DNA of 64,000 nt from Nitrospirota bacterium (lineage in GTDB: Bacteria; Nitrospirota; Thermodesulfovibrionia; Thermodesulfovibrionales; JdFR-85): contig JAYWMQ010000002.1 of assembly GCA_035873375.1 (NCBI GenBank), positions 1 to 64,000 on the forward strand, written 5' to 3'. The first letter of the stretch is position 1, and each line of letters begins with the position of its first letter. Below are positions 1-64,000 of this stretch, piece by piece. A program made the translations under genes and the position numbers. The notes under the pieces were generated by a model. The model had not been told where the DNA came from. It saw nothing but the letters and a program-made list of their open reading frames with translations, and did not search any database.

Positions 1-71
1 GGGAAAAACTGGACAGGGACAAAAGTGATAAAGCTGCTCTAAAATAGGGAAGGAAAAAAGGAGGAGCAGAA

Positions 72-374
72 ATGGCAAGAAGACCGAGAAGGAACCACGG
101 AGCGGGATACAAGGCAAAGGTAGCGATGGAAGCACTGAAGGGGGAACAGACGGTAATAGAACTATCGGAAAGGTACGAGGTACATCCGAATCAGATCAGT
201 AAGTGGAAGAAGCAGCTACAGGAAGGGGCCGAAGAAGTGTTTGCAAAAGAGAGGAAGGGAGAGGAGGGGCCTAAGGTCAAGGAGTTACATGCGAAGATCG
301 GACAGTTAACAATGGAGAACGATTTTTTATCAGTAGCGCTCGGGCGCATAGCCGAGCCAGGCGCAAAGAAATGA
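72..374 (+). CDS. IS3-family transposase OrfA (helix-turn-helix subunit)
   Basis: A 100-residue basic protein that would bind the element's ends. Residues about 10-55 form the HTH_Tnp_1 type helix-turn-helix (YKAKVAMEALKGE, then ELSERYEVHPNQISKWKKQL). The rest is a leucine-zipper-like helix (KELHAKIGQLTMENDFL) as in other IS3 OrfA proteins. A purine-rich stretch (AAAGGAGGAGCAGAA) just before the ATG is a good ribosome site. The stop overlaps the OrfB start as ATGA at 371-374, so OrfB is probably made by re-initiation or coupling; I see no classic A6G slippage run at the junction. The length is normal for the family and nothing looks broken. Confidence 0.9.
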   Translation: MARRPRRNHGAGYKAKVAMEALKGEQTVIELSERYEVHPNQISKWKKQLQEGAEEVFAKERKGEEGPKVKELHAKIGQLTMENDFLSVALGRIAEPGAKK

Positions 375-1201
375 TAAACCCGGAGCATGAATTACCGCTG
401 ACACGACAAAGTGAGATATTGAGGCTGTCACGTTCGAGCCTATACTACAAGGCGGTTTTGGAGAGATCGAGAGACATAGAGCTGATGCGGCACATAGACG
501 AGATCCACTTAAAATACCCCTTTTATGGGTCAAGGAGAATCCGGGATGAACTGTGTGGCATGGGCTACGAGGTAGGGCGTGGGCATGTCAGGACCTTGAT
601 GAAGAAGATGGGAATAGAAGCGCTGTATAGAAAGCCACGTTTGTCAAAGCCGAATAGTGACCACAAGGTTTACCCGTATTTACTGAGGGGCCTTGAGATC
701 AGCCGAGCGAACCAGGTCTGGGCGGCAGATATAACGTATATACCGATGGCGAAGGGTTTTTGTTATCTCGTAGCTATTATGGATTGGACAAGTCGCCGTG
801 TGCTGTCCTGGCAGCTTTCAAACACTTTGGACACCTTGTTTTGCACCGAGGCGCTTGAGGAGGCGCTTGAGAGATTCGGGAACCCGGAGATATTTAATAC
901 AGACCAAGGCAGCCAGTTTACATCGGAAGCGTTTACGGAGATACTCATCTCTCAGGATATTAGAGTTAGTATGGATGGCAGGGGCCGATGGATGGATAAT
1001 GTCTTTATCGAGCGGCTCTGGAGAAGTGTAAAGTACGAGGACGTGTATCTGAAGGCTTATGACTCGGTAGGAGAGTTGAGGCAGGGACTCAAAATATATT
1101 TTGAGTTCTACAACCATCGGCGTCGGCATCAGAGCCTTGACCGAAAGACACCGAATGTTGTTTACTGCAGTACGCTGCCTCAGAAGTGGGTGGCGGCATG
1201 A
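371..1201 (+). CDS. IS3-family transposase OrfB (DDE integrase core)
   Basis: The 276-residue catalytic subunit of the IS3 element. An N-terminal HTH_21 region (PLTRQSEILRLSRSSLYY, then HIDEIHLKYPFYGSRRI) precedes an rve integrase core. The catalytic triad is visible as D120 (WAADITYI), D178 (FNTDQGSQFTS) and E214 (DNVFIERLW), with the 35-residue D-to-E spacing normal for IS3. The C-terminal YEDVYLKAY and YFEFYNHRRRHQSLD blocks are also typical. The frame is intact, so the element may still be mobile. A fragment of the same 3' end survives at 6953-7041, so this IS type has transposed more than once here. Confidence 0.92.
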   Translation: MINPEHELPLTRQSEILRLSRSSLYYKAVLERSRDIELMRHIDEIHLKYPFYGSRRIRDELCGMGYEVGRGHVRTLMKKMGIEALYRKPRLSKPNSDHKVYPYLLRGLEISRANQVWAADITYIPMAKGFCYLVAIMDWTSRRVLSWQLSNTLDTLFCTEALEEALERFGNPEIFNTDQGSQFTSEAFTEILISQDIRVSMDGRGRWMDNVFIERLWRSVKYEDVYLKAYDSVGELRQGLKIYFEFYNHRRRHQSLDRKTPNVVYCSTLPQKWVAA

Positions 1202-1280
1202 ATGGGCAGCTTATCACTTATAAATCGCTTCTGCCTGTCCAAACAATCCCGGCCACCTCTGCAGAGCATATTTGTTAGCT

Positions 1281-1372
1281 ATTAACTTGGCAACTCTTCA
1301 GGGCGACATATTCGTCAGCAAAGCTAACCACTCAGCCAGCAAAAGAACTCTGTATTTGTTTGCCAGGTTAAT
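1281..1372 (+). repeat. 92-bp MITE-like repeat, copy 1
   Basis: A 92-bp unit bounded by imperfect terminal inverted repeats ATTAAC(T/C)TGGCAA. A second copy of identical length lies at 13281-13372 in the opposite orientation with only a few mismatches. No protein is encoded. Flanking bases are TA-rich, which would suit a TA target, but no clean target duplication is seen. It is probably a non-autonomous mobile repeat; the element that would move it is not in the window. Confidence 0.6.
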
Positions 1373-1560
1373 AAGGTTCTTCAAAGGCGTTACGAAGTAG
1401 AAATTATTGGTCCTGTTTTTGGTGATGGGATATGGGAGCCTGTAGCGATGATGAATGGCTTCCTCAAAAATTAGAAAAACAGATGAAAGTTTTTGAAACT
1501 GTGTCACTATGTGGGAGTTGTCTATACTGGCTTTTTGAGGATTGAGAATGATAAAAAAAA
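1373..1560. other. Intergenic stretch with no recognised gene
   Basis: This lies between the first MITE-like repeat and the left end of the ISL3-type element. An open minus-strand frame runs through it and on into the ISL3 region, but it has no family resemblance I recognise and crosses two unrelated repeats, so I do not call it a gene. I see no promoter or RNA gene. Confidence 0.4.
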
Positions 1561-2958
1561 GGCTCTTCAGGAAAATTCGTGGGTAAAGCAAAGGATGAAG
1601 GAAGAGGAAAGAGAAAGGTAGAGAAGGAATAAAAGTAGCGCATCCTGCTCCAAGTCTGTCAAAATGGAAGCGAAGAACAACCAACTGACAGAGCGAAGGA
1701 GGCAGGATGCAACTAAAGGTTATCCTAACCCGGGTACTAAAAATCAAGTCATTTGTATATGGAAGGGTTAGCTGGGTAGAGGGGGAAGGGGAAGCAACAA
1801 TAGAAATTGAGGTTCGAGAGAGGGCGAAGAGTAGTCCTGAATGTTCTGGATGTGGTCGTCGAGGAGCGGGATATGATAGATTGGGGGAGCGGCTGTTTGA
1901 GTTTATACCGTTTTGTGGGGGATCAAGGTATTTTTTCTTTATGCACCGCGGCTGGTAAGCATCGTTTGAGTAATGCCTATGCATGGTATCTTGCAGGATG
2001 GGGCAAACGGCTTAGCTGGAAAGAGGTAGCCGAAGTATTTCACACGACTTGGGAACATGTGTGTTTCATTCGGTGGAGATGGCAGTGCAGTGGGGGCGTA
2101 AGCATATGGAGCTGACCAATATAGAAGCAATAGGGATTGATGAAATCCACTGGCAGCGTGGGCATAAGTATCTTACGCGGGTGTACCAGATAGATGCCCA
2201 TTGCAAACGGCTGCTCTGGATAGGAAAGAAACGGAAGGTTAAAACACTGCTTGGATTCTTCCGTTGGTTTGGCAAAGAACGAAGTGAGTCGTTGAGTTTC
2301 ATATGCAGTGACATGTGGAAACCATACCTGAAAGTGATTGCCAGAAAGGCTGGACAGGCAATCCATGTGTTGGACCGCTTTCACATTATGTCACCCCGGA
2401 CTTGCTCCGGGGATGAAGTTCGTGTCACGGAGGCGAGAGACCTGAAGGCCAAGGGCTATGAACCGGTGCTGACGAAGACACGCTGGCTTTTGCTTAAGAA
2501 GCCGGAAAACCTGAGCAACAAGCAGGAGGTTAAACTTGCTGACCTTCTTCGGTACAACCGTAAGTCTGTCAGAAGCTACCTGCTAAAAGAGGAGTTTCAG
2601 TTCTTCTGTACATATAAATCACCCTATTGGGCGGGATGGTTTCTTGATAAATGGTGTGCAAAGACAATGCGTTCAAAGATTGAGCCGATGAAGAAGACAG
2701 CTCGGATGCTGAGAAAACATTGGGAACTTCTGCTCAACTGGTTCCGAGCCAAAGGACAGGTCTCCAGCGGTGTTGTGGAGGGTCTTAACAATAAAGCAAA
2801 ACTGACTACCAGAAAAGCTTATGGTTTTCGTACCTATGATGCCGAAGAAATTGCATTATATCATACACTTGGCGCTCTTCCTCAACCGGAAGTTGCCCAT
2901 AAATTCTTCTGACGAGGCAAAAATATATACCCTATCCCTGGGTTATTCAAAAAGAAGG
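1561..2958 (+). mobile_element. ISL3-type insertion sequence, decayed
   Basis: The transposase remnant at 1707-2912 is flanked by candidate ends. Bases 1561-1583 (starting GGCTCTTCAGGAAAATTC) match the reverse complement of 2936-2958 at about 12 of 23 positions, including TCTT, GAA and GGG. The ends are approximate. The transposase frame is broken, so the element is inactive on its own. It sits directly upstream of the glycosyltransferase genes and may have truncated whatever preceded them. Confidence 0.6.
1707..2912 (+). pseudogene. ISL3-family transposase, frameshifted
   Basis: The parts together cover a normal ISL3 transposase of about 400 residues, but in shifting frames. The N-terminal zinc-binding segment (SSPECSGCGRRG) is in the frame opened at 1707. 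The middle (AYAWYLAGWGKRLSWKEVAEVFHTTWEHV) is one frame over, around 1950-2080. The DDE_Tnp_ISL3 core resumes in the first frame from about 2049: AIGIDEIHWQRGHKYLT, then DMWKPYL, VLDRFHIM and SGVVEGLNNKAKL. At least two frameshifts lie between about 1915 and 2065, so a full protein cannot be made. The codons for residues after DRFHIM read through a GC-rich palindrome (2394-2412) that looks like a REP sequence. Confidence 0.85.
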
Positions 2959-2988
2959 TGACATACATAGGGAGCTTTTGCTCCGGAG

Positions 2989-3195
2989 ATGTGGGCCAGA
3001 AGCTGGCTTATCAAAATAGGGGGTAGCTTTTACATAACTGATTTGCCATGTCGTTGCACGAAAATAGAGGGTAACCTGTTTTGGGCTATAGAAGCTATGG
3101 CTACAGAATTGCGCCCGTTGGGCGAGGGATTGGTGCTAATTGCAAGAAGAGATGACAGTGAATCCGATATGCAGATAGATCCGGCAAAGATATGA
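2989..3195 (+). CDS. Short hypothetical protein or 3' remnant of a larger gene
   Basis: A 68-residue frame that I do not recognise. The segment LPLGEG-like LRPLGEGLVLIARRDD looks like a folded C-terminal piece of a larger soluble protein rather than a complete one. It starts just right of the ISL3-type element, and its stop overlaps the ATG of the next gene (ATGA at 3192-3195), the coupling expected in a real operon. The simplest reading is that an upstream gene of the polysaccharide operon lost its 5' part, and the tail survives because it is coupled to the glycosyltransferase. It could also be non-coding. Confidence 0.4.
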   Translation: MWARSWLIKIGGSFYITDLPCRCTKIEGNLFWAIEAMATELRPLGEGLVLIARRDDSESDMQIDPAKI

Positions 3196-4187
3196 AAGTT
3201 TGCGTTGTCATAGTAACATATGCTAACAGGTTTCATCTCTTGAGGCAGGTTGTGGATTCTTTGGTTGAGCAGCAGATTACAAAAATTATAATTGTTGATA
3301 ACAACTCTGTTAAAGAAAGTTACAAGAGATTAAAAAGATTGGAGGATCTTTTTAAAAACAGATTAAAAGTAATTTATTTATCGGAAAACACAGGCTCTGC
3401 CGGGGGCTATAAGAGGGGATTACAGGAGGCCAACAACTGTGAGGATTGTGAGTTTATTTGGCTGCTTGATGATGATAACAAACCTGAAAAGGATGCACTG
3501 AATATACTAATTAATGCATGGGATAGAGTAAAAGAAAAACATAAGAAGAGAAGAATAGCCTTGTTGTCTCTAAGAGAGGATAGAAAACAATATGTGATGG
3601 TTGCTCAAGGTGAGTCTGCAGAAAAATGGTTTGGAAGAAAAAACAGTTTTCTGGGATTTGATCTTCTGGCTCTGCCATCAAAAATTTCAAATAAAACATG
3701 GATAAGAAAAAAAAAGAATACAAAAAAATATATAGATAAAACAGTAGTTCCGTATGCTCCTTATGGAGGCCTTTTTTTTAATAGGGAGTTGTTGCAGGAA
3801 ACAGGATATCCTAAAGAGAAATTTTTCCTTTATGGTGATGACCATGAATTTACCCATAGAGTATCCCAAAAAGGTGGCAGAATATTTTTGGTTCCCAACA
3901 GCAAGATTAGAGATATTGATACATCCTGGCATTTGAAGGATAAAAGAGGGCAATTGAAAACCTTCTTAAGCGGGGAAGGTTCTAGGGTATACTATACAAT
4001 CCGGAATCGGGTTTTTTTTGAGAAAAACAGCCTATCAACTAATAAGTTTGCATACAATGTTAATAAGTTTGTCTATTTGAAGCTATTGTGGTGTTTGTCG
4101 AGATCGAAAGGAAAAAAGGATATGTATTCCTTGATAATAAGAGCCGTAACCGATGGTTTGGAGGGACAACTTGGGAGAAGTTTGTGA
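3192..4187 (+). CDS. Family 2 glycosyltransferase (rhamnosyl/galactofuranosyl type)
   Basis: A 331-residue GT-A fold enzyme that would transfer a nucleotide-activated sugar onto a growing surface glycan. The N terminus has the GT2 nucleotide-binding strand (VCVVIVTYANRFHLLRQVVDSL), IIIVDNNS at about residue 33, the ENTGSAGGYKRG loop seen in rhamnosyltransferase-like GT2 proteins, and a metal-binding WLLDDDN motif around residue 97. FLYGDDHEFTHRV resembles the catalytic-base region (ED/DD-x-E). It is soluble, with no membrane helices. It overlaps both neighbours by 4 bases, so the three genes 3192-6642 form a coupled operon. The donor sugar cannot be told from sequence. Composition is AT-rich relative to the housekeeping genes, suggesting transfer. 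Confidence 0.85.
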   Translation: MKVCVVIVTYANRFHLLRQVVDSLVEQQITKIIIVDNNSVKESYKRLKRLEDLFKNRLKVIYLSENTGSAGGYKRGLQEANNCEDCEFIWLLDDDNKPEKDALNILINAWDRVKEKHKKRRIALLSLREDRKQYVMVAQGESAEKWFGRKNSFLGFDLLALPSKISNKTWIRKKKNTKKYIDKTVVPYAPYGGLFFNRELLQETGYPKEKFFLYGDDHEFTHRVSQKGGRIFLVPNSKIRDIDTSWHLKDKRGQLKTFLSGEGSRVYYTIRNRVFFEKNSLSTNKFAYNVNKFVYLKLLWCLSRSKGKKDMYSLIIRAVTDGLEGQLGRSL

Positions 4188-5365
4188 AAGTATTAATATT
4201 TAATTCTTTATATCATCCACATGTAATTGGTGGGGCTGAAAATTCTGTTCGCATCCTGTCCGAGGGGCTGAAGGAGAAAGGTGTGGAGTCTGCTGTAGTG
4301 AGCACCGCAGATGCCGACAAAGTGGAGTATGTGAGCGGTGTCAAAAATTATTATGTAAGCTCTCCCAATCTTTACTGGATGTACAGGGCTAAGGAACAGA
4401 GTGGATATAAAAAGCCGTTTTGGCATTTACTGGATGCCTATAATCCTTTGATTAAAAAGAAGATACAAAACAGGATCGAAGGGGAATCCCCTGATGTTAT
4501 TCACACGAATAATTTGGCAGGATTTTCCGTTTATGTATGGAGAATAGCTGAACAATTAAGTATTCCCATTGTTCATACCATCAGGGATTATTATTTGCTG
4601 TGCCCAAAGTCTTCCATGTTTCATAAGGACAGAAACTGTTCAAGTCAATGCTTGATTTGCAAGTGTTATTCTGTTCCAAAGAAGATACTCTCAAATAATG
4701 TTGAAGCTGTAATCGGTGTAAGTAGGTTTGTTTTGAATATGCATTTAGATAGAGGTTATTTTGAAAAAGCGAAGGAAAAAACTCATATACATAATCCAAT
4801 AGACGGGGCTACTAAAACTCTCGGGCATAGCAGTGATAAGGACCTGAGGTTTGGTTTTGTAGGTTTGTTATCTCCAGATAAAGGTATAGAGTATCTTTTA
4901 ACTGAGTTTTCCGAAGGAAGATTTAAAAATACGAAACTTTTTGTTTTTGGACGAGGTGTTACAAGGACATATGAAGAATATTTGGTAAGAAAATTCAAGG
5001 CGGAGAATATATTTTTCATGGGGTATAGGAAAACTGAGGAAATCTACCCTTTAATTAATGTTCTGATTGTGCCTTCATTATGGAATGAACCTTTTGGTAG
5101 AACTATTCCTGAGGCTTATTCATATGGTATTCCTGTGATAACCTCTGATCGGGGAGGTATGCCGGAAATCATAGATGAAAGCAGAACAGGCTTTGTTGTT
5201 TGTGCTGATAAGAGGGGAGATTTAGAAGAAAAACTAAGAGTATTTGTTGATAATCCTGACCTGATTAGCAAGTTTTCAAGGAACTGCCTGGAGCTTTCAG
5301 AAAAATTTGATAGAAATAAAATCGTAGATGAATATATAAGAGTATATAGAAAGGTTCAAAGATGA
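4184..5365 (+). CDS. Family 4 glycosyltransferase
   Basis: A retaining GT-B glycosyltransferase, 393 residues from the GTG at 4184. I prefer that start to upstream in-frame codons because the homologous N terminus (VKVLIFNSLYHPHVIGGAENSVRIL) begins there, a GGGAG lies 6 bases upstream, and the GTGA overlap couples it to the previous gene. The N-terminal Glyco_transf_4-like domain has the GGAE motif. The C-terminal Glycos_transf_1 domain has FGFVGLLSPDKGIEYLL, VPSLWNEPFGRTIPEAYSYGIPVI and TSDRGGMPEII, the E-x7-E region that binds the nucleotide sugar. It probably adds a sugar to the repeat unit of an exported polysaccharide. A cysteine-rich stretch (CSSQCLICKCYS) mid-protein is seen in a subset of GT4 enzymes. 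Confidence 0.88.
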   Translation: MKVLIFNSLYHPHVIGGAENSVRILSEGLKEKGVESAVVSTADADKVEYVSGVKNYYVSSPNLYWMYRAKEQSGYKKPFWHLLDAYNPLIKKKIQNRIEGESPDVIHTNNLAGFSVYVWRIAEQLSIPIVHTIRDYYLLCPKSSMFHKDRNCSSQCLICKCYSVPKKILSNNVEAVIGVSRFVLNMHLDRGYFEKAKEKTHIHNPIDGATKTLGHSSDKDLRFGFVGLLSPDKGIEYLLTEFSEGRFKNTKLFVFGRGVTRTYEEYLVRKFKAENIFFMGYRKTEEIYPLINVLIVPSLWNEPFGRTIPEAYSYGIPVITSDRGGMPEIIDESRTGFVVCADKRGDLEEKLRVFVDNPDLISKFSRNCLELSEKFDRNKIVDEYIRVYRKVQR

Positions 5366-6642
5366 GAAACTTAACAAAAATTATTTTATTTACCTGGTTT
5401 TTGTTTATAGTCTTTGAAGCTCCATTACGGTTTGTGTTTTTTAAAACCAGTGTACCTTATTTTATTTATATGAAGGATTTATTGCTATTTAGTCTATTCT
5501 TAGTTTTTATATTTAATGCAATATATCAAAATAGAATAAATAAAGTTATTTTGCTTATCTTTTTGTTTTTAGCTTATGGTATTGCAATAGGTTACATTAA
5601 CAAATTAAGCATTTTACAAATATTATTTGGTTTTAAAGTATTTCTGTCTTTTTTTGCAGGGTTTATTGCTGTTTACTCTTTAAAGGTGGAAGAGAGATTT
5701 TTTCTGAAAATATTCAGGGTTTTTGTTCCTATTATTATCTTCGGCTTAATTTTAGAGTATTTGCACCTTCTGCCATGGAAGGGTTTTAAGTACGAACTAC
5801 TTGGTTTCTCAATAGAAGCTTCTCGTCAATGGAGCACCTTTGGCGTTTCCAGACTATCAGGTTTTGGAAGGGCATCCTTTGAAACAGCGTTTTTACTCTT
5901 CTCACTATCTGTGCTTTATATCGTTATCAGTTATAAATTAAAGTCTGAATTAAAACTTTACATGAAGTTTTATGACTACCTTTTATTAGCTTTATCCTTT
6001 GTAGGAATAACGCTAACAACTTCCAAGACCGTTTTTTTTGCCTTTCTAATTTTTATATTTTTCTTTGTGTTAATAAAAATATATGACAGGGTTAATAACA
6101 TTCCCAAATTATTTGCCGACCTATTATCCCGCGTCCTTTTATTTGCTCTATTCTTGGTTGGAATTATACCCCCGGTATTTGCCTTATTAAGGAAATCTTA
6201 TTTGCCCAATGGATTTTTACATTCCCATGCTGCCAAATTTTTATTTGGCTCTTATATAGAAAGAATTGAATATATGTGGCCGAATGCAGTTAAATTACTT
6301 TCTGGGTACCATATGTTCTTTACCGGAAGAGGGTTGGGTGGCATAGGAGCTGCGCAGAAATATTTTGAAGCGAACATATACAATGCGGCAGATAATTTAT
6401 ATGTGTATTTATTTGTTGACTTTGGGTTTATTGTATTAATTATTTTTATTTTCTATCTTTTATATAATTTGCTTTTTTTAAAGTTGAATAATAAGGAGAA
6501 TATATATTTTTTTGTTTTTTGTTTGATTATATTTTCCTGTGGGGCAACTTTGAATGTAATAGAGTCCCCTACATTAATGATGACGCTCGGTATTTTGTTT
6601 GGTCTTTGGAAAAGAAGTGTTACGTCCCACCGACAGGTATAA
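5362..6642 (+). CDS. O-antigen polymerase/ligase-like membrane protein
   Basis: A 426-residue polytopic inner-membrane protein with about 10-12 predicted helices (for example IILFTWFLFIVF, LFSLFLVFIF, LIIFIFYLLYNLLF). It has the general make-up of Wzy polymerases and WaaL ligases: a long periplasmic loop in the C-terminal half (about residues 275-345, containing YMWPNAVKLLSGYHMFFTGRGLGGIG) and conserved-looking arginines. Its start overlaps the GT4 stop (ATGA), so it is the last gene of the operon. Very AT-rich. Polymerase versus ligase cannot be decided by eye; the GT company favours Wzy. Confidence 0.7.
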   Translation: MRNLTKIILFTWFLFIVFEAPLRFVFFKTSVPYFIYMKDLLLFSLFLVFIFNAIYQNRINKVILLIFLFLAYGIAIGYINKLSILQILFGFKVFLSFFAGFIAVYSLKVEERFFLKIFRVFVPIIIFGLILEYLHLLPWKGFKYELLGFSIEASRQWSTFGVSRLSGFGRASFETAFLLFSLSVLYIVISYKLKSELKLYMKFYDYLLLALSFVGITLTTSKTVFFAFLIFIFFFVLIKIYDRVNNIPKLFADLLSRVLLFALFLVGIIPPVFALLRKSYLPNGFLHSHAAKFLFGSYIERIEYMWPNAVKLLSGYHMFFTGRGLGGIGAAQKYFEANIYNAADNLYVYLFVDFGFIVLIIFIFYLLYNLLFLKLNNKENIYFFVFCLIIFSCGATLNVIESPTLMMTLGILFGLWKRSVTSHRQV

Positions 6643-6781
6643 CAGGAGTTTAAGAGATAAAGGTTTCAATTGACTGTACCCCCCTGAAAACATTACATTT
6701 TTTGTCTTCAGAACCGTAAGACCCCTGATTCTCAATCTGAAGTTTCGCCAATACAGCAAGAAAGAAGACGTAACGCATTGA
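6643..6781. other. Intergenic, no recognised feature
   Basis: AT-rich junk between the polymerase-like gene and the IS66 remnant. I see no gene, clear terminator or promoter in it. Confidence 0.4.
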
Positions 6782-6952
6782 GTAAGCGTCAAATAAACCC
6801 CACGTGATTAACCAGGAAGGACGCTGGAGCCACGATTAAGGTATTGAGGCAGGAGGGCTCTGTAATCCTTGTTGGTATCGGCACCGGGCAGTTTTTCAAA
6901 GAGAAAGCGCAGATAGGCATAAGGCTCCAGGCCGTTGCCTTTCGGGAACCCC
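6782..6952 (-). pseudogene. IS66-family TnpC C-terminal remnant with its terminal repeat
   Basis: Read on the minus strand, bases about 6808-6950 encode KGNGLEPYAYLRFLFEKLP followed by ALLPQYL, the C-terminal signature of IS66 TnpC (consensus NGLEPYAYL ... LLP). Just outside lies GTAAGCGTC at 6782, the usual outer tip of IS66 elements. The gene is cut off on its 5' side at about 6952, where the IS3 fragment begins. Only the last 45 or so codons survive. Confidence 0.75.
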
Positions 6953-7041
6953 AAATGTTGTTTGCTGCGGTACGCTGCCTCAGAAGTGGGTGGCGGCATG
7001 AATGGGCAGCTTATCACTTATAAATCGCTTCTGCCTGTCCA
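6953..7041 (+). mobile_element. Truncated right end of the IS3-type element
   Basis: Bases here repeat 1153-1241 with very few changes, covering the last codons of OrfB (through the VAA-stop) and the right terminal repeat ending CCTGTCCA. The 5' part of the element is missing and abuts the IS66 fragment, so one insertion or deletion removed both. Confidence 0.85.
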
Positions 7042-7049
7042 AACAAACC

Positions 7050-7260
7050 CGGCCACCTCTTTTCTTTTATCCGGTAACTTGTAATATTGAGCTCCAGAAT
7101 TACGCTGTGATGAACGATCCGGTCGACAGAGGTGGCCGGAAAAAGTTTTAATGGTGTATGCCGGGACCTGAAGGTGGGAAGGAATCGGGTATCACATATC
7201 CGGGAGCTGGCACGGGAGTATGGTTGCCTATTCCAATGAAAGCGGCCACCTGTTCCAACA
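7050..7260 (-). pseudogene. IS21-type IstB C-terminal remnant and IS21-like ends
   Basis: On the minus strand about 7060-7135 encodes FPATSVDRIVHHSVILELN followed by SYRIKEKR, the C-terminal end of IstB helper ATPases (consensus DRLLHHAHVL...ESYR). The flanks contain several copies of GGTGGCC(G) at 7049-7060, 7128-7139 and 7235-7245. That is the repeated-end structure I associate with IS21 elements. Nothing upstream of IstB (IstA) is intact. Confidence 0.65.
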
Positions 7261-7263
7261 GCA

Positions 7264-7340
7264 CAACCACCCGGTGCGCAACCACCCGGGCAACCACCCG
7301 GGGTCGCATCTTTACGGGCAACCACCCGGGGTCGCATCTT
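7264..7340. repeat. Four near-tandem copies of CAACCACCCGG and a direct repeat
   Basis: CAACCACCCGG occurs at 7264, 7279, 7291 and 7319. The last two copies continue into the same GGTCGCATCTT, giving a 22-bp direct repeat. The GGGGTCGC(A/G)TCTTAAATATT boundary also occurs, inverted, beside the RAYT gene at about 10585-10604. This looks like debris of the RAYT-linked repeat. Confidence 0.6.
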
Positions 7341-7395
7341 AAATATTAAGTTTAGATATTGCCTCGGCTTCATCATAATCGAATACTTAATATTT
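7340..7395. repeat. Perfect 12-bp inverted repeat downstream of catalase
   Basis: TAAATATTAAGT (7340-7351) is matched by ACTTAATATTTA (7384-7395) around a 32-base loop. It lies 24 bases past the catalase stop. No T-run follows on the minus strand, so I do not call it an intrinsic terminator. It shares AAATATTAA with the RAYT-linked repeat. Confidence 0.5.
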
Positions 7396-7418
7396 AGCAT
7401 GTTACCCCCATGGTCACC

Positions 7419-8870
7419 CTATACAATCGAAATGCCCAAAGCGTCGGCAACTCCATTTCCATAAGCCGGATCAGCTTTCATGCAGTTGCCGATATGGCGG
7501 ATTTTGATCTCCCTGGGAGCATCACCCATGGCTCGGGCGGTATTGGCAAACAGAGCCTTCTGCTGATCAGGGCTCATCAGCCGGAAAAGCAGGCTGGGCT
7601 GGGTATAGTAATCGTCGTCCTCACGATGATTCCAATGATCAGCAGCCCCTTCAAGACCGAGAGGTGGTTCTGAAAACTCTGGCTGCTCTTTCCACTCACC
7701 GTAGCTGTTAGGCTCATAGCCGATAGTGCTGCCATAGTTGCCGTCGACTCGCATGGCGCCATCGCGATGATAACTGTGGAAGGGACAGCGCGATGCATTG
7801 ACTGGAATCAGGTGGTGGTTAACTCCAAGTCGATAACGCTGGGCATCACCATAGGAGAAGAGACGGCCCTGCAACATTTTATCAGGTGAAAAACCAATGC
7901 CTGGAACGATGTTGGCCGGGTTGAAAGCAGACTGCTCAACCTCGGCAAAATAGTTCTCGGGGTTGCGGTTCAGTTCCATAATCCCGACCTCAATTAGCGG
8001 GTAGTCCTTGCGGAGCCAGACCTTTGTCAGGTCGAATGGATTGTAGGGGCAGTTGACAGCTTCTTTTTCTGTCATTATCTGGATGAAAAGCTTCCATTTC
8101 GGAAAGTCTTTCTTCTCAATGCTTTCATAGAGGTCGCGCTGGTGGCTTTCGCGGTCCTTGCCTATGAGGACCTCGGCTTCAGCATCTGTGAGATTCCTGA
8201 TGCCCTGTTGGCTGACAAAATGGAATTTGACCCAGTGCCGTTCGTTTCTGGCATTTATGAGGCTGAAGGTATGACTGCCAAAGCCGTGCATGTGGCGATA
8301 AGAGAATGGAATCCCGCGGTCGCTCATGGTTATTGTAATCTGGTGTAGCGCCTCCGGCAGCAATGTCCAGAAGTCCCAGTTATTGCGGGCGCTGCGCATG
8401 TTTGTTCGAGGGTCCCGTTTCACCGCGTGGTTAAGGTCGGGAAACTTGAGTGGATCACGCAGAAAAAAGACGGGAGTGTTATTACCCACCAGGTCCCAGT
8501 TACCCTCTTCGGTGTAGAATTTTATGGCAAATCCGCGGATATCGCGCTCTGCGTCTGCTGCTCCGCGTTCTCCTGCCACTGTTGAGAAACGTGTGAAAAG
8601 TTCGGTCTGCTTTCCAATATCCGAGAAAATTTTTGCCCTCGTGTAGCGGGTAATGTCATGAGTAACAGTAAAGGTTCCATAAGCTCCTGATCCCTTTGCA
8701 TGCATGCGCCTTTCGGGGATGACCTCTCGATCAAAGTGGGCGAGTTTTTCCAGGAACCAGACATCCTGCAGCAATTGCGGTCCGCGAGGTCCGGCGGTTA
8801 TCACATTCTGATTGTCAGGCACAGGAGCGCCTGCATCGGTAGTCAACTTCTTCTTTTCATCTTTCATCAT
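7419..8870 (-). CDS. katA: Monofunctional haem catalase
   Basis: A 483-residue cytoplasmic catalase that dismutates hydrogen peroxide to water and oxygen. The catalytic His57 lies in [13 protein letters not shown], the active-site Asn at 130/131 in [13 protein letters not shown], and the proximal haem ligand is Tyr339 in [14 protein letters not shown] (R-x3-Y). Length and the short C terminus suit the small-subunit catalases (clade 3 type), not the large C-terminal-domain forms. The start is one of two adjacent ATGs, 8870 or 8867, preceded by AGGAG. It stands alone between IS debris and small genes, and no OxyR/PerR-like regulator is nearby. Its placement in a mobile-rich stretch suggests acquisition, although its composition resembles the core genome. 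Confidence 0.95.
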
Positions 8871-9207
8871 GTCTTCTCCTTATCAGTTTTTGGTTTGTGC
8901 AGACCAGATAAGTCACGATTCCTTTAGCCGATTTTCGTTAGCCTCTCCAGAGGAAAGAGTGATAGTGAAATGTTACCATGTTTCTGAAAAGTTTGTCTCA
9001 GGTCTCAGGAAGGTGAGAAATTCATGGACATCTCCGCCATGCCCAAATTGTAGGCAAAGGTATTGCCTATGTATTTTGTGGGACAGTCACGAAGTCATTT
9101 CCATTACCCAAAACAGCCTTGAGCTGAAATGAGTAAAACATGCTTCATTAAAACGTATTCTGTGATGCAATATGACACATGTGTTTTTGTATCCCCGGAT
9201 CTTTTGG
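8871..9207. other. Intergenic region upstream of catalase
   Basis: 337 bases between two minus-strand genes. It must hold the catalase promoter, but I see no clear -35/-10 pair or operator. Short open frames here have no family resemblance. Confidence 0.4.
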
Positions 9208-9507
9208 TCAGGCCTTGTGGATTTGCTCAAAATGATACAGCCAGCATTTCCTGATATATTTTTCCATTCCATGTGGTATTAATGCTTGTTCCCAATCCTC
9301 TCCACAAAAAGCAATCAAGGCATCTTGATTTTCCCATGTGGTAATCAGAACATACTCATCTTTATCTCGATCCATGACCTTGCCGAATGATAAGGAAATT
9401 AATCCTTTTTGGGCCTTCACCAATGGTAGTGAAATTAGGTCAAAATCCTTTTCGAAATCCTGCTTAAATTCCTGATGAATCCTGACTCTAAATATCCTTA
9501 CAATCAT
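9208..9507 (-). CDS. ABM-superfamily (antibiotic biosynthesis monooxygenase-like) protein
   Basis: A 99-residue single-domain protein of the dimeric alpha-beta barrel ABM fold. Visible features are the first strand MIVRIFRVRIHQEF, the FGKVMDRDKDEYVLITTWENQDALIAFCGEDW core and the IPHGMEKYI end. Such proteins are small cofactor-free monooxygenases, haem-degrading enzymes or quinone/aldehyde-handling proteins; the specific substrate cannot be inferred. It is transcribed in the same direction as the catalase, with about 340 bases between them, so co-function in oxidative stress is only a guess. Confidence 0.75.
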   Translation of the reverse strand: MIVRIFRVRIHQEFKQDFEKDFDLISLPLVKAQKGLISLSFGKVMDRDKDEYVLITTWENQDALIAFCGEDWEQALIPHGMEKYIRKCWLYHFEQIHKA

Positions 9508-9521
9508 TTAATCCATCCAAT

Positions 9522-10500
9522 TTAAAGTTTAAGTGTTAAATGTTTCCTGAGCCTGTTTACCTTACGCCTTAGGCTTTTATCACTGGCAACATCTTTAGCA
9601 ACCTGTTTATACCTCATGGTAATTGCAGCCCCTGATATACTATTAAAAAATGTACCCACCTCTTTACATGATAATCCACTGAAGTCTCTCGCAAGATAGA
9701 TTGCAATCTCTCGGGCCTTATTCTTCTTTCGGCCTCTTACCAGGATATCTTCTTCACTGCACCTGAATTCATCGCATACTGCCTGAAGGATTTTCTTCAG
9801 GGATGGCCTGGATTTCAATTTGCCAAGTTGCGGAATCTCCTTTTTGTCTTCCATTTTTGAAAGAAATGTTTCTCTCACCCATCCAACAAAGTCTGAGTCT
9901 CCCAGGATAAACCCGCCAACTACGTCTTTGCCGGGGTCTTCAAGGGTCTTTGCATCAATACCTTCTACAAAGTTCCTGTAGTTTCTGATCGCTCTCTTTT
10001 TCTGCTTCCCCAAATACCCCAATAGCCGTCCTGTCTCCAGCCAGGCTGGCACCTTTGTTTTTCCGATAAATGCAGGATAGCTGCTCCATGGATATTGCTC
10101 TACAGTTGTAACCATCCCTGCACGTACCGGATTGAGGTGAATGTAGCGGGAAAGCTGGCCTAAGTATTCATCTGCATCTATCAATATAGCCTTATATCTT
10201 CCCTGAAAGATATGGCCACTTCTTTGGTGTTTTCTGTTGTAGTATGCAGCATAACTGACATTAAGCCATTGGATGGCAACGCTTAAATTTGGTTGAGGTG
10301 TCTCGATTAGCAGATGGTAATGGTTGGTCCATGAGACAATAGGTATGGAGTATTAATGAAAACCGTTCCACGGTCTTTTCGAGGTATCCAAGAAATTTCT
10401 TTTTGTCGCCTATCCCCTTAAATACCTTCTCTCCACCGTTGCCACGGTTTATCACATGATAATATGCTCCAGGATATTCTATTCTTAAGGGTCTTGCCAT
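9522..10500 (-). pseudogene. REP-associated tyrosine transposase (RAYT / TnpA-REP), one-base frameshift
   Basis: The N-terminal half (MARPLRIEYPGAYYHVINRGNGG, then LILHTYCLMD) and the C-terminal half (from DADEYLGQLSRYIHLNPVRAGM through PWSSYPAF to RKHLTLKL) belong to one Y1_Tnp protein of about 325 residues. One extra C in the CC pair at 10326-10327 breaks the frame. Removing it restores MDNHYHLLIETPQPN, with the HUH motif (HYH), and the GHIFQGRYKA segment. RAYTs are single-copy housekeeping-like transposases thought to move REP palindromes. The conserved C-terminal extension is complete, so the lesion looks recent. Sequencing error is possible. Palindromic or REP-like DNA flanks it at 10571-10795. 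Confidence 0.85.
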
Positions 10501-10570
10501 TAGGGGTTACTCAATATGTTAGTGATGTGTACTTATTTGTGTTAAAGATATTTTAAGTAAAGCACTTCAG

Positions 10571-10795
10571 GAAGTCAATAGTTAATATTTAAGACGCGAC
10601 CCCGAATGTGTTCCCCCTTAAGCAAATTACTTAAAGGGTGACCCTAAAATGCAAGAAGCAAGACTTGACCCCCCGCCTTTCCTTGCTGGAAGGTGCGCCC
10701 TAATTTGCCTTTCTATCAAATTTACACAAAATAGTTGACAGTACCCCTTTTTTCTCTTGACAAGGGGCCTTTTAATGGGTGACCCCGGAACCGTT
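10571..10795. repeat. REP-like palindromic and repeated tracts beside the RAYT gene
   Basis: Contains AATATTTAAGACGCGACCCC (inverse of 7329-7348), CCCTTAAG/TTAAAGGG as an imperfect hairpin, GACTTGACCCCC, and two copies of GGGTGACCC (about 10637 and 10778). Such GACCC-rich tracts are what RAYT enzymes recognise in other genomes. The last copy runs into the 3' end of the HEPN gene at 10772. Confidence 0.5.
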
Positions 10796-12094
10796 TGCTG
10801 TGGACTCTGATAATTTTGGCTGTTGCTTATCATTTATATCATATTTATCTATAAGTTCATTCAGTTCGTTTTCTCTTTCGGTTCTAATTAGCCTAAACAG
10901 AGGCCATTTCTTAATATCATTAATATCCAACTTGCCTGATTCTATTACCTTTGGCATAAGATCAAGTGCTAGCTCGTAATTTTCCTGTAAAACATACTTT
11001 GCCAATAGGTAAATAGGTTCTTTTGCCGAGAAATCTGCATCATCGACTTCCGCTTGTACAGACTCATACATACCTTGCCATTTTTTTGACTGCCAATAAT
11101 TTATTTGTGCTATAAGTCTCGTTGATTCAGGAAGGGCTTTATCACCAATTGTGAAATAACTCAGAGATTCAGAAATTTCCCATCTTTCTCGTTCTAAATG
11201 GTCAAAGGCTAATTTAATTAATAACGAACCACGCAAATTATTATCAGGTTCTTGTTTTTTCCAGAGCTCTGCTGCGATGAGTATAAAGCAACGTTCAAAT
11301 CTTGATATTTTATCCTCCAGATATTCCGGGGATACTCCTAGCAGTTCCCCAATATTAGGTGGTTCTCCTAATGTCTCTGGACGATTCCTAATATAAGTTG
11401 AATTCACAATGGCACCGTTGTGAACTAACAAATTTCTTCGTTGACAAGCTTCAACAAGCTCATCATTGTGTTCATTAACGTAGCTTGCAGAAAGCTTCAT
11501 TTTTTGCTTCATAAAAACCATCCAATCATTGAAACTTCCACGTAGTACACCTTCCACTTTATTATCTATAATGTACTTTCTGGCATCCTCTACTGAACCA
11601 ATGGCATTTAGATCTTCAAGACTTAAGATCTTATCCTTTAAATCCACAGCATTAGGACTTTTATCATAATAAATATGTATTAGGCTAGCTAAAAAGCACT
11701 CCACAGAACTAATTAAGCTAATCAGTGAGCTGTGATACAGGTTTTCCTGCCTTGTTCTTGATTTTTTAAATCGTGACATAGCATCATCAAATCTTTTTTG
11801 ACCTTCGTCACCAATTTTTAATTTAATACTTTTTTTATCGTTGTCGTCTGATTCTTCAATCATGACTTCAATGTTATCGCCAAACAGAGCTTTAAATTTC
11901 TCTTTTCTTTCTTCGTCAATATCAAAAAGATCAGGATCAAATTCACTAAGTGCAAGTATCATTGGTATAAACCCAATAGGGTCTTCAGATAAATCATCGG
12001 CTTGTTTTTTTTCAAGGAAGCCAGAGACCATTTCAACAAAATCACGTAACCCTTCAAGATTCTCGTTAAATCGAATAATTGGATTTTCGAGCAT
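10772..12094 (-). CDS. HEPN-domain protein with C-terminal helical repeat region
   Basis: A 440-residue soluble protein not assignable to a named family. The central part (about residues 120-235) is all-helical: SSLISLISSVECFLASLIH leads to ACQRRNLLVHNGAIVN. The RNLLVH (R-x4-H) motif is the hallmark of HEPN domains, many of which are RNases in toxin-antitoxin, abortive-infection and RNA-maturation systems. The N terminus is acidic. The C terminus (about 265-425) looks like TPR-type helical repeats (SLSYFTIGDKALPESTRLIAQINYW). The last residues (GSGVTH) are encoded by REP-like DNA, so the original C terminus may be lost. GAGAGG precedes the ATG. AT-rich, surrounded by attC-like sites, so probably a cassette gene. 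A defence role is an inference. Confidence 0.6.
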   Translation of the reverse strand: MLENPIIRFNENLEGLRDFVEMVSGFLEKKQADDLSEDPIGFIPMILALSEFDPDLFDIDEERKEKFKALFGDNIEVMIEESDDNDKKSIKLKIGDEGQKRFDDAMSRFKKSRTRQENLYHSSLISLISSVECFLASLIHIYYDKSPNAVDLKDKILSLEDLNAIGSVEDARKYIIDNKVEGVLRGSFNDWMVFMKQKMKLSASYVNEHNDELVEACQRRNLLVHNGAIVNSTYIRNRPETLGEPPNIGELLGVSPEYLEDKISRFERCFILIAAELWKKQEPDNNLRGSLLIKLAFDHLERERWEISESLSYFTIGDKALPESTRLIAQINYWQSKKWQGMYESVQAEVDDADFSAKEPIYLLAKYVLQENYELALDLMPKVIESGKLDINDIKKWPLFRLIRTERENELNELIDKYDINDKQQPKLSESTANGSGVTH

Positions 12095-12124
12095 TACAAC
12101 CTCTCTATCTATTAATTATTTAGC

Positions 12125-12241
12125 GTATAACGGTTCATGATAAACGGTGGCGCCGAAACGTTACGGCCTACCAGCGCAATTTGGTTTTGCTTTTTGGGAA
12201 GCACACCTGCATTTCCCGTCCGCTTGATTAATTGGTTAGCC
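12125..12241 (-). repeat. attC-like recombination site A (between lipoprotein and HEPN genes)
   Basis: On the minus strand this 117-bp stretch begins with GGCTAAC, 7 bases after the lipoprotein stop, continues CAATTAATCAAGCGGAC, and ends GTTATAC. These ends fit the integron core-site pattern RYYYAAC ... GTTRRRY with one mismatch each. The GGCTAAC here is the exact complement of the GTTAGCC just upstream of the same lipoprotein gene (12669-12675), as expected when a cassette circle is closed. The arms pair only imperfectly. No integrase is in the window. Confidence 0.45.
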
Positions 12242-12248
12242 AAATCTC

Positions 12249-12653
12249 TTAATTGCAAACCCCCAATGATGCGACTGCGTAAACTCCAGAAAAAGTAATT
12301 AAACCAGCTGAAACACGAGAAAATTTGCCCGTTTTCTTGTCAATGACGAAGCTATCAATGCCACCACTTTTTGACTCACCGGCCAAAACTAAAGAAAGCG
12401 TCCTTTCGTTTTCAAATCTTTTTCTGAAGGAATAGTTCATGCCGCTTTCAAATAGGACATCTGGAAAGGAACTATTCAACCCCGTAAAGGTCAAATTTTT
12501 ACCAATATCATTTTTGTCAGACGATTGAATGATAGTACACATCAATTTGTCGCCCATGACAAATGAAGGGTTTGATTTAATCTTTTTTTCATCCAATGAA
12601 TTAGAACAGCCTACGAGAAAAAATAGAATAAGTGATAGTGCGGCTATACGCAT
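12249..12653 (-). CDS. Small lipoprotein of unknown function
   Basis: 134 residues with a clear lipoprotein signal: MRIAALSLILFFLVGC, lipobox LVGC, cysteine at residue 16. The mature part is soluble and beta-rich in appearance (MGDKLMCTIIQSSDKN, LVLAGESKSGG, IDSFVIDKKTGKFSRVSAG) and I recognise no domain. AAAGGAG precedes the ATG. It sits alone between two attC-like sites with about 15 bases before the ATG and 7 after the stop, the tight packing typical of one-gene cassettes. Confidence 0.6.
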   Translation of the reverse strand: MRIAALSLILFFLVGCSNSLDEKKIKSNPSFVMGDKLMCTIIQSSDKNDIGKNLTFTGLNSSFPDVLFESGMNYSFRKRFENERTLSLVLAGESKSGGIDSFVIDKKTGKFSRVSAGLITFSGVYAVASLGVCN

Positions 12654-12668
12654 GAATTCTCCTTTATT

Positions 12669-12793
12669 GGCTAACTAACAATTATTAAATGTCTCATAAT
12701 TGAATTGACATCAATGAGTCAATCTATCTGCTCTTGAAGCTCAGGGTTGAGAGGATGTCATCTTGACTATTTTGAGACGATTAATGGTTATTT
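12669..12793 (-). repeat. attC-like recombination site B (long imperfect palindrome)
   Basis: A 125-bp palindrome lying between the 106-residue gene and the lipoprotein gene. One arm reads TAAC-C-ATTA ... GTCTCA-AAAT-G ... GACATC. The other, reverse-complemented, reads TAAC-A-ATTA ... GTCTCA-TAAT-G ... GACATC. The arms pair over about 40 bases each with interruptions, around a loop of about 45 bases, and the ends are AATAAC and GTTAGTTAGCC. Size, interrupted stem and TAAC/GTTA termini are the attC pattern. Confidence 0.5.
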
Positions 12794-12823
12794 TATTTGT
12801 ACTTGTTTGAAATCAAATAAATA

Positions 12824-13144
12824 TTAATTTTTTTTGTATGCTTCAATGATAAATTCGCAATATTTTTGCCAATCACTGAAATCGTACCACCATCTATAGG
12901 AATGAGACTCAATTCCATTTTTCTTTAATTTTTCTGATAGGCTGGACAACATTTGGAAAAGTGTACTTGTTTCAGGAGAATCAGCATATTTTTGATCTTG
13001 ATTAATGTTCCCTTGACTACCAGCAATATACACAGGATGTCCACCATCGGCATTATGTAACCCCAGGCCTGAATTTGTTTCTATTAATGATTTTAATCCA
13101 CGATAAAGTAATTCTAATTGGTTGTTATTAAAGTCTTGAAACAT
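12824..13144 (-). CDS. Hypothetical protein (106 aa)
   Basis: I do not recognise a family. The N-terminal half (NNNQLELLYRGLKSLIETN) and middle (LFQMLSSLSEKLKKNGI) are helical; the end is aromatic-rich (YRWWYDFSDWQKYCEFIIEAYK). No signal peptide or membrane helix. An excellent ribosome site (AAAGGAGGCATCAA) precedes the ATG, so it is probably expressed. A GTTATAC core-site-like heptamer lies about 35 bases upstream (13179-13185) and attC-like site B lies downstream. Confidence 0.55.
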   Translation of the reverse strand: MFQDFNNNQLELLYRGLKSLIETNSGLGLHNADGGHPVYIAGSQGNINQDQKYADSPETSTLFQMLSSLSEKLKKNGIESHSYRWWYDFSDWQKYCEFIIEAYKKN

Positions 13145-13280
13145 TTGATGCCTCCTTTGGGGGGTATATTTTTAATCAGTATAACGATATATTAAGCACT
13201 GTTGGCATATTAGCAGCAATCCAGAAAATTCACAATAAGAAATTGACATATACCACCTGATACTACCTTTTTTGTCAGTT

Positions 13281-13372
13281 ATTAACCTGGCAAACAAATA
13301 CAGAGTTCTTTTGCTGGCTGAGTGGTTAGCTTTGCTGACGGATATGTCTCCCTGAAGAGTTGCCAAGTTAAT
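13281..13372 (-). repeat. 92-bp MITE-like repeat, copy 2
   Basis: Inverted copy of 1281-1372, same length and the same terminal repeats (ATTAAC(C/T)TGGCAA). Here TTATTAAC is shared outside both tips. It lies between the HEPN-227 gene and the 106-residue gene, inside what would be an attC region, and could explain why no clean palindrome is seen there. Confidence 0.6.
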
Positions 13373-13401
13373 AATATCCGGTATGGAAAAAATCTACCAT
13401 G

Positions 13402-14085
13402 TTAGCCATTGGTTGTTGGTATCTGAACTTTGCAGATTTTACCTAAAAATATTCTATAGGCAAGCAATGCCTCATATATGAAATCTGGGAGTATTGTTAA
13501 TTGAGCCCAACCTGAGCCTGGGTCTTCAGGATGTACAATTAAGTGGGGATGTTTTCTTGCGTAATCAAAAACTGATTTGTGCTTTTTCTGAGTGAGATCT
13601 AATTTCCCAGAAGCATGTACTAGAAGGTTACGAACCTTTGAATAATTTTGAATTTCATTCCACTCTGTAGAATGAAAAACCTTTTTAATGCCAATGACTT
13701 TTGAAAGAAATATTTTGGCCTGTTCAATGCCTTTTCCTTTCAAGTCTTTTAGGCAGATTTCTTTTGAGATATTTTTTTCAAAAATTTGGCATAGCTCAAT
13801 CATATGGGTTTCAAACATTGTGTAAGCTGAATTAAAAATTGAATTCCACTGCAAAGCAGGGAATACATCATTTAATTTCCAGTCAATATCAATTGAGAAC
13901 CCATCAAAGTCCTCTTTTTCATCCGCAGTCAATTCACTTACTTTTGCCTGGTATATTTCTTTAAATTTAACTTTTTCATTTTCCAATGAACTTTCTGTAA
14001 ACTTACAATATGAAAAGACATTTTCAAAATCGAGTTCAATCTCTACATGATAGAAAGTGCTTATAATTTGTTCTTTCATATTCAT
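13402..14085 (-). CDS. HEPN-like protein (227 aa)
   Basis: A soluble all-helical protein. The block EIQNYSKVRNLLVHASGKLDLT around residues 145-165 carries R-N-L-L-V-H, the same R-x4-H HEPN motif as the 440-residue protein at 10772. Upstream helices (FNSAYTMFETHMIELCQIFEKNIS) resemble the first HEPN helices with an E-rich face. Overall identity to the other HEPN protein seems low, so this is not a simple duplication. The stop codon overlaps GGCTAAC (13401-13407), an attC core-site-like heptamer. Before the ATG I see no clear ribosome site. Function unknown; HEPN RNase activity is an inference. Confidence 0.55.
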   Translation of the reverse strand: MNMKEQIISTFYHVEIELDFENVFSYCKFTESSLENEKVKFKEIYQAKVSELTADEKEDFDGFSIDIDWKLNDVFPALQWNSIFNSAYTMFETHMIELCQIFEKNISKEICLKDLKGKGIEQAKIFLSKVIGIKKVFHSTEWNEIQNYSKVRNLLVHASGKLDLTQKKHKSVFDYARKHPHLIVHPEDPGSGWAQLTILPDFIYEALLAYRIFLGKICKVQIPTTNG

Positions 14086-14343
14086 CGGATAGTATTAAGT
14101 TGCATTAAAAGAGAAAGAATATTGGTTGCAAACCCCTTGATTTTATTGTGTTTTATTAGCAAAACATGAAGCATTAAATTATATAGCTATGTCCTAACAA
14201 TATAATATACGAACTACTTGTTTCTCCCCAAATTTCCCTTCACTATATCACACTTTAGAAACATATGCAACTCTAAGTGATTATTTTATAAAGAAAAAAA
14301 TTGTTTTTCGTGTTTGTAGATTAATTTAATATCAAGATAGGAT
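14086..14343. other. AT-rich intergenic stretch
   Basis: Forms the outer border of the AT-rich island. I see no gene, tRNA or integrase remnant. The promoter of the minus-strand HEPN gene should lie near 14090-14130, but no convincing hexamers are seen. Confidence 0.4.
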
Positions 14344-14347
14344 GTAC

Positions 14348-14507
14348 TCGTAAAAAGTCGGAAAACTTTTTACGAATAGATTCCGGCTTAAGAACTGCCG
14401 GAATGACAGATAGGAAAGTGGAAAAAACAAAAATCCAAAAACTGTCATTCTGAATCCCGAATCAGGTTTGTTGATTTTTAGAGATTCTGAAATAAATTCA
14501 GAATGAC
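14348..14507. repeat. Three consecutive palindromic repeats
   Basis: Hairpin 1: TCGTAAAAAGT / ACTTTTTACGA (14348-14375). Hairpin 2: ATTCCGGC / GCCGGAAT (14380-14404). Hairpin 3: GTCATTCTGAAT / ATTCAGAATGAC (14444-14507). The last two share the GTCATTC-type words of common REP elements. They separate the accessory island from the housekeeping block. Confidence 0.6.
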
Positions 14508-14724
14508 ACATATATTTATATTATGCAATATCCTCATTTCGCTTTTTCCCCCTGTTTGTACAACAAACCTTTATCCTGTTAAAAACTCTGTAGAAACATA
14601 ATTTATTTGCCGGGTTGTTAACCGCAAGGAACATGATGAGATAAATTATGAAATTTGGTATGATAGACAAAGATGGTATGTGTCATGGCTGGCTTTAATA
14701 ATTACTCGGTGAGGTTATATAAAA

Positions 14725-16152
14725 ATGGCAAGGGCAAAGATAGTCTGTACAATAGGTCCGGCTACGTCGTCGGAGAAGATGATTGCATCCATGATCAGGG
14801 CCGGTATGGATGTGGCCAGGCTGAATTTCTCCCATGGAACCCATGAGGAACACAGGCGCTATATTGACGCTATAAGAAAGTGGAGCCTTAAACTTAAAAA
14901 ACCTGTAGCCGTACTCCAGGACCTGCAGGGGATAAAGATAAGGATCGGCAAGGTTGAGGGTGGCGCGGTCAATCTGAAGAAAGGGCAGACCGTCCTGCTC
15001 AAACCCGGTGACGGTATTACCACGGGGCAGACGATTTTTATATCATACACCGCCCTTATTAAGGACCTGAAAAAGGGTCAGCGGGTCCTGCTTGATGATG
15101 GATTGATATTGCTTGAGGTTACAGGCAAAAAGAAGGATGCCGTAGTGGCCCATGTCAGGGAGGGAGGGGGGCTGACGGATCATAAGGGTGTAAATCTCCC
15201 GGATTCAAAGATATCCCTCAGCTCTTTTACCGACAAGGATCAGGATGACCTTGCATTTGGCCTTGAGGTGGGAGTGGATTATGTTGCGCTTTCGTTTGTT
15301 ATGAGGGCCAATGATATCAGGAAGGTCAAGGCGTGGCTGGACGAGCGCGGTGCAGCCATTCCCGTTATTGCAAAGATCGAAAAGCCCGAGGCACTTCAGC
15401 ATATTGATTCCATACTTGATGAGGCAGACGGGATAATGGTGGCCCGTGGAGACCTGGGAGTGGAGGTTCCGCCTGAAGAAGTCCCCATTATTCAGAAAGA
15501 GCTTATCCGGAAGGCCAATGAACGGGGCAGGCTGGTGATTACGGCAACCCAGATGCTCGAGTCCATGCGTGTGCATATGAGACCCACAAGGGCGGAGGCA
15601 ACGGATGTGGCAAATGCCGTGATTGACGGCACGGATGCCCTGATGCTTTCTGCTGAGACAGCCACCGGCAGGTATCCCATTGAGGCCGTGAGGATGATGA
15701 GGAGAATAATTGAGTATACGGAGGGTGAGGTTGTTCTTATCCCCCGGGGATTGCCTATGGTGTCTTTTGAGTTGGAGAGTGATGAGAGACCGAGTCTTGC
15801 AGTGGCGGATGCTGCTGTCAGGGCTGCTGCCGACGTTGGTGCAAAGTGTATAGTTGCATTTACGCGTTCAGGGTTTACAGCGCTCCTGGTCTCAAAATGC
15901 AGACCCTCCGCGCCTGTAATTTCCTTTGCACCTGATGAGGCTGTTATGAGACGGCTCTCCCTTTACTGGGGTGTAAGGCCCTTTCAGATGAGACGGTTGA
16001 CTCATACGGATGAGATGGTCTTTGAGGTAGAAAAGGCGCTGATTAACAGGAAGGTGGCAAGGACAGGTGATCTCATAATAATTATTGCAAGCTCTCCTTT
16101 GCATGACCGCGGAAAGACCAACTTTATGAAGATTCACAGGATTGGTGGGTGA
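14725..16152 (+). CDS. pyk: Pyruvate kinase
   Basis: Final enzyme of glycolysis: PEP + ADP to pyruvate + ATP, cytoplasmic. 475 residues, the normal bacterial length. The N terminus ARAKIVCTIGPATSS is diagnostic; RLNFSHG follows. The B domain spans about residues 70-170. The catalytic Lys lies in VIAKIEKPEAL, the metal site in MVARGDLGVE, and K+/substrate residues in TATQMLESM. The C-terminal allosteric domain (from about 350) contains CIVAFTRSGFTALLVSK. GGTGAGG precedes the ATG. It begins a run of same-strand genes, the next starting within 2 bases. Confidence 0.96.
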   Translation: MARAKIVCTIGPATSSEKMIASMIRAGMDVARLNFSHGTHEEHRRYIDAIRKWSLKLKKPVAVLQDLQGIKIRIGKVEGGAVNLKKGQTVLLKPGDGITTGQTIFISYTALIKDLKKGQRVLLDDGLILLEVTGKKKDAVVAHVREGGGLTDHKGVNLPDSKISLSSFTDKDQDDLAFGLEVGVDYVALSFVMRANDIRKVKAWLDERGAAIPVIAKIEKPEALQHIDSILDEADGIMVARGDLGVEVPPEEVPIIQKELIRKANERGRLVITATQMLESMRVHMRPTRAEATDVANAVIDGTDALMLSAETATGRYPIEAVRMMRRIIEYTEGEVVLIPRGLPMVSFELESDERPSLAVADAAVRAAADVGAKCIVAFTRSGFTALLVSKCRPSAPVISFAPDEAVMRRLSLYWGVRPFQMRRLTHTDEMVFEVEKALINRKVARTGDLIIIIASSPLHDRGKTNFMKIHRIGG

Positions 16153-16153
16153 A

Positions 16154-16876
16154 ATGGCAGGTCAATTGTCCGTGAAAAGAATCCTGACCGGCTGTATTGT
16201 ACTTTTGTTCGTGCTTTTATCTGTTAATATCCAGGCAAAGGAGGTAAATGCGATGGTAGAGAACATTTACTGGTTTGGGCATGATACGTTCAGGATTGCA
16301 GGCAGGGATGTTACGGTGTTTACAGACCCCTTCAGGCTTAAAAGGCAGGATAAGGCCGATATCATTCTCATTACCCACGAACACTATGATCACTGCTCTC
16401 CTGAGGACGTCGCGAAGGTTCAGTCAGACGATACGGTTATTGTGACAACCCCTGACTGTGCCGGAAAGCTGTCGGGTAATATCAGGACTGTAAAACCGGG
16501 GGACAGGCTGGAGGTTAAAGGGGTTGAGATCGAGGTTGTGCCTGCATATAATACCAACAAGCAGTTCCACCCAAAGGCCAAAAACTGGGTGGGTTATATA
16601 TTTAAAGTGGACGGAAAGAGGATATACCTTGCAGGAGATACTGATTATATCCCGGAGATGAAGACTTTTAAGGATATCGATATTGCCCTTCTGCCTGTAA
16701 GCGGCACCTATGTTATGACCGCTGATGAGGCAGTGCAGGCAGCCCTTGATATAAAACCAAAGGTGGCGATTCCAATGCACTACGGTTCTATTGTGGGGTC
16801 AGAGGCTGATGCCAGGAGATTTGCAGATGCCTTAAAGGGTAAAATAGAAGTAGTTATCCTGAAAAAAGAAGAGTGA
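16154..16876 (+). CDS. Metallo-beta-lactamase-fold hydrolase (UlaG/YtnP-like)
   Basis: A zinc-dependent MBL-fold protein with THEHYDHCSP as the metal-binding motif, a GDTDYIPEM aspartate and a final IPMHYG histidine, the arrangement of UlaG-type hydrolases; substrate unknown. From ATG 16154 it carries an apparent signal peptide (KRILTGCIVLLFVLLSVNIQA). However, the family N terminus MVENIYWFGHDTFRI begins at an internal ATG (16253) with a perfect AAAGGAGG 7 bases before it. A cytoplasmic product from 16253 is therefore equally possible, or both may be made. An in-frame TTG at 16142 overlaps pyk. Confidence 0.85.
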   Translation: MAGQLSVKRILTGCIVLLFVLLSVNIQAKEVNAMVENIYWFGHDTFRIAGRDVTVFTDPFRLKRQDKADIILITHEHYDHCSPEDVAKVQSDDTVIVTTPDCAGKLSGNIRTVKPGDRLEVKGVEIEVVPAYNTNKQFHPKAKNWVGYIFKVDGKRIYLAGDTDYIPEMKTFKDIDIALLPVSGTYVMTADEAVQAALDIKPKVAIPMHYGSIVGSEADARRFADALKGKIEVVILKKEE

Positions 16877-16877
16877 T

Positions 16878-17513
16878 ATGGCTGATGCAAAAAAGATTCT
16901 GAAACTCCTGCTGAGAAAATATCCTGATCCCGGGATTGCCCTTAATTTTACCAATCCACTTGAGTTGCTTGTAGCCACCATCCTTTCCGCTCAATGCACT
17001 GACAAGAGAGTAAATGAGGTGACCAAAACTCTCTTTAAGAAATACAAATCCGCCCGTGATTATGCAACAGCCGATATAGAGGTCTTTGAGCAGGAGATCA
17101 AGCCTACCGGTTTTTATAAAAACAAGGCACGCCAGGTGATTAACTGCTGCAGGGCCCTGGTTGAAAAACATAACGGCAAGGTGCCCGACAGCCTTGAGGC
17201 TCTCACAGAACTGCCGGGGGTGGGCAGAAAGACCGCAAATGTCGTGCTCGGCTGTGCCTTTGGAAAACAGGCAATTGCAGTGGATACCCACGTTCTGAGG
17301 GTGAGCAACCGTCTCGGGCTCGTTCACTCGGATAATCCGGAGAGGGTTGAAGAGGAGTTAATGAAGCAGATTCCAAAGGACAAATGGACCCGGTTTACAC
17401 TTGCGATGATCCTTCACGGCAGGGAGACCTGCGGGGCAAAAAAGCCCGGGTGTGGTGAGTGTATCCTGTTTGATGAGTGTGAGTGGGAGGAGAAGGGGAA
17501 GTATAGAAAGTGA
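16878..17513 (+). CDS. nth: Endonuclease III, DNA glycosylase/AP lyase
   Basis: Base-excision repair enzyme that removes oxidised pyrimidines and nicks at abasic sites. 211 residues, normal length. The helix-hairpin-helix LPGVGRKTANVVL contains catalytic Lys118, and Asp136 lies in VDTHVLRVSNRL. The [4Fe-4S] loop is intact: C185-x6-C192-x2-C195-x5-C201. It starts 1 base after the MBL gene stop and its stop overlaps the birA start, so it is within the operon. Confidence 0.96.
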   Translation: MADAKKILKLLLRKYPDPGIALNFTNPLELLVATILSAQCTDKRVNEVTKTLFKKYKSARDYATADIEVFEQEIKPTGFYKNKARQVINCCRALVEKHNGKVPDSLEALTELPGVGRKTANVVLGCAFGKQAIAVDTHVLRVSNRLGLVHSDNPERVEEELMKQIPKDKWTRFTLAMILHGRETCGAKKPGCGECILFDECEWEEKGKYRK

Positions 17514-18382
17514 TGGAGAGTTGGAGAGTTGGAGTGTTGAGGGGATTATTGCCTGAAGATTTACAATCCCTTGCGGCCTTTCAGGAAGAGACGGACCTCT
17601 ACAGGTTCTCTTTTTACGACAGTGTCAGCTCTACAAATGATGTGGCCCTCAAACTTGCCAGAGAAGGCAATCCTCACGGCACAGTGGTGATAGCCGACTC
17701 TCAGGAAAGGGGCAGGGGGAGGCATGGAAGGACCTGGTATTCACCGCCGGGAGTAAACATATATATGAGCATTATCCTGAATCCCGGAGTTATTACGTTT
17801 CATCCTGCCCTTGTTACACTGTCGGCATCTCTTGCAGTTGTAAATGCTGTAAATTCCTGCCTGTTGTCTCAATCCGGGGCCGGCACTGTTGCCAAGGTGC
17901 CTTCTGTTGAGGTATGGCCGAAGTGGCCAAATGATATTTACTGTAATCACAGGAAGCTTGGCGGGATACTTACAGAGGCGTCAACTGCAAGGGAGAGGAT
18001 AAGATTTATGGTGGCTGGCATAGGCATGAATGTAAATATGCAGGCGGACCAGATACCCCCGGATTTCAGGGATAATACAACGTCCCTGTATTCAGAGACA
18101 GGTGAGGTCTTTGATCGGGGCAGGGTTATAGTGAAGATACTGGAGTCTTTCAGCAGGTATTATACCCTCCTCTTTAATGATCCTGCCTCTGTAATAGCCC
18201 GATGGTGTAAAATAAGCCATACCATTAACAGTTATGTGAAGGCCGTTACGCCGCAAGGAGAGATATACGGAACGGCCCTGGGCCTTGATGACAGGGGGTT
18301 TCTGAGGCTCGGAAAAGAGGGTGGTGAGGAGGTATGCCTGAACACAGCCGAGATTGTCCATCTGAGAGACCATGACAGATAA
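17513..18382 (+). CDS. birA: Biotin-[acetyl-CoA-carboxylase] ligase, monofunctional
   Basis: Attaches biotin to the carboxylase carrier protein through biotinyl-AMP. The catalytic region has SVSSTNDVALKLA, ADSQERGRGRHGRTWYSPPG (the GRGRxGR-W biotinoyl-AMP loop), VEVWPKWPNDI, KLGGILTE and VAGIGMNVN. There is no N-terminal helix-turn-helix, so it cannot be a biotin repressor like E. coli BirA; bioA at 47606 must be controlled otherwise. Start is GTG 17510 or ATG 17513, overlapping the nth stop. The first 10 codons lie in an 8-bp repeat tract (GAGAGTTG), so the N terminus is unusual. The C-terminal SH3-like domain is present. Confidence 0.93.
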   Translation: MESWRVGVLRGLLPEDLQSLAAFQEETDLYRFSFYDSVSSTNDVALKLAREGNPHGTVVIADSQERGRGRHGRTWYSPPGVNIYMSIILNPGVITFHPALVTLSASLAVVNAVNSCLLSQSGAGTVAKVPSVEVWPKWPNDIYCNHRKLGGILTEASTARERIRFMVAGIGMNVNMQADQIPPDFRDNTTSLYSETGEVFDRGRVIVKILESFSRYYTLLFNDPASVIARWCKISHTINSYVKAVTPQGEIYGTALGLDDRGFLRLGKEGGEEVCLNTAEIVHLRDHDR

Positions 18383-19127
18383 GATTCTGACCATAGATAT
18401 AGGAAACAGCAATATAAATATCGGTCTTTTTAAGGATGACACGATCAGGACCGTAAGCCTCAGTACCCGTCCACTTAAGGACAGGGCCTTTTATGAAGGT
18501 GTTTTGAGGGAATTTTTGGGAGATGATCAACCCGCCGGTGGGGTGCTGTCATCTGTTGTCCCGTCTCATGACGGGTTGTTTTACGAGCTCCTGAAGACTT
18601 TTAGCGGCGAGGATCCTGTTGTGGTAACCCATGAGATAAACACGGGGCTTATATTTGATGTTGCAGAGCCCGAAAGTATCGGTGCGGACAGGATAGCCAA
18701 TGCAGTTGCCGCGTGCAGCAGGATAAATGGCAGCCTTGTGGTTGTTGATCTCGGCACGGCAACCACGATTACGGTTGTAGACAGAGAGAAGAGATTGACT
18801 GGAGGGGTGATTATGCCCGGGGTGGAGATGATGTGTGTTGCGCTTAACAGGCAGACGGGCAAGCTCCCCCTTGTAAGGCCCACTTCCTTAGCCGGACCTT
18901 TAGGTAAGGACACAAAAAGTAGTATAATCTCAGGAGCAGGGTATGGAACTGCGGGCGCAGTGGATAGATTGCTTGACGAGATCTCTGTTATTCTTGGGGA
19001 GTTCATAGCCGTTCTTACCGGAGGTAATGCCCCCTTGATTAGGGGGTTGTTAAAGAGGGAGTACATTTACATCCCGGAGCTTACATTAACGGGGTTGAGA
19101 ATAATCTATGAGAGAAACAGGGGATAA
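18372..19127 (+). CDS. coaX: Type III pantothenate kinase
   Basis: First step of CoA synthesis, pantothenate + ATP to 4'-phosphopantothenate. 251 residues. The P-loop-like ILTIDIGNSNINIGLF, the substrate motif GADR in ESIGADRIANAV, DLGTATTITVV and the LTGG motif near the C terminus identify the CoaX (ASKHA) family, distinct from CoaA. Overlaps the birA end by 11 bases, so translation is coupled; the birA-coaX pairing is common in bacteria. Confidence 0.95.
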   Translation: MTDKILTIDIGNSNINIGLFKDDTIRTVSLSTRPLKDRAFYEGVLREFLGDDQPAGGVLSSVVPSHDGLFYELLKTFSGEDPVVVTHEINTGLIFDVAEPESIGADRIANAVAACSRINGSLVVVDLGTATTITVVDREKRLTGGVIMPGVEMMCVALNRQTGKLPLVRPTSLAGPLGKDTKSSIISGAGYGTAGAVDRLLDEISVILGEFIAVLTGGNAPLIRGLLKREYIYIPELTLTGLRIIYERNRG

Positions 19128-19134
19128 CAGGAAT

Positions 19135-20139
19135 ATGAACGAGATCAGAAGAGAGCCGTTGCTTGGAAGATGGGTGGCTGTATTGAGTGAGTCAATGAAG
19201 CCGGAGGATTATCTCTCCTCAATGGAACCTTCAGCAGGAGGACATTGCGACCTGTGCGAAGAAGAGTCAGGGGGGGCTGAGGAGATATACAGTGTAAGGG
19301 ACGAATCCGGTAAATGGCTTGTCAGGGTTTTGCCCGCAATGGTGCCGGTCTTTTCACCCGAGGGCGACCTTGGCAGAAAGGGTGTCGGTATTTATGACCG
19401 GATGAATGCAATAGGTGTCAACGAGATGCTGATAGAATCACCGCAGCACAATGTGCAGCCTGAAGATATGGGATCGGAGCAGATGCTCAGGGTTGTGGAG
19501 GCCTTTTCAGCAAGGATGATCGAGCTTGAGAAGGATGTAAGAATCAGGCATATAATGATACACAAGAATTGCGGAGTCCCTTCCGGTGATGCGTGCGGTC
19601 ATCCCCACTCGCTTATTACTGCAACACCCGTAATCCCCAAGCGGGTAAAAGAAGAGCTGGATGGCGCAAAACAGTACTATGAATACAAGGAAAGGTGTAT
19701 ATTTTGTGATTTTATGAGGGAGGAGGAACGACTGAAGGAGCGTGTTGTGATGGAGACCCCTTATTTCCTGGTCTTTTGTCCTTATGCTGCAAGATTTCCC
19801 TTTGAGTTCTGGATACTTCCCAGGATACACAACTGTTCTTTCAGGGATGTAACAGAGGATGAAAAGAGAGACCTTTCAGAGACCCTCTCCATTATGTTCA
19901 AGAAACTCAGGAGGCTCCTGAAAAATCCCCCATACAATTATGTTCTTCACACAGCGCCAAGCAGGATACCGAGGAGAAACCACTGGCACACACTTGGCGA
20001 GGATTTTCACTGGCATATAGAGGTTATGCCGAGGATGAGGAGCATCGGCAGTTTTGAGCTTGGCTCCGGCATGTACACTTTAACTACATCCCCTGAGGAT
20101 GCAGCAAAATATCTTAAGGAGGTTTCTCATGGAGATTAA
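19135..20139 (+). CDS. Galactose-1-phosphate uridylyltransferase-like protein
   Basis: 334 residues from the ATG at 19135 (an in-frame ATG at 19108 would overlap coaX). GalT fold: the N-terminal REPLLGRWV, zinc-like CDLC (38-41), CGVPSGDACGHPHS and HWHTLGEDFHWHIEVMPR are all GalT landmarks. The nucleophile motif normally reads HPHxQ. Here it is H156-P-H158-S-L, so the conserved Gln (Q168 in E. coli) is Leu. The enzyme may use another nucleotidyl donor (an ADP-sugar or other phosphorylase role) or be altered. It has two further cysteines in CIFCDFM. No other Leloir gene is nearby. Confidence 0.8.
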   Translation: MNEIRREPLLGRWVAVLSESMKPEDYLSSMEPSAGGHCDLCEEESGGAEEIYSVRDESGKWLVRVLPAMVPVFSPEGDLGRKGVGIYDRMNAIGVNEMLIESPQHNVQPEDMGSEQMLRVVEAFSARMIELEKDVRIRHIMIHKNCGVPSGDACGHPHSLITATPVIPKRVKEELDGAKQYYEYKERCIFCDFMREEERLKERVVMETPYFLVFCPYAARFPFEFWILPRIHNCSFRDVTEDEKRDLSETLSIMFKKLRRLLKNPPYNYVLHTAPSRIPRRNHWHTLGEDFHWHIEVMPRMRSIGSFELGSGMYTLTTSPEDAAKYLKEVSHGD

Positions 20140-20581
20140 GAAGATTTTATTCCCGACTGACTTTATGGAAGGTACTACACAGGCGATTCCCTATGCAGTG
20201 GATCTTGCAAAAAAGTATGGAGCAAGGCTTTATATAATTCATGTTATCCATGAGGTAACCAGGGCGACAGGTCTTTATGTGCCTCATATTGCCGTTGACG
20301 AACTCTACAAAACCATGCAGGTTGAGGCGGAAAAAGAGATCACCCGTGTCTATCTTGAGGAATTGAGAGGGTTTGAAGATGTTGAATACAAGGTCTTAAC
20401 GGGTATTCCCTATGAAGAGATAATCAACTTTGCTGAAGAGAATGCAATGGATATGATAGTGATGGGCACACACGGTAGAAAGGGACTTGACAGACTCTTT
20501 TTCGGCAGTACGGCTGAAAAGGTTGTCAAGGGTGCACACTGTCCTGTTCTGACGGTCAGGGCAAAGGAATTTTCCGAGTGA
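20129..20581 (+). CDS. Universal stress protein (UspA family)
   Basis: 150 residues from ATG 20129, which has AAGGAGG 6 bases upstream and overlaps the galT-like stop. The alpha/beta Usp fold begins KKILFPTDFMEGTTQAIPYAVDLA and ends with the ATP-binding signature MGTHGRKGLDRLFFGSTAEKVV (G-x2-G-x9-G-S/T), so it probably binds ATP. Cytoplasmic. The stress it answers cannot be told. Confidence 0.92.
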   Translation: MEIKKILFPTDFMEGTTQAIPYAVDLAKKYGARLYIIHVIHEVTRATGLYVPHIAVDELYKTMQVEAEKEITRVYLEELRGFEDVEYKVLTGIPYEEIINFAEENAMDMIVMGTHGRKGLDRLFFGSTAEKVVKGAHCPVLTVRAKEFSE

Positions 20582-20640
20582 AGAGTCTTTTAAGTGTTGT
20601 CTGAAATATATATCGTGAAAGGTTTTTGGGCTGAAGAAAA

Positions 20641-21786
20641 ATGGTCATGCGTACACAGGTCCTTGTAGTTGGAGGCGGCCCTGCCGGTGCAACTGCTGCC
20701 AGGAGGCTTTCAGAGGCAGGCATTGAGGTTATACTTGTCGAGAAGGACCTTCTTCATCACAGGAAACCCTGTGGAGGCGGAATAGCTTCCACTGCCCTTC
20801 AAGAATTTGAAATCCCCCGTAACATACCTCACAGGATTGTTAATACGATAAGATTCGTTTCTCCTTCGGGCAGGAAGCTCAATATTCCACTTAAGGGCGG
20901 CGAGATACTGGTTGTGGACAGGATGGCATTTGATTCTCTGCTTAGAAGTCTTGCAGGTGCATCCGGAGCGCAGGTTCTGGAGGGAGAATTCTCGGGGTTT
21001 CAATCAAGAGACGGCAAATTAAAATCCCGTGTATTAATAAATGGTGAAACTGAAATAATAGAATCAGATTATCTGATCGCTTCCGACGGTGTTAATTCAA
21101 GGGTGAGAAGCTCCCTTGGTCTCAAAGCATCAGGCTATGTGTTTACTCTCTCGTGTTCAGTGGAGGGCCTTGAGGTTGATGCCTGTGAATTCTGGTTCGG
21201 CTCTGAACATGCCCCTTCTTCATATTCATGGGTTTTTCCAAAAGTTGGCATGGATTCTCATGAGCCGGAGGCCTTGAGACATTCCGTGGGGGGGTGCTCT
21301 GTGGGTACAGGGGGTAGCTATGGTAGTGATGCGAGATTGTTTTTTGAGAGGTTTTTAAAGAGGCTGAATATTAATGGTTCTCAGGGGATGGCCGCAAGGG
21401 GATATAAGGTGCCGCTCTGGAAAAATGGACTTTACAATATAGGGAACATACTCTTTGTGGGGGATTCAGCCACTCAGGTAATGCCTTTTACATATGAGGG
21501 TATCTATTACGCTATGAAATCAGGAGAATTTGCTGCCGAAGCAATAATCAATAACAGTCTGTCTTTGTACCGAAAACTATGGCGCAGGAGGTTCCTCTCA
21601 AGGTTCATGCTTATGAGAACCCTCGAAAGTGTCTTTTTGCGCAATGATGCAGGGGCGGAGAAACTGTTCGATATGTTTGGCAGAACAGATGTTCAGGAGG
21701 CGTCAATGAGGCTGTGGCTGATGAAGGATGCCAGCCGGGGAAGCCTTTTAAGTTATGTTAATCTCTTCAGGAAATTCCTGCATTGA
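20641..21786 (+). CDS. FAD-dependent oxidoreductase, geranylgeranyl-reductase family
   Basis: 381 residues. N-terminal Rossmann dinucleotide site VLVVGGGPAGATAARRL with the acidic VEKD at the second strand's end; the CGGGI motif after it and GDSATQVMPFTYEGIYYAMKSGEFAAEAI are typical of the geranylgeranyl reductase / digeranylgeranylglycerophospholipid reductase superfamily. In bacteria such enzymes saturate isoprenoid chains of quinones, carotenoids or lipids, or act on menaquinone. Start is ATG 20641 or 20647. It follows uspA by 59 bases and couples to the TonB-like gene. Exact substrate unknown. Confidence 0.85.
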   Translation: MVMRTQVLVVGGGPAGATAARRLSEAGIEVILVEKDLLHHRKPCGGGIASTALQEFEIPRNIPHRIVNTIRFVSPSGRKLNIPLKGGEILVVDRMAFDSLLRSLAGASGAQVLEGEFSGFQSRDGKLKSRVLINGETEIIESDYLIASDGVNSRVRSSLGLKASGYVFTLSCSVEGLEVDACEFWFGSEHAPSSYSWVFPKVGMDSHEPEALRHSVGGCSVGTGGSYGSDARLFFERFLKRLNINGSQGMAARGYKVPLWKNGLYNIGNILFVGDSATQVMPFTYEGIYYAMKSGEFAAEAIINNSLSLYRKLWRRRFLSRFMLMRTLESVFLRNDAGAEKLFDMFGRTDVQEASMRLWLMKDASRGSLLSYVNLFRKFLH

Positions 21787-22595
21787 GACTCAAAAGTGCC
21801 GTTGTTTTATCTTTTCTGTTCCACCTGTTGATGATCTTTCTTATTCTAAGGATAACGCTTCCTTCACCAGAAGAAAGAAAGACTGAAGAAAGACAGAAGA
21901 GCCCCTTTATGGCAGAGATTGTCACTCCCCCTGCGCTCAGCAGGAAGACAGAGGTCCTGCGGGGTAAAGACAGGAGCCTGCCGGTGAAGAGACTTGAACA
22001 ACCTGCTCCAAAAATCACGCCCTCTGCAGAGAAACCATCCGTAAGGCAGGAGCAGTCTTCTTCCCCGAGCGAGACTTCCGGATCGCCTGTTGAGTTGAAT
22101 AAAGGGTTGTTGCCGGAGAAGGGGATAAGGCCTCCCGGGCAGGGTTCGGGGGTAGAGGGAGAGTCGGGGATGCAGCGACTGCCGCGGGGCAGAGAGCTTT
22201 TTGACTCCAGGATAATAGGAGATATTGCCAGACTGAAGCCCGCTGAGAAAGGGAAAGAGGAATCGGAAGTTACCTTCAGCACAAAAGAACTCAAGTATTA
22301 CAGCTACATGATGAAGCTTAAGGGCAAGATTGAGAGGATATGGAGATACCCGCCTGAGGCTGTAAGGCGGGGTCTTTACGGTGACCCCTACATAAGGTTT
22401 ACAATAAAGAAGGACGGCTATCTGGGGTCTGTAGAGTTGGTACGCACGTCAGGCTACAGGGAGCTTGATGAGGCTGCAATGCAGGCGCTCAGGGATGGTG
22501 AGCCATACTGGCCCCTGCCTGAAAACTGGGATATGGATGGAATCACAATTACCGGACATTTTGTCTATACACTTTATGGGACCTATTTAAGGTAG
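21783..22595 (+). CDS. TonB-like energy transducer
   Basis: 270 residues starting TTG at 21783, overlapping the preceding stop (TTGA). One N-terminal membrane helix (VVLSFLFHLLMIFLILRITL), a long proline/lysine/glutamate-rich periplasmic linker (about residues 25-165) and a C-terminal TonB domain (YMMKLKGKIERIWRYPPEA, then GYLGSVELVRTSGYRELDEAAMQAL). Such proteins couple proton-motive force from ExbB/ExbD to outer-membrane receptors, but no exbBD or receptor lies in the window. The C-terminal YGTYLR end is intact. Confidence 0.85.
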   Translation: MRLKSAVVLSFLFHLLMIFLILRITLPSPEERKTEERQKSPFMAEIVTPPALSRKTEVLRGKDRSLPVKRLEQPAPKITPSAEKPSVRQEQSSSPSETSGSPVELNKGLLPEKGIRPPGQGSGVEGESGMQRLPRGRELFDSRIIGDIARLKPAEKGKEESEVTFSTKELKYYSYMMKLKGKIERIWRYPPEAVRRGLYGDPYIRFTIKKDGYLGSVELVRTSGYRELDEAAMQALRDGEPYWPLPENWDMDGITITGHFVYTLYGTYLR

Positions 22596-22664
22596 TCCGG
22601 TATTTTCATTTTGCAGACGCACATGACATTATCATTTTGCAACGGCACAGGTGGTGAGAGCTTC

Positions 22665-22693
22665 TTGACAACCCCCGGGTCATCTGCTATAAA
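22665..22693 (+). promoter_or_regulatory. Sigma-70-type promoter for the hybrid histidine kinase
   Basis: TTGACA (22665-22670), exactly 17 bases, then TATAAA (22688-22693). A start near 22700 would give a leader of about 125 bases before the kinase ATG. The leader has short G+C-rich inverted words (GCCCCGGC, GGGTCGGGC) but no riboswitch I recognise. Confidence 0.75.
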
Positions 22694-22827
22694 GGACAGA
22701 GAGGAGGGCATCGCCTGTTTTTTGTAAGGTGTGAAGTGAAACAATCCTGCCCCGGCAAGGGTCGGGCTACAACGGGGGAATTTATATTTTCACCCTTTAA
22801 TGAGGGGTGCGAGGGGGGATTTTTCGA

Positions 22828-25158
22828 ATGAAAGACGAGGATAAGCCAAAAGAGCAATTTGTAGAAGAGTTGCTGAAAATGCGTATGCGGATTGATGAAC
22901 TGGAGGACGCTGAATGTCGATGCCGGCGGGCGGAGGGGGAACTGCGCAAGGTAAACAGGGCACTCAAGGTGCTTAGTGAGTGTAACCAGATAATTGTGCG
23001 GGTGAGAGATGAGCCGGTCTTGCTGAATAGGATATGTAGGGTCTTTGTGGAGATCGGGGGGTACCGTCTTGCATGGATCGGGTTTGCCGAGCATAACAGG
23101 GAGAAGAGTGTGCGGCCGGTGGCACAGGCTGGTTACGAGGATGGGTATATCGAGACGCTGGATATTACCTGGGCAGATACGGACAGGGGGCGCGGTCCAA
23201 CCGGCATAGCTATCCGGGCGGGGGAAGTAAGTATTAACAGGAATATTCCGTCAAACCCGGATTACGCTCTATGGCGGGTTGAGGCGATTAAGCGTGGTTA
23301 TCAATCGTCGATTGCCATTCCTCTGATTGACGACAATCGGTTACTGGGTGCAATAAACATATATGCCCCTGAGCCGGATGCCTTTGACAGCGAAGAGGTG
23401 AGACTGCTGACAGAGCTGGCGAATGACCTGGCCTATGGCATTACAACGCTACGTATGCGTGCCGAGCATAGTCGGGTCGAAGAAGAACAGACCCGCTTGC
23501 GGCGACGACTTGAGATGCTCTGGAATATTGCGCGCATGGCTGATGCGGACTACCAGACCTTATGCGACCTCGTACTGGTCGAAATCACAGCAATGACACA
23601 GAGTCCCTACGCTTTCTACGGTTTTCTCAATGAGGAGGAGACGGTGATGAAAATTTATGCGTTCTCTGCGGGCGCAATGAAGGAGTGCCGCATACAGGAC
23701 AGGCCGATTGAATATCCTTTAGTCAATGCAGGGCTTCTGGGTGATGCAGTCCGCTTCAGGAGGACACTTATGATCAATGACTATCAATCCTGTTCCGGCA
23801 AGAAAGGAATCCCTGATAGTCACATTCCGCTTGCCAGGGTACTGATAGTTCCTGTTTTCAGTCACGGCCGTATTGTTGCACTGGCAGGTGTAGCCAACAA
23901 ACCCTCGGACTATACGGAAGATGACGCCAGACAGATCGAGTCTTTTGCCACAAACGTACAGGTGATTATGGATCGCCGGCAGGCAGAGGAGGAGAAAGGA
24001 AAAATACAGGCCCAGCTTCTCCAGGCGCAGAAGATGGAAGCTGTGGGAACACTGGCAGGAGGGGTTGCCCACGATTTCAACAATCTGCTGACGGCTATCC
24101 GGGGATATGTCGATCTGGTGATGATGAAAGTTGACGAGTCGGAACCTTTTTACAGGAATCTGAAGCAGATACGTAATGCCTCTATGCGCGCGGCCGACCT
24201 CACCCGCCAACTGCTTCTTTTCAGCCGCAAGCAGCCAATGGAATTTATCCATCTCAACATCAACAGGACGATTGATGATTTACTGAAGATGCTTAATCGT
24301 CTTATCGGTGAGGATATAGCTATCAGGACATATCCGGAGCCGGACATCTGGATGGTCCGGGCAGATCCGGGCAGTATCGAGCAGGTGATCATGAACCTTG
24401 CCGGCAATGCCAGAGACGCCATGCCTGACGGCGGGAGTCTCACTATCAGGACCGAAAACGTTTTGCTGGACGAGGAGTATTGCAAGGTTATCCTTGAGGC
24501 GCGGCCCGGCAGATTTGTCTGTCTGTCGGTCGAGGACACGGGAGCCGGCATGAATAAAAAGACCGTTCAGCACATTTTCGAACCCTTCTTTACCACCAAG
24601 GAGGCAGGAAAGGGTACCGGACTCGGCCTCTCCGTTGTCTATGGTATCGTCAAACAGCACGAGGGGTGGATAAATGTTTCCAGTAAGTCCGGCTTGGGTT
24701 CGACGTTCAGGATATACCTGCCTGCCTCTTCTGTAAAGTCGGAAGATGAGGCGAGAAAGGAGAATCCCGTACAGAAGCTCCAGGGCAGTGGTGAGCGGAT
24801 ACTTCTGGTAGAGGATGAGGAAGGAGTCCGGGGATTTGCCTCGGAAGCGCTTCGTGGAAGCGGATACGTAGTGATTGAGGCCGCAAATGTTCAGGAGGCG
24901 TTGGAGATTTTTGAAAGAGAAAAGGGGGACTTTCACCTGATTCTCAGCGATGTTGTTCTGCCCGACAACAGCGGTCTTCATCTGGTTGACCAGCTCCTCT
25001 CTTACAAGCCTGATTTGCAGGTCCTGCTGAGCAGTGGCTACACGGATCAGAAATCGCAGTGGCGCCTTATACGGGAGAGAAAATTCCGGTTTCTGCAGAA
25101 ACCTTATGCCCTGGGCGATCTGCTTCAGGCCGTTAAAGAGGTTATGGAGCAAAACTGA
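22828..25158 (+). CDS. Hybrid sensor histidine kinase with two GAF domains and a receiver
   Basis: 776 residues, all soluble (no membrane helices), so a cytoplasmic sensor. Order: short coiled coil; GAF-type domain (about 55-210, [13 protein letters not shown] ... [11 protein letters not shown]); second GAF (about 225-385, [20 protein letters not shown]); HisKA with phospho-acceptor His415 in [14 protein letters not shown]; HATPase ([29 protein letters not shown]); C-terminal receiver with Asp708 in [10 protein letters not shown]. The ATG at 22828 has GAGGGGGG upstream; a GTG at 22807 is less likely. No response regulator or DNA-binding partner is adjacent. The NtrB-like HDFNN box is common in this type. 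Ligand unknown. Confidence 0.92.
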
Positions 25159-25228
25159 AGCCATAAATATCCCCCGTGTAAAGCCTGAAAGATTGCCTTG
25201 TTGACGTGTCAATGACTAAAATATAACA

Positions 25229-27352
25229 ATGGGCTTCTGGAACAATATAAAAAGAGATTTTCAGGCAGTCTTTGAGAGGGATCCTGCAGCAAGGAACAGG
25301 CTGGATGTCATGCTCAGTTATCCGGGATTTCATGCCATCCTCTGTCATAGAATAAACCACATACTGTGGCAGAAGAAGATCCCCGTCCTGCCCCGGCTTG
25401 TATCCAATATTGTCAGGCTGATGACCGGGATCGAGATACACCCGGGGGCAAAAATAGGAGCGGGGTTCTTTATAGACCACGGGATGGGGGTAGTGATAGG
25501 GGAGACGGCAGAGATCGGGGAGGACTGCCTCCTGTATCAGGGCGTTACCCTCGGGGGGACGGGAAAGGAGAAAGGCAAGCGCCATCCCACACTCGGAAAA
25601 CGTGTTGTGGTGGGTGCCGGGGCAAAGGTGCTTGGTGCCATCAGGATAGGCGATTATGCTAAGATAGGGGCCAATGCCGTGGTGCTGAACGAGGTCCCTG
25701 ACGACTCCATTGTTGTCGGTGTTCCAGGCAGGGTTATAAAGAAGAAGATAATGAGGGTTACTGATCACGGTGTGGAAGAGGTGCTTGATCATGTCCATAT
25801 GCCGGACCCTGTGGAAGACAGGTTTAAGGAGCTCGAGAGCTACATCGGTCACATTGAAAAAAGGATAGAGCAACTTGAAGGTAAGGGAGGAAGGATGAGA
25901 GTTTATAATACCCTCTCAGGGAAGAAGGAGGAGTTTGTTCCCCTCGAACCTGGGAAGGTTAAAGTATATGTCTGTGGCGTGACGGTCTATGATTACTGCC
26001 ATATAGGACATGCAAGGAGCGCCATAGTCTTTGATGTTATGAGACGCTACTTCAGGTATAAGGACTTTCAGGTCAGGTATGTCAGGAACTTTACTGATAT
26101 TGATGACAAGATTATCCGCCGTGCACAGGAAGAGGGAATACCCTGGAATGAGGTGGTAAGGAAATATACAGAGGAGTATTACAGGGATATGGATGCCCTT
26201 GGTGTGGAGAGGGCGGATGTTGAGCCCAGGGCAACCGAGCATATTCCGGAGATAACAGAGATGGTCAGGACCCTTATAGACAAGGGATATGCCTATGAGA
26301 TTAATGGCGATGTATATTTTGAGGTCAACAGGTTTCCCGGATACGGCAAGCTCTCCAAGAGGTCAATGGATGAGCTGGTTGCCGGGGCGAGAGTTGAGGT
26401 GGACGAAAGGAAGAAAAACCCGCTCGATTTTGCACTGTGGAAGGCAGCCAAGGAGGGTGAGCCTGCATGGGACAGCCCCTGGGGGCCGGGAAGACCTGGC
26501 TGGCATATAGAGTGCTCGGCAATGAGCATAAAACACCTTGGTGAGACCTTTGACATCCATGGCGGTGGGGCTGACCTGATATTTCCTCACCACGAGAACG
26601 AGATCGCCCAGTCTGAGGCCTGCACCGAAAAACCCTTTGTCAGGTACTGGCTTCATAACGGCTTCATAACGATATCCAAAGAGAAGATGTCCAAATCCCT
26701 GGGTAACTTCTTTACCATAAGGGAGATCCTGGAGAGATTTGCCCCTGAGGTTATAAGGGCCTTTATCCTCTCAACCCATTACAGGAGCCCGATAGAGTTT
26801 TCAGAGGAACAGCTTCTTGATGCAGAGGTCTCGATCAACAGGTTCTATTCTACGATTATGAGGGTGGAGACCTACCTTGTCAGGATGCCGCAGAAGGTAA
26901 AGACTACTCCGGAGGAGGGATATCTGCAGGAGATGCTCCGGCAGTTCAGGGCAAGGTTTGAGGAGGCGATGGATGATGACTTCAATACAGCCCTTGCCAT
27001 CGGGTACATGTATGAGCTTGTCAGGGAGATTAACCGGTATCTTGACTCAAAACCATCCGGAGGACCTGCAAGGGAATTGCTGCTGGAAGGTATCAGTACC
27101 CTGAGAGAGACGGGCAGGGTTCTGAATATTTTTCAGAGGCCGCCTGAACAGTGGCACTCTTCCCTGCTTAAAACAAAGAAGCTGCCTGTAACAGAGGATG
27201 ATATAAACAGAAAGCTTTCCGAGCGGCAGGAGGCAAGAAAGGCAAAGGACTGGCAGAGGGCGGACTTGATAAGGGATGAACTGTTGAAGGCAGGGATTAT
27301 ACTTGAGGACACCCAGGAGGGCACCATCTGGAGGGTCAAGGTCGGGGAGTGA
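25229..27352 (+). CDS. cysES: Fused serine O-acetyltransferase and cysteinyl-tRNA synthetase
   Basis: One 707-residue frame. Residues 1-222 are a short-type CysE: left-handed beta-helix repeats (IGAGFFIDHGMGVVIGETA, LGGTGKEKGKRHPTLG), acetylating serine from acetyl-CoA. Residues 223-707 are a full-length CysRS: CGVTVYDYCHIGHAR (HIGH and first Zn Cys), HIECSAMS, FPHHENEIAQSEA (Zn His/Glu) and EKMSKSLGN. No stop separates them. The CysRS part starts at ATG 25895 with GGGAGG 4 bases before it, so free CysRS can also be made. The two steps are consecutive in cysteine supply and use. Whether the long protein is the main product or only a missing stop lets ribosomes read on cannot be told. Confidence 0.9.
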   Translation: MGFWNNIKRDFQAVFERDPAARNRLDVMLSYPGFHAILCHRINHILWQKKIPVLPRLVSNIVRLMTGIEIHPGAKIGAGFFIDHGMGVVIGETAEIGEDCLLYQGVTLGGTGKEKGKRHPTLGKRVVVGAGAKVLGAIRIGDYAKIGANAVVLNEVPDDSIVVGVPGRVIKKKIMRVTDHGVEEVLDHVHMPDPVEDRFKELESYIGHIEKRIEQLEGKGGRMRVYNTLSGKKEEFVPLEPGKVKVYVCGVTVYDYCHIGHARSAIVFDVMRRYFRYKDFQVRYVRNFTDIDDKIIRRAQEEGIPWNEVVRKYTEEYYRDMDALGVERADVEPRATEHIPEITEMVRTLIDKGYAYEINGDVYFEVNRFPGYGKLSKRSMDELVAGARVEVDERKKNPLDFALWKAAKEGEPAWDSPWGPGRPGWHIECSAMSIKHLGETFDIHGGGADLIFPHHENEIAQSEACTEKPFVRYWLHNGFITISKEKMSKSLGNFFTIREILERFAPEVIRAFILSTHYRSPIEFSEEQLLDAEVSINRFYSTIMRVETYLVRMPQKVKTTPEEGYLQEMLRQFRARFEEAMDDDFNTALAIGYMYELVREINRYLDSKPSGGPARELLLEGISTLRETGRVLNIFQRPPEQWHSSLLKTKKLPVTEDDINRKLSERQEARKAKDWQRADLIRDELLKAGIILEDTQEGTIWRVKVGE

Positions 27353-28101
27353 ATGACACTCGAAGTAAGGGAACCGGTCTGTGGCTTTACGGCGTTAATT
27401 CAGTAAGAGAGGCGCTTCGTGCTGAAAGGACTGTCCATGAGGTGTATGTTTACAGAGAGAGGACCGACAGGATAAAGAATGAGATTGTTGCCCTTGCAAC
27501 AAAGAGCGGCATCAGGGTAAAATTTGTTGACAAATCTTTTTTTTCAGGATTTCCAAAGGGACATCAGGGAGTAGCAGTCAGGGTGAGTCCTGAAAAGGTG
27601 GTGAGCGTTGAGGACCTTTTCACTATATCCCGCCGCAAAGGAGAGCCTCCTTTCTATCTGATTGTTGACGGGGTGGTCGACCCCGGAAACCTTGGCGCAA
27701 TTATAAGGACGGCAGAAGTCGGGGGCGTACACGGAATCATTCTCCAGAAGAGAAGGGTTGCCTCGGGAGAGACCGTTGCAAAGGCTTCTGCCGGTGCCGT
27801 AGAGTATTTGCCCACTGTGAGAGTCTCTAATATTAAACATGCAATGAGAGAGTTGAGAGAGAAAGGGGTGACAATTTACAGTGCCGAGGCCCAGGCCGAG
27901 GAATTATACTGGGCTGCAGACCTGACCATTCCCCTGGCCTTTGTTGTGGGCTCAGAGGGTAAGGGTATCAGAACAACGGTAAAGCGGTATTGTGACCAAA
28001 TGGTGAAGATACCCGTCCTTGGTAAAATTAACTCACTTAATGTGTCTGTAGCAACAGGAATTCTTGTTTATGAGGCGGTACGCCAGAGGATGTCAGCCTG
28101 A
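27349..28101 (+). CDS. rlmB: 23S rRNA (guanosine-2'-O-)-methyltransferase, SpoU family
   Basis: 250 residues. The N-terminal substrate-binding L30e-like domain (LYGVNSVREALRAERTVHEVYVY ... KGHQGVAVRV) is followed by a SpoU knot domain: LIVDGVVDPGNLGAIIRTAEV, then FVVGSEGKGI and KIPVLGKINSLNVSVATGILVYE (motifs 1-3). In E. coli it methylates G2251 of 23S rRNA. Starts GTG 27349, overlapping the cysS stop as GTGA, so translation is coupled; cysS-rlmB neighbours are common. Confidence 0.93.
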   Translation: MNDTRSKGTGLWLYGVNSVREALRAERTVHEVYVYRERTDRIKNEIVALATKSGIRVKFVDKSFFSGFPKGHQGVAVRVSPEKVVSVEDLFTISRRKGEPPFYLIVDGVVDPGNLGAIIRTAEVGGVHGIILQKRRVASGETVAKASAGAVEYLPTVRVSNIKHAMRELREKGVTIYSAEAQAEELYWAADLTIPLAFVVGSEGKGIRTTVKRYCDQMVKIPVLGKINSLNVSVATGILVYEAVRQRMSA

Positions 28102-28143
28102 TAATACCACTCCCTCTCCAAAATAATACTTGAATTTTTCGGT

Positions 28144-28173
28144 TTGACATTTCTATAATTAATGTCTTATTCT
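28144..28173 (+). promoter_or_regulatory. Candidate promoter for the tRNA-tuf cluster
   Basis: TTGACA (28144-28149) and TATTCT (28168-28173) with an 18-base gap, about 60 bases before the first tRNA. A TATAAT-like word at 28154 is too close to the -35 to pair with it. Confidence 0.5.
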
Positions 28174-28235
28174 ATTAAGTTCCGAAAGGTTCCATATAAA
28201 TTAAATAAAAAATCGAAGGTTTTTGCCCTGTCAAA

Positions 28236-28311
28236 GCCACCGTAGCTCAGCTGGTAGAGCAGCTGATTTGTAATCAGCGGGTCGGGGGTTCGAATCCCTT
28301 CGGTGGCTCCA
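28236..28311 (+). tRNA. tRNA-Thr (anticodon TGT), CCA encoded
   Basis: Acceptor stem GCCACCG/CGGTGGC, discriminator T, genomic CCA. D-arm AGCTCAGCTGGTAGAGC, anticodon loop TTTGTAA with TGT, T-arm with GGTTCGAATCC. The complete cloverleaf pairs. Confidence 0.96.
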
Positions 28312-28364
28312 TATCCGACATGGCAGGGGCAAGCAGTAAATAGTGTGTGCTGCTTGCCGGAAAA

Positions 28365-28449
28365 GGAGAGGTACCCGAGTGGCCAAAGGGGACGGGCTGT
28401 AAACCCGTTGGCTCAGCCTACGGAGGTTCGAATCCTCCCCTCTCCACCA
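28365..28449 (+). tRNA. tRNA-Tyr (anticodon GTA), long variable arm
   Basis: Acceptor GGAGAGG/CCTCTCC, discriminator A, CCA encoded. Anticodon GTA in GGCTGTAAACC. The extended variable arm (TTGGCTCAGCCTACG) marks it as a class II tRNA, in keeping with bacterial tRNA-Tyr. Confidence 0.96.
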
Positions 28450-28546
28450 GCTTGGGTCTTTAGGTTTAATTTAATATAGATAAATTGAAGATGATTGGAC
28501 AGGTTCGGAATTTCCAAAAAACCTGAAATGAAATAATGTTATAGAT

Positions 28547-28621
28547 GCGGGAGTAGCTCAGTGGTAGAGCGTCAGCCTTCCAAGCTGAGGGTCGCGGGTT
28601 CGAATCCCGTTTCCCGCTCCA
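28547..28621 (+). tRNA. tRNA-Gly (anticodon TCC)
   Basis: Acceptor GCGGGAG/TTCCCGC with a G-T pair, discriminator T, CCA encoded. Anticodon TCC in GCCTTCCAAGC. D- and T-arms are standard. Confidence 0.95.
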
Positions 28622-28661
28622 GCAGTTGTTTAAACCTGAGAAGGGGTTTAAGTTTTTTTAT

Positions 28662-28737
28662 GCCCATGTAGCTCAGTCGGCAGAGCACGTCCTTGGTAAG
28701 GACGAGGTCACCGGTTCGATTCCGGTCATGGGCTCCA
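28662..28737 (+). tRNA. tRNA-Thr (anticodon GGT)
   Basis: Acceptor GCCCATG/CATGGGC, discriminator T, CCA encoded; anticodon GGT in CCTTGGTAAGG. Lies 81 bases before tuf, the classic tRNA-Thr/tuf linkage. Confidence 0.96.
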
Positions 28738-28818
28738 GACGCAGACATTATTCGCTGGTCACTGGTAATTTGGTAAGTAGACGACTTTAATGCCCAATGA
28801 CTGAATGAAGGAGGAAAA

Positions 28819-30018
28819 ATGGCGAAGGCAAAATTTGAAAGGACGAAGCCGCATGTAAACGTAGGGACGATAGGGCATGTGGATCACGGAAAGACGACAT
28901 TGACGGCAGCGATAACGAAGGTACTGTCAATGAAGCAGATGGCAGCGTATACGAGCTACGATGAAATAGACAAGGCGCCGGAGGAGAAGGCGAGGGGAAT
29001 AACGATACAGACGGCGCATGTAGAGTACGAGACGGACAAGCGTCACTACGCGCATGTGGACTGTCCGGGACATGCGGACTATGTAAAGAATATGATAACG
29101 GGAGCAGCGCAGATGGATGGTGCAATCCTGGTGGTATCGGCAGCAGACGGGCCAATGCCGCAGACGAGGGAGCACATACTGCTGGCGAGGCAGGTAGGGG
29201 TGCCGTACATAGTGGTATTTATGAACAAGACGGATCAGGTGGATGACCCCGAGCTTCTGGATCTGGTAGATCTGGAGATAAGGGAGCTGTTGAGCAAGTA
29301 TGATTTTCCGGGGGACGAAATCCCGATAATAAGGGGAAGTGCGCTGAAGGCGCTTGAGAGTGAGAGCACGGATACCGAGGCAGAGGAGTACAAGAGCATA
29401 TATGAGTTGATGGATGCGGTGGATGAGTACATAAAGACGCCGGAGAGGCCGATAGACAAGCCGTTTCTGATGCCTATAGAGGATGTATTCAGTATAAGCG
29501 GAAGGGGGACGGTGGTAACGGGCAGGATAGAGCGTGGAGTGGTAAAGGTAGGAGAGGAAGTAGAGATAGTAGGATTTGGTGAGACGCGCAAGACGGTTGC
29601 AACGGGGATAGAGATGTTCAGGAAGATACTGGATGAGGGAAGGGCCGGAGACAACGTAGGAGTGTTGTTGAGAGGAATAGGGAAGGAAGAGGTGGAGCGG
29701 GGCCAGGTGCTGGCAAAGCCCGGGAGCATAACACCGCACAGGAAGTTCAATGCAGAGGTATACGTGTTGACCAAGGAGGAGGGCGGCAGACATACGCCGT
29801 TCTTTAACGGATACAGGCCTCAGTTTTATTTCAGGACAACGGACGTAACGGGAATAGTAACACTGCCTGAGGGAGTGGAGATGGTGATGCCCGGAGATAA
29901 CGTAAATGTAGAGGTTGAGCTGATAACGACCGTGGCAATGGAAGAGGGAGTGAGGTTTGCGATAAGGGAAGGTGGCCGTACTGTAGGCGCTGGTGTTGTT
30001 ACCAAGATAATTGAGTAG
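28819..30018 (+). CDS. tuf: Translation elongation factor Tu
   Basis: GTPase that delivers aminoacyl-tRNA to the ribosome. 399 residues, full length: G1 [21 protein letters not shown] (G3), NKTD (G4, with the usual following QVDD), domain [14 protein letters not shown] and domain [15 protein letters not shown]. Ribosome site GGAGG 7 bases before the ATG. Codon choice differs from its neighbours: strings of ATA, GTA, ACG and AGG, with few CTC/ACC codons. This purine-rich coding strand also leaves long antisense open frames that are not genes. Confidence 0.98.
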
Positions 30019-30058
30019 CTTTTATGAAAATAGTATTTCAAGAAAAGGATAAAACGAG

Positions 30059-30211
30059 ATGAGGGATATTATACTTTTACAATGTGCAGAGTGCAGAAAC
30101 AGGAATTACTCAACCATGAAGAACAAGAAGAATACAACGGAAAAACTTCAACTGAAGAAGTATTGCCGTCATTGCAGAAAGCATACTTCTCACAAGGAGA
30201 CAAAGGCGTAG
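30059..30211 (+). CDS. rpmG: 50S ribosomal protein L33
   Basis: A 50-residue basic protein reading [19 protein letters not shown] ... [19 protein letters not shown], the zinc-ribbon (C+) form with two CxxC pairs. The position between tuf and tRNA-Trp/secE is conserved in many bacteria. Only a weak ribosome site (ACGAG) is seen. Confidence 0.93.
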
Positions 30212-30280
30212 CGATTGAGGATTGACTATTAAGGATTGAAACTGATAATTATCAATCGACAATCGACAATCGACAATATT
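30212..30280. repeat. 7-bp word repeats (GATTGAG/GATTGAC then CAATCGA x3)
   Basis: GATTGAG-GATTGAC-TATTAAG-GATTGAA is followed by CAATCGA-CAATCGA-CAATCGA. The two halves are complementary (GATTG/CAATC) and could fold as one hairpin between rpmG and the tRNA. Confidence 0.6.
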
Positions 30281-30286
30281 ATTGAT

Positions 30287-30363
30287 GGGCCAGTAGCTCT
30301 AACTGGTAGAGCGTCGGACTCCAAATCCGAGGGTTGCGGGTTCGAATCCTGCCTGGCCTGCCA
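30287..30363 (+). tRNA. tRNA-Trp (anticodon CCA)
   Basis: Acceptor GGGCCAG/CTGGCCT (first pair G-T), discriminator G, CCA encoded. Anticodon CCA in GACTCCAAATC. The typical rpmG-tRNA-Trp-secE arrangement supports it. Confidence 0.96.
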
Positions 30364-30437
30364 TATTTTGTATTATGAAAGGGTATGATGTCAGAGATGT
30401 TATTTAATAAATATATTTCAGGAACAGGAATCGGAAA

Positions 30438-30623
30438 ATGTTAAAAGGAATAAAGAATTTCCTAAGAGAAGTAAAGCTGGAGACAAAAAAGGTGCTGTTT
30501 CCAACGAAGGCTGAATTGATAGGTTCAACGTGGGTGGTTATTATATCCACCGTTATTGTTGCGGTATTCCTCGGAATGGTTGATTTTATTTTGTCAAAAT
30601 TTGTGAAATTTATTTTAAGTTAA
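30438..30623 (+). CDS. secE: Preprotein translocase subunit SecE
   Basis: 61 residues, the short single-helix form. The amphipathic KNFLREVKLETKKVLFPTKAELIGST leads into one membrane helix (WVVIISTVIVAVFLGMVDFIL). Part of the SecYEG channel. Ten bases before nusG, as in nearly all bacteria. Confidence 0.95.
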   Translation: MLKGIKNFLREVKLETKKVLFPTKAELIGSTWVVIISTVIVAVFLGMVDFILSKFVKFILS

Positions 30624-30633
30624 GGTAGGGGTA

Positions 30634-31158
30634 ATGGACAAAAACTGGTACGTTGTACATACATATTCCGGATTTGAGGAGAAGGTCAGGGATGCCATAG
30701 AGGATAAGGTAAAGAGAAAGGGGTTGGAAGATAAAATATCCCGTGTGCTTATTCCGACTGAGCGTGTTGTTGAGCTTAAAAGCGGAAAAAAGAAAGAGAC
30801 GGACAAGAAGTTTTATCCCGGATACATCCTGGTGGAGATGGTGCTTGATGACGAGACCTGGCATCTGATAAGGAGTATTCCCCGTGTGACGGGATTTGTT
30901 GGTGGAACCAAGCCTTTAGCCTTGCCTGAAGAGGAGGTTGAGATTGTCCTGCAGCAGTTGGAAAGGGCTCCTCAGCAGCCCCCGAAAACACAGTACCAGC
31001 GGGGAGAGAATGTGCGTATAATTGACGGTCCATTCGCTAACTTTATAGGTGTCGTTGATGAAATAGATATTGATCATGGAAGATTGAAGGTTATGGTGAG
31101 TATCTTCGGAAGGCAGACACCCGTGGAACTCAGTTTTTATCAGGTGGAGAAGACATAG
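30634..31158 (+). CDS. nusG: Transcription termination/antitermination factor NusG
   Basis: 174 residues. The NGN domain starts KNWYVVHTYSGFEEKV and contains PGYILVEM; the C-terminal KOW domain has GENVRIIDGPFANFIGVVDEID. Links RNA polymerase with Rho or ribosomal S10. GGTAGGGG precedes the ATG. Confidence 0.97.
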   Translation: MDKNWYVVHTYSGFEEKVRDAIEDKVKRKGLEDKISRVLIPTERVVELKSGKKKETDKKFYPGYILVEMVLDDETWHLIRSIPRVTGFVGGTKPLALPEEEVEIVLQQLERAPQQPPKTQYQRGENVRIIDGPFANFIGVVDEIDIDHGRLKVMVSIFGRQTPVELSFYQVEKT

Positions 31159-31265
31159 AATCACCAAATTAAGTTCTATAAGAGACAAAAACACGGCAAT
31201 ACGGGCATTACCAAACTTTTTGATAACCTGTTTTCGTGTAACAAAATTTAAAAGGGAGGAACAAA

Positions 31266-31694
31266 ATGGCCAAGGAAGTAATAGCGGAAGTCAGGTTGCA
31301 GATCCAGGCAGGTAAGGCATCGCCGGCCCCGCCTGTAGGTCCTGCCCTTGGTCCCCACGGTATAAATATCATGGACTTTTGCAAGCAGTTCAATGCAAAG
31401 ACCGAGGCAATGGGGGACACGATAATTCCTGCAGTTCTTACTGTATATGCAGACAGGTCCTTTTCCTTTATCACAAAGACTCCGCCTGCCCCTGAGCTTA
31501 TCAAAAAGGCAGCCGGGGTAATAAAGGGGGCTTCAGAGGCAGGAAAAGAGACCGTTGGTAAGATAACCATTGATCAGGCGAAGGAGATCGCCACGACCAA
31601 GATGCCTGACCTTAATGCCTACAGAGTTGATGAGGCTGTAAATATTATTAAGGGCACTGCCAGGAGCATGGGCATCGAGGTGGTTGAAAATTGA
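31266..31694 (+). CDS. rplK: 50S ribosomal protein L11
   Basis: 142 residues, full length. The N-terminal domain reads [33 protein letters not shown] in parts, with the proline-rich helix that thiopeptides target; the C-terminal RNA-binding domain contains [36 protein letters not shown] lies 9 bases before the ATG. Confidence 0.97.
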
Positions 31695-31744
31695 CGATTG
31701 GTTGCAGTTTGAGGATATAGAGGATCGTCAATCGTAAATCAAAA
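31695..31744. repeat. Inverted 7-bp words between rplK and rplA
   Basis: TTGACGATTGG right after the rplK stop pairs with GATCGTCAATCG before rplA. Same word family as at 30212-30280 and 32697-32803. Confidence 0.5.
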
Positions 31745-31762
31745 AGGAGGACTTTGAGTTTT

Positions 31763-32458
31763 ATGGGTAAAAAGATTATAGAGGCCAGGAAGAAAGTGGA
31801 TACAACGAGGGAATATTTCCTTGATGAGGCTCTGGATATTATAAAGGAGACCTCTTTTGCAAAGTTCGATGAGAGTGTAGACCTTGCTGTAAATTTGGGG
31901 GTTGACCCAAAGAAGTCAGACCAGATTGTCAGAGGGACGGTCTCTCTGCCTTACGGAACAGGCAAGAAGGTTAGGGTTCTTGTTTTTGCCAAAGGTGAAA
32001 AGGAGAAAGAGGCCCTTGAGGCAGGCGCAGATTATGTCGGGGCTGAAGACCTCGTTGAGAAGATACAGAAGGGCTGGCTTGAATTTGACAAGGCCGTGGC
32101 TACCCCGGATATGATGGGGTTAGTCGGGAAGATTGGAAAGATACTCGGTCCAAGGGGATTGATGCCCAACCCGAAACTTGGCACCGTCACCTTTGACGTC
32201 GGGAAGGCGGTTAAGGAGATAAAGGCAGGTAAGGTTGATTTCAGGGTTGAAAAGGGGGGCATTGTTCATATGTCGGTTGGCAAGGTTTCCTTTGATAAGG
32301 AGAAACTATCTGAAAATGTAAAGGTTGCCTTAAGTGCACTTATGAAGGCCAAGCCTGCGGCTGCCAAGGGTAAGTATATAAAGGGAGTCGTTCTTTCCTC
32401 AACCATGGGGCCCGGGATAAAGGTTGATGTAAACACTGTTATAAAAAAGGCTGCTTAA
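31763..32458 (+). CDS. rplA: 50S ribosomal protein L1
   Basis: 231 residues from ATG 31763 (an in-frame TTG at 31754, 3 bases after AAGGAGG, is the alternative and is too close to the ribosome site). Contains [32 protein letters not shown] and [16 protein letters not shown], all universal L1 blocks. Binds 23S rRNA at the exit-site stalk, and in many bacteria represses its own operon. Confidence 0.96.
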
Positions 32459-32830
32459 TGTTGGTTGCTGAAGTAGATGCTCATCATGTCCGCTGCTACG
32501 GGGGGTAACAACCTTGACTTTCATTATTCCATTTCAAGTAAGTGAGACCTTGTTAAACAGCCATAGTTAAAAACCATAAAATTGCCGTAAAGTCTCAAAA
32601 CATCAGAACATTGTTCTGTGTCCAGGTATTACCTGGTTAATTTTTCGGTCAGAGACAGCAGGTTCAAATATTAAATGGCAAACGCAGATTCAGGATTTGG
32701 AAAATCTTGAATCATGAATCGTCAATCAGTTTGTCAGCCTGCCGAGGCCCTTGGAATTGTTGATTTGCGATTTGCGATTTTTTTAATCGTCAATCGTCAA
32801 TCTAATTTTGGCGTTGTTGTCTCTGGGAAA
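32459..32830 (+). promoter_or_regulatory. Candidate rplJ (L10) leader RNA region
   Basis: A 370-base gap between rplA and rplJ with no gene. The segment about 32620-32675 (CAGGTATTACCTGG hairpin, then GGTCAGAGACAGCAGGTTCA) resembles the end of the L10-binding leader that lets L10-L12 repress rplJL in other bacteria. The stretch 32697-32803 is made of 7-bp words (AATCGTC, GATTTGC) typical of this genome's spacers. I could not fold the whole region. Confidence 0.45.
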
Positions 32831-32840
32831 GGAGGTAAAT

Positions 32841-33362
32841 CTGAAAACCAGAAAACAGAAGTCCGGAGAACTTGAGGAACTTAAAGAGAAATTTGCAAGG
32901 GCAAAGGGAGTAGTCGTAACAGACTATAAGGGTTTGACAGTTGCCCAGATATCGCAGATGCGAAGGTTGCTCAGGGAGTCGGAGCTCGACTACAGGGTAG
33001 TAAAAAACACCCTTGCAAGGATTGCTGCTGAAGATACACCCGTTTCCGTTGCAAAAGAGCAGTTTGTTGGTCCTGTTGGTATAGCTATCGGATATGATGA
33101 CCCGGTGCTGGTTGCCAAAAAAGTCCTGGAATATGCAAAAGGCAACGACATGTTCGGGGTAAAGGGTGGAGTAATTGAGGGTAAGTTTATGGACCTCAAA
33201 GACTTAAAAAGTGTGGCAAGTCTCCCGCCAAGGGATATTCAGCTTGCAATGCTTGCCGGTACCATGGCTGCCCCGATGTCGAAGATGGCGTCTCTACTTC
33301 AGGCAACCATCCGGAAGTTTGGCTATGCCCTTAACGGGTTGAAAGAAAAGAAGAGTCAATAG
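32841..33362 (+). CDS. rplJ: 50S ribosomal protein L10
   Basis: About 173 residues. The conserved part (ELEELKEKFARAKGVVVTDYKGLTVAQISQMRRLLRE) sits soon after the start. The best initiation signal is AAAGGAGGTAAAT directly before CTG at 32841, giving (M)KTRKQKSGELEEL, which suits L10 length. In-frame TTG codons at 32808-32820 are possible but lack a ribosome site and would put the Shine-Dalgarno inside the coding region. Anchors L7/L12 dimers; C-terminal helix present. Confidence 0.92.
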   Translation: MKTRKQKSGELEELKEKFARAKGVVVTDYKGLTVAQISQMRRLLRESELDYRVVKNTLARIAAEDTPVSVAKEQFVGPVGIAIGYDDPVLVAKKVLEYAKGNDMFGVKGGVIEGKFMDLKDLKSVASLPPRDIQLAMLAGTMAAPMSKMASLLQATIRKFGYALNGLKEKKSQ

Positions 33363-33423
33363 TGCATTGCTGATAAACGTTGACTGATAACAATAACAAT
33401 ATTCCTAAAGGAGGATAGAAAGA

Positions 33424-33804
33424 ATGGCAGAAGTTACAAAGGAGCAGGTTTTTGAATTTATTGATAATATGACAATCCTTGAAATGTCACAGTTTATCAA
33501 GGAGTTTGAAGAGAGGTATGGTGTGGAGGCCGCAGCTCCGGTTGCTATGGCTGCCATGCCTGCAGGTGCCGCTGAGGCCCCTGCTGAAGAGAAGACGAGC
33601 TTTGACGCGGTGCTTACAGCAGTCGGTGACAAGAAGATTCAGGTAATCAAGGTGGTGAGGGAGCTCACCGGTCTTGGCCTGAAGGAGGCAAAGGCTGTAG
33701 TGGACAGTGCGCCGGCACCTGTTAAGGAGGGTGTTTCAAAGGAAGAGGCAGAGGCCGTCAAGGCAAAACTTGAGGAACAGGGAGCAACTGTAGAAATAAA
33801 GTAG
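33424..33804 (+). CDS. rplL: 50S ribosomal protein L7/L12
   Basis: 126 residues. N-terminal dimerisation helices ([25 protein letters not shown]), an alanine-rich hinge ([18 protein letters not shown]) and the C-terminal factor-binding domain ([27 protein letters not shown]). AAAGGAGG precedes the ATG. Confidence 0.97.
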
Positions 33805-33816
33805 GACCGTTAATCG

Positions 33817-33864
33817 CGTTATACGCTATACTGACGGCATTGTCATAATGTATAGCGTATAACG
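33817..33864 (+). promoter_or_regulatory. Perfect 14-bp hairpin between rplL and rpoB
   Basis: CGTTATACGCTATA (33817-33830) pairs with TATAGCGTATAACG (33851-33864) around a 20-base loop. No U-tract follows, so it is more likely an RNA-processing or attenuation hairpin, like the RNase III site in the E. coli rplL-rpoB gap, than a full terminator. Confidence 0.6.
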
Positions 33865-33926
33865 GCTTAACTATATTTTGATGTGTAATGACGTATTAAC
33901 CAATAACGAATTTTGAAAGGAGAACC

Positions 33927-36900
33927 ATGGAAAGGGTTTTAAGAGAAAGACTCAGTTTTGGAAAGGTTCCCCCCTTGTTGGATGTACCATACTTGATTGA
34001 ATTTCAGAAGGTTTCCTACGAAAGATTCCTTCAGAAGGATATCTTGCCGGAGAAGAGGAAGGAGTCGGGACTGCAGGCTGCCTTTAAGAGTGTATTTCCT
34101 ATTTCCGACTACAATGAGACTGCGACCATTGAATTTATAGAGTATGCCATCAGAAAACCCAAGTTTACAATGAGGGAATGCCTTCATAAAGGTGTTACTT
34201 ATGGGGCTCCCCTGAAGATAAAAGTCAGGTTAGACCTCTACGAGATCGATGAATCAAAGAACAAGGTGCTCAAGGAGTCAAGAGAGCAGGAAGTTTATAT
34301 GGGAGAGATCCCGCTGATGACTGATACGGGTACTTTTATTGTAAACGGCACCGAGAGGGTTATTGTGAGTCAATTACACCGTTCTCCCGGTGTCTTTTTC
34401 AGTCCGGACAAGACGAAGACCCATGTGAGCGGCAGGCCGCTCTACACCTCAAGGGTAATTCCCTCGAGGGGGTCCTGGCTGGACTTTGAGTTTGATACAA
34501 AGGATGTTCTTTATGTAAGGATAGACCGTCGGAGGAAGATACCTGCAACGATAGTCCTAAAAGCCCTTGGCTACAGTAACGAGGACCTCCTTAACACCTT
34601 TTATCCCTCGGAAGTTGTCAGAATCCAGGGTAAGGATAAGTTTACAAGGCCTGTTTCCGAGATACTTGCCGGTGTGAAGTCGAGGTTCGAGGTTAAAGCC
34701 CCTGATACCGGTGACGTGATCCTCAAGGAGGGGAGCAAGATAACGAAGGTAGCCCTCAGGAGGCTCGCTAATTCAGGTGTAGAAGAGATTCCCGTTACCC
34801 GCGAAGAGATAATCGGCAGGATTACACTGAAAGATATCATAGACCCTGAAACCGGAGAGATAATCCTGGAGAGCAACGAATCCATAACCGAGGATGTGCT
34901 TGACAGGCTGATCGCCCTGAAACTGGACTCCATAGAGCTTCTCTTTATAGACAATATAAGATATCTCCCGTCCTTGAGGGATACCATAATCACGGACAAG
35001 GTAAGCAGCCGGGACGAGGCACTTATCGAGATATACAAGAAACTTCGTCCGGGGGAGCCGTCAACGGTTGAGGCTGCCGAGGAGCTCTTTAACGGGTTGT
35101 TCTTTGATGAGAAGAGATATGATCTTTCCCCGGTTGGCAGGCTGAAGATAAACAAGAAGTTGGGACTTGATATACCTTTAGAGACAAAAGTGCTTACAGA
35201 CAGGGACATAATAGAGATAGTGAAGTATCTCCTGAAACTCAGAACCGGCCAGGGTGAAGTGGATGATATAGACCACCTCGGAAACAGGAGGGTGAGGGGA
35301 GTTGGTGAGCTGCTGGAGAACCAGTTCCGTATCGGTCTTATCCGGATGGAGAGGGCAATAAAGGAGAAGATGACACTTACTGAACTCGAAGAGGTGATGC
35401 CCCATGATATTATAAATGCCAAGCCTGTAATGGCGGCTGTAAAGGAATTCTTCGGTTCAAGCCAGTTGAGCCAGTTTATGGACCAGACCAATCCCCTCTC
35501 GGAGATAACCCATAAGAGGAGACTGAGTGCCCTTGGTCCCGGAGGACTTACCAGGGAGAGGGCCGGGTTTGAAGTCAGGGATGTACACCCGACACATTAC
35601 GGAAGGATCTGTCCTATCGAGACACCGGAAGGACCGAATATCGGCCTGATAACATCCCTTGCTACCTATGCACGGATAAACGAATACGGTTTTATTGAAG
35701 CGCCGTACAGAAAGATTAAAGCAGGAAGTGTTACAGATGAGGTGGAATATCTTACAGCCATTGATGGTGAGAAGTATGTAATTGCCGAAGCTACAACGCC
35801 TGTGGGTAAAAAGGGGAGGCTTATTGGTGATGCGGTGCCTACCAGGCTTGCAGGTGACTTCAAGATGGTTCCCCCGGAAGAAGTGCAGTTTATGGACGTT
35901 TCACCTAAACAGGTTGTAGGAGTATCGGCAAGCCTGATACCTTTCCTGGAAAACGATGATGCCAACAGGGCGCTTATGGGCTCAAATATGCAGCGTCAGG
36001 CAGTTCCGCTGCTGACCTCGGATGCCCCGCTTGTTGGAACCGGAATGGAAGGGGTTGCGGCAAAGGATTCAGGTGTTGTGGTGATTGCCCAGAGGTCGGG
36101 GATTGTCGAGAGCGTGGACTCTACAAGGATTGTGGTTAGGGTTACTGAAGACAAGGATCAGGAGTCGGAATTCGACCTGCTGGATCCGGAAGCGGGCGGC
36201 AGAGTTGATATATATAACCTTATGAAGTTTGCCCGTTCAAACCAGGGTACATGTTTCAATCAGAAGGCCATAGTAAAGCAGGGTGACAGGGTTGAAAAGG
36301 GTGATGTACTTGCCGATGGTCCATGTACCGACCTTGGTGAGCTTGCACCCGGCAAGAATGTCCTTGTGGCCTTTATGCCGTGGGGTGGATACAACTTTGA
36401 GGATGCAATTCTTATATGTGAAAGGCTTGTGAAGGATGACGTTTACACCTCAATACACATTGAGGAGTTCGAGGTTGAGGCCCGTGAGACAAAGCTTGGG
36501 CCGGAAGAGATTACAAGGGATATCCCCAATGTGGGAGAAGAGGCACTGAAGGACCTTGATGAAAGTGGTATAGTGAGGATTGGTGCGGAGGTTAATCCAG
36601 GTGACATTGTTGTCGGCAAGGTTACACCAAAAGGTGAGTCGCAACTGACATCGGAAGAGAAGCTGCTCAGGGCAATCTTTGGCGAAAAGGCTGAGGATGT
36701 CAAGGACTCCTCTCTCAGGGTACCGCCGGGCATATCAGGTGCTGTGGTGGATGTGAGGATATTCTCGAGAAAAGGTTCCAAGAAGGATTTGAGAACCAAA
36801 AGCATAGAGGAAGATGAAATAAAGGAGCTTCAGAGGGACCTGGAGGAAAGGGTACGTATTGCTACTGAAGAGGGATACCTTAGGATTAGGGAGCTTCTTG

Positions 36901-37904
36901 TGGGACAGAAGGCTGATGAGGATATCAGGATTCCAAAGAGCAGGGATGTAATCTGTGGTAAAGGAAAGAAGATTACCGACAAACACCTTGAAAAGATAAA
37001 GGACCAGTACGTCGGCAAGATTAGGGTGCATAACCCTGAAGTGCAGAAGAAGATCGATCTCTATATAAAGCAGATAAAGGATTATACCAAACAACTTCAG
37101 TCGCTGTATGATGAAAAGGTGGAGCGCCTCAGAAAAGGGGATGACCTGTCGCCGGGTGTGAACAAGCTTGTAAAGGTCTATATAGCCATGAAGAGAAAGG
37201 TTCAGAGTGGTGACAAGATGGCCGGAAGGCATGGCAACAAGGGAGTGATAGCAATGGTCCTCCCTGAAGAGGACATGCCTTATCTCCCTGACGGCACCCC
37301 TGTGGATATAGTGTTAAACCCTTTAGGTGTTCCTTCAAGAATGAATGTGGGACAGATACTGGAGACCCACCTTGGCTGGGCAGCGAGGGCTCTTGGGATA
37401 TATGTTGCTTCACCTGTCTTTGAAGGTGCAAGTGAAGCTGAAGTAAAGGATTTACTGAAGAAGGCAGGGCTGCCTGTAAGTGGTCAGGTCACCCTCTGTG
37501 ACGGCAGAACGGGTGAGCCCTTTGAGAGACCTGTTACAGTGGGAACCATGTATATGATGAAGTTGCACCATCTTGTGGATGACAAGGTACACGCAAGGTC
37601 AATAGGTCCATACTCTCTGGTTACACAGCAGCCTCTTGGCGGAAAGGCCCAGTTTGGTGGTCAGAGACTCGGGGAGATGGAAGTCTGGGCCCTTGAGGCA
37701 TATGGAGCTGCCTATACACTGCAGGAGTTCCTGACCGTCAAGAGTGACGATGTCCAGGGCAGAGGAAAGATGTATGAGGCTATAGTCAAGGGTGAAGCCT
37801 CCCTTGAATCCGGAGTGCCGGAATCCTTTAATGTCCTGATAAAGGAACTGCGGAGTCTCTGTCTGGATGTCGAGATTTTAGAAAAAAGGAAGAAGGGGGA
37901 ATAG
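33927..37904 (+). CDS. rpoB: DNA-directed RNA polymerase beta subunit
   Basis: 1325 residues, full length. Contains the rifampicin-pocket cluster ([31 protein letters not shown], split here as two blocks of under 20: [16 protein letters not shown] and [14 protein letters not shown]), all wild-type at the usual resistance positions. Also the beta-flap and active-site blocks ([23 protein letters not shown]) and the C-terminal [27 protein letters not shown] precedes the ATG. Forms the catalytic cleft with RpoC, 4 bases downstream. Confidence 0.98.
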
Positions 37905-37908
37905 ATAT

Positions 37909-40900
37909 ATGAATGCCTTGCAGAGTGAAGCAAAATTGGTTAATAAAAAAAGTCCTTACATTGAGATGAAGTCTCCTATGGAAGAGATTTACTCCCTTTA
38001 TCAGAAACCAAGGAATCCGAGGGATTTTGATGCAATCAGGATAAAAGTGGCCTCTCCGGAGAGGATACGTGAGTGGTCTTTTGGTGAAGTCAAAAAACCT
38101 GAAACCATTAATTACAGGACATTTAAGCCGGAAAGGGATGGCCTCTTCTGTGCAAAAATATTTGGTCCGGTAAAAGACTGGGAATGCCTCTGCGGAAAGT
38201 ACAAGAGGATGAAGCACAGGGGAGTGGTCTGTGACAAGTGTGGAGTTGAGGTGATTCAGGCAAGGGTCCGAAGGGAGAGGCTCGGACATATTGAGCTGGC
38301 AACCCCGGTGGCCCATATATGGTTCTTAAAAGGTGTTCCCAGCAGGATAGGAACGCTCCTTGACATGACCATGCGTTATCTTGAGAAGGTGCTCTACTTT
38401 GAGAGTTACATTGTGATAGATGCCGGGGATACTCCCCTTAAGGAAAAACAGCTTCTCTCCGAAGAAGAGTATAAGAAGATGACCGCCGAGCATGGAAGTG
38501 CGTTCAAGGCGGGAATGGGGGCCGAGGCCGTACGGGAGCTGCTCAGAAAGGTCGATCTTGACATTCTCAGTGTTGAGCTCAAGACAAGGATACAGGAATC
38601 CTCTTCAGTTGGACAGAAGAGGAAGCTTACGAAGCGTCTGAAGGTTATAGAGGCATTCAGAAAATCAGGGAACAAGCCGGAGTGGATGATACTGGATGTA
38701 GTTCCGGTGCTTCCTCCGGATCTCAGACCACTCGTTCACCTCGATGGCGGAAGGTTTGCCACCTCCGACCTCAACGACCTGTACCGGAGGGTGATAAACA
38801 GGAATAACAGGCTGAAGAGGCTGATGGAACTCAAGGCCCCGAGCGTGATAATCAAGAATGAAAAGAGGATGCTCCAGGAGGCGGTGGATGCCCTTTTTGA
38901 TAATACAAAACGTACGCGTGCCATGAAGACCTCATCCAAGAGGCCCCTGAAGTCACTAAGCGATATGATAAAGGGCAAACAGGGACGTTTTCGTCAGAAC
39001 CTTTTGGGTAAGAGGGTTGATTATTCGGGCCGTTCCGTTATAGTGGTCGGCCCTGATCTGAAACTCCATCAGTGTGGTCTGCCCAAAGTCATGGCGCTGG
39101 AGCTTTTCAAGCCGTTCGTCTTCAACAAACTTGAAGAGAAAGGCTATGCAACGACCATTAAACAGGCCAAGAGGCTGGTAGAGGTTGAGACGCCCGAGGT
39201 ATGGGATGCCCTTGAAGATGTTATCAGGGAACATCCTGTCCTGTTGAACAGGGCCCCGACTCTTCACAGGCTTGGCATTCAGGCCTTTGACCCCGTGCTT
39301 GTTGAGGGAAAGGCGATAAAGCTCCATCCCCTCGTATGTACGGCCTACAATGCGGACTTTGACGGTGACCAGATGGCAGTGCATGTCCCGCTGTCCATAG
39401 AGGCCCAGATCGAGGCAAGGGTGCTGATGATGTCTGTAAACAATCTCCTTTCACCTGCCAACGGGAAGCCCATTGTTTTCCCCACACAGGACATGGTCCT
39501 CGGTCTCTATTACCTTACAAAAGAGAGGAGGGGTGTTCAGGGAGAGGATATGGTCTTTGCAGATCCTGAAGATGTAAGAGATGCCTATAATGCCGGGGTT
39601 GTTACAGAACATGCAAGGATCAAGGTGCGGATCGACGGTGAATTGACGGAGACTACAGTCGGCAGGGTCATTTTTGGTGAGATACTTCCAAAAGAAATCC
39701 CCTTTTCCTCTATCAATAAAGAGCTGAGCAAGAAAGAGATACAGAATCTTGTTGATCATTGCTATAAGAATATCGGCAGGAGGACGGCCGTTGTATTTCT
39801 TGACAACCTTGAGAGGCTCGGCTTTGAATATGCCACGAGATCAGGCATATCCATCTGCATAGAGGATATGCATATCCCATCGAAGAAGACTGAACTTATC
39901 AAGCAGGCTGAACAACAGGTCCTGGAGGTTTATAAGCAGTACTCGGACGGTCTTATAACTCACGGGGAGCGGTACAACAAGGTTATTGATATCTGGGCCA
40001 ATGTTACCGAGAGGATTGCTGAGGAGATGATGAAGGAGCTGGGTGCAGAGGATGGCAGGGAATTCAGTGAAGAGGAGCTGATGGAACGGAGGTCTTTTAA
40101 CAGTATCTTTATGATGGCGGATTCAGGGGCGAGGGGATCGGCTGCCCAGATAAGGCAGCTTGCCGGTATGAGGGGACTGATGGCCAAGCCTTCCGGAGAG
40201 ATTATAGAGACGCCGATTACGGCTAACTTCCGTGAAGGGGTGAGTCCGCTGCAGTACTTTATCTCTACGCATGGAGCAAGAAAAGGCCTTGCCGACACAG
40301 CCCTCAAGACAGCTAATGCCGGATATCTTACCAGAAGACTTGTGGATGTGGCACAGGATGTTATTATCACAGAGCATGATTGCGGAACCCGGGAGGGCAT
40401 AGTGGTGACGGCCCTGATCGAGGGTGGTGAGATTATACAGTCTCTTGAAGACAGGATTCTCGGCAGGACTACAGCGGAAGACGTAAAGGATCCCTTAACA
40501 TCTGATGTGATTCTCAAGAGGAACGGAGCGATAGACGAGGTAGCCGTCAAGAATATAGCCGATGCAGGTGTCGGCAGCATAAAGATAAGGTCTGTGCTGA
40601 CATGTCAGACAAAGTTCGGTGTATGTGCCACCTGCTACGGCAGGGACCTCAGCAGGGGTGTGTTTGTTGAGAATGGAGAGACAGTGGGTATTATGGCAGC
40701 ACAGTCCATTGGTGAGCCGGGTACCCAGCTTACGATGAGGACGTTTCATATAGGTGGAACTGCAACAAAGGTTATTGAACAGGCCGTGCTTGAGGCCAGA
40801 AACTCCGGCAAGATAAAGTTTATAGATATCAATGTCGTTCGCAACAGGGAGGGTGTTCTTGTTGTACTGAACAGAAATGCAACATTTGCTGTTGTGGATA

Positions 40901-42087
40901 ACCAGGGAAGGGAAAAGGAGAAGTATAATCTTGTCTATGGCGCAAGGTTGCTGGTGGATGACGGACAGACGGTCAAGATAGGTCAGAAGCTTGTTGAGTG
41001 GGATCCGTATTCAGTGCCTATCCTGACAGAGCTGGGAGGCCGTATCGCCCTGGGCGATATAATTGAGGGCGTTACCGTGAAAGAAGAAGTTGATGAGGTA
41101 ACCGGTCTCAGCCAGAAGGTGATTATTGACTATCCCCTGAATATGAGGCCCCGTATCTCTATAAAAGACGAGCATGGAAAGGCCACATTAAAGATACCGG
41201 GAACCACCCACCTTGCAAGATACCTCCTGCCTGCCGGAGCACACGTTCTTGTGGATAAGGGGGATATCGTAAGGCCGGGCGACATACTGGCCAAGATACC
41301 CAGAGAGACGACAAAGACCAAGGACATTACAGGGGGTCTTCCGAGGGTTGCCGAACTCTTTGAAGCGAGAAAACCAAAGGAGCACGCGATTGTTTCAGAG
41401 ATAGACGGTATAGTCGAGTTCAAGAATGCCCCCAAGGGACAGAGGATTGTTGTGGTCAAGGCCGGAGATACCGCTAAGGAATATGTGATTCCAAAAGGAA
41501 AGCATGTGACCGTGCATGAGGGAGACTGGGTGAGGGCTGGAGAGCCCCTGATGGATGGGGCTGTTAATCCCCACAGTATACTTGATATCCTTGGACCAAG
41601 GGAGCTCCAGGCGTATCTGGTGGATGAAGTGCAGAAGGTCTACAGGTTGCAGGGTGTTACCATTAATGACAAGCATATCGAGATTATAGTAAGGCAGATG
41701 ATGAGAAAGATAAAGATTGAGGACCCCGGAGACACGGTGTTTCTGATAGGCGACCAGGTGGACAGGCTGGAGTTCATGGAAGAGAACGACCGTGTCAGGG
41801 CAGAGGGCGGAAAGCCTGCAACCGGCAAGCCGATGCTGCTCGGAATAACCAAGGCATCCCTGTCAACATACAGCTGGGTGGCGGCAGCCTCGTTCCAGGA
41901 AACCACCCGTGTCCTTACAGAGGCAGCGCTGGAAGGCAAGGTTGACGAGTTGAGGGGTCTGAAGGAAAATGTGATTATGGGAAGAATCATTCCTGCTGGA
42001 ACCGGGATGTCGAGATACAGAAACACATTTGTGAAAAGGGACACTCCAGAGATGGAGATTCAGGAGACGGAAGAGCAGGAGGCATAA
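37909..42087 (+). CDS. rpoC: DNA-directed RNA polymerase beta' subunit
   Basis: 1392 residues. Zinc site 1 ([20 protein letters not shown]) is complete, as is the catalytic metal loop [12 protein letters not shown] (three Asp). The bridge and trigger regions follow ([31 protein letters not shown]) with zinc site 2 ([13 protein letters not shown]). The C-terminal end MSRYRNTF precedes an acidic tail. Starts right after rpoB, so they are co-translated. Confidence 0.98.
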
Positions 42088-42121
42088 AGGTCCTGTTTAG
42101 CATAGTTTATCAGTGACAAAA

Positions 42122-42165
42122 CCAGATGGGGGACAGAGACTGTCCCCCATCTGGTTTTTTTGTTT
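42122..42165 (+). terminator. Intrinsic terminator after rpoC
   Basis: A stem CCAGATGGGGGACAG / CTGTCCCCCATCTGG, perfect over 15 bp with a 3-base loop, followed directly by TTTTTTTGTTTT. The strongest terminator in the window; it ends the ribosomal protein-RNA polymerase block. Confidence 0.95.
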
Positions 42166-42231
42166 TGGATGATTGCCGGTACAGTCAGGGCCGGGTTTAT
42201 TGTAAAATAAAGGAAGGGGACGGACGGTATT

Positions 42232-43230
42232 TTGAGGAAGAGGGCATTTCTTTCACTGGGACTCGTATTTCTGGTTATTTTGTCAGGTACTGTTGGCTAT
42301 TCCATCATTGAAGGGTGGACTCTCTTTGATTCTCTTTATATGACGGTCATCACCCTCTCCACCATCGGCTATCAGGAGGTAAGGCCTCTCTCGTATACAG
42401 GCAGGGCATTTACCATCATCCTTGTCTTTGTCGGTGTGGGAGCTGTGGCCTATGGAATCAATAACGGGATAAGGATAGTTTTTGAGGGTGAAATCCAGAA
42501 GGCCTTTGGGAGGAGAAAATTGGAAAAAAGGCTTAAGTCGATTAAGGATCACTTCATTGTCTGCGGTTACGGACGCATGGGCAGGATAATCTGCAGTGAA
42601 TTGAAGGCTAAAGGTGTTCCATTTGTCGTTGTGGAGAAAGAACCTCCGGAGCTTGATGCGGATGAAGAGACCGTCTTTGTTTACGGCGATGCAACAAAGG
42701 ACGAGATTCTCAGACATTCAGGTATAGAGAAGGCGAGGGGATTGATCTCGGTGCTTTCCACAGATGCCCAGAATCTTTACGTGGTTCTGAGTGCAAGGGA
42801 GCTGAATCCGTCCCTCTTTATAGTTGCAAGGGCAGGTGAGGAGGGTTCAGGGCAAAAGCTCCTGAGGGCAGGTGCCGACAGGGTGGTTTCCCCTTATCAT
42901 ATTGGTGGGCTCAGAATAGCCCAGACAGTATTAAAGCCTGCGGTTGTTGATTTCCTGGAGTTTGCAACCAAAAGCGGGAACCTGGAGCTGCAGATGGAGG
43001 AGGTTCAGGTTGAAGAGGGGTCGGACATTGCAGGGAAGACCATCCATGAGGCCGGGGTCGGCAGAGAGCTTGGTGTTATTGTTGTTGCCATCAAGAGAAA
43101 GGATGGTGACATGAAATTTAATCCTGTGCACAATACTCTTATCAACGCAGGGGATACGTTAATTGCAATAGGGGAGACGGAGAAGCTCAAGGCCCTGGAA
43201 AAGCTGGCGAAGGGCCGGGGAAAATCATAA
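42232..43230 (+). CDS. Potassium channel with RCK (TrkA-N/TrkA-C) domains
   Basis: 332 residues from a TTG start. Two N-terminal helices (FLSLGLVFLVILSGTVGYSII; AFTIILVFVGVGAVAYGI) flank a pore loop with the filter TLSTIGYQE. Usual filters read TVGYGD or TIGYGD, so QE replaces GD. The cytoplasmic part is an RCK domain (FIVCGYGRMGRIICSELKAKG, NAD-type Rossmann) and a TrkA-C domain (SDIAGKTIHEAGV). A tetrameric ligand-gated K+ (or other cation) channel. Convergent with the metal-import operon, overlapping its last gene by 6 bases. Confidence 0.9.
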   Translation: MRKRAFLSLGLVFLVILSGTVGYSIIEGWTLFDSLYMTVITLSTIGYQEVRPLSYTGRAFTIILVFVGVGAVAYGINNGIRIVFEGEIQKAFGRRKLEKRLKSIKDHFIVCGYGRMGRIICSELKAKGVPFVVVEKEPPELDADEETVFVYGDATKDEILRHSGIEKARGLISVLSTDAQNLYVVLSARELNPSLFIVARAGEEGSGQKLLRAGADRVVSPYHIGGLRIAQTVLKPAVVDFLEFATKSGNLELQMEEVQVEEGSDIAGKTIHEAGVGRELGVIVVAIKRKDGDMKFNPVHNTLINAGDTLIAIGETEKLKALEKLAKGRGKS

Positions 43231-43422
43231 CTTTTTTAGGGCTTCTTCAAATAGCCCGTTCAGTTTTTTTGTTTCAAGGTACAGCCTGTCAAGTATCCCG
43301 GACACTTCCTCTTTGTCGAGCGCGGATGTCTTCTCCGCCCACTCCCTGTAAACCCTTGCATGTTCATCATTATGCTCCATCCAGTGGTGAAGCAGTTTCT
43401 TCAGCTTTTCAAGGTTGTCCAT
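43225..43422 (-). CDS. Small helical protein at the end of the metal-import operon
   Basis: 65 residues, all-helical, histidine/glutamate-rich near the N terminus (LKKLLHHWMEHNDEHARVYREWAEK). I have no firm family name. Small proteins like this accompany CbiMQO operons in several anaerobes, so a metal-handling or accessory role is plausible. It is the last gene of the operon, 41 bases after cbiO. Confidence 0.65.
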   Translation of the reverse strand: MDNLEKLKKLLHHWMEHNDEHARVYREWAEKTSALDKEEVSGILDRLYLETKKLNGLFEEALKKL

Positions 43423-43463
43423 CTCTTCTCCGTTGTAATAGTTTATTTGCTCTGCTTCTCTGT

Positions 43464-44120
43464 TTAAACAAGCGTGATTCTGCCCTCATTCAACCTGTAA
43501 ACCCTGTCTGTTGCTCCCCTTAAAAACTCATGGGAATGGCTGATAATTATATAGGTATCTACGTGTTCCTTCAGGTAGCTCAAGAATCTCTCTCTCGTTG
43601 TCTCATCAAGTCCGGCAGTTGGCTCGTCAAACAGAAAACACTCGGGATTCATAGCCACAACCGTGGCAAGGGCAACAAGCCTTTTTTCGCCGCCAGAGAG
43701 GCGGTAGGTTATCTTTTTTTCAAAACCTTCAAGCCCGAGGGCCTTACAGGTCTCTCTTACAATAACCCGTGCTTCCTTGTGGGATTTACCGAGGTTCAAT
43801 GGGCCAAAAGCAATATCCTCTTCAACCGTGGGGCTGAAGAGCTGGTCATCAGAGTCCTGAAACAGCAGTCCGATCCTCTGTCTCACCTCGCTGAAATCCT
43901 CTTCTGTTTTCCTTACCTTTTCAAATATGCTTATTTCTCCGGAGCCGGGTCTTAACAACCCCATTATAATATGAAACAAAGTGGTTTTTCCGGCGCCATT
44001 GGGCCCGATCAGGCCGACCCTGTCACCCTTTTTCAATGAGAAATTCAGGTCATTAAAGACCTGTTTTCCATAGGGGTAAGTGAAACTCAGATTCCGCAGT
44101 TCTATCAAGTTCTCCTCCAT
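43464..44120 (-). CDS. cbiO: Cobalt/nickel ECF transporter ATPase
   Basis: 218 residues from ATG 44120; upstream in-frame codons overlap cbiQ and are not family-like. Walker A GPNGAGKTTL, Q-loop LFQDSDDQLF (with the DDQ typical of ECF ATPases), signature LSGGEKRLVALA, Walker B CFLFDEPTAGLD, switch His in IISHSHEF. Drives uptake through CbiM/CbiQ. A TTG at 44108 preceded by GGAGGAGAAC could be the true start, because no ribosome site is seen before the ATG. Confidence 0.94.
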   Translation of the reverse strand: MEENLIELRNLSFTYPYGKQVFNDLNFSLKKGDRVGLIGPNGAGKTTLFHIIMGLLRPGSGEISIFEKVRKTEEDFSEVRQRIGLLFQDSDDQLFSPTVEEDIAFGPLNLGKSHKEARVIVRETCKALGLEGFEKKITYRLSGGEKRLVALATVVAMNPECFLFDEPTAGLDETTRERFLSYLKEHVDTYIIISHSHEFLRGATDRVYRLNEGRITLV

Positions 44121-44173
44121 CTGCCAAGTGGAAATCGCTTCCAACAACCTTTTATTTCTGGATTCGGGGGTTT

Positions 44174-44914
44174 TTAAATAATCGCCAGCATGACCGTTAC
44201 CACAGCCATCGACAGACCGAATACCACATCTCCTTTCCCAAGTCTGAAATGGCTTGATACAGGGAATCTGCCACTGAAACCCCTGCACAGCATAGCCTGG
44301 TAAATCCTCTGGGACCGTTCATAACTCCTGACAATCAGCATTCCCACGAGGTATGCGTATGTCCTGTATGTATGCATGTTTGTGCCTGCCTTAAAACACC
44401 GTATCAGCATGGCATTCTTTAACCTGCTGTATTCCTCGTGTAAGACAGTTATGTATCTGTAGAAGAAAAAGAATAAGTGAACAAGCTTGTCAGGTACCTT
44501 CAGGTGAATGAGTGCATGGGCAAGTGAGAAGATTTCAGAGGTGCCGAGGATTGCTATGGTTGCAAGCACAATGGCGTTTGTCTTTAATGTAATGGAGAGG
44601 GCATAGAGGATACCTTCCCTGGTGGCTGTCAGCGGGCCGATTTGAAAGACCGTTACCCCGGGATAACTGAAAGGAATAAATATCCATAACAGAAATATAA
44701 ACACATTTACGGCAACGAGCCTGCTGAGGAGTTTTTTCGTGTCGAGCCTTGCGAGGATTGTCAGCAGGGTTGAGACGAGCAGGGCCGCAAGCGGGTTCTT
44801 TTGTCCTGGCATGATGGCAATAACCAGGACGTACGGGACTATGGCCAGAAACTTTACCCTCGGGTCAAGCCTGTGCAAAAATGAGCTGCCTTCTGCGAAT
44901 TCTTCAAGATGCAT
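44174..44914 (-). CDS. cbiQ: Cobalt/nickel ECF transporter transmembrane (T) subunit
   Basis: 246 residues with about six helices (VKFLAIVPYVLVIAIM; AVNVFIFLLWIFIP; DVVFGLSMAVVTVMLAII). Cytoplasmic coupling motifs are visible as RSYERSQRIYQAMLCRGFSG (the A-R-G box). The N-terminal FLHRLDPRVK is typical. Couples CbiO to the substrate-binding CbiM. Spaced from cbiL by 132 bases of repeats. Confidence 0.93.
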   Translation of the reverse strand: MHLEEFAEGSSFLHRLDPRVKFLAIVPYVLVIAIMPGQKNPLAALLVSTLLTILARLDTKKLLSRLVAVNVFIFLLWIFIPFSYPGVTVFQIGPLTATREGILYALSITLKTNAIVLATIAILGTSEIFSLAHALIHLKVPDKLVHLFFFFYRYITVLHEEYSRLKNAMLIRCFKAGTNMHTYRTYAYLVGMLIVRSYERSQRIYQAMLCRGFSGRFPVSSHFRLGKGDVVFGLSMAVVTVMLAII

Positions 44915-44935
44915 TTTTTAAGTAAGTTAAGAAAG

Positions 44936-45000
44936 AAGAACTGTTGCGAGTTGCGAGTTAAGGAAGAAGAACTGTTGCGAGTTGCGGGTTGCGGGTTGAA
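44936..45000. repeat. 7-bp word repeats (GTTGCGA/GTTGCGG)
   Basis: GTTGCGA-GTTGCGA-GTTAAGG, then GTTGCGA-GTTGCGG-GTTGCGG-GTTG, in the cbiL-cbiQ spacer. GAAGAACT occurs twice within the tract as well. Confidence 0.65.
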
Positions 45001-45046
45001 AGACAATCCACCACCACTCCCTAACAATCCTCCATCACTCCAATCC

Positions 45047-45667
45047 CTACCCCCTTCTTCTGCTCTTAAAATACATTACTGCTCCCATAAGCCCTATAAT
45101 ATAACCTATCCCACCTAATATTTCGGTAAGTCCCGGTTTTTCACTCTTCTCCTGAAGTTTGAGGAGCATTGTTATTACCGGCTGGAGTTTTCTATCCATG
45201 GCCTTGTTCACTACTGCCTCTATTTCAGCAGAGGATACCCCTGAAGCAACAGTCAGCGGTACGGTGGATTGCGGTTTGCTTTCCGTCTTCTGCTCTTTAA
45301 CCCCTGACTCCTGGTTCCTGACTCCTGTATCCTGTATCCCCATTGCCTCCTTCACCTCTTTTGCACCGAGAGTATAATCGTTCCGGTGGCCCATGCTTGC
45401 GTGGAGTACGAGCCTGATGGATGTTGCCTTTGGGATCCTGAAGGAGAATTTCCCCTCACTGTCGGTTTTACCTTCAAGGAGCTTCTCTCCGGTATTTGCA
45501 TCAAAGACCTCAATCCGTGAGTTCCTGCTCCTTGTACCGTCAGCAAAATAACCTTCTGCAAAGACCATGTTATCCTCTGCATAAGCATAGATACTTACTT
45601 TATGGGCAAGAACAGTTGAAGAAGTAATATGCAGGATGCAGAATATTAAGATAAAGACAGAGATCAT
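45047..45667 (-). CDS. cbiL: CbiL-like accessory protein of the Ni/Co importer
   Basis: 206 residues from ATG 45667. Signal-like helix (MISVFILIFCILHITSSTVLAHKV), then an Ig/carboxypeptidase-regulatory-like domain (VFAEGYFADGTRSRNSRIEVFD, GKFSFRIPKATSIRLVLHASMGH), a linker and a C-terminal helix (GGIGYIIGLMGAVMYF): a periplasmic domain tethered at its C terminus. The His after signal cleavage (AHKV) and the position between cbiM and cbiQ match CbiL of nickel/cobalt systems. The linker GIQDTGVRNQESGVKEQ is encoded by 7-bp repeats of the type seen in spacers. In-frame codons upstream to 45763 also read through repeats and are unlikely to be used. Confidence 0.75.
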   Translation of the reverse strand: MISVFILIFCILHITSSTVLAHKVSIYAYAEDNMVFAEGYFADGTRSRNSRIEVFDANTGEKLLEGKTDSEGKFSFRIPKATSIRLVLHASMGHRNDYTLGAKEVKEAMGIQDTGVRNQESGVKEQKTESKPQSTVPLTVASGVSSAEIEAVVNKAMDRKLQPVITMLLKLQEKSEKPGLTEILGGIGYIIGLMGAVMYFKSRRRG

Positions 45668-45708
45668 TTTGAACCTTGAACCTTGAATCTTGAACCTTGA
45701 ATCTTTAT
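45668..45708. repeat. 7-bp word repeats (TTGAACC/TTGAATC)
   Basis: TTGAACC-TTGAACC-TTGAATC-TTGAACC-TTGAATC between cbiL and cbiM. Same layout as the other heptamer tracts, different word. Confidence 0.65.
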
Positions 45709-46314
45709 TCACTTCCCTACCTCCAATACTTCGGGTTTTACTTTTTTCAGAAATATAACACAAAAGGCTGTGATAATGCCCTCGATTACCATGACAGGCA
45801 GGTGGGCTGCAAGTACAAGCTTTGCTACACCAAGAAAACTTTCACCTGTACTTATGAGTGAGAGGGCGACAAGTATGGCCCCAAGGGCGATTCCTGTGGC
45901 TCCTGCACCAAACCCTGCAAGGGTGCTCAGGGTGTGATTGCCCCTCCGGATCGGCAGGTTGAAGAGATAATAGGCTATGACCCCTGGAGTGGCCATGATG
46001 ACTGTGTTGACCCCGAGTGAGCTGAGTCCTCCAAACTGAAACAGGACTGCATGTAGTGTCAGTGCAACAAGGATGGCGGGAAATGCCATCCAGCCAAGCA
46101 GCACTCCCAGAAGCCCGTTCAAAACCAGATGGACACTTGAGGGACCTATGGGTACATGTATTAACGAGGCAACAAAGAATGCAGAGGAAAGGACTGCCAC
46201 CTCCGGTATCTTTTCATAGTCCATCTTTTTCAGTCCCACGGCTACGCCGCCTGTAGCAAGCAGGGCACCGGTTACAAGAACGGGTGCCGACAGGACTCCC
46301 TCTGATATATGCAT
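45709..46314 (-). CDS. cbiM: Nickel/cobalt substrate-binding membrane protein CbiM
   Basis: 201 residues. The N terminus MHISEGVLSAPVL is the metal site of CbiM/NikM: the amino group and His2 bind Ni2+/Co2+. About six helices follow (VLSSAFFVASLIHVPIG; VALTLHAVLFQFGG), the second His in the loop (IGPSSVHLVLNG). The S component of the ECF transporter. Start lies 1 base from the DUF4198 stop. Confidence 0.95.
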   Translation of the reverse strand: MHISEGVLSAPVLVTGALLATGGVAVGLKKMDYEKIPEVAVLSSAFFVASLIHVPIGPSSVHLVLNGLLGVLLGWMAFPAILVALTLHAVLFQFGGLSSLGVNTVIMATPGVIAYYLFNLPIRRGNHTLSTLAGFGAGATGIALGAILVALSLISTGESFLGVAKLVLAAHLPVMVIEGIITAFCVIFLKKVKPEVLEVGK

Positions 46315-46315
46315 C

Positions 46316-47089
46316 TTATTTCATCTCCCTTGTCCTTACCCATATGACCGCGCCAATTTCAACAGGATATTCCCTTCCCTTGTGCTTTAACCTGAAGTCT
46401 GCGGTATTAAGGGCAGCAAACCCCCACCATCCGGCTATGGGCATTGCATAAGTAAAGACACCGTTTTTATCAGCCTTGATTACCTGGGTTATATAGGGCT
46501 CAGCCGGCGGCTTTATCTTTCCGCCCTCGTTGTAGTATTCAATCTCTACCCTTGCGTATGGCACGGACTTGCCGTCCACCTTTACAATCCCCTGGAATAC
46601 ATTGCCGGCCCAGAGACCGTACGGCCTTGTCAGGGGTACTATTTCTGTCTTGAGCCCTACCTCGGCATCCCATCCCGTTTCCAGTTCAAGCGCATCCACT
46701 ATAACCTTGCTGTAATGGATTATAAAGCTCTCTTCTGCAGGTTCCCAGTAGGGTGCAGGCTCAACATAGAATACATGGTCTCCCGGTCTCCTGATCCTGT
46801 AGGCAGCTTCCCAGGTGGAAAACCCCTTGACCATCTTCTTTTTAAGTGCAGGCAACAGGTCGTGTTTTTCTCCATTTACCATAACACCAAAAGCCTTTGG
46901 CCTTGCCATCTCCATGTACTGTCCTTCAAAGGGGTGGATGAACTTCACCTGGAGTTCGATCTTTTTACTGTCCTCCTTTGAGACTATGTCATCGGATGGG
47001 ATGATGACACCAAAATGTGCCCATGAAAGAGATGCCGGGGTTAACATTAATAGTGTTACCAGTAATGTCTTAAGAAATGTTCTCTTCAT
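46316..47089 (-). CDS. DUF4198 (NikK-like) periplasmic metal-uptake protein
   Basis: 257 residues with a clear signal peptide ([24 protein letters not shown]) giving a mature N terminus HFGVIIPS. A His at the first mature position is a feature of DUF4198/NikK-type nickel chaperones. Two beta-sandwich domains follow ([10 protein letters not shown]; later [15 protein letters not shown]). First gene of the operon that continues cbiM-cbiL-cbiQ-cbiO, so it probably feeds Ni or Co to CbiM. AGGAAT precedes the ATG. Confidence 0.82.
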
Positions 47090-47605
47090 AAGCTATTCCT
47101 CCAAAAAGAAGAAGATTTTTTTTCAGCCTCGAATTTACGCGAATATTCACGAATTAAAAAAGATTACAGTTTAAGATACTTCTTATTACTGATTATTGGT
47201 GTAAGTTTGTATTTATTCGTGGCGAACTTTTAGATCTCTTACATCAAACAAAGGCCATGAAAGCTCACCTTCGTGGTGATGAGCCTTCATGGCCTTTGTT
47301 TAATGTACAGATTGTGGTGCTTCTTCTGTCAGAAATAAAAAAAACCACAAAAGTCATTTAAAAACCTTCGTGGTCTGTTCAAGCCTTCATGGCTTGTTTT
47401 GATAAAAAGGAAAAAAACTGCTTCTTTGTAATACTTACTAAAAGATATCATAAAGCATTTATGATTGTCAAACCAGGGTTTTCCCGGGTTTTATTTATGT
47501 TGTTCTCAGTATCTGTGCCATCTGCGTAATCTGCGGCTGAATTCTGTTCAATGTTTCTATATGATATAATATTAACTCGTAAATCTGACGAGGTGATAAA
47601 AACTT
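47090..47605. other. Divergent spacer with hairpins between the metal operon and bioA
   Basis: 516 bases without a gene. Contains the long hairpin 47246-47301; a second hairpin CAAGCC/GGCTTG (about 47379-47395); degenerate word repeats (CGAATTTACG-CGAATATTCA-CGAATT near 47128; ATCTGTGCC-ATCTGCGTA-ATCTGCGGC near 47513); and a TATAAT at 47565-47570, 35 bases before bioA, with no good -35. I see no cobalamin or NiCo riboswitch. Confidence 0.5.
47246..47301. repeat. 56-base near-perfect hairpin with a TTCG loop
   Basis: AAACAAAGGCCATGAA pairs with TTCATGGCCTTTGTTT, and the inner part continues GCTCACC-TTCG-TGGTGATGAGC. The words CTTCGTGG and CTTCATGG recur downstream to 47395. No long T-run on either side. 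Confidence 0.7.
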
Positions 47606-48967
47606 ATGGATATCGTTGATAGAAACAGGAGACTTGAAGAGCTTGACAGAAGATACGTCTGGCATCCCTTTACACAGATGAAGGAGTGGGAAGAGGGTGT
47701 GCCTGTTATTATTTCAGAGGGCAGGGGGTCTTTTTTAAGGGATATTTACGGGAGGTGGTATCTTGACGGGGTATCCTCTCTGTGGGTAAATGTCCATGGA
47801 CACGGAAAGAAGGAGATAGACGATGCCATCAGGGGTCAGCTTGAGAGGATTTCACATTCAACACTCCTTGGGCTTGGCAGTGAATCATCCATTGAATTGG
47901 CGGAGAAGCTGATAAATATTGTGCCCGCTGGTCTTACAAGGGTTTTTTACTCCGACAATGGGTCCACCTCTGTTGAGGTGGCGCTGAAGATGGCCTATCA
48001 GTACTGGATTCACAGGGGGGTGAAGGGAAAGGAGACATTTATCTGTCTGAATAATGCCTATCACGGAGACACCCTCGGGGCAGTGAGTGCCGGGGGGATT
48101 GATATATTTCATGAGGCATTCAGGCCCCTGCTTTTCAATACTTTCAGGGCCCCGTCGCCTTACTGTTACCGTTGTGAACTCGGGCTTGAATCCCCGGGTT
48201 GTGGCCTTGCCTGTCTTGAGAGATTGGAGGAGATATTGAAGGGGCATGCACCGGAGATTGCAGCCGTCATTATTGAGCCGATGGTGCAGGGGGCCGGAGG
48301 TATGATTGTCTTTCCCCCAGGTTATCTGAAAGGGGTCAGGGAACTGACAGAAAAGTACGGGGTGTTGCTTATTGCCGATGAGGTTGCAGTCGGTTTTGGC
48401 AGAACAGGAAGGATGTTTGCCTGTGAGCATGAGGATGTAGTACCTGATTTTCTCTGCCTTTCAAAGGGCATAACCGGAGGTTATCTGCCCCTTGCCGCCA
48501 CAATAACCACGGAAGAGGTCTACGCGGCATTCCTTGGCGAATACAGGGAGCTGAAGACATTCTTTCACGGCCATTCCTATTCAGGAAACCCCCTTGCCTG
48601 TGCAGCGGCCATAGCCTCAATCGGGCTCTTTGAAAAGGAAAAGACCGTTGAGGGGGTCAGGAAAAAGGAGAAAATACTGTTGCCGTGGCTTGAGGCGGTC
48701 AGAGGGCTTGAGCATGTTGGTGATGCAAGGGGGGTTGGTCTTATGGCAGGGGTGGAGCTTGTCAGGGACAGCAAAAATAGAGAGCCCTATCCCCTTGATG
48801 AAAGGATGGGTTTTAAGGTCTGCCTCAAGGCAAGGGAAAAGGGACTTCTGATAAGACCACTTGGAGATGTGGTTGTGATTATGCCGCCCCTTTCAATAAG
48901 TGAGGAGCACCTTGCAGGGATGCTTGATATAATCAGGGATTCTATAGTGGAGGCTACAGAAGGATAG
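47606..48967 (+). CDS. bioA: Adenosylmethionine-8-amino-7-oxononanoate aminotransferase
   Basis: Biotin synthesis: SAM-dependent amination of KAPA to DAPA. 453 residues, PLP class III aminotransferase: YVWHPFTQMKEW near the N terminus is BioA-specific; ADEVAVGFGRTG; the PLP lysine in CLSKGITGGYLPLA; and HGHSYSGNPLACAAA. No other bio gene lies next to it, and the window's BirA lacks a DNA-binding domain. Confidence 0.95.
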   Translation: MDIVDRNRRLEELDRRYVWHPFTQMKEWEEGVPVIISEGRGSFLRDIYGRWYLDGVSSLWVNVHGHGKKEIDDAIRGQLERISHSTLLGLGSESSIELAEKLINIVPAGLTRVFYSDNGSTSVEVALKMAYQYWIHRGVKGKETFICLNNAYHGDTLGAVSAGGIDIFHEAFRPLLFNTFRAPSPYCYRCELGLESPGCGLACLERLEEILKGHAPEIAAVIIEPMVQGAGGMIVFPPGYLKGVRELTEKYGVLLIADEVAVGFGRTGRMFACEHEDVVPDFLCLSKGITGGYLPLAATITTEEVYAAFLGEYRELKTFFHGHSYSGNPLACAAAIASIGLFEKEKTVEGVRKKEKILLPWLEAVRGLEHVGDARGVGLMAGVELVRDSKNREPYPLDERMGFKVCLKAREKGLLIRPLGDVVVIMPPLSISEEHLAGMLDIIRDSIVEATEG

Positions 48968-48979
48968 CCGGTTTTTTTA

Positions 48980-50734
48980 TCATGCCTGCCTGTGTGCACT
49001 GTAGAGTTCCTGATAGACCCCTCCGGAGGAGAAGAGTTCATCATGACTCCCCTGCTGTATAATCCTTCCCCTGTCCATGACAATAATTCGGTCGGCCTTG
49101 TTGATGGTAGAGAGCCTGTGTGCGATTATCAGGGTTGTCCTTCCAGGCATTATTGACTCAAGTGCCTTCTGGATCTTTGCCTCTGAGTCAGCATCAAGGG
49201 ATGATGTTGCCTCATCAAGGATGAGGATTTTCGGGTTTTTAAGTATAGCCCTCGCAAGGGATATCCTCTGCTTCTGCCCCCCTGACAACTTGACTCCACG
49301 TTCACCAATATATGTATCATAGCCTTTGGGCATATCCATGATAAACTCATGGGCATAGGCAGCCCGTGCTGCCTCGACAACCTTTTCTTCCGTTGCATCC
49401 GGCTTGCCAAACAATATATTGTTTCTGACTGTGTCGTCAAAAAGGATTATATCCTGGGATACCACGCCGATGTGAGACCTGATGCTCTTGAGAGAATAAT
49501 CCCTTATATCCAGTCCGTCTATCGTAATCCTGCCAGTATAATCCTTCCAGAACCCAAGGAGCAGGTCTATCAGGGTGCTTTTGCCTGAACCACTGTATCC
49601 CACGATTGCAATGGTCTCGCCCGGCCGGATTTCGAGGTTGACATCCTTCAGTGCCGGCTCAACTGAGTCAGGGTAACGGAAAGAGACTTTATCATATACT
49701 ATATGCCCTTCTATTTTTGCCTTTTCTACGTTTCCGGACACTTCATCGTTGAGAAGAAATATCTCCTTGACCCTGTGGAGTGCTGTTCTTATCATCTGGA
49801 AATTGTTATTGACCTGGCTCAATCTTTTCAGGGGGGTGTAAATCATCAGTATTGCAGTAATAAATGAAAAGAATGCACCTACCGAGAGCTTGTTGTTAAT
49901 GATAAGATAGCTGCCGTACCACAGGATTATGGCTATGCCCGCACCTGCAATAATCTCCATGGATACAGCGGTAAACTCCCTGATCCTTACTTCCCTCATT
50001 ACATTCCTGTAATGCCGTGAGACTGCCTCATCATTGCGGCTGCGCATCTTTTCTTCCATTGTAAATGCCTTGATAACCCTTATGCCCAATACTGTCTCCT
50101 GTACCAGCTTGGTCACATCTGATATGAATTCCCTTGTCTTTTTGCTGGTCTTCTTCATCCTCTTACCAAACCTGTCGGCAACGAGCACGACCAGGGGTAT
50201 GATTGTAAAGGAGAGGAGTGCCAGGTCCCATCTCCTTAAGAGGGCGACAACAGCAAGGACTATTACTGTTGTGGACTGGACAAAGAAGTTCCTTGCCGTG
50301 TTGGCGATCAGGTTCTCAAGGCTTCCTATATCATTAAGGACCCTGGATATTATGGAGCCACTGGATTTTTTGGAGAAGAAAGATATGGGGAGGCTCAGGA
50401 GCTTGTTGTAAAGGGCCTGACGGAGCGTTTTTACGATTTTTGCACCAATAGAGCTCATCAGAAAATTATTGAGAAAGGCAAACAATCCTCTAAATACGAA
50501 CAATAAAAAGACCCCTGCCGGCAGCAGAAAGAGGATTGTCCTGTTCTTTTCAACAAAGAGGCTGTCCAGGGATGGTTTGACGAGCCATGCAATACCCCCG
50601 TTAATAGCTGAAAGCGCAAGGCTGCACAGCACTGCTGCTATCAGTCTGGGAAGATGCTGTCTCGTGAGCGCCCATATTGTGTGAAAATCGTTTTTCCACT
50701 CTTTTGAAGAAGTTTCCCTGAAAAAAATTTTCAT
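48980..50734 (-). CDS. msbA: Lipid A/glycolipid flippase, MsbA-type ABC exporter
   Basis: 584 residues. Six-helix ABC exporter domain (LPRLIAAVLCSLALSAINGGIAW; VFLLFVFRGLFAFLNNFLMS) followed by an ATPase: Walker A VGYSGSGKST, Q-loop VVSQDIILFDDT, signature KLSGGQKQRISLARA, Walker B ILILDEATSSLD, switch His IAHRLST. Works as a homodimer moving lipid A-core or another lipid-linked glycan across the inner membrane. No purine-rich ribosome site precedes the ATG; a TATACT lies 6 bases upstream (minus strand), so the mRNA might be nearly leaderless. Confidence 0.92.
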   Translation of the reverse strand: MKIFFRETSSKEWKNDFHTIWALTRQHLPRLIAAVLCSLALSAINGGIAWLVKPSLDSLFVEKNRTILFLLPAGVFLLFVFRGLFAFLNNFLMSSIGAKIVKTLRQALYNKLLSLPISFFSKKSSGSIISRVLNDIGSLENLIANTARNFFVQSTTVIVLAVVALLRRWDLALLSFTIIPLVVLVADRFGKRMKKTSKKTREFISDVTKLVQETVLGIRVIKAFTMEEKMRSRNDEAVSRHYRNVMREVRIREFTAVSMEIIAGAGIAIILWYGSYLIINNKLSVGAFFSFITAILMIYTPLKRLSQVNNNFQMIRTALHRVKEIFLLNDEVSGNVEKAKIEGHIVYDKVSFRYPDSVEPALKDVNLEIRPGETIAIVGYSGSGKSTLIDLLLGFWKDYTGRITIDGLDIRDYSLKSIRSHIGVVSQDIILFDDTVRNNILFGKPDATEEKVVEAARAAYAHEFIMDMPKGYDTYIGERGVKLSGGQKQRISLARAILKNPKILILDEATSSLDADSEAKIQKALESIMPGRTTLIIAHRLSTINKADRIIVMDRGRIIQQGSHDELFSSGGVYQELYSAHRQA

Positions 50735-50793
50735 GGTTATAGTATACTATACCGATTAAGCATTTGTGACCACCCTGCTTACAAGAAAGATTC

Positions 50794-52104
50794 ATGAAGA
50801 ACACGTCTGAGGCACACTATAAATTTATTTTTGCAGTCCTGTTGCTCTTTGGGTTGAGTTTGCCCCTTTCAAAAAGTTTTAACAGCGTCCTGATGGGCCT
50901 GGTCTATATCTATTCCCTGGCAATGGCCTTTTTTTGCAGGGACTTCAGGAAAGCTATAGCCTGCAGCATCAATCAGCCCCTCACTATTCCCATAATTTTA
51001 TATGTTCTGGTGTCAGTCCTGGGATTATTCATCAGTGAAGATTTGCTGGAAGGTGTAAGGAGAGTCAAAACAATATCAAACCTTCTCCTTATTTATATAA
51101 TGGTATCCACCCTTATGGACTTCAATCAGGATGCATCCCTCAGATTTAAAAGAGGAGAGCAGTTACTCCTTTCCTTGCTTGCAGGACTCTTTATTTTTGA
51201 TCTGATTGGACTTTTTACTTATTTTGGTATAATCGGCAACCGTGCCTACATGCTACCCCTATCTCCGCTGGGCGTTCATCATATCTGGTTTGCCAACCTT
51301 AACGCTGTTGGATTATATACAGCAGCCTCACTATTCCTTTTTTCGTCATACCGCAGGATTCCTCTTCTAAAAGTATTTATAGCCTCCTTTATCATTATAG
51401 GGAGCATCTCCATCCTGCTCTCTACTTCGAGGACAGCATGGTTCGGCCTGGCAGTTGTTGTCCCTCTGTTTGCCTTTTTTCTCTTTAAAAAGAAAAAGCA
51501 CTTCCTGATATCGATGCTCTTTCTGATTGGTGCTGCCCTGCTGTTGTATCTCTTCAACTCCACGGTCCACGCCAGGATTGCCCAGATCTTCAGTGATATC
51601 TCAGGTTTCTACTCCGATTCAGCGGCTGCAACTTCTGTGGGCGCCCGGTTCATGATGTGGAAGGCATCATGGAAGATGTTCCTTTCAAATCCTCTTTTCG
51701 GGGTCGGGACAGGAGATTACATAGTTACTATTTCCCGGTATGTTGAATCAGGGGAGTTTCCAGGATACCTCTTAGAGTTCAACCAGCCGCACAATATCTT
51801 CGTTTTTGCCCTTGCTACCAATGGTCTTCTAGGGTTAACTGCACTTCTTTTTGTTTTTTGTTCCATTCTTAAACTGTCTAAAAAACATGTCAAGTCGAGC
51901 TCGGAAGAAAGACTGTTCGGGTTTGTCTCACTCGCAGTGGCCGTTCATTTCATGGTGGCAGGGCTTGCAGACTCCTTGCTGCACATACACGTACTGTTGT
52001 GCACGTTTGCCTTTGTCATGGGTGTATGTGTGCGCAGGTCTGACTATGGAAAAGAGATGAAAGCAAAAAAGATGTTAAAATTGAACTGGTTTTTCAAAAA
52101 ATAA
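50794..52104 (+). CDS. O-antigen ligase family membrane protein
   Basis: 436 residues, about 11 helices (FIFAVLLLFGLSLPLSKSF; FIIIGSISILLS; LTALLFVFCSILKL). The Wzy_C/WaaL signature region is clear: STSRTAWFGLAVVVPLF, then a periplasmic loop with WKASWKMFLSNPLFGVGTGDY and FNQPHNIFVFALATNGLLGL. The N-P-L-F-G-x-G and P-H-N motifs favour a ligase that joins polymer to lipid A-core. Divergent from msbA; downstream glycosyltransferases follow within 15 bases. Confidence 0.88.
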   Translation: MKNTSEAHYKFIFAVLLLFGLSLPLSKSFNSVLMGLVYIYSLAMAFFCRDFRKAIACSINQPLTIPIILYVLVSVLGLFISEDLLEGVRRVKTISNLLLIYIMVSTLMDFNQDASLRFKRGEQLLLSLLAGLFIFDLIGLFTYFGIIGNRAYMLPLSPLGVHHIWFANLNAVGLYTAASLFLFSSYRRIPLLKVFIASFIIIGSISILLSTSRTAWFGLAVVVPLFAFFLFKKKKHFLISMLFLIGAALLLYLFNSTVHARIAQIFSDISGFYSDSAAATSVGARFMMWKASWKMFLSNPLFGVGTGDYIVTISRYVESGEFPGYLLEFNQPHNIFVFALATNGLLGLTALLFVFCSILKLSKKHVKSSSEERLFGFVSLAVAVHFMVAGLADSLLHIHVLLCTFAFVMGVCVRRSDYGKEMKAKKMLKLNWFFKK

Positions 52105-52118
52105 AAAATAAGGAATTC

Positions 52119-53006
52119 ATGGAAATCGAGATGAAAGTCAGCGGTTTTACTTTTGTAAGGAATGCTCAGATATTAGGCTATCCATTTGTACAGTCCATTA
52201 AATCTGTTCTGCCGATTGTGGATGAGTTTATTATCGCACTTGGTCCATGTGAGGACGGAACCGAGAAAATGATAAAGGATATCGGAAGCGATAAAATTAA
52301 AATTATCCATACCCAGTGGAACGAAAACATGCGGACAGATGTAAAGCTGAAAGGTTTTGTCTATGGTCAACAGAAAAGTATTGCTCTTTTTAATTGTACG
52401 GGTGACTGGGCATTTTATCTGGAGGCGGATGAAGTCATTCATGAAGATGATTTGCCCAGGATTAAGTATTCTATGGAAAAGTATTTGCATGACGACAGGG
52501 TAGAAGCCCTGGTATTCGACTACATTCATTTTTATGGAAACAGGAATACTTTTGCATGGTCCCCAGGGTGGTACAGGAGGGCACCGAGGATATTAAGAAA
52601 CAATATCCCAAGCTGGGCGTCGGAGGGGCTTTTCTTCATTGTGCTGGAAAGTCACAAGAGGGGAAGATATCCGCGAGCAGCCCTGACAGGGGCGAAGATA
52701 TACCACTATGGATGGGTTAGAAGTGAAGAACAGATGAACTTGAAGGCGCAGAAGGTGGGGAGGTACTGGAGTGACAAGGGTTCTTCAGAGGTGAAGTATT
52801 CTGATATTGACAGTGCAATACTGAGAGAGTTTAAAGGTGTCCATCCAGCTATCATGCAGGAGTGGCTGCCGGAAGCCGAGGGCCTTTACGAGGCCAATCC
52901 CGCGCACAAGTTGAGCAGAAAAGAGATAAAACACCGGGCTGCCTTGTTTATAGAGAAGATATTAGGCGTTGAATTAAGCAAGAAACATTTCAGCCTTGTC
53001 AGGTAG
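52119..53006 (+). CDS. Family 2 glycosyltransferase
   Basis: 295 residues, GT-A fold: VSGFTFVRNAQILGYPFVQSIKSVLPIVDEFII, ALGPCEDGT, and the metal/donor motif FYLEADEVIHEDDL. The C-terminal part (YYHYGWVRSEEQM-like KIYHYGWVRSEEQMNLK) is typical of LPS-core-type GT2s. Probably adds a core or O-unit sugar; donor unknown. AAGGAATTC before the ATG. Confidence 0.85.
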   Translation: MEIEMKVSGFTFVRNAQILGYPFVQSIKSVLPIVDEFIIALGPCEDGTEKMIKDIGSDKIKIIHTQWNENMRTDVKLKGFVYGQQKSIALFNCTGDWAFYLEADEVIHEDDLPRIKYSMEKYLHDDRVEALVFDYIHFYGNRNTFAWSPGWYRRAPRILRNNIPSWASEGLFFIVLESHKRGRYPRAALTGAKIYHYGWVRSEEQMNLKAQKVGRYWSDKGSSEVKYSDIDSAILREFKGVHPAIMQEWLPEAEGLYEANPAHKLSRKEIKHRAALFIEKILGVELSKKHFSLVR

Positions 53007-53022
53007 AGCAAGTATTTGCAGA

Positions 53023-53817
53023 ATGAAAATATCCGTAATCATCAGCACATATAACCGTCCCCATTACCTTGGAAGGGTAATGGAGGGCTACATGAACCAG
53101 ACTTGCAGGGACTTTGAGATTGTGGTTGCTGATGATGGCTCTACAGAAGAGACCGTCTCCATTGTCAAGGAAGCGGCAGGGGAATCTGATATCCCTATTC
53201 TGCATGTCTGGCATCCTGATAAGGGATTTCAGCTTGCGAAGATACGGAATAAGGCAGTTGCAGAAAGCTTCGGCGACTATATAGTCTTTACTGATGATGA
53301 TTGTGTCCCTGATCCACGGTTTGTGCTGGACCACCACAGATATGCTGAGGATGGATATTTTTTGCAGGGGCATAGGGTTTTAATAGGTAAAAGTGCATCC
53401 GGAGAGTTTGGTTTCAGGTGTGCAGTTCCATCGAAACTTCTTGTCTTGCTGATGAAGGGTGAGATCGGGAACTTCTTTAACTCTGTAAGGATGCCCTGTC
53501 CCCTGATTAAAAAAGGCAGTTCGCTGAAGGGTATCAGGGGCTGTAATATGAGTCTTTTCAGAAAGGATTTCTTTGCAGTCAACGGGTTTAATGAAGATTT
53601 TAAAGGATGGGGAAAAGAAGACTCGGAGCTTGTTGCAAGGTTGTACAAGCTTGGCATAAAGAGAAAGGATGTCAAGTTTCGTGCATGTTGTTTTCATCTT
53701 CATCATGAATTTTTTGACAGGGACAGGCTTAACCGGAACATTGAAATTCTTCAACAGAGCGTAAGTGGTGACATCTATTATTGCAGGAAGGGAGTTGACC
53801 AATATCTGAGACAATGA
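53023..53817 (+). CDS. Family 2 glycosyltransferase with C-terminal galactosyltransferase-type domain
   Basis: 264 residues from ATG 53023; the in-frame start at 52996 would overlap the previous gene. MKISVIISTYNRPHYLGRVMEGYMNQ, VVADDGSTEET, FTDDDCVPDP (the DxD metal site), and RGCNMSLFRKDFFAVNGFNEDFKGWGKEDSELVARL, the Glyco_transf_7C block (ED pair as base). LHHEFFDRD near the end is typical of polysaccharide GTs of this type. The stop overlaps the next gene. Confidence 0.88.
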   Translation: MKISVIISTYNRPHYLGRVMEGYMNQTCRDFEIVVADDGSTEETVSIVKEAAGESDIPILHVWHPDKGFQLAKIRNKAVAESFGDYIVFTDDDCVPDPRFVLDHHRYAEDGYFLQGHRVLIGKSASGEFGFRCAVPSKLLVLLMKGEIGNFFNSVRMPCPLIKKGSSLKGIRGCNMSLFRKDFFAVNGFNEDFKGWGKEDSELVARLYKLGIKRKDVKFRACCFHLHHEFFDRDRLNRNIEILQQSVSGDIYYCRKGVDQYLRQ

Positions 53818-54584
53818 ACAGTAAGGTTTCGGCAATTATCATAACCCATAATGAAGCAGGGCAGATAGAACGGTGTTTGAGAAGTCTATCCTGGTGTGAT
53901 GAAATTATTGTTGTTGATTCAGGAAGCTCTGATGGAACAGTTGAGATAGCGAAAAGGCTTGCAGGTAAGGTTTATCTGGAAGAATGGAAAGGCTTTGGTC
54001 TTCAGAAGCAATCTGCCCTTGAGAAGACAACATGTGAATGGGTCTTCAGTATAGATGCCGATGAAGCAGTAACTGCAGAACTCTCAGGTGAGATCCTTCA
54101 GGCGGTGAAGGAGGATAAGGGAATAGCCGGCTTTTATATACCCCGGAGGAATCTCTACGGCCGGAAATGGCTCCGTTTCGGGGGGCAGTATCCTGATCTT
54201 GTCCTGAGATTATTTCGTAAGGAGGCAGGAGGGTTTACAGAAAGCATTGTCCATGAACGGGTTGTCGTTAAAGGAGAGTGTGGAAAGTTGCGTTCCCCTA
54301 TAATGCATTACGCCTTCAGGGATATTTCTTCCATGATACAGAAACTTAATAACTACTCAACCCTTGCCGCTGAGCAGATGTTTTCAAGCGGTAAGAGTGT
54401 CAGTGCCCTGGCGCCATTGACTCATTCCATGTCTCTGGGTATCAAGGATTATATATTCAGGCTCGGCTTCATAGACGGCAGGGAGGGCTTTAATGTTGCC
54501 CTCCTCAAGTCCCTCGGCGTATACTTCAAGTATGCGAAGCTCCTTGAATTGCATCATAAAAAGGGTAACCCATCCCGGGGATAA
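53814..54584 (+). CDS. WaaE/KdtX-like family 2 glycosyltransferase
   Basis: 256 residues. VSAIIITHNEAGQIERCLRSLSWCDEIIVVDSGSSDGT and FSIDADEAVTAEL, plus GLQKQSALEKT, are the hallmarks of the LPS-core beta-1,4-glucosyltransferase WaaE/KdtX group. The C-terminal HYAFRDISSMIQKLNNYSTLAAEQM block also fits. It would modify the inner core or a similar lipid-linked glycan. Overlaps the upstream stop by 4 bases. No membrane helix except possibly a re-entrant segment. Confidence 0.87.
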   Translation: MNSKVSAIIITHNEAGQIERCLRSLSWCDEIIVVDSGSSDGTVEIAKRLAGKVYLEEWKGFGLQKQSALEKTTCEWVFSIDADEAVTAELSGEILQAVKEDKGIAGFYIPRRNLYGRKWLRFGGQYPDLVLRLFRKEAGGFTESIVHERVVVKGECGKLRSPIMHYAFRDISSMIQKLNNYSTLAAEQMFSSGKSVSALAPLTHSMSLGIKDYIFRLGFIDGREGFNVALLKSLGVYFKYAKLLELHHKKGNPSRG

Positions 54585-54645
54585 GGGGTTCTGTCTCTTC
54601 CTTTCAGTCCCAAACCACAACCTGTCAAAGCCTTTTTTAGCCTCT

Positions 54646-54939
54646 TCAGGGGGTCGCGGACTTATCCTTTATCTCAAACTCTTCCTTTATCTTTTCCAAC
54701 ATCTTTTCTCCAATGCCCTTGATCTTAAGCAGTTCATTCATCTCCTTTACAGGCCCATGTTCCTGCAGATACCCTAAAATGACCGATGCCTTTTTTTCTC
54801 CGATTCCCTTGACGGATGTCAGGTTTTCAAGTGTAGCGTTGTTAATGTCCTTCTTCTGCAGTATATCCGCCGAGACAGCGGTTCCTCCAGAGACAAGAAA
54901 AATACCTAAAATCATAACGACAATCAAATTTGCTTTCAT
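54646..54939 (-). CDS. ComEA-like helix-hairpin-helix protein
   Basis: 97 residues: signal peptide or anchor (LIVVMILGIFLVSGGTAVSA) followed by two helix-hairpin-helix motifs (INNATLENLTSVKGIGEKKASVIL; LLKIKGIGEKMLEKI). This small periplasmic DNA-binding type takes part in DNA uptake in Gram-negatives. comM, linked to natural transformation, is 3.7 kb away, but no pilus or ComEC gene is in view. Confidence 0.9.
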   Translation of the reverse strand: MKANLIVVMILGIFLVSGGTAVSADILQKKDINNATLENLTSVKGIGEKKASVILGYLQEHGPVKEMNELLKIKGIGEKMLEKIKEEFEIKDKSATP

Positions 54940-54992
54940 TCAGCCCTCCCCGGGTTTCATATTTTATGGATTCAGTAACATTATACCTAAGA

Positions 54993-55145
54993 TGCCCCTT
55001 TTTTTAATACAACCCTCGTTGCTTTATCAGTATAACAATATCCAGTCAAAGATTCCAGTTTCTTGCATACCATGTGTCAAGAGAGGTGTTGCTCCTGCCG
55101 CTTACCTGCCATGGACCTGTTATGCCGGGCAGAACACTCGGAAAT
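54993..55145 (-). pseudogene. 3' remnant of a duplicated sugar-1-phosphate transferase gene
   Basis: Minus-strand reading gives WYARNWNLWLDIVIL, nearly the same as the last residues of the intact gene at 57059-58501. The DNA matches 57075-57240 with a deletion of about 20 bases around 55081 that breaks the frame. The rest of the gene is missing. Confidence 0.8.
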
Positions 55146-55224
55146 ACCTCGCCTGATTCTTTAAGTGAAATCCCTTTCATGAGATATAGTTATACGATGA
55201 AAAAGGGGTAGCTTTGTCAAAGAC

Positions 55225-55253
55225 TTGAAATAATGTCACGTTCTCCATATAAT
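55225..55253 (+). promoter_or_regulatory. Duplicate of the comM promoter
   Basis: TTGAAA (55225-55230), 17 bases, TATAAT (55248-55253), then 7 bases to the ATG of the comM fragment. Identical in layout to 58586-58614. Confidence 0.75.
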
Positions 55254-55260
55254 TAACAAC

Positions 55261-55452
55261 ATGTTTTTCATGCTTTTGAGTGCTACATTCATTGGTGTTG
55301 AGGCACATCCTGTTGAGGTGGAAGTGGATATTACCTCAACAGGTCTGCCACACTTCTCCCTGATGGGACTTCCTGACACGGCGATCAAGGAGATGAGGGC
55401 AGCTCTGAAGAATGCAGGTTTTGTCTTTACATTAAAAACCCCTATTTCCTAA
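55261..55452 (+). pseudogene. comM 5' fragment (decayed duplicate)
   Basis: Reads [25 protein letters not shown] and [17 protein letters not shown] then [14 protein letters not shown], i.e. the first 60 or so residues of ComM. Relative to the intact gene, the codons for SRDRV are deleted in frame (KE-MRAALKN versus [13 protein letters not shown]), and the frame ends after 63 codons. It retains the promoter. Not functional as an ATPase. Confidence 0.85.
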
Positions 55453-55482
55453 AGATGTCGTATAAAAACAAGGACAGAGAAG

Positions 55483-56946
55483 ATGGCGGAATTTCTGAGT
55501 CTTAAGACTGACACCCATAAGGACAAGATTATAGTCCTGGCTTTATGGATCCTTCTGGTCATGTTGCCAAGGCCATGGATGGGAGATTTGCGAAGTGACC
55601 CTCTTACCTATGCGAGCATAGCAAAGGATATGGTTGAGAATAACAACTGGTTTTCTCCCATGCTTGATGGACAGCCATATCTTAATAAACCACCGTTATA
55701 TTTCTGGTTAGTTTCCGTTTCTTTTAAAGTCTTTGGCACAAACTTCTATGCCACAAAGATACCGTCTCTTTTCTTTGCCGTTATCAGTGTGTTTTTTCTT
55801 TACTGGATTGTCTACAGATGGTTCAAGGACCGTGATATAGCATTCTTTACAGCTTTCAGCTTTGAGACAACCCGCTGGATAGTTAGAAACTTCACAACAA
55901 ATCGACCCGAAAGTCTCCTTGTTTTCTCAATACTTCTTGGATGTTATGCTTTAATTCTTATTAATGAGAAAGACAGAAAAGGCCCGTATCTCTTTGGAAT
56001 TTCTTTTGCAATTGGTTTTATGACAAAGCTTTTTTTTGCTCTCTTTCTTCCTGCTATCGTCCTGATGTATGGTCTAACCACTAAAAAGATCTATGACTGG
56101 CTTAAATGGTCACACGTATACTTTGGTGCTCTATTAGGCATTATTCTCTCATCCATCTGGTTTATCTATTTTGAGACCAAACACCCTGGTTATATGAAAT
56201 ATCTTTTTAATCAACAAACGTTACAAAGATTTACAGGTGGTCTTGATGTAAACAAAGACCCTCTAATGTACCTGAAGGAGATGATTAAATATTATCATCC
56301 CTGGTTAATATTCTTTATAATCGGGATACCCGTGTTATTGAAAAAGCTGAAGGAAGAATATTACTGGTTTGTTTTTCTGGCTATCCTGATAATGTTTGTA
56401 CCCCTTCAGCTGTCAAAAGGAAAGGCATCACGGTATTTGATAATGGTTACACCTTTTCTTTCAGTAATTGTATCCATTGGTATCCTTCGCTTCAGCAAAG
56501 TCAAGAATTTCTTTAAAGGATTTGCAGTTTATACCACATTGCCACTCTTTATTTTTTTCTGGCTCACTCCTGTACGGGTAAATCCAGAAAAATTTCATGT
56601 CATTCATCTGGCAGAGAGGATAAGCAAGGGAACAAATGTGGATTATACTAATCCCTTAGCTTTTCTGAAATCAGGAAGGGCAGTAAAGGAAGGAAAGTTA
56701 CAGTTTGTGGAATGGACCCCTTTTGAAACTGAACTTGAATACCGCCTTGCCTACTACTTTTACTTATCCGACTCTTTTGAACATTGGAGTAACACGAGGT
56801 TCTTAAAATGGACTGAGGAAGGCAAAACGCCAATTCTATTGTTGACCCACCCATCTGCTTTAAAAGAGTTGCCCGATGAGACAGTTAGATGGGTTGAGAT
56901 CGATGCAGATAGGTATCATGTCCTTTTGACAGGGGTCAGGAAATGA
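55483..56946 (+). CDS. Membrane glycosyltransferase, GT83/ArnT-like (PMT_2)
   Basis: 487 residues with about 10-12 membrane helices. The first periplasmic loop has GDLRSDPLTYASIAKDMVENNNW and MLDGQPYLNKPPLYFWLV. The acidic residue near the start and YLNKPPLYFW are the signature of ArnT-like enzymes that use polyprenyl-phosphate sugars to decorate lipid A or other envelope glycans. The soluble C-terminal domain follows the last helix. It lies between the decayed comM duplicate and the intact sugar-transferase gene, so it may have been inserted between the duplicates. Confidence 0.87.
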   Translation: MAEFLSLKTDTHKDKIIVLALWILLVMLPRPWMGDLRSDPLTYASIAKDMVENNNWFSPMLDGQPYLNKPPLYFWLVSVSFKVFGTNFYATKIPSLFFAVISVFFLYWIVYRWFKDRDIAFFTAFSFETTRWIVRNFTTNRPESLLVFSILLGCYALILINEKDRKGPYLFGISFAIGFMTKLFFALFLPAIVLMYGLTTKKIYDWLKWSHVYFGALLGIILSSIWFIYFETKHPGYMKYLFNQQTLQRFTGGLDVNKDPLMYLKEMIKYYHPWLIFFIIGIPVLLKKLKEEYYWFVFLAILIMFVPLQLSKGKASRYLIMVTPFLSVIVSIGILRFSKVKNFFKGFAVYTTLPLFIFFWLTPVRVNPEKFHVIHLAERISKGTNVDYTNPLAFLKSGRAVKEGKLQFVEWTPFETELEYRLAYYFYLSDSFEHWSNTRFLKWTEEGKTPILLLTHPSALKELPDETVRWVEIDADRYHVLLTGVRK

Positions 56947-57058
56947 AGGCCTCTACAATTATCCGTACCTGTAACCAGACTTGCAGGAATTCTGACAACC
57001 ATATTGTCTCTGGTTCCGGCTCATACGTTTCGGCAACAGTATATATGCCTGCTATATA

Positions 57059-58501
57059 CTAAGACGCTCCTTCTTTTTTTAATACAACCCTTGTTGTTTT
57101 TATCAGTATAACAATATCCAGCCAGAGATTCCAGTTTCTTACATACCATGTGTCAAGGGATACACGGTATTTATAAGAAGTGTTGCTCCTGCCGCTTACC
57201 TGCCATAGTCCTGTTATGCCGGGCGGTACGCTATAGTAGAACTCGGCGTTTTCTTTATAGTATTTTTCAATCTCTTCCTGAACAACAGGTCTTGGTCCCA
57301 CAAGGCTCATCTCTCCCTTCAATACATTGAATATCTGCGGGAGTTCATCGAGAGAGGTCTTTCTGAGAAAATTACCAAGCCCTGTTACCCTCGGATCGTT
57401 CCTGAGTTTCCAGTATTCCTTCCACTCAGCCCTTGCGACTGAGTCAGTTTCAAGGATATGCCTCAATCGTTCCTCTGCATCCTGATACATTGTCCTGAAT
57501 TTATAACACATGAAAGGCCTGCCACTTCTACCTATCCTCTCCTGTTTAAATATGGCAGGCCCTTTTGATGTTATTCTTATGAGTATTGAGATAATCAGGA
57601 CTGGGATTATAAGGAGCAAAAAGAGTATACCCCCGGCAGTATAGTCAAAAAGCCTTTTTGCTATGTAATTAAACGGCCTTGCAAGGTTATTCTTTATCTC
57701 GATTACAATGGTCTGCTCATTAAAGAAATGCCTCAATTCCGTACCAAGCACTGCAATCCCTGATATGTCCGGGATGTAAAGGGTATTTTCCACCTTATGC
57801 TGAATGGCGTTTATAATCCTCACAAGCCTTTCCTTGTCGAGCTCGGGCTTGGCTATCACGATGTCATGGATTACTCCCCTTTTTATGTACCTGTCTATTT
57901 TGTCTATGTATCGGTGTATTCTCACGCCGTCTATATCTCTCCGGCCGTTAGGTTCTTCATCAATAAAGCCGGCCACGTCATAGCCGAGGTTGGGTTCATT
58001 CCTGAGTGCGGCAAGGGCGAGTCTCCCTGCCTCGCCGGTGCCCAATATCAGCACCTTTCTCTTCATAAGACCAAAAGAGTACAGGAGTCTCTTTATGCTG
58101 GTTCTTATGAGGGGGAAGAGCAGAAGCGACAGCAGCGACATGGTCAAAAGCAGTATCCTTGAGAATGCTGCTCCCTGTTTTCCGATAAAAAGGATAGTAA
58201 AGATCGTGAGTGAAGCAAAAAGGGTGCACTTTGAGAGAAGCTTGGCCTCATCCCAGAAGGCAAACCTTTTTGAGTATGCACCTTCATATGCGAGTATGAA
58301 GAACCATATCGGAAAGATCCAGTAATACATGCCTATCCTGTATTCAAATGGCGGCACATTATGAAATACGAGGGGAATGATGTTTTCTCTTATAAAAGCC
58401 GAGAAATAGAAAAACACTGATAGTGTAAGAATATCAGAACTCAATAGCAGAAAAACACCTATTCTGTTCTTCATCTTGGGATTAAATACCCTGATTTTCA
58501 C
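57059..58501 (-). CDS. Undecaprenyl-phosphate sugar-1-phosphate transferase (WbaP/WcaJ type)
   Basis: 480 residues. An N-terminal four-helix membrane part, a CoA-binding-like domain (VLILGTGEAGRLALAALRNEPN) and the C-terminal bacterial sugar-transferase domain: AKRLFDYTAGGILFLLLIIPVL, KQERIGRSGRPF, FRTMYQDAE, LRKTSLDELPQIFNVLKGEMSLVGPRP and GITGLWQVSGRS. Starts the repeat unit on the lipid carrier at the inner membrane. Divergent from comM with a 120-base spacer; a decayed 3' copy lies at 54993-55145. Confidence 0.94.
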   Translation of the reverse strand: MKIRVFNPKMKNRIGVFLLLSSDILTLSVFFYFSAFIRENIIPLVFHNVPPFEYRIGMYYWIFPIWFFILAYEGAYSKRFAFWDEAKLLSKCTLFASLTIFTILFIGKQGAAFSRILLLTMSLLSLLLFPLIRTSIKRLLYSFGLMKRKVLILGTGEAGRLALAALRNEPNLGYDVAGFIDEEPNGRRDIDGVRIHRYIDKIDRYIKRGVIHDIVIAKPELDKERLVRIINAIQHKVENTLYIPDISGIAVLGTELRHFFNEQTIVIEIKNNLARPFNYIAKRLFDYTAGGILFLLLIIPVLIISILIRITSKGPAIFKQERIGRSGRPFMCYKFRTMYQDAEERLRHILETDSVARAEWKEYWKLRNDPRVTGLGNFLRKTSLDELPQIFNVLKGEMSLVGPRPVVQEEIEKYYKENAEFYYSVPPGITGLWQVSGRSNTSYKYRVSLDTWYVRNWNLWLDIVILIKTTRVVLKKEGAS

Positions 58502-58585
58502 CAGCCCTCCGGTTAAGACGTTTAAAGTATAGTAATAAACATCTGAGTTTTATATTATGAAAAAGGGGGTGGATTCGTCAAAGAC

Positions 58586-58614
58586 TTGAAATAATGTCAC
58601 GTTCTCCATATAAT
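58586..58614 (+). promoter_or_regulatory. comM promoter, predicted leaderless start
   Basis: TTGAAA (58586-58591), exactly 17 bases, TATAAT (58609-58614). Only 7 bases separate the -10 box from the comM ATG at 58622, so transcription should start at or next to the A of the ATG. No Shine-Dalgarno lies upstream. Confidence 0.8.
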
Positions 58615-58621
58615 TAAAAAC

Positions 58622-60154
58622 ATGCTTTCCAGACTCCTGAGCGCTACTCTTATTGGTATCGAGGCACATCCTGTTGAGGTGGAAGTGGATATTACCTCAA
58701 AAGGGCTTCCTCATTTCTCCCTGGTTGGACTTCCCGATACAGCGGTCAAGGAGAGTCGGGACCGTGTGAGGGCAGCACTGAAGAACACGGGTTTTGTCTT
58801 TCCATTGAAACAGATTACTGTGAATCTTGCACCTGCTGACCTGAAAAAAGAAGGTTCCTCCTTTGATCTCTCCATTGCACTCGGGGTCCTTGCCTCCGAA
58901 GGAGTTTTTGCCTCAGAATCCCTGAAGGGCTACATGGTGACAGGGGAGCTCTCTCTTGACGGAAGGCTCAAACCCGTAAGGGGCGCCCTGTCAATGGCCA
59001 TAAAATCAAGGGATATGGGGCTTAAAGGGATTATCTTGCCGGAGGAGAATGCCCCGGAGGCTGCAGTGGTAGACGGGTTTCCAGCGTATGGAATGAGTAG
59101 TGTCACTGAGGTCATAGAATTTTTGAAGGGGGATATCTCTGTAGATCCATACTTGACAGACATTAAAGAAGTTTTGAATATAGCCTCGCAGTATGAGGAG
59201 GACTTTGCTGAGGTCAGGGGGCAGGAGCATGCAAAGAGGGCAACGGAGGTTGCTGCATCCGGAGGACATAACATTCTCATGATAGGGCCTCCCGGGTCAG
59301 GAAAGACCATGCTGGCAAAGCGCCTTCCGACCATACTTCCGGGGATGACGTTTGAAGAGGCACTCGGGGCTACCAGGATCCATAGTGTTGCCGGCACCCT
59401 TAACTCTGGACAGTCCCTGCTTGCGACCAGGCCCTTCAGGTCTCCTCACCATACCATATCAGACGTGGCCCTTATAGGCGGCGGGCAATTTCCAAGGCCT
59501 GGAGAGGTATCGCTTGCACATAACGGCATACTCTTTCTTGATGAACTGCCCGAGTTCAAGAGAAACGTACTTGAGGTCCTGAGGCAGCCACTCGAGAATG
59601 CAGAGGTGACCGTGTCAAGGGCTGCTGCCACTGTTACATATCCGGCAGGGTTTATGCTGGTTGCCGCCATGAACCCCTGTCCCTGCGGTTACATTGGGGA
59701 TGCAAAGCACCAGTGTACATGCACTCCCGGGCAGATACACAGGTACAGGACAAAGGTGTCGGGCCCGTTGCTTGATCGTATAGACATCCATATAGAGGTG
59801 CCTGCAGTTCATTATAAAGATCTGTCCTCCAGCCATAAGGAAGAGAGTTCTGCAGAGATAAGGAAGAGGGTTGTAAAGGCAAGGGAGATTCAGCAGGAAC
59901 GATTCAGGGAGGAGAGGATATACTGTAACGGACAGATGAAGACCAGGCATATCAAGAAATACTGTGTTGTGACGAAAGATGCACAGGATATACTGGAGGC
60001 CGCCATGCAGAGACTCGGCCTCAGTGCAAGGGCATATTCGAGGATACTGAAGGTGTCACGCAGTATTGCGGACCTTGAAGGGAGCAGTGATATCCATTCT
60101 CACCATATATCAGAGGCCATCCAGTACAGGACACTGGATAGAGGGGTATACTGA
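58622..60154 (+). CDS. comM: YifB/ComM family Mg-chelatase-like AAA+ ATPase
   Basis: 510 residues. N-terminal Lon-protease-like fold domain ([34 protein letters not shown]), AAA+ domain ([15 protein letters not shown] Walker [12 protein letters not shown] Walker B), a zinc-like insertion [15 protein letters not shown] and the C-terminal MgChlI_C domain ([21 protein letters not shown]). A hexameric helicase that helps branch migration in natural transformation. It has a consensus promoter with 7 bases to the ATG and probably makes a leaderless mRNA. Confidence 0.94.
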
Positions 60155-60317
60155 ATCCCCCCAAAGTACTGAATAAAATAATATTCTGCTATATCCGTTT
60201 TGAGACGATTAATAATACCGTCTATTGATTTACCAGTTATCCGCAAAAACAAACCCTCCATTTAACCAAAAAGACCACCAAGGAGCACTTTCTTAAAAAA
60301 ATTTAATCTTCTTTTAC

Positions 60318-60346
60318 TTGACAAACCTAAAATTTGGGAATATAAT
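60318..60346 (+). promoter_or_regulatory. Perfect consensus promoter of the DUF6502 locus, leaderless geometry
   Basis: TTGACA (60318-60323), exactly 17 bases, TATAAT (60341-60346), then 7 bases to the ATG at 60354. The -35 box itself supplies an in-frame TTG that could be mistaken for a start codon. Confidence 0.88.
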
Positions 60347-60353
60347 ACCAAAT

Positions 60354-61154
60354 ATGGACAACGTAAAGCGGATAATAGCCTCAACACTGATAAAATTACT
60401 GAGGCCACTCATGCGTGTTCTTTTAAAAAACAACATTCCATATGGTACTTTTGCTGATATTGCCAAGTGGGTTTATGTTGACGTTGCCTCAGAGGACTTT
60501 GGTGTGCCGGGCAGAAAACAGACCATATCACGTATCTCCACCATTACCGGCCTCTCCCGCAAGGAAGTTAAGAAGATGAAAGAGATTGAGGCACCATATG
60601 ACCTGGGGGCTGCGGAGCGTTACAACCGGGCAGCCAGGGTGATAAGCGGATGGATTAAGGATCCCCGTTTTCTTGATGGCAGGGGAATGCCTGTTCAGCT
60701 TCCTTTTGAGGGCAATGAAAAAAGCTTTTCTCTCCTTGTCAGGGCTTACAGTGGGGATGTCCCCCCAAGGGCAATCCTTGATGAAATGCTCAGGGCCGGA
60801 GTTGTGGAGATGAACGACAGGAGAGTGAAATTATTAAACAGGGGTTATATAGTGAGAAAGGGAGAAGTGGAAAAATTCGGCATTATGGGCAGGGATGTCA
60901 GCGAGCTCATCTCCACTATACATCACAATATTGCAAGTGATCCCGAAGATGCATTTTTTCAGAGAAAGGTCTCGTATGACAATATTCCCGTTGAGATATA
61001 CCCTGAGGTCAGAAGCCGCATTTCAGATATGGCGGCTGAGTTTGTCGAGTCAATGGACAGGGTGATCTCACAGTACGACAGGGATATGAATCCATCTGTT
61101 CAGGGTACAGGACGTAAAAAGTTAGGGTTAGGCGCATTTTATTTTGAAGAATAA
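60354..61154 (+). CDS. DUF6502-type protein
   Basis: 266 residues from ATG 60354. A soluble, helix-rich protein: VLLKNNIPYGTFADIAKWVYVDVA, then a winged-helix-like stretch QTISRISTITGLSRKEVKKM and, later, a second compact domain (RAYSGDVPPRAILDEMLRAGVV). The helix-turn-helix-like TGLSRKEV suggests DNA binding, but this is inference. Homologues, as I recall, sit beside DUF5666 proteins, as here. It has the best promoter in the window and overlaps or nearly touches the next gene. Role unknown; regulator of the two lipoproteins is a fair guess. Confidence 0.7.
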   Translation: MDNVKRIIASTLIKLLRPLMRVLLKNNIPYGTFADIAKWVYVDVASEDFGVPGRKQTISRISTITGLSRKEVKKMKEIEAPYDLGAAERYNRAARVISGWIKDPRFLDGRGMPVQLPFEGNEKSFSLLVRAYSGDVPPRAILDEMLRAGVVEMNDRRVKLLNRGYIVRKGEVEKFGIMGRDVSELISTIHHNIASDPEDAFFQRKVSYDNIPVEIYPEVRSRISDMAAEFVESMDRVISQYDRDMNPSVQGTGRKKLGLGAFYFEE

Positions 61155-61173
61155 AAACGGAGGGTTTTTCGGC

Positions 61174-62607
61174 ATGTTAAACATTGGATTGAAATCGGGC
61201 TGGAAGAGTTTGATGGTTGTTGTCCTGGCGCTGGGGCTGCTGGGCTCATGCAGCGGTGGCAGCGGAGGTGATATTGCCGGAGGCGGAATCAGTGGAACAG
61301 GGGTTTACAACGGTGTCATCACAGGGTTCGGCAGTGTCTTTGTCAACGGGGTGGAGTTCAATACTTCCGGGGCTGCAATAACCGCCAATGATGCCGTTGT
61401 TACGGAGGCCGACCTTGATGTGGGTATGAAGGTAAGGGTCGAGGCGAGCGGGACCAGTGCCCTGAACATCGCATTTGATCCAGAGGTGATAGGGCCGGTT
61501 CAGGCTATCGATACGGTGAATGATCAGATTGTTGTCATGGGACAGACTGTGCTGTTCCAGGGAACTACGATACTCAAGGGTTTCGGCAGCATCCTCGACC
61601 TTGTTGCAGGTGATACCGTGGTCGTGAGCGGCTTCTTTGACGCTGCCGGCAATATCAGGGCTGTCTTTATAGAACTGAAGCCCCTGACTTCAGGTGAGGA
61701 GGTCAAGGGTCTGGTATCAGCCTTTGATGCCGTTTCCCGCACGTTTGCGATAAACGGACTGTTCGTTGACTACAGTGGCGTGACTGATCCGCCGCAGTTT
61801 CAGAACGGTGATTTCGTTGAAGTCAAGGGTACCCTGTCAGCAGGTACGCTTGTTGCGTCATCTGTCGAAGTGGAGGACCCTGTTGGCGCAGCGCTTCCCG
61901 GCAATGAGATGGCTGTTGAGGGGATCGTGACATCACGCACCTCTGTGAACGATTTCGAGGTTAACGGCCTGCGGGTCTATACCAATGACTCGACAGTGTA
62001 TGAAAACGGCCTGCAGGGTGATGTAGCCGTCAATGTGCTGCTGGAGGTGGAGGGGACGGTTAACGATGCTGGTGTTCTCCTGGCTGAGAAGGTCGAGTTC
62101 CTCTCCCATGAGGAGACAGAAATCGGTATTGAAGGGGCCGTGGAGCAGGTGGACCCTCAGAACTCTACGGTCACTGTCTTTGGCATTGAGATTACCGTTA
62201 ACAGCAGTACTATATTCAACGACGAATCGGACCGGTCCTTTTCTTTTGATGGCATCCGGGTCGACGACCTCATCGAGGTCGATGGTTTTATTGACGATGG
62301 AGGCCGGGTCGTTGCGGTAAAGGTGGAGAGGATGGATCCGTCAGAGCCGGAGTACGGTCTGAGCGGGCCAGTCGATGCCGGGTCAGAGTCTGAGTCCACG
62401 GCGTCTTTCTCGATACTCGGAGTTAGTGTCGATGTCAGCGGTTCGGGAGTCACTTTTGAGGATGAGAACGACACATCTATTTTGATAAGCGATTTTTTTG
62501 TCTTGATCGATGACTCGAAGGACCCCGGAGATATTGTTGAGGTTAGCGGTGTCTATCAGAGTGGCGTTCTTGTTGCCGATGAGGTGGAGATAGAGAGGAT
62601 AAACTGA
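61174..62607 (+). CDS. Lipoprotein with about six DUF5666-like repeats
   Basis: 477 residues from ATG 61174 (GGAGGG upstream). Lipoprotein signal ending LGLLGSC, then a Gly/Ser spacer. The mature protein is a string of about six units of 60-70 residues, each with a GxV-start, an xVxGxxVxV strand, DLxxGDxVEVxG and a final AxxVE strand. Examples: GPVQAIDTVNDQIVVMGQTV, GDFVEVKGTLSAGTLVASSV, VDDLIEVDGFIDDGGRVVAV, GDIVEVSGVYQSGVLVADEV. Such units look like small OB-like beta barrels. Very acidic. Surface or periplasmic; ligand unknown. Repeats are divergent, so they are old. Confidence 0.75.
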   Translation: MLNIGLKSGWKSLMVVVLALGLLGSCSGGSGGDIAGGGISGTGVYNGVITGFGSVFVNGVEFNTSGAAITANDAVVTEADLDVGMKVRVEASGTSALNIAFDPEVIGPVQAIDTVNDQIVVMGQTVLFQGTTILKGFGSILDLVAGDTVVVSGFFDAAGNIRAVFIELKPLTSGEEVKGLVSAFDAVSRTFAINGLFVDYSGVTDPPQFQNGDFVEVKGTLSAGTLVASSVEVEDPVGAALPGNEMAVEGIVTSRTSVNDFEVNGLRVYTNDSTVYENGLQGDVAVNVLLEVEGTVNDAGVLLAEKVEFLSHEETEIGIEGAVEQVDPQNSTVTVFGIEITVNSSTIFNDESDRSFSFDGIRVDDLIEVDGFIDDGGRVVAVKVERMDPSEPEYGLSGPVDAGSESESTASFSILGVSVDVSGSGVTFEDENDTSILISDFFVLIDDSKDPGDIVEVSGVYQSGVLVADEVEIERIN

Positions 62608-62660
62608 CTTTGTCAGGTTACAGCAAAGAAGGATCATTTAATCGAAAGGAGGATAGAAAG

Positions 62661-63845
62661 ATGAAACGTTTAATGGTATCAAGGTTCAGGATGGTTGTTC
62701 TGGTAACGTTTTTGTTGGCCTTTGCAGGGTTCCTTTACTCGTGCGGAGGAGGCACTGAGACTGCCACGCGGACAGCCAGTGTCTACATTACCGATGATGT
62801 TACTGATGCTTATGATCAGGTCATTGTGACCATCTACAAGGTTGAGTTTGTGAGTGCAGTGGATAGTTCGGTAGTGACGGTCTTTGCGGCTCCCCAGGGT
62901 CTCACCTATGATCTTAGCGAGTTAAGCGGTGTGCTCGACAAGCTTGGAACACTGCCTGAGGGCAGCTACAGCAGTGTCCGTATCACCGTTGGTAAGGAGT
63001 TAATACTCGTTGACAATGCAGGCGTACAGGTATCTCCTAACCCCACCTTTGCTGAGAACGCATGGACCAACTGCAGTGCAGACGGCACATGTGTTATTGA
63101 CATCCCCGGGGCAGCCAATGTGGTGAGTACGGAGCGTGTGGTGATCGATTTCGACCTTAAGCAGTTCGTGTACGATCCTCTCACAAATACCGTGACGGCA
63201 AAGGTGGTGCTTGATGCCGACGGTTCCGACTACGACAACTACCAGGAGATAAAGGAAGACGACTATGAGCTTAAGGGGATTATCCAGGCCCTCACCCCCG
63301 GAGGGTTTGACCTGACCGTGTTAAAGGCAGAGGGCTTTATTCCTGACAGTAATTTAATTACCGTGTCAGCAGGGGATACTGTTCTGTTTACCTGTGATGA
63401 CGATGACGAGAGGGCGATATGCAGTATTTCGGACATCTCTGATCTGCAGGTCGGCATGAAGGTCGAGATAGACGGAACGTGGAACGGTACAGAGTTCGCA
63501 GCCACAAGGGTTGAGGTGGACGGTGACGATGATATCGTTGCAGCGGTATGTGATCTGCCTGACAGGAGTGTGACTGAATTCACAGGCCTGACTGTGCAGC
63601 CCGAGCTGGAGGCTGCGTCATACACCTTTGATTCTGATGTATACTCCTTAACGGTTTTAGGTGTGACCGTTCTCCTTACACAGGAGACGAGGATTGAGTA
63701 TGAAACAGCAGACACAGACCGGATTATATGTGCAGACCAGCTTCCTGTGACGGCCGGGGATATAGAGGTCGAGTATTACCAGGCACTGGACTCTTCAGGC
63801 GATTCAGTGAATGTTGCATACAAGGTTGAGTTTGAAGAAGATTAG
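62661..63845 (+). CDS. DUF4382 lipoprotein with C-terminal DUF5666-like units
   Basis: 394 residues from ATG 62661 (AAAGGAGG 8 bases upstream). Lipobox-like FLYSC. The N-terminal part (about 30-200) is DUF4382: ASVYITDDVTDAYDQVIVTI, VFAAPQGLTYDLSELSGVLD, LPEGSYSSVRITV. This is followed by two DUF5666-like units (YELKGIIQALTPGGFDLTV; LQVGMKVEIDGTWNG). Acidic and aspartate-rich. 53 bases after the previous gene, so co-transcribed. Probably part of the same envelope-exposed complex or polymer-binding set; no enzymatic motif seen. Confidence 0.75.
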   Translation: MKRLMVSRFRMVVLVTFLLAFAGFLYSCGGGTETATRTASVYITDDVTDAYDQVIVTIYKVEFVSAVDSSVVTVFAAPQGLTYDLSELSGVLDKLGTLPEGSYSSVRITVGKELILVDNAGVQVSPNPTFAENAWTNCSADGTCVIDIPGAANVVSTERVVIDFDLKQFVYDPLTNTVTAKVVLDADGSDYDNYQEIKEDDYELKGIIQALTPGGFDLTVLKAEGFIPDSNLITVSAGDTVLFTCDDDDERAICSISDISDLQVGMKVEIDGTWNGTEFAATRVEVDGDDDIVAAVCDLPDRSVTEFTGLTVQPELEAASYTFDSDVYSLTVLGVTVLLTQETRIEYETADTDRIICADQLPVTAGDIEVEYYQALDSSGDSVNVAYKVEFEED

Positions 63846-64000
63846 TTGGCTGCAGTAGATTTTGCTGATATTAAACAGTACCGGGCTATCTCGCAGTGCG
63901 CTCTGCAAGGTAGTCCGGTCTTCTCTTCATTATTTAAAGAACGTCTTTCTTTTTGTCCCGCGTTTACAGTTTTTGGAGATTACTGTTTCTTATTAACTTA
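63846..64000. other. 3' flank with a hairpin
   Basis: ACCGGGCTATCT pairs loosely with AGGTAGTCCGGT (63881-63923) around a GC-rich loop, followed by CTTCTCTTC. It may be a weak terminator for the three-gene locus. No gene is seen to the window end. Confidence 0.4.

Follow-up and report, generated by a model that had tools for sequence, protein, structure and literature searches.

Small autorepressors whose palindromic operator lies over the −10 box form a textbook class, and factors that bind between or over promoter elements can also activate transcription, as MerR-type regulators do. PCC3 is a porin-cytochrome c complex (He et al. 2017, PMC5566968) with a proposed role in extracellular electron transfer, a function that is unverified in the literature. 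No report of a PCC3 regulator was found in the portions of the PCC3 literature that were searched. DUF5666 is met only in tables in the parts of the literature searched, and no mention of DUF6502 was found in the literature searched. Here we analyze a locus in a 64,000-nucleotide stretch of Nitrospirota DNA (the window), in which genes for DUF6502, DUF5666 and DUF4382 proteins lie behind one promoter.

The Locus and Its Promoter

The features of the locus are as follows.

60318..60323, + strand: −35 box TTGACA (12/12 consensus together with the −10 box; kept upstream of DUF6502 in the family)
60333..60352: candidate DUF6502 operator, TTTGGGAATATAATACCAAA, an imperfect palindrome straddling the −10 box (upstream alignment, genome scan)
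60341..60346, + strand: −10 box TATAAT, within the candidate operator (promoter scan)
60354..61154, + strand: DUF6502 protein, 266 aa (PF20112, E = 2.5e-82; start set by conservation)
61159..61163, + strand: ribosome-binding site GGAGG of the DUF5666 gene (sequence)
61174..62607, + strand: lipoprotein with six tandem DUF5666 repeats, 477 aa (PF18914, E = 1.1e-52, five stretches)
62648..62652, + strand: ribosome-binding site GGAGG of the DUF4382 gene (sequence)
62661..63845, + strand: DUF4382 lipoprotein, 394 aa, with a C-terminal DUF5666 copy at ~63276−63515 (PF14321, E = 1.3e-9; PF18914, E = 1.7e-8)

The three family assignments, which an earlier note had made from the letters alone, all lie above the Pfam curated cut-offs. 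The DUF6502 gene scores 276.2 bits against PF20112 (cut-off 27; positions 4−263 of 268), the six-repeat lipoprotein scores 176.6 bits against PF18914 over five stretches, and the DUF4382 gene scores 38.8 bits against PF14321 (cut-off 25), its DUF5666 copy reaching 35.1 bits against PF18914. Of the six repeats counted in that note, five pass the Pfam threshold (61492−61674, 61705−61869, 61918−62097, 62131−62328 and 62365−62589); the sixth, N-terminal repeat is seen by eye and in searches with a home-made HMM. The DUF5666 and DUF4382 products have lipoprotein-type leaders (LLGSC and LYSC, respectively) and a pI of 4.05 each, and PF18914 is found in both genes, in keeping with their description as two acidic lipoproteins that share a small β unit. 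The pI of DUF6502 is 9.24. The genes are as tightly spaced on their common strand as had been described, with gaps of 19 and 53 nt, and no credible + strand terminator was found between them.

The promoter TTGACA-17-TATAAT (60318−60346) scores 12/12, the top of 12 matches in 6 kb, and is as perfect as the earlier note had claimed. The DUF6502 start codon proposed there does not stand, however: the TTG at 60318 coincides with the start of the −35 hexamer, and the real start is the ATG at 60354. Because this ATG lies only about 7 nt past TATAAT, the DUF6502 mRNA is probably leaderless, with the transcript starting at or beside the start codon. All relatives in the genus and family that carry DUF6502 keep both this promoter and the ATG after it, and the arrangement is therefore more than chance. 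The neighboring comM-like gene has TTGAAA-17-TATAAT from 58586 to 58614 followed by an ATG at 58622, and is probably a second leaderless start with the same geometry.

One could instead read the upstream stretch as coding, with an N-terminal extension initiated at the TTG and the palindrome as its by-product; the upstream frame is indeed open in many species and reads FGNIIPNM. Elsewhere, however, the palindrome is kept while the peptide changes (TGGGACTATATTCCCA, TGGGAATAAAATCCCA), and unrelated genes are preceded by the same palindrome. In L081, L154 and the alphaproteobacteria, moreover, the site lies farther upstream of the DUF6502 start codon, which argues that the palindrome is under no coding constraint. 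On these data, we give the coding reading almost no weight.

Conservation of the DUF6502−DUF5666 Pair

DUF6502 is found above its curated cut-off in 61 of 396 sampled Nitrospirota genomes. DUF5666 is present in 60 of these 61 genomes versus 68 of the 335 that are DUF6502-negative (Fisher p = 1e-33), and in the sole DUF6502-positive genome without a DUF5666 count (G003) the contig ends inside the DUF5666 gene. We examined 34 neighborhoods from many families of Nitrospirota and from five plasmids of Alphaproteobacteria. In 33 of them, DUF6502 is followed directly by the DUF5666 gene, often with a 4-nt overlap; in the last one, the record itself gives the next gene a DUF5666 annotation. DUF4382 is the third gene only in the window's family (f1) and in one genus (g77) of another family. 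The co-occurrence of three families, on which the earlier note had staked its case, therefore holds for DUF6502 with DUF5666 and extends to DUF4382 only in these two lineages.

The genomic surroundings of the operon differ among genera, which argues that the operon is a unit. Within the conserved pair, only DUF6502 is cytosolic. The seven neighborhoods listed show no further conserved cytosolic gene linked to the locus, and no DUF6502 relatives were found on viral contigs. Taken as an undescribed system, as the earlier note had regarded it, the locus is supported.

A Candidate Operator over the −10 Box

Alignment of the upstream regions gives the consensus TTTGGGAATATAAT(A/C)CCAAAT over the −10 box, followed in most Nitrospirota by an ATG within 1−3 nt. 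The center of the palindrome varies (ATATAA, CTATAT, ATAAAA, TTATAA) and is always AT-rich. When ~150 nt before each DUF6502 gene are searched, TGGGA-N5/6-TCCCA with at most one mismatch is found upstream of 52 of 64 distinct genes (39 perfect, 13 with one mismatch), where shuffles expect 0.38; the shuffle is the only clean control for this count, since some control ORFs come from loci picked for the site. The other 12 genes have no good upstream site, and several of them have one 1.8−2.6 kb downstream. In one Nitrospira clade (L064, ~10232; L140, L141, L147), a good operator is located 1.8 kb downstream of DUF6502, before a c-type cytochrome gene.

All five alphaproteobacterial loci contain exactly one perfect TGGGA-N5-TCCCA in ~16.7 kb, with 0.17 expected in all. 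Four of these sites are just upstream of DUF6502 and one is directly after DUF5666, namely that of Rhizobium etli (L060, 9889−9903), where the perfect site is just past the DUF5666 gene and not before DUF6502.

In the 2.67-Mb genome from which the window derives, 60333−60352 is the only site with at most one mismatch to TTTGGGA-N6-TCCCAAA. Its right arm departs from the palindrome at one position, as it does in all DUF6502-bearing members of the family examined. Sites with two mismatches show no enrichment over the control in this genome, and two of them, near L085 and L087, were rejected as further operators, both being inside apparent coding sequence. As the palindrome reaches the expected transcription start, it would act on DNA and not as an RNA hairpin. 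The operator over the −10 box, the leaderless start and the wider regulon described below are additions to the earlier note.

The Palindrome Is Enriched Where DUF6502 Is Present

A scan of the 396 Nitrospirota genomes for TTGGGA-N6-TCCCAA gives 64 sites versus 7 for the control in the 61 DUF6502-positive genomes, and about 45 versus about 45 in the 335 DUF6502-negative genomes (perfect 18-mer sites, counted by hand). The Fisher p value for the excess in DUF6502-positive genomes is 3e-8. Five DUF5666 clusters that lack DUF6502 contain no perfect site. DUF6502 and a conserved operator thus occur together across genomes, as expected of a site-specific DNA-binding regulator. Since the site precedes most DUF6502 genes and is enriched only where DUF6502 exists, DUF6502 is most likely an autorepressor. 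In DUF6502-free Nitrospira (L190−L194), another DUF5666 cluster is found, which lacks the operator. It encodes a DUF5666 lipoprotein together with a protein that has GPGSxNSG-like repeats, joined in most cases by a barrel-like protein.

The association with the operator agrees with one of the two roles suggested in the earlier note, a DNA-binding protein or an adaptor, and DUF6502, which is basic and cytoplasmic, is very probably a DNA-binding switch. Its profile gives no significant match to any known DNA-binding family, and nothing significant in a sequence search of the PDB. An AF2 model built from three near-identical sequences has a pLDDT of 51, and Foldseek returned no significant match for it. 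This low-confidence model contains helix pairs (58−65/69−79) and an E-H-H-E-E element (119−160), which are compatible with helix-turn-helix and winged-helix units; it is the logic of the operator together with this weak secondary-structure pattern that suggests a helix-turn-helix protein.

The absence of a recognizable DNA-binding family would also fit a different arrangement, in which another regulator binds the palindrome and DUF6502 is a co-occurring adaptor or modulator. Operator-like sites do remain in two Nitrospira genomes without DUF6502 (G168 and G243), upstream of a cytochrome-b gene and with 2 and 1 mismatches, respectively, although these may represent recent DUF6502 losses. The site is, however, enriched only in DUF6502 genomes, and in two phyla it lies beside DUF6502 itself; the seven neighborhoods offer no alternative cytosolic candidate, and the low-confidence DUF6502 model could accommodate DNA-binding units. 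An adaptor role is therefore improbable, and we continue with DUF6502 as the factor that would bind the site.

The Proposed Regulon Includes PCC3-Type Modules in Relatives

The DUF6502-bearing relatives share a regulon. In families f28 and f35, all 11 extra sites (11/11) point at a gene and have, inside the palindrome, a −10-like hexamer that TTGACA precedes by exactly 17 nt. Among the targets are lipoproteins of the DUF5666 (L129) and DUF4382 (L124) families, proteins with ankyrin repeats (L125, L127), an ATP-grasp protein (L122) and a protein of outer-membrane type (L132). In L120, L121, L123 and L126, the target is a ~300-aa membrane protein with a multihaem cytochrome gene directly after it. 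The site is found on the same membrane protein and multihaem cytochrome module in Nitrospira (L133, L134, L136, L137, L139). In L121 and L123 (G104, G067), a 404−413 aa protein that by eye resembles the sigma-70 type is encoded on the + strand, divergent from the operator-controlled cytochrome-b gene.

The operator-linked membrane protein of these relatives has invariant W97/H101/H115 and W267/H271/H285 (alignment A5), that is, two WX3HX13H motifs, and the adjoining genes, which are partly truncated, encode 21−28 CxxCH. The modules therefore place a two-WX3HX13H inner-membrane protein beside multihaem cytochromes, the arrangement by which PCC3 is recognized. Of these modules, each pairing an inner-membrane cytochrome b with multihaem cytochromes, 17 were examined in DUF6502-positive genomes, and all 17 have an upstream site with at most one mismatch. 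In three Nitrospira clusters, DUF6502−DUF5666 lies ~12−16 kb from the cytochrome-b module, and the interval contains an FAD/4Fe-4S oxidoreductase, ccm genes, a ~770-aa TPR/barrel-like protein and a second multihaem cytochrome. On this basis, we tentatively suggest that DUF6502 may be the founder of a new transcription-factor family, spanning at least two phyla, that is dedicated to the regulation of PCC3-type conduits and of cooperating DUF5666/DUF4382 envelope lipoproteins.

The promoters of the regulon also bear on the sign of regulation. At many Nitrospira sites the −35 box is weak (TTGCCT, TTGCGC, TTGCTT), which could call for activation, and the MerR-type regulators provide a precedent for a protein acting in this position; DUF6502 might accordingly be an activator or a dual regulator, such as a ligand-dependent DNA distorter, and not a plain repressor. 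We consider this unlikely, since the promoters of the window and of f28/f35 are near consensus with an optimal 17-nt spacing and need no activator, and since the operator extends over the −10 box as far as the start.

The window's own genome (G000) gives no match to the PCC3 inner-membrane protein with two WX3HX13H motifs, whereas 92 other genomes matched. With this protein absent and a single operator in the genome, it is quite possible that the operon in the window is what is left of a PCC3-linked regulon, regulating only itself and no longer tied to electron transfer, a reading that is compatible with DUF6502 as an autorepressor. However, all three genes are intact and are conserved across the genus and family in differing genomic contexts, which points to selection for the operon's own function.

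The DUF5666 Repeat Is Predicted to Be an OB-Fold

Structure prediction of the repeats, which the earlier note had proposed as a check, was carried out for one DUF5666 repeat with the 13 repeats of the window locus and its near relative L028 as input. The model has a pLDDT of 96.7, with strands at 2−14, 17−20, 23−26, 32−34, 46−53 and 59−66, and an OB-fold is predicted for the repeat with high confidence. On this prediction, the lipoprotein would be a string of six OB domains. Comparison of the model with PilY2 (PA4555, PDB 3tdq) gives a TM score of 0.75 and a Z of 8.4, with Z of 9.8 for PriB and 8.5 for CusF; VIA-align returns many OB-folds with tied Z, so that the nearest functional relative cannot be named from these scores. 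At the sequence level, the relation to PilY2 (E = 0.03) and to CcmE (E = 0.96) is not significant, and a PDB sequence search with the DUF5666 profile gave nothing significant. A CcmE relationship was rejected on that E value, an hhalign probability of 1.9% (with a shallow CcmE alignment) and the presence of one His in the whole lipoprotein.

Proposed Model and Comparison with Known Systems

We think it likely that the locus is an autoregulated envelope operon, in which DUF6502 is a cytoplasmic factor that would bind TTGGGA-N6-TCCCAA (60333−60352 in the window) and repress its own operon. With the −10 box inside the palindrome, which extends to the expected start of transcription, RNA polymerase would be blocked by DUF6502 bound at this site. 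Once a signal released DUF6502 from its own operon, the cell would make the probably leaderless mRNA of DUF6502 together with both lipoproteins encoded downstream. These would display OB-fold domains at the cell envelope, with six consecutive domains in the first lipoprotein. The sequence itself shows that the genes are conserved, where the site lies, its enrichment in DUF6502 genomes, the shared regulon and the predicted OB-fold of a repeat, whereas the DNA binding, the repression, the ligand and the role of the lipoproteins are inferred. Since related lineages have PCC3-type conduits under the same site, the signal and the task of the lipoproteins probably concern the handling of redox state, metals or haem at the envelope. 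In this proposal, three domains of unknown function become parts of a circuit that can be tested, with its regulator named and its operator and regulon defined. The operator on PCC3 modules offers a way to learn when bacteria turn on these proposed electron wires, and the locus itself is a clear example of an autoregulated promoter that is conserved and probably leaderless.

The lipoproteins share the predicted OB-fold of a single DUF5666 repeat with PilY2 and the periplasmic CusF and CcmE, but differ from them in having six tandem repeats on a lipoprotein, with no significant sequence relation. The domain family is common to DUF5666 proteins generally (PF18914), many of which lack DUF6502 and the operator and occur in a different gene context. 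PCC3 (PMC5566968) is related through the genes that the DUF6502 site precedes in Nitrospirota, namely those for a ~300-aa two-WX3HX13H inner-membrane protein and multihaem cytochromes, and the Nitrospira cluster also holds the ~770-aa TPR/barrel-like protein and ccm genes; the window operon contains none of these, and the inner-membrane protein is absent from the window's genome. Finally, the locus resembles the small autorepressors in its palindrome over the −10 box and in having the regulator as first gene, but DUF6502 matches no described regulator family. The type of circuit is classical, while the regulator family, the operator and the link to PCC3 appear to be undescribed in the literature searched.
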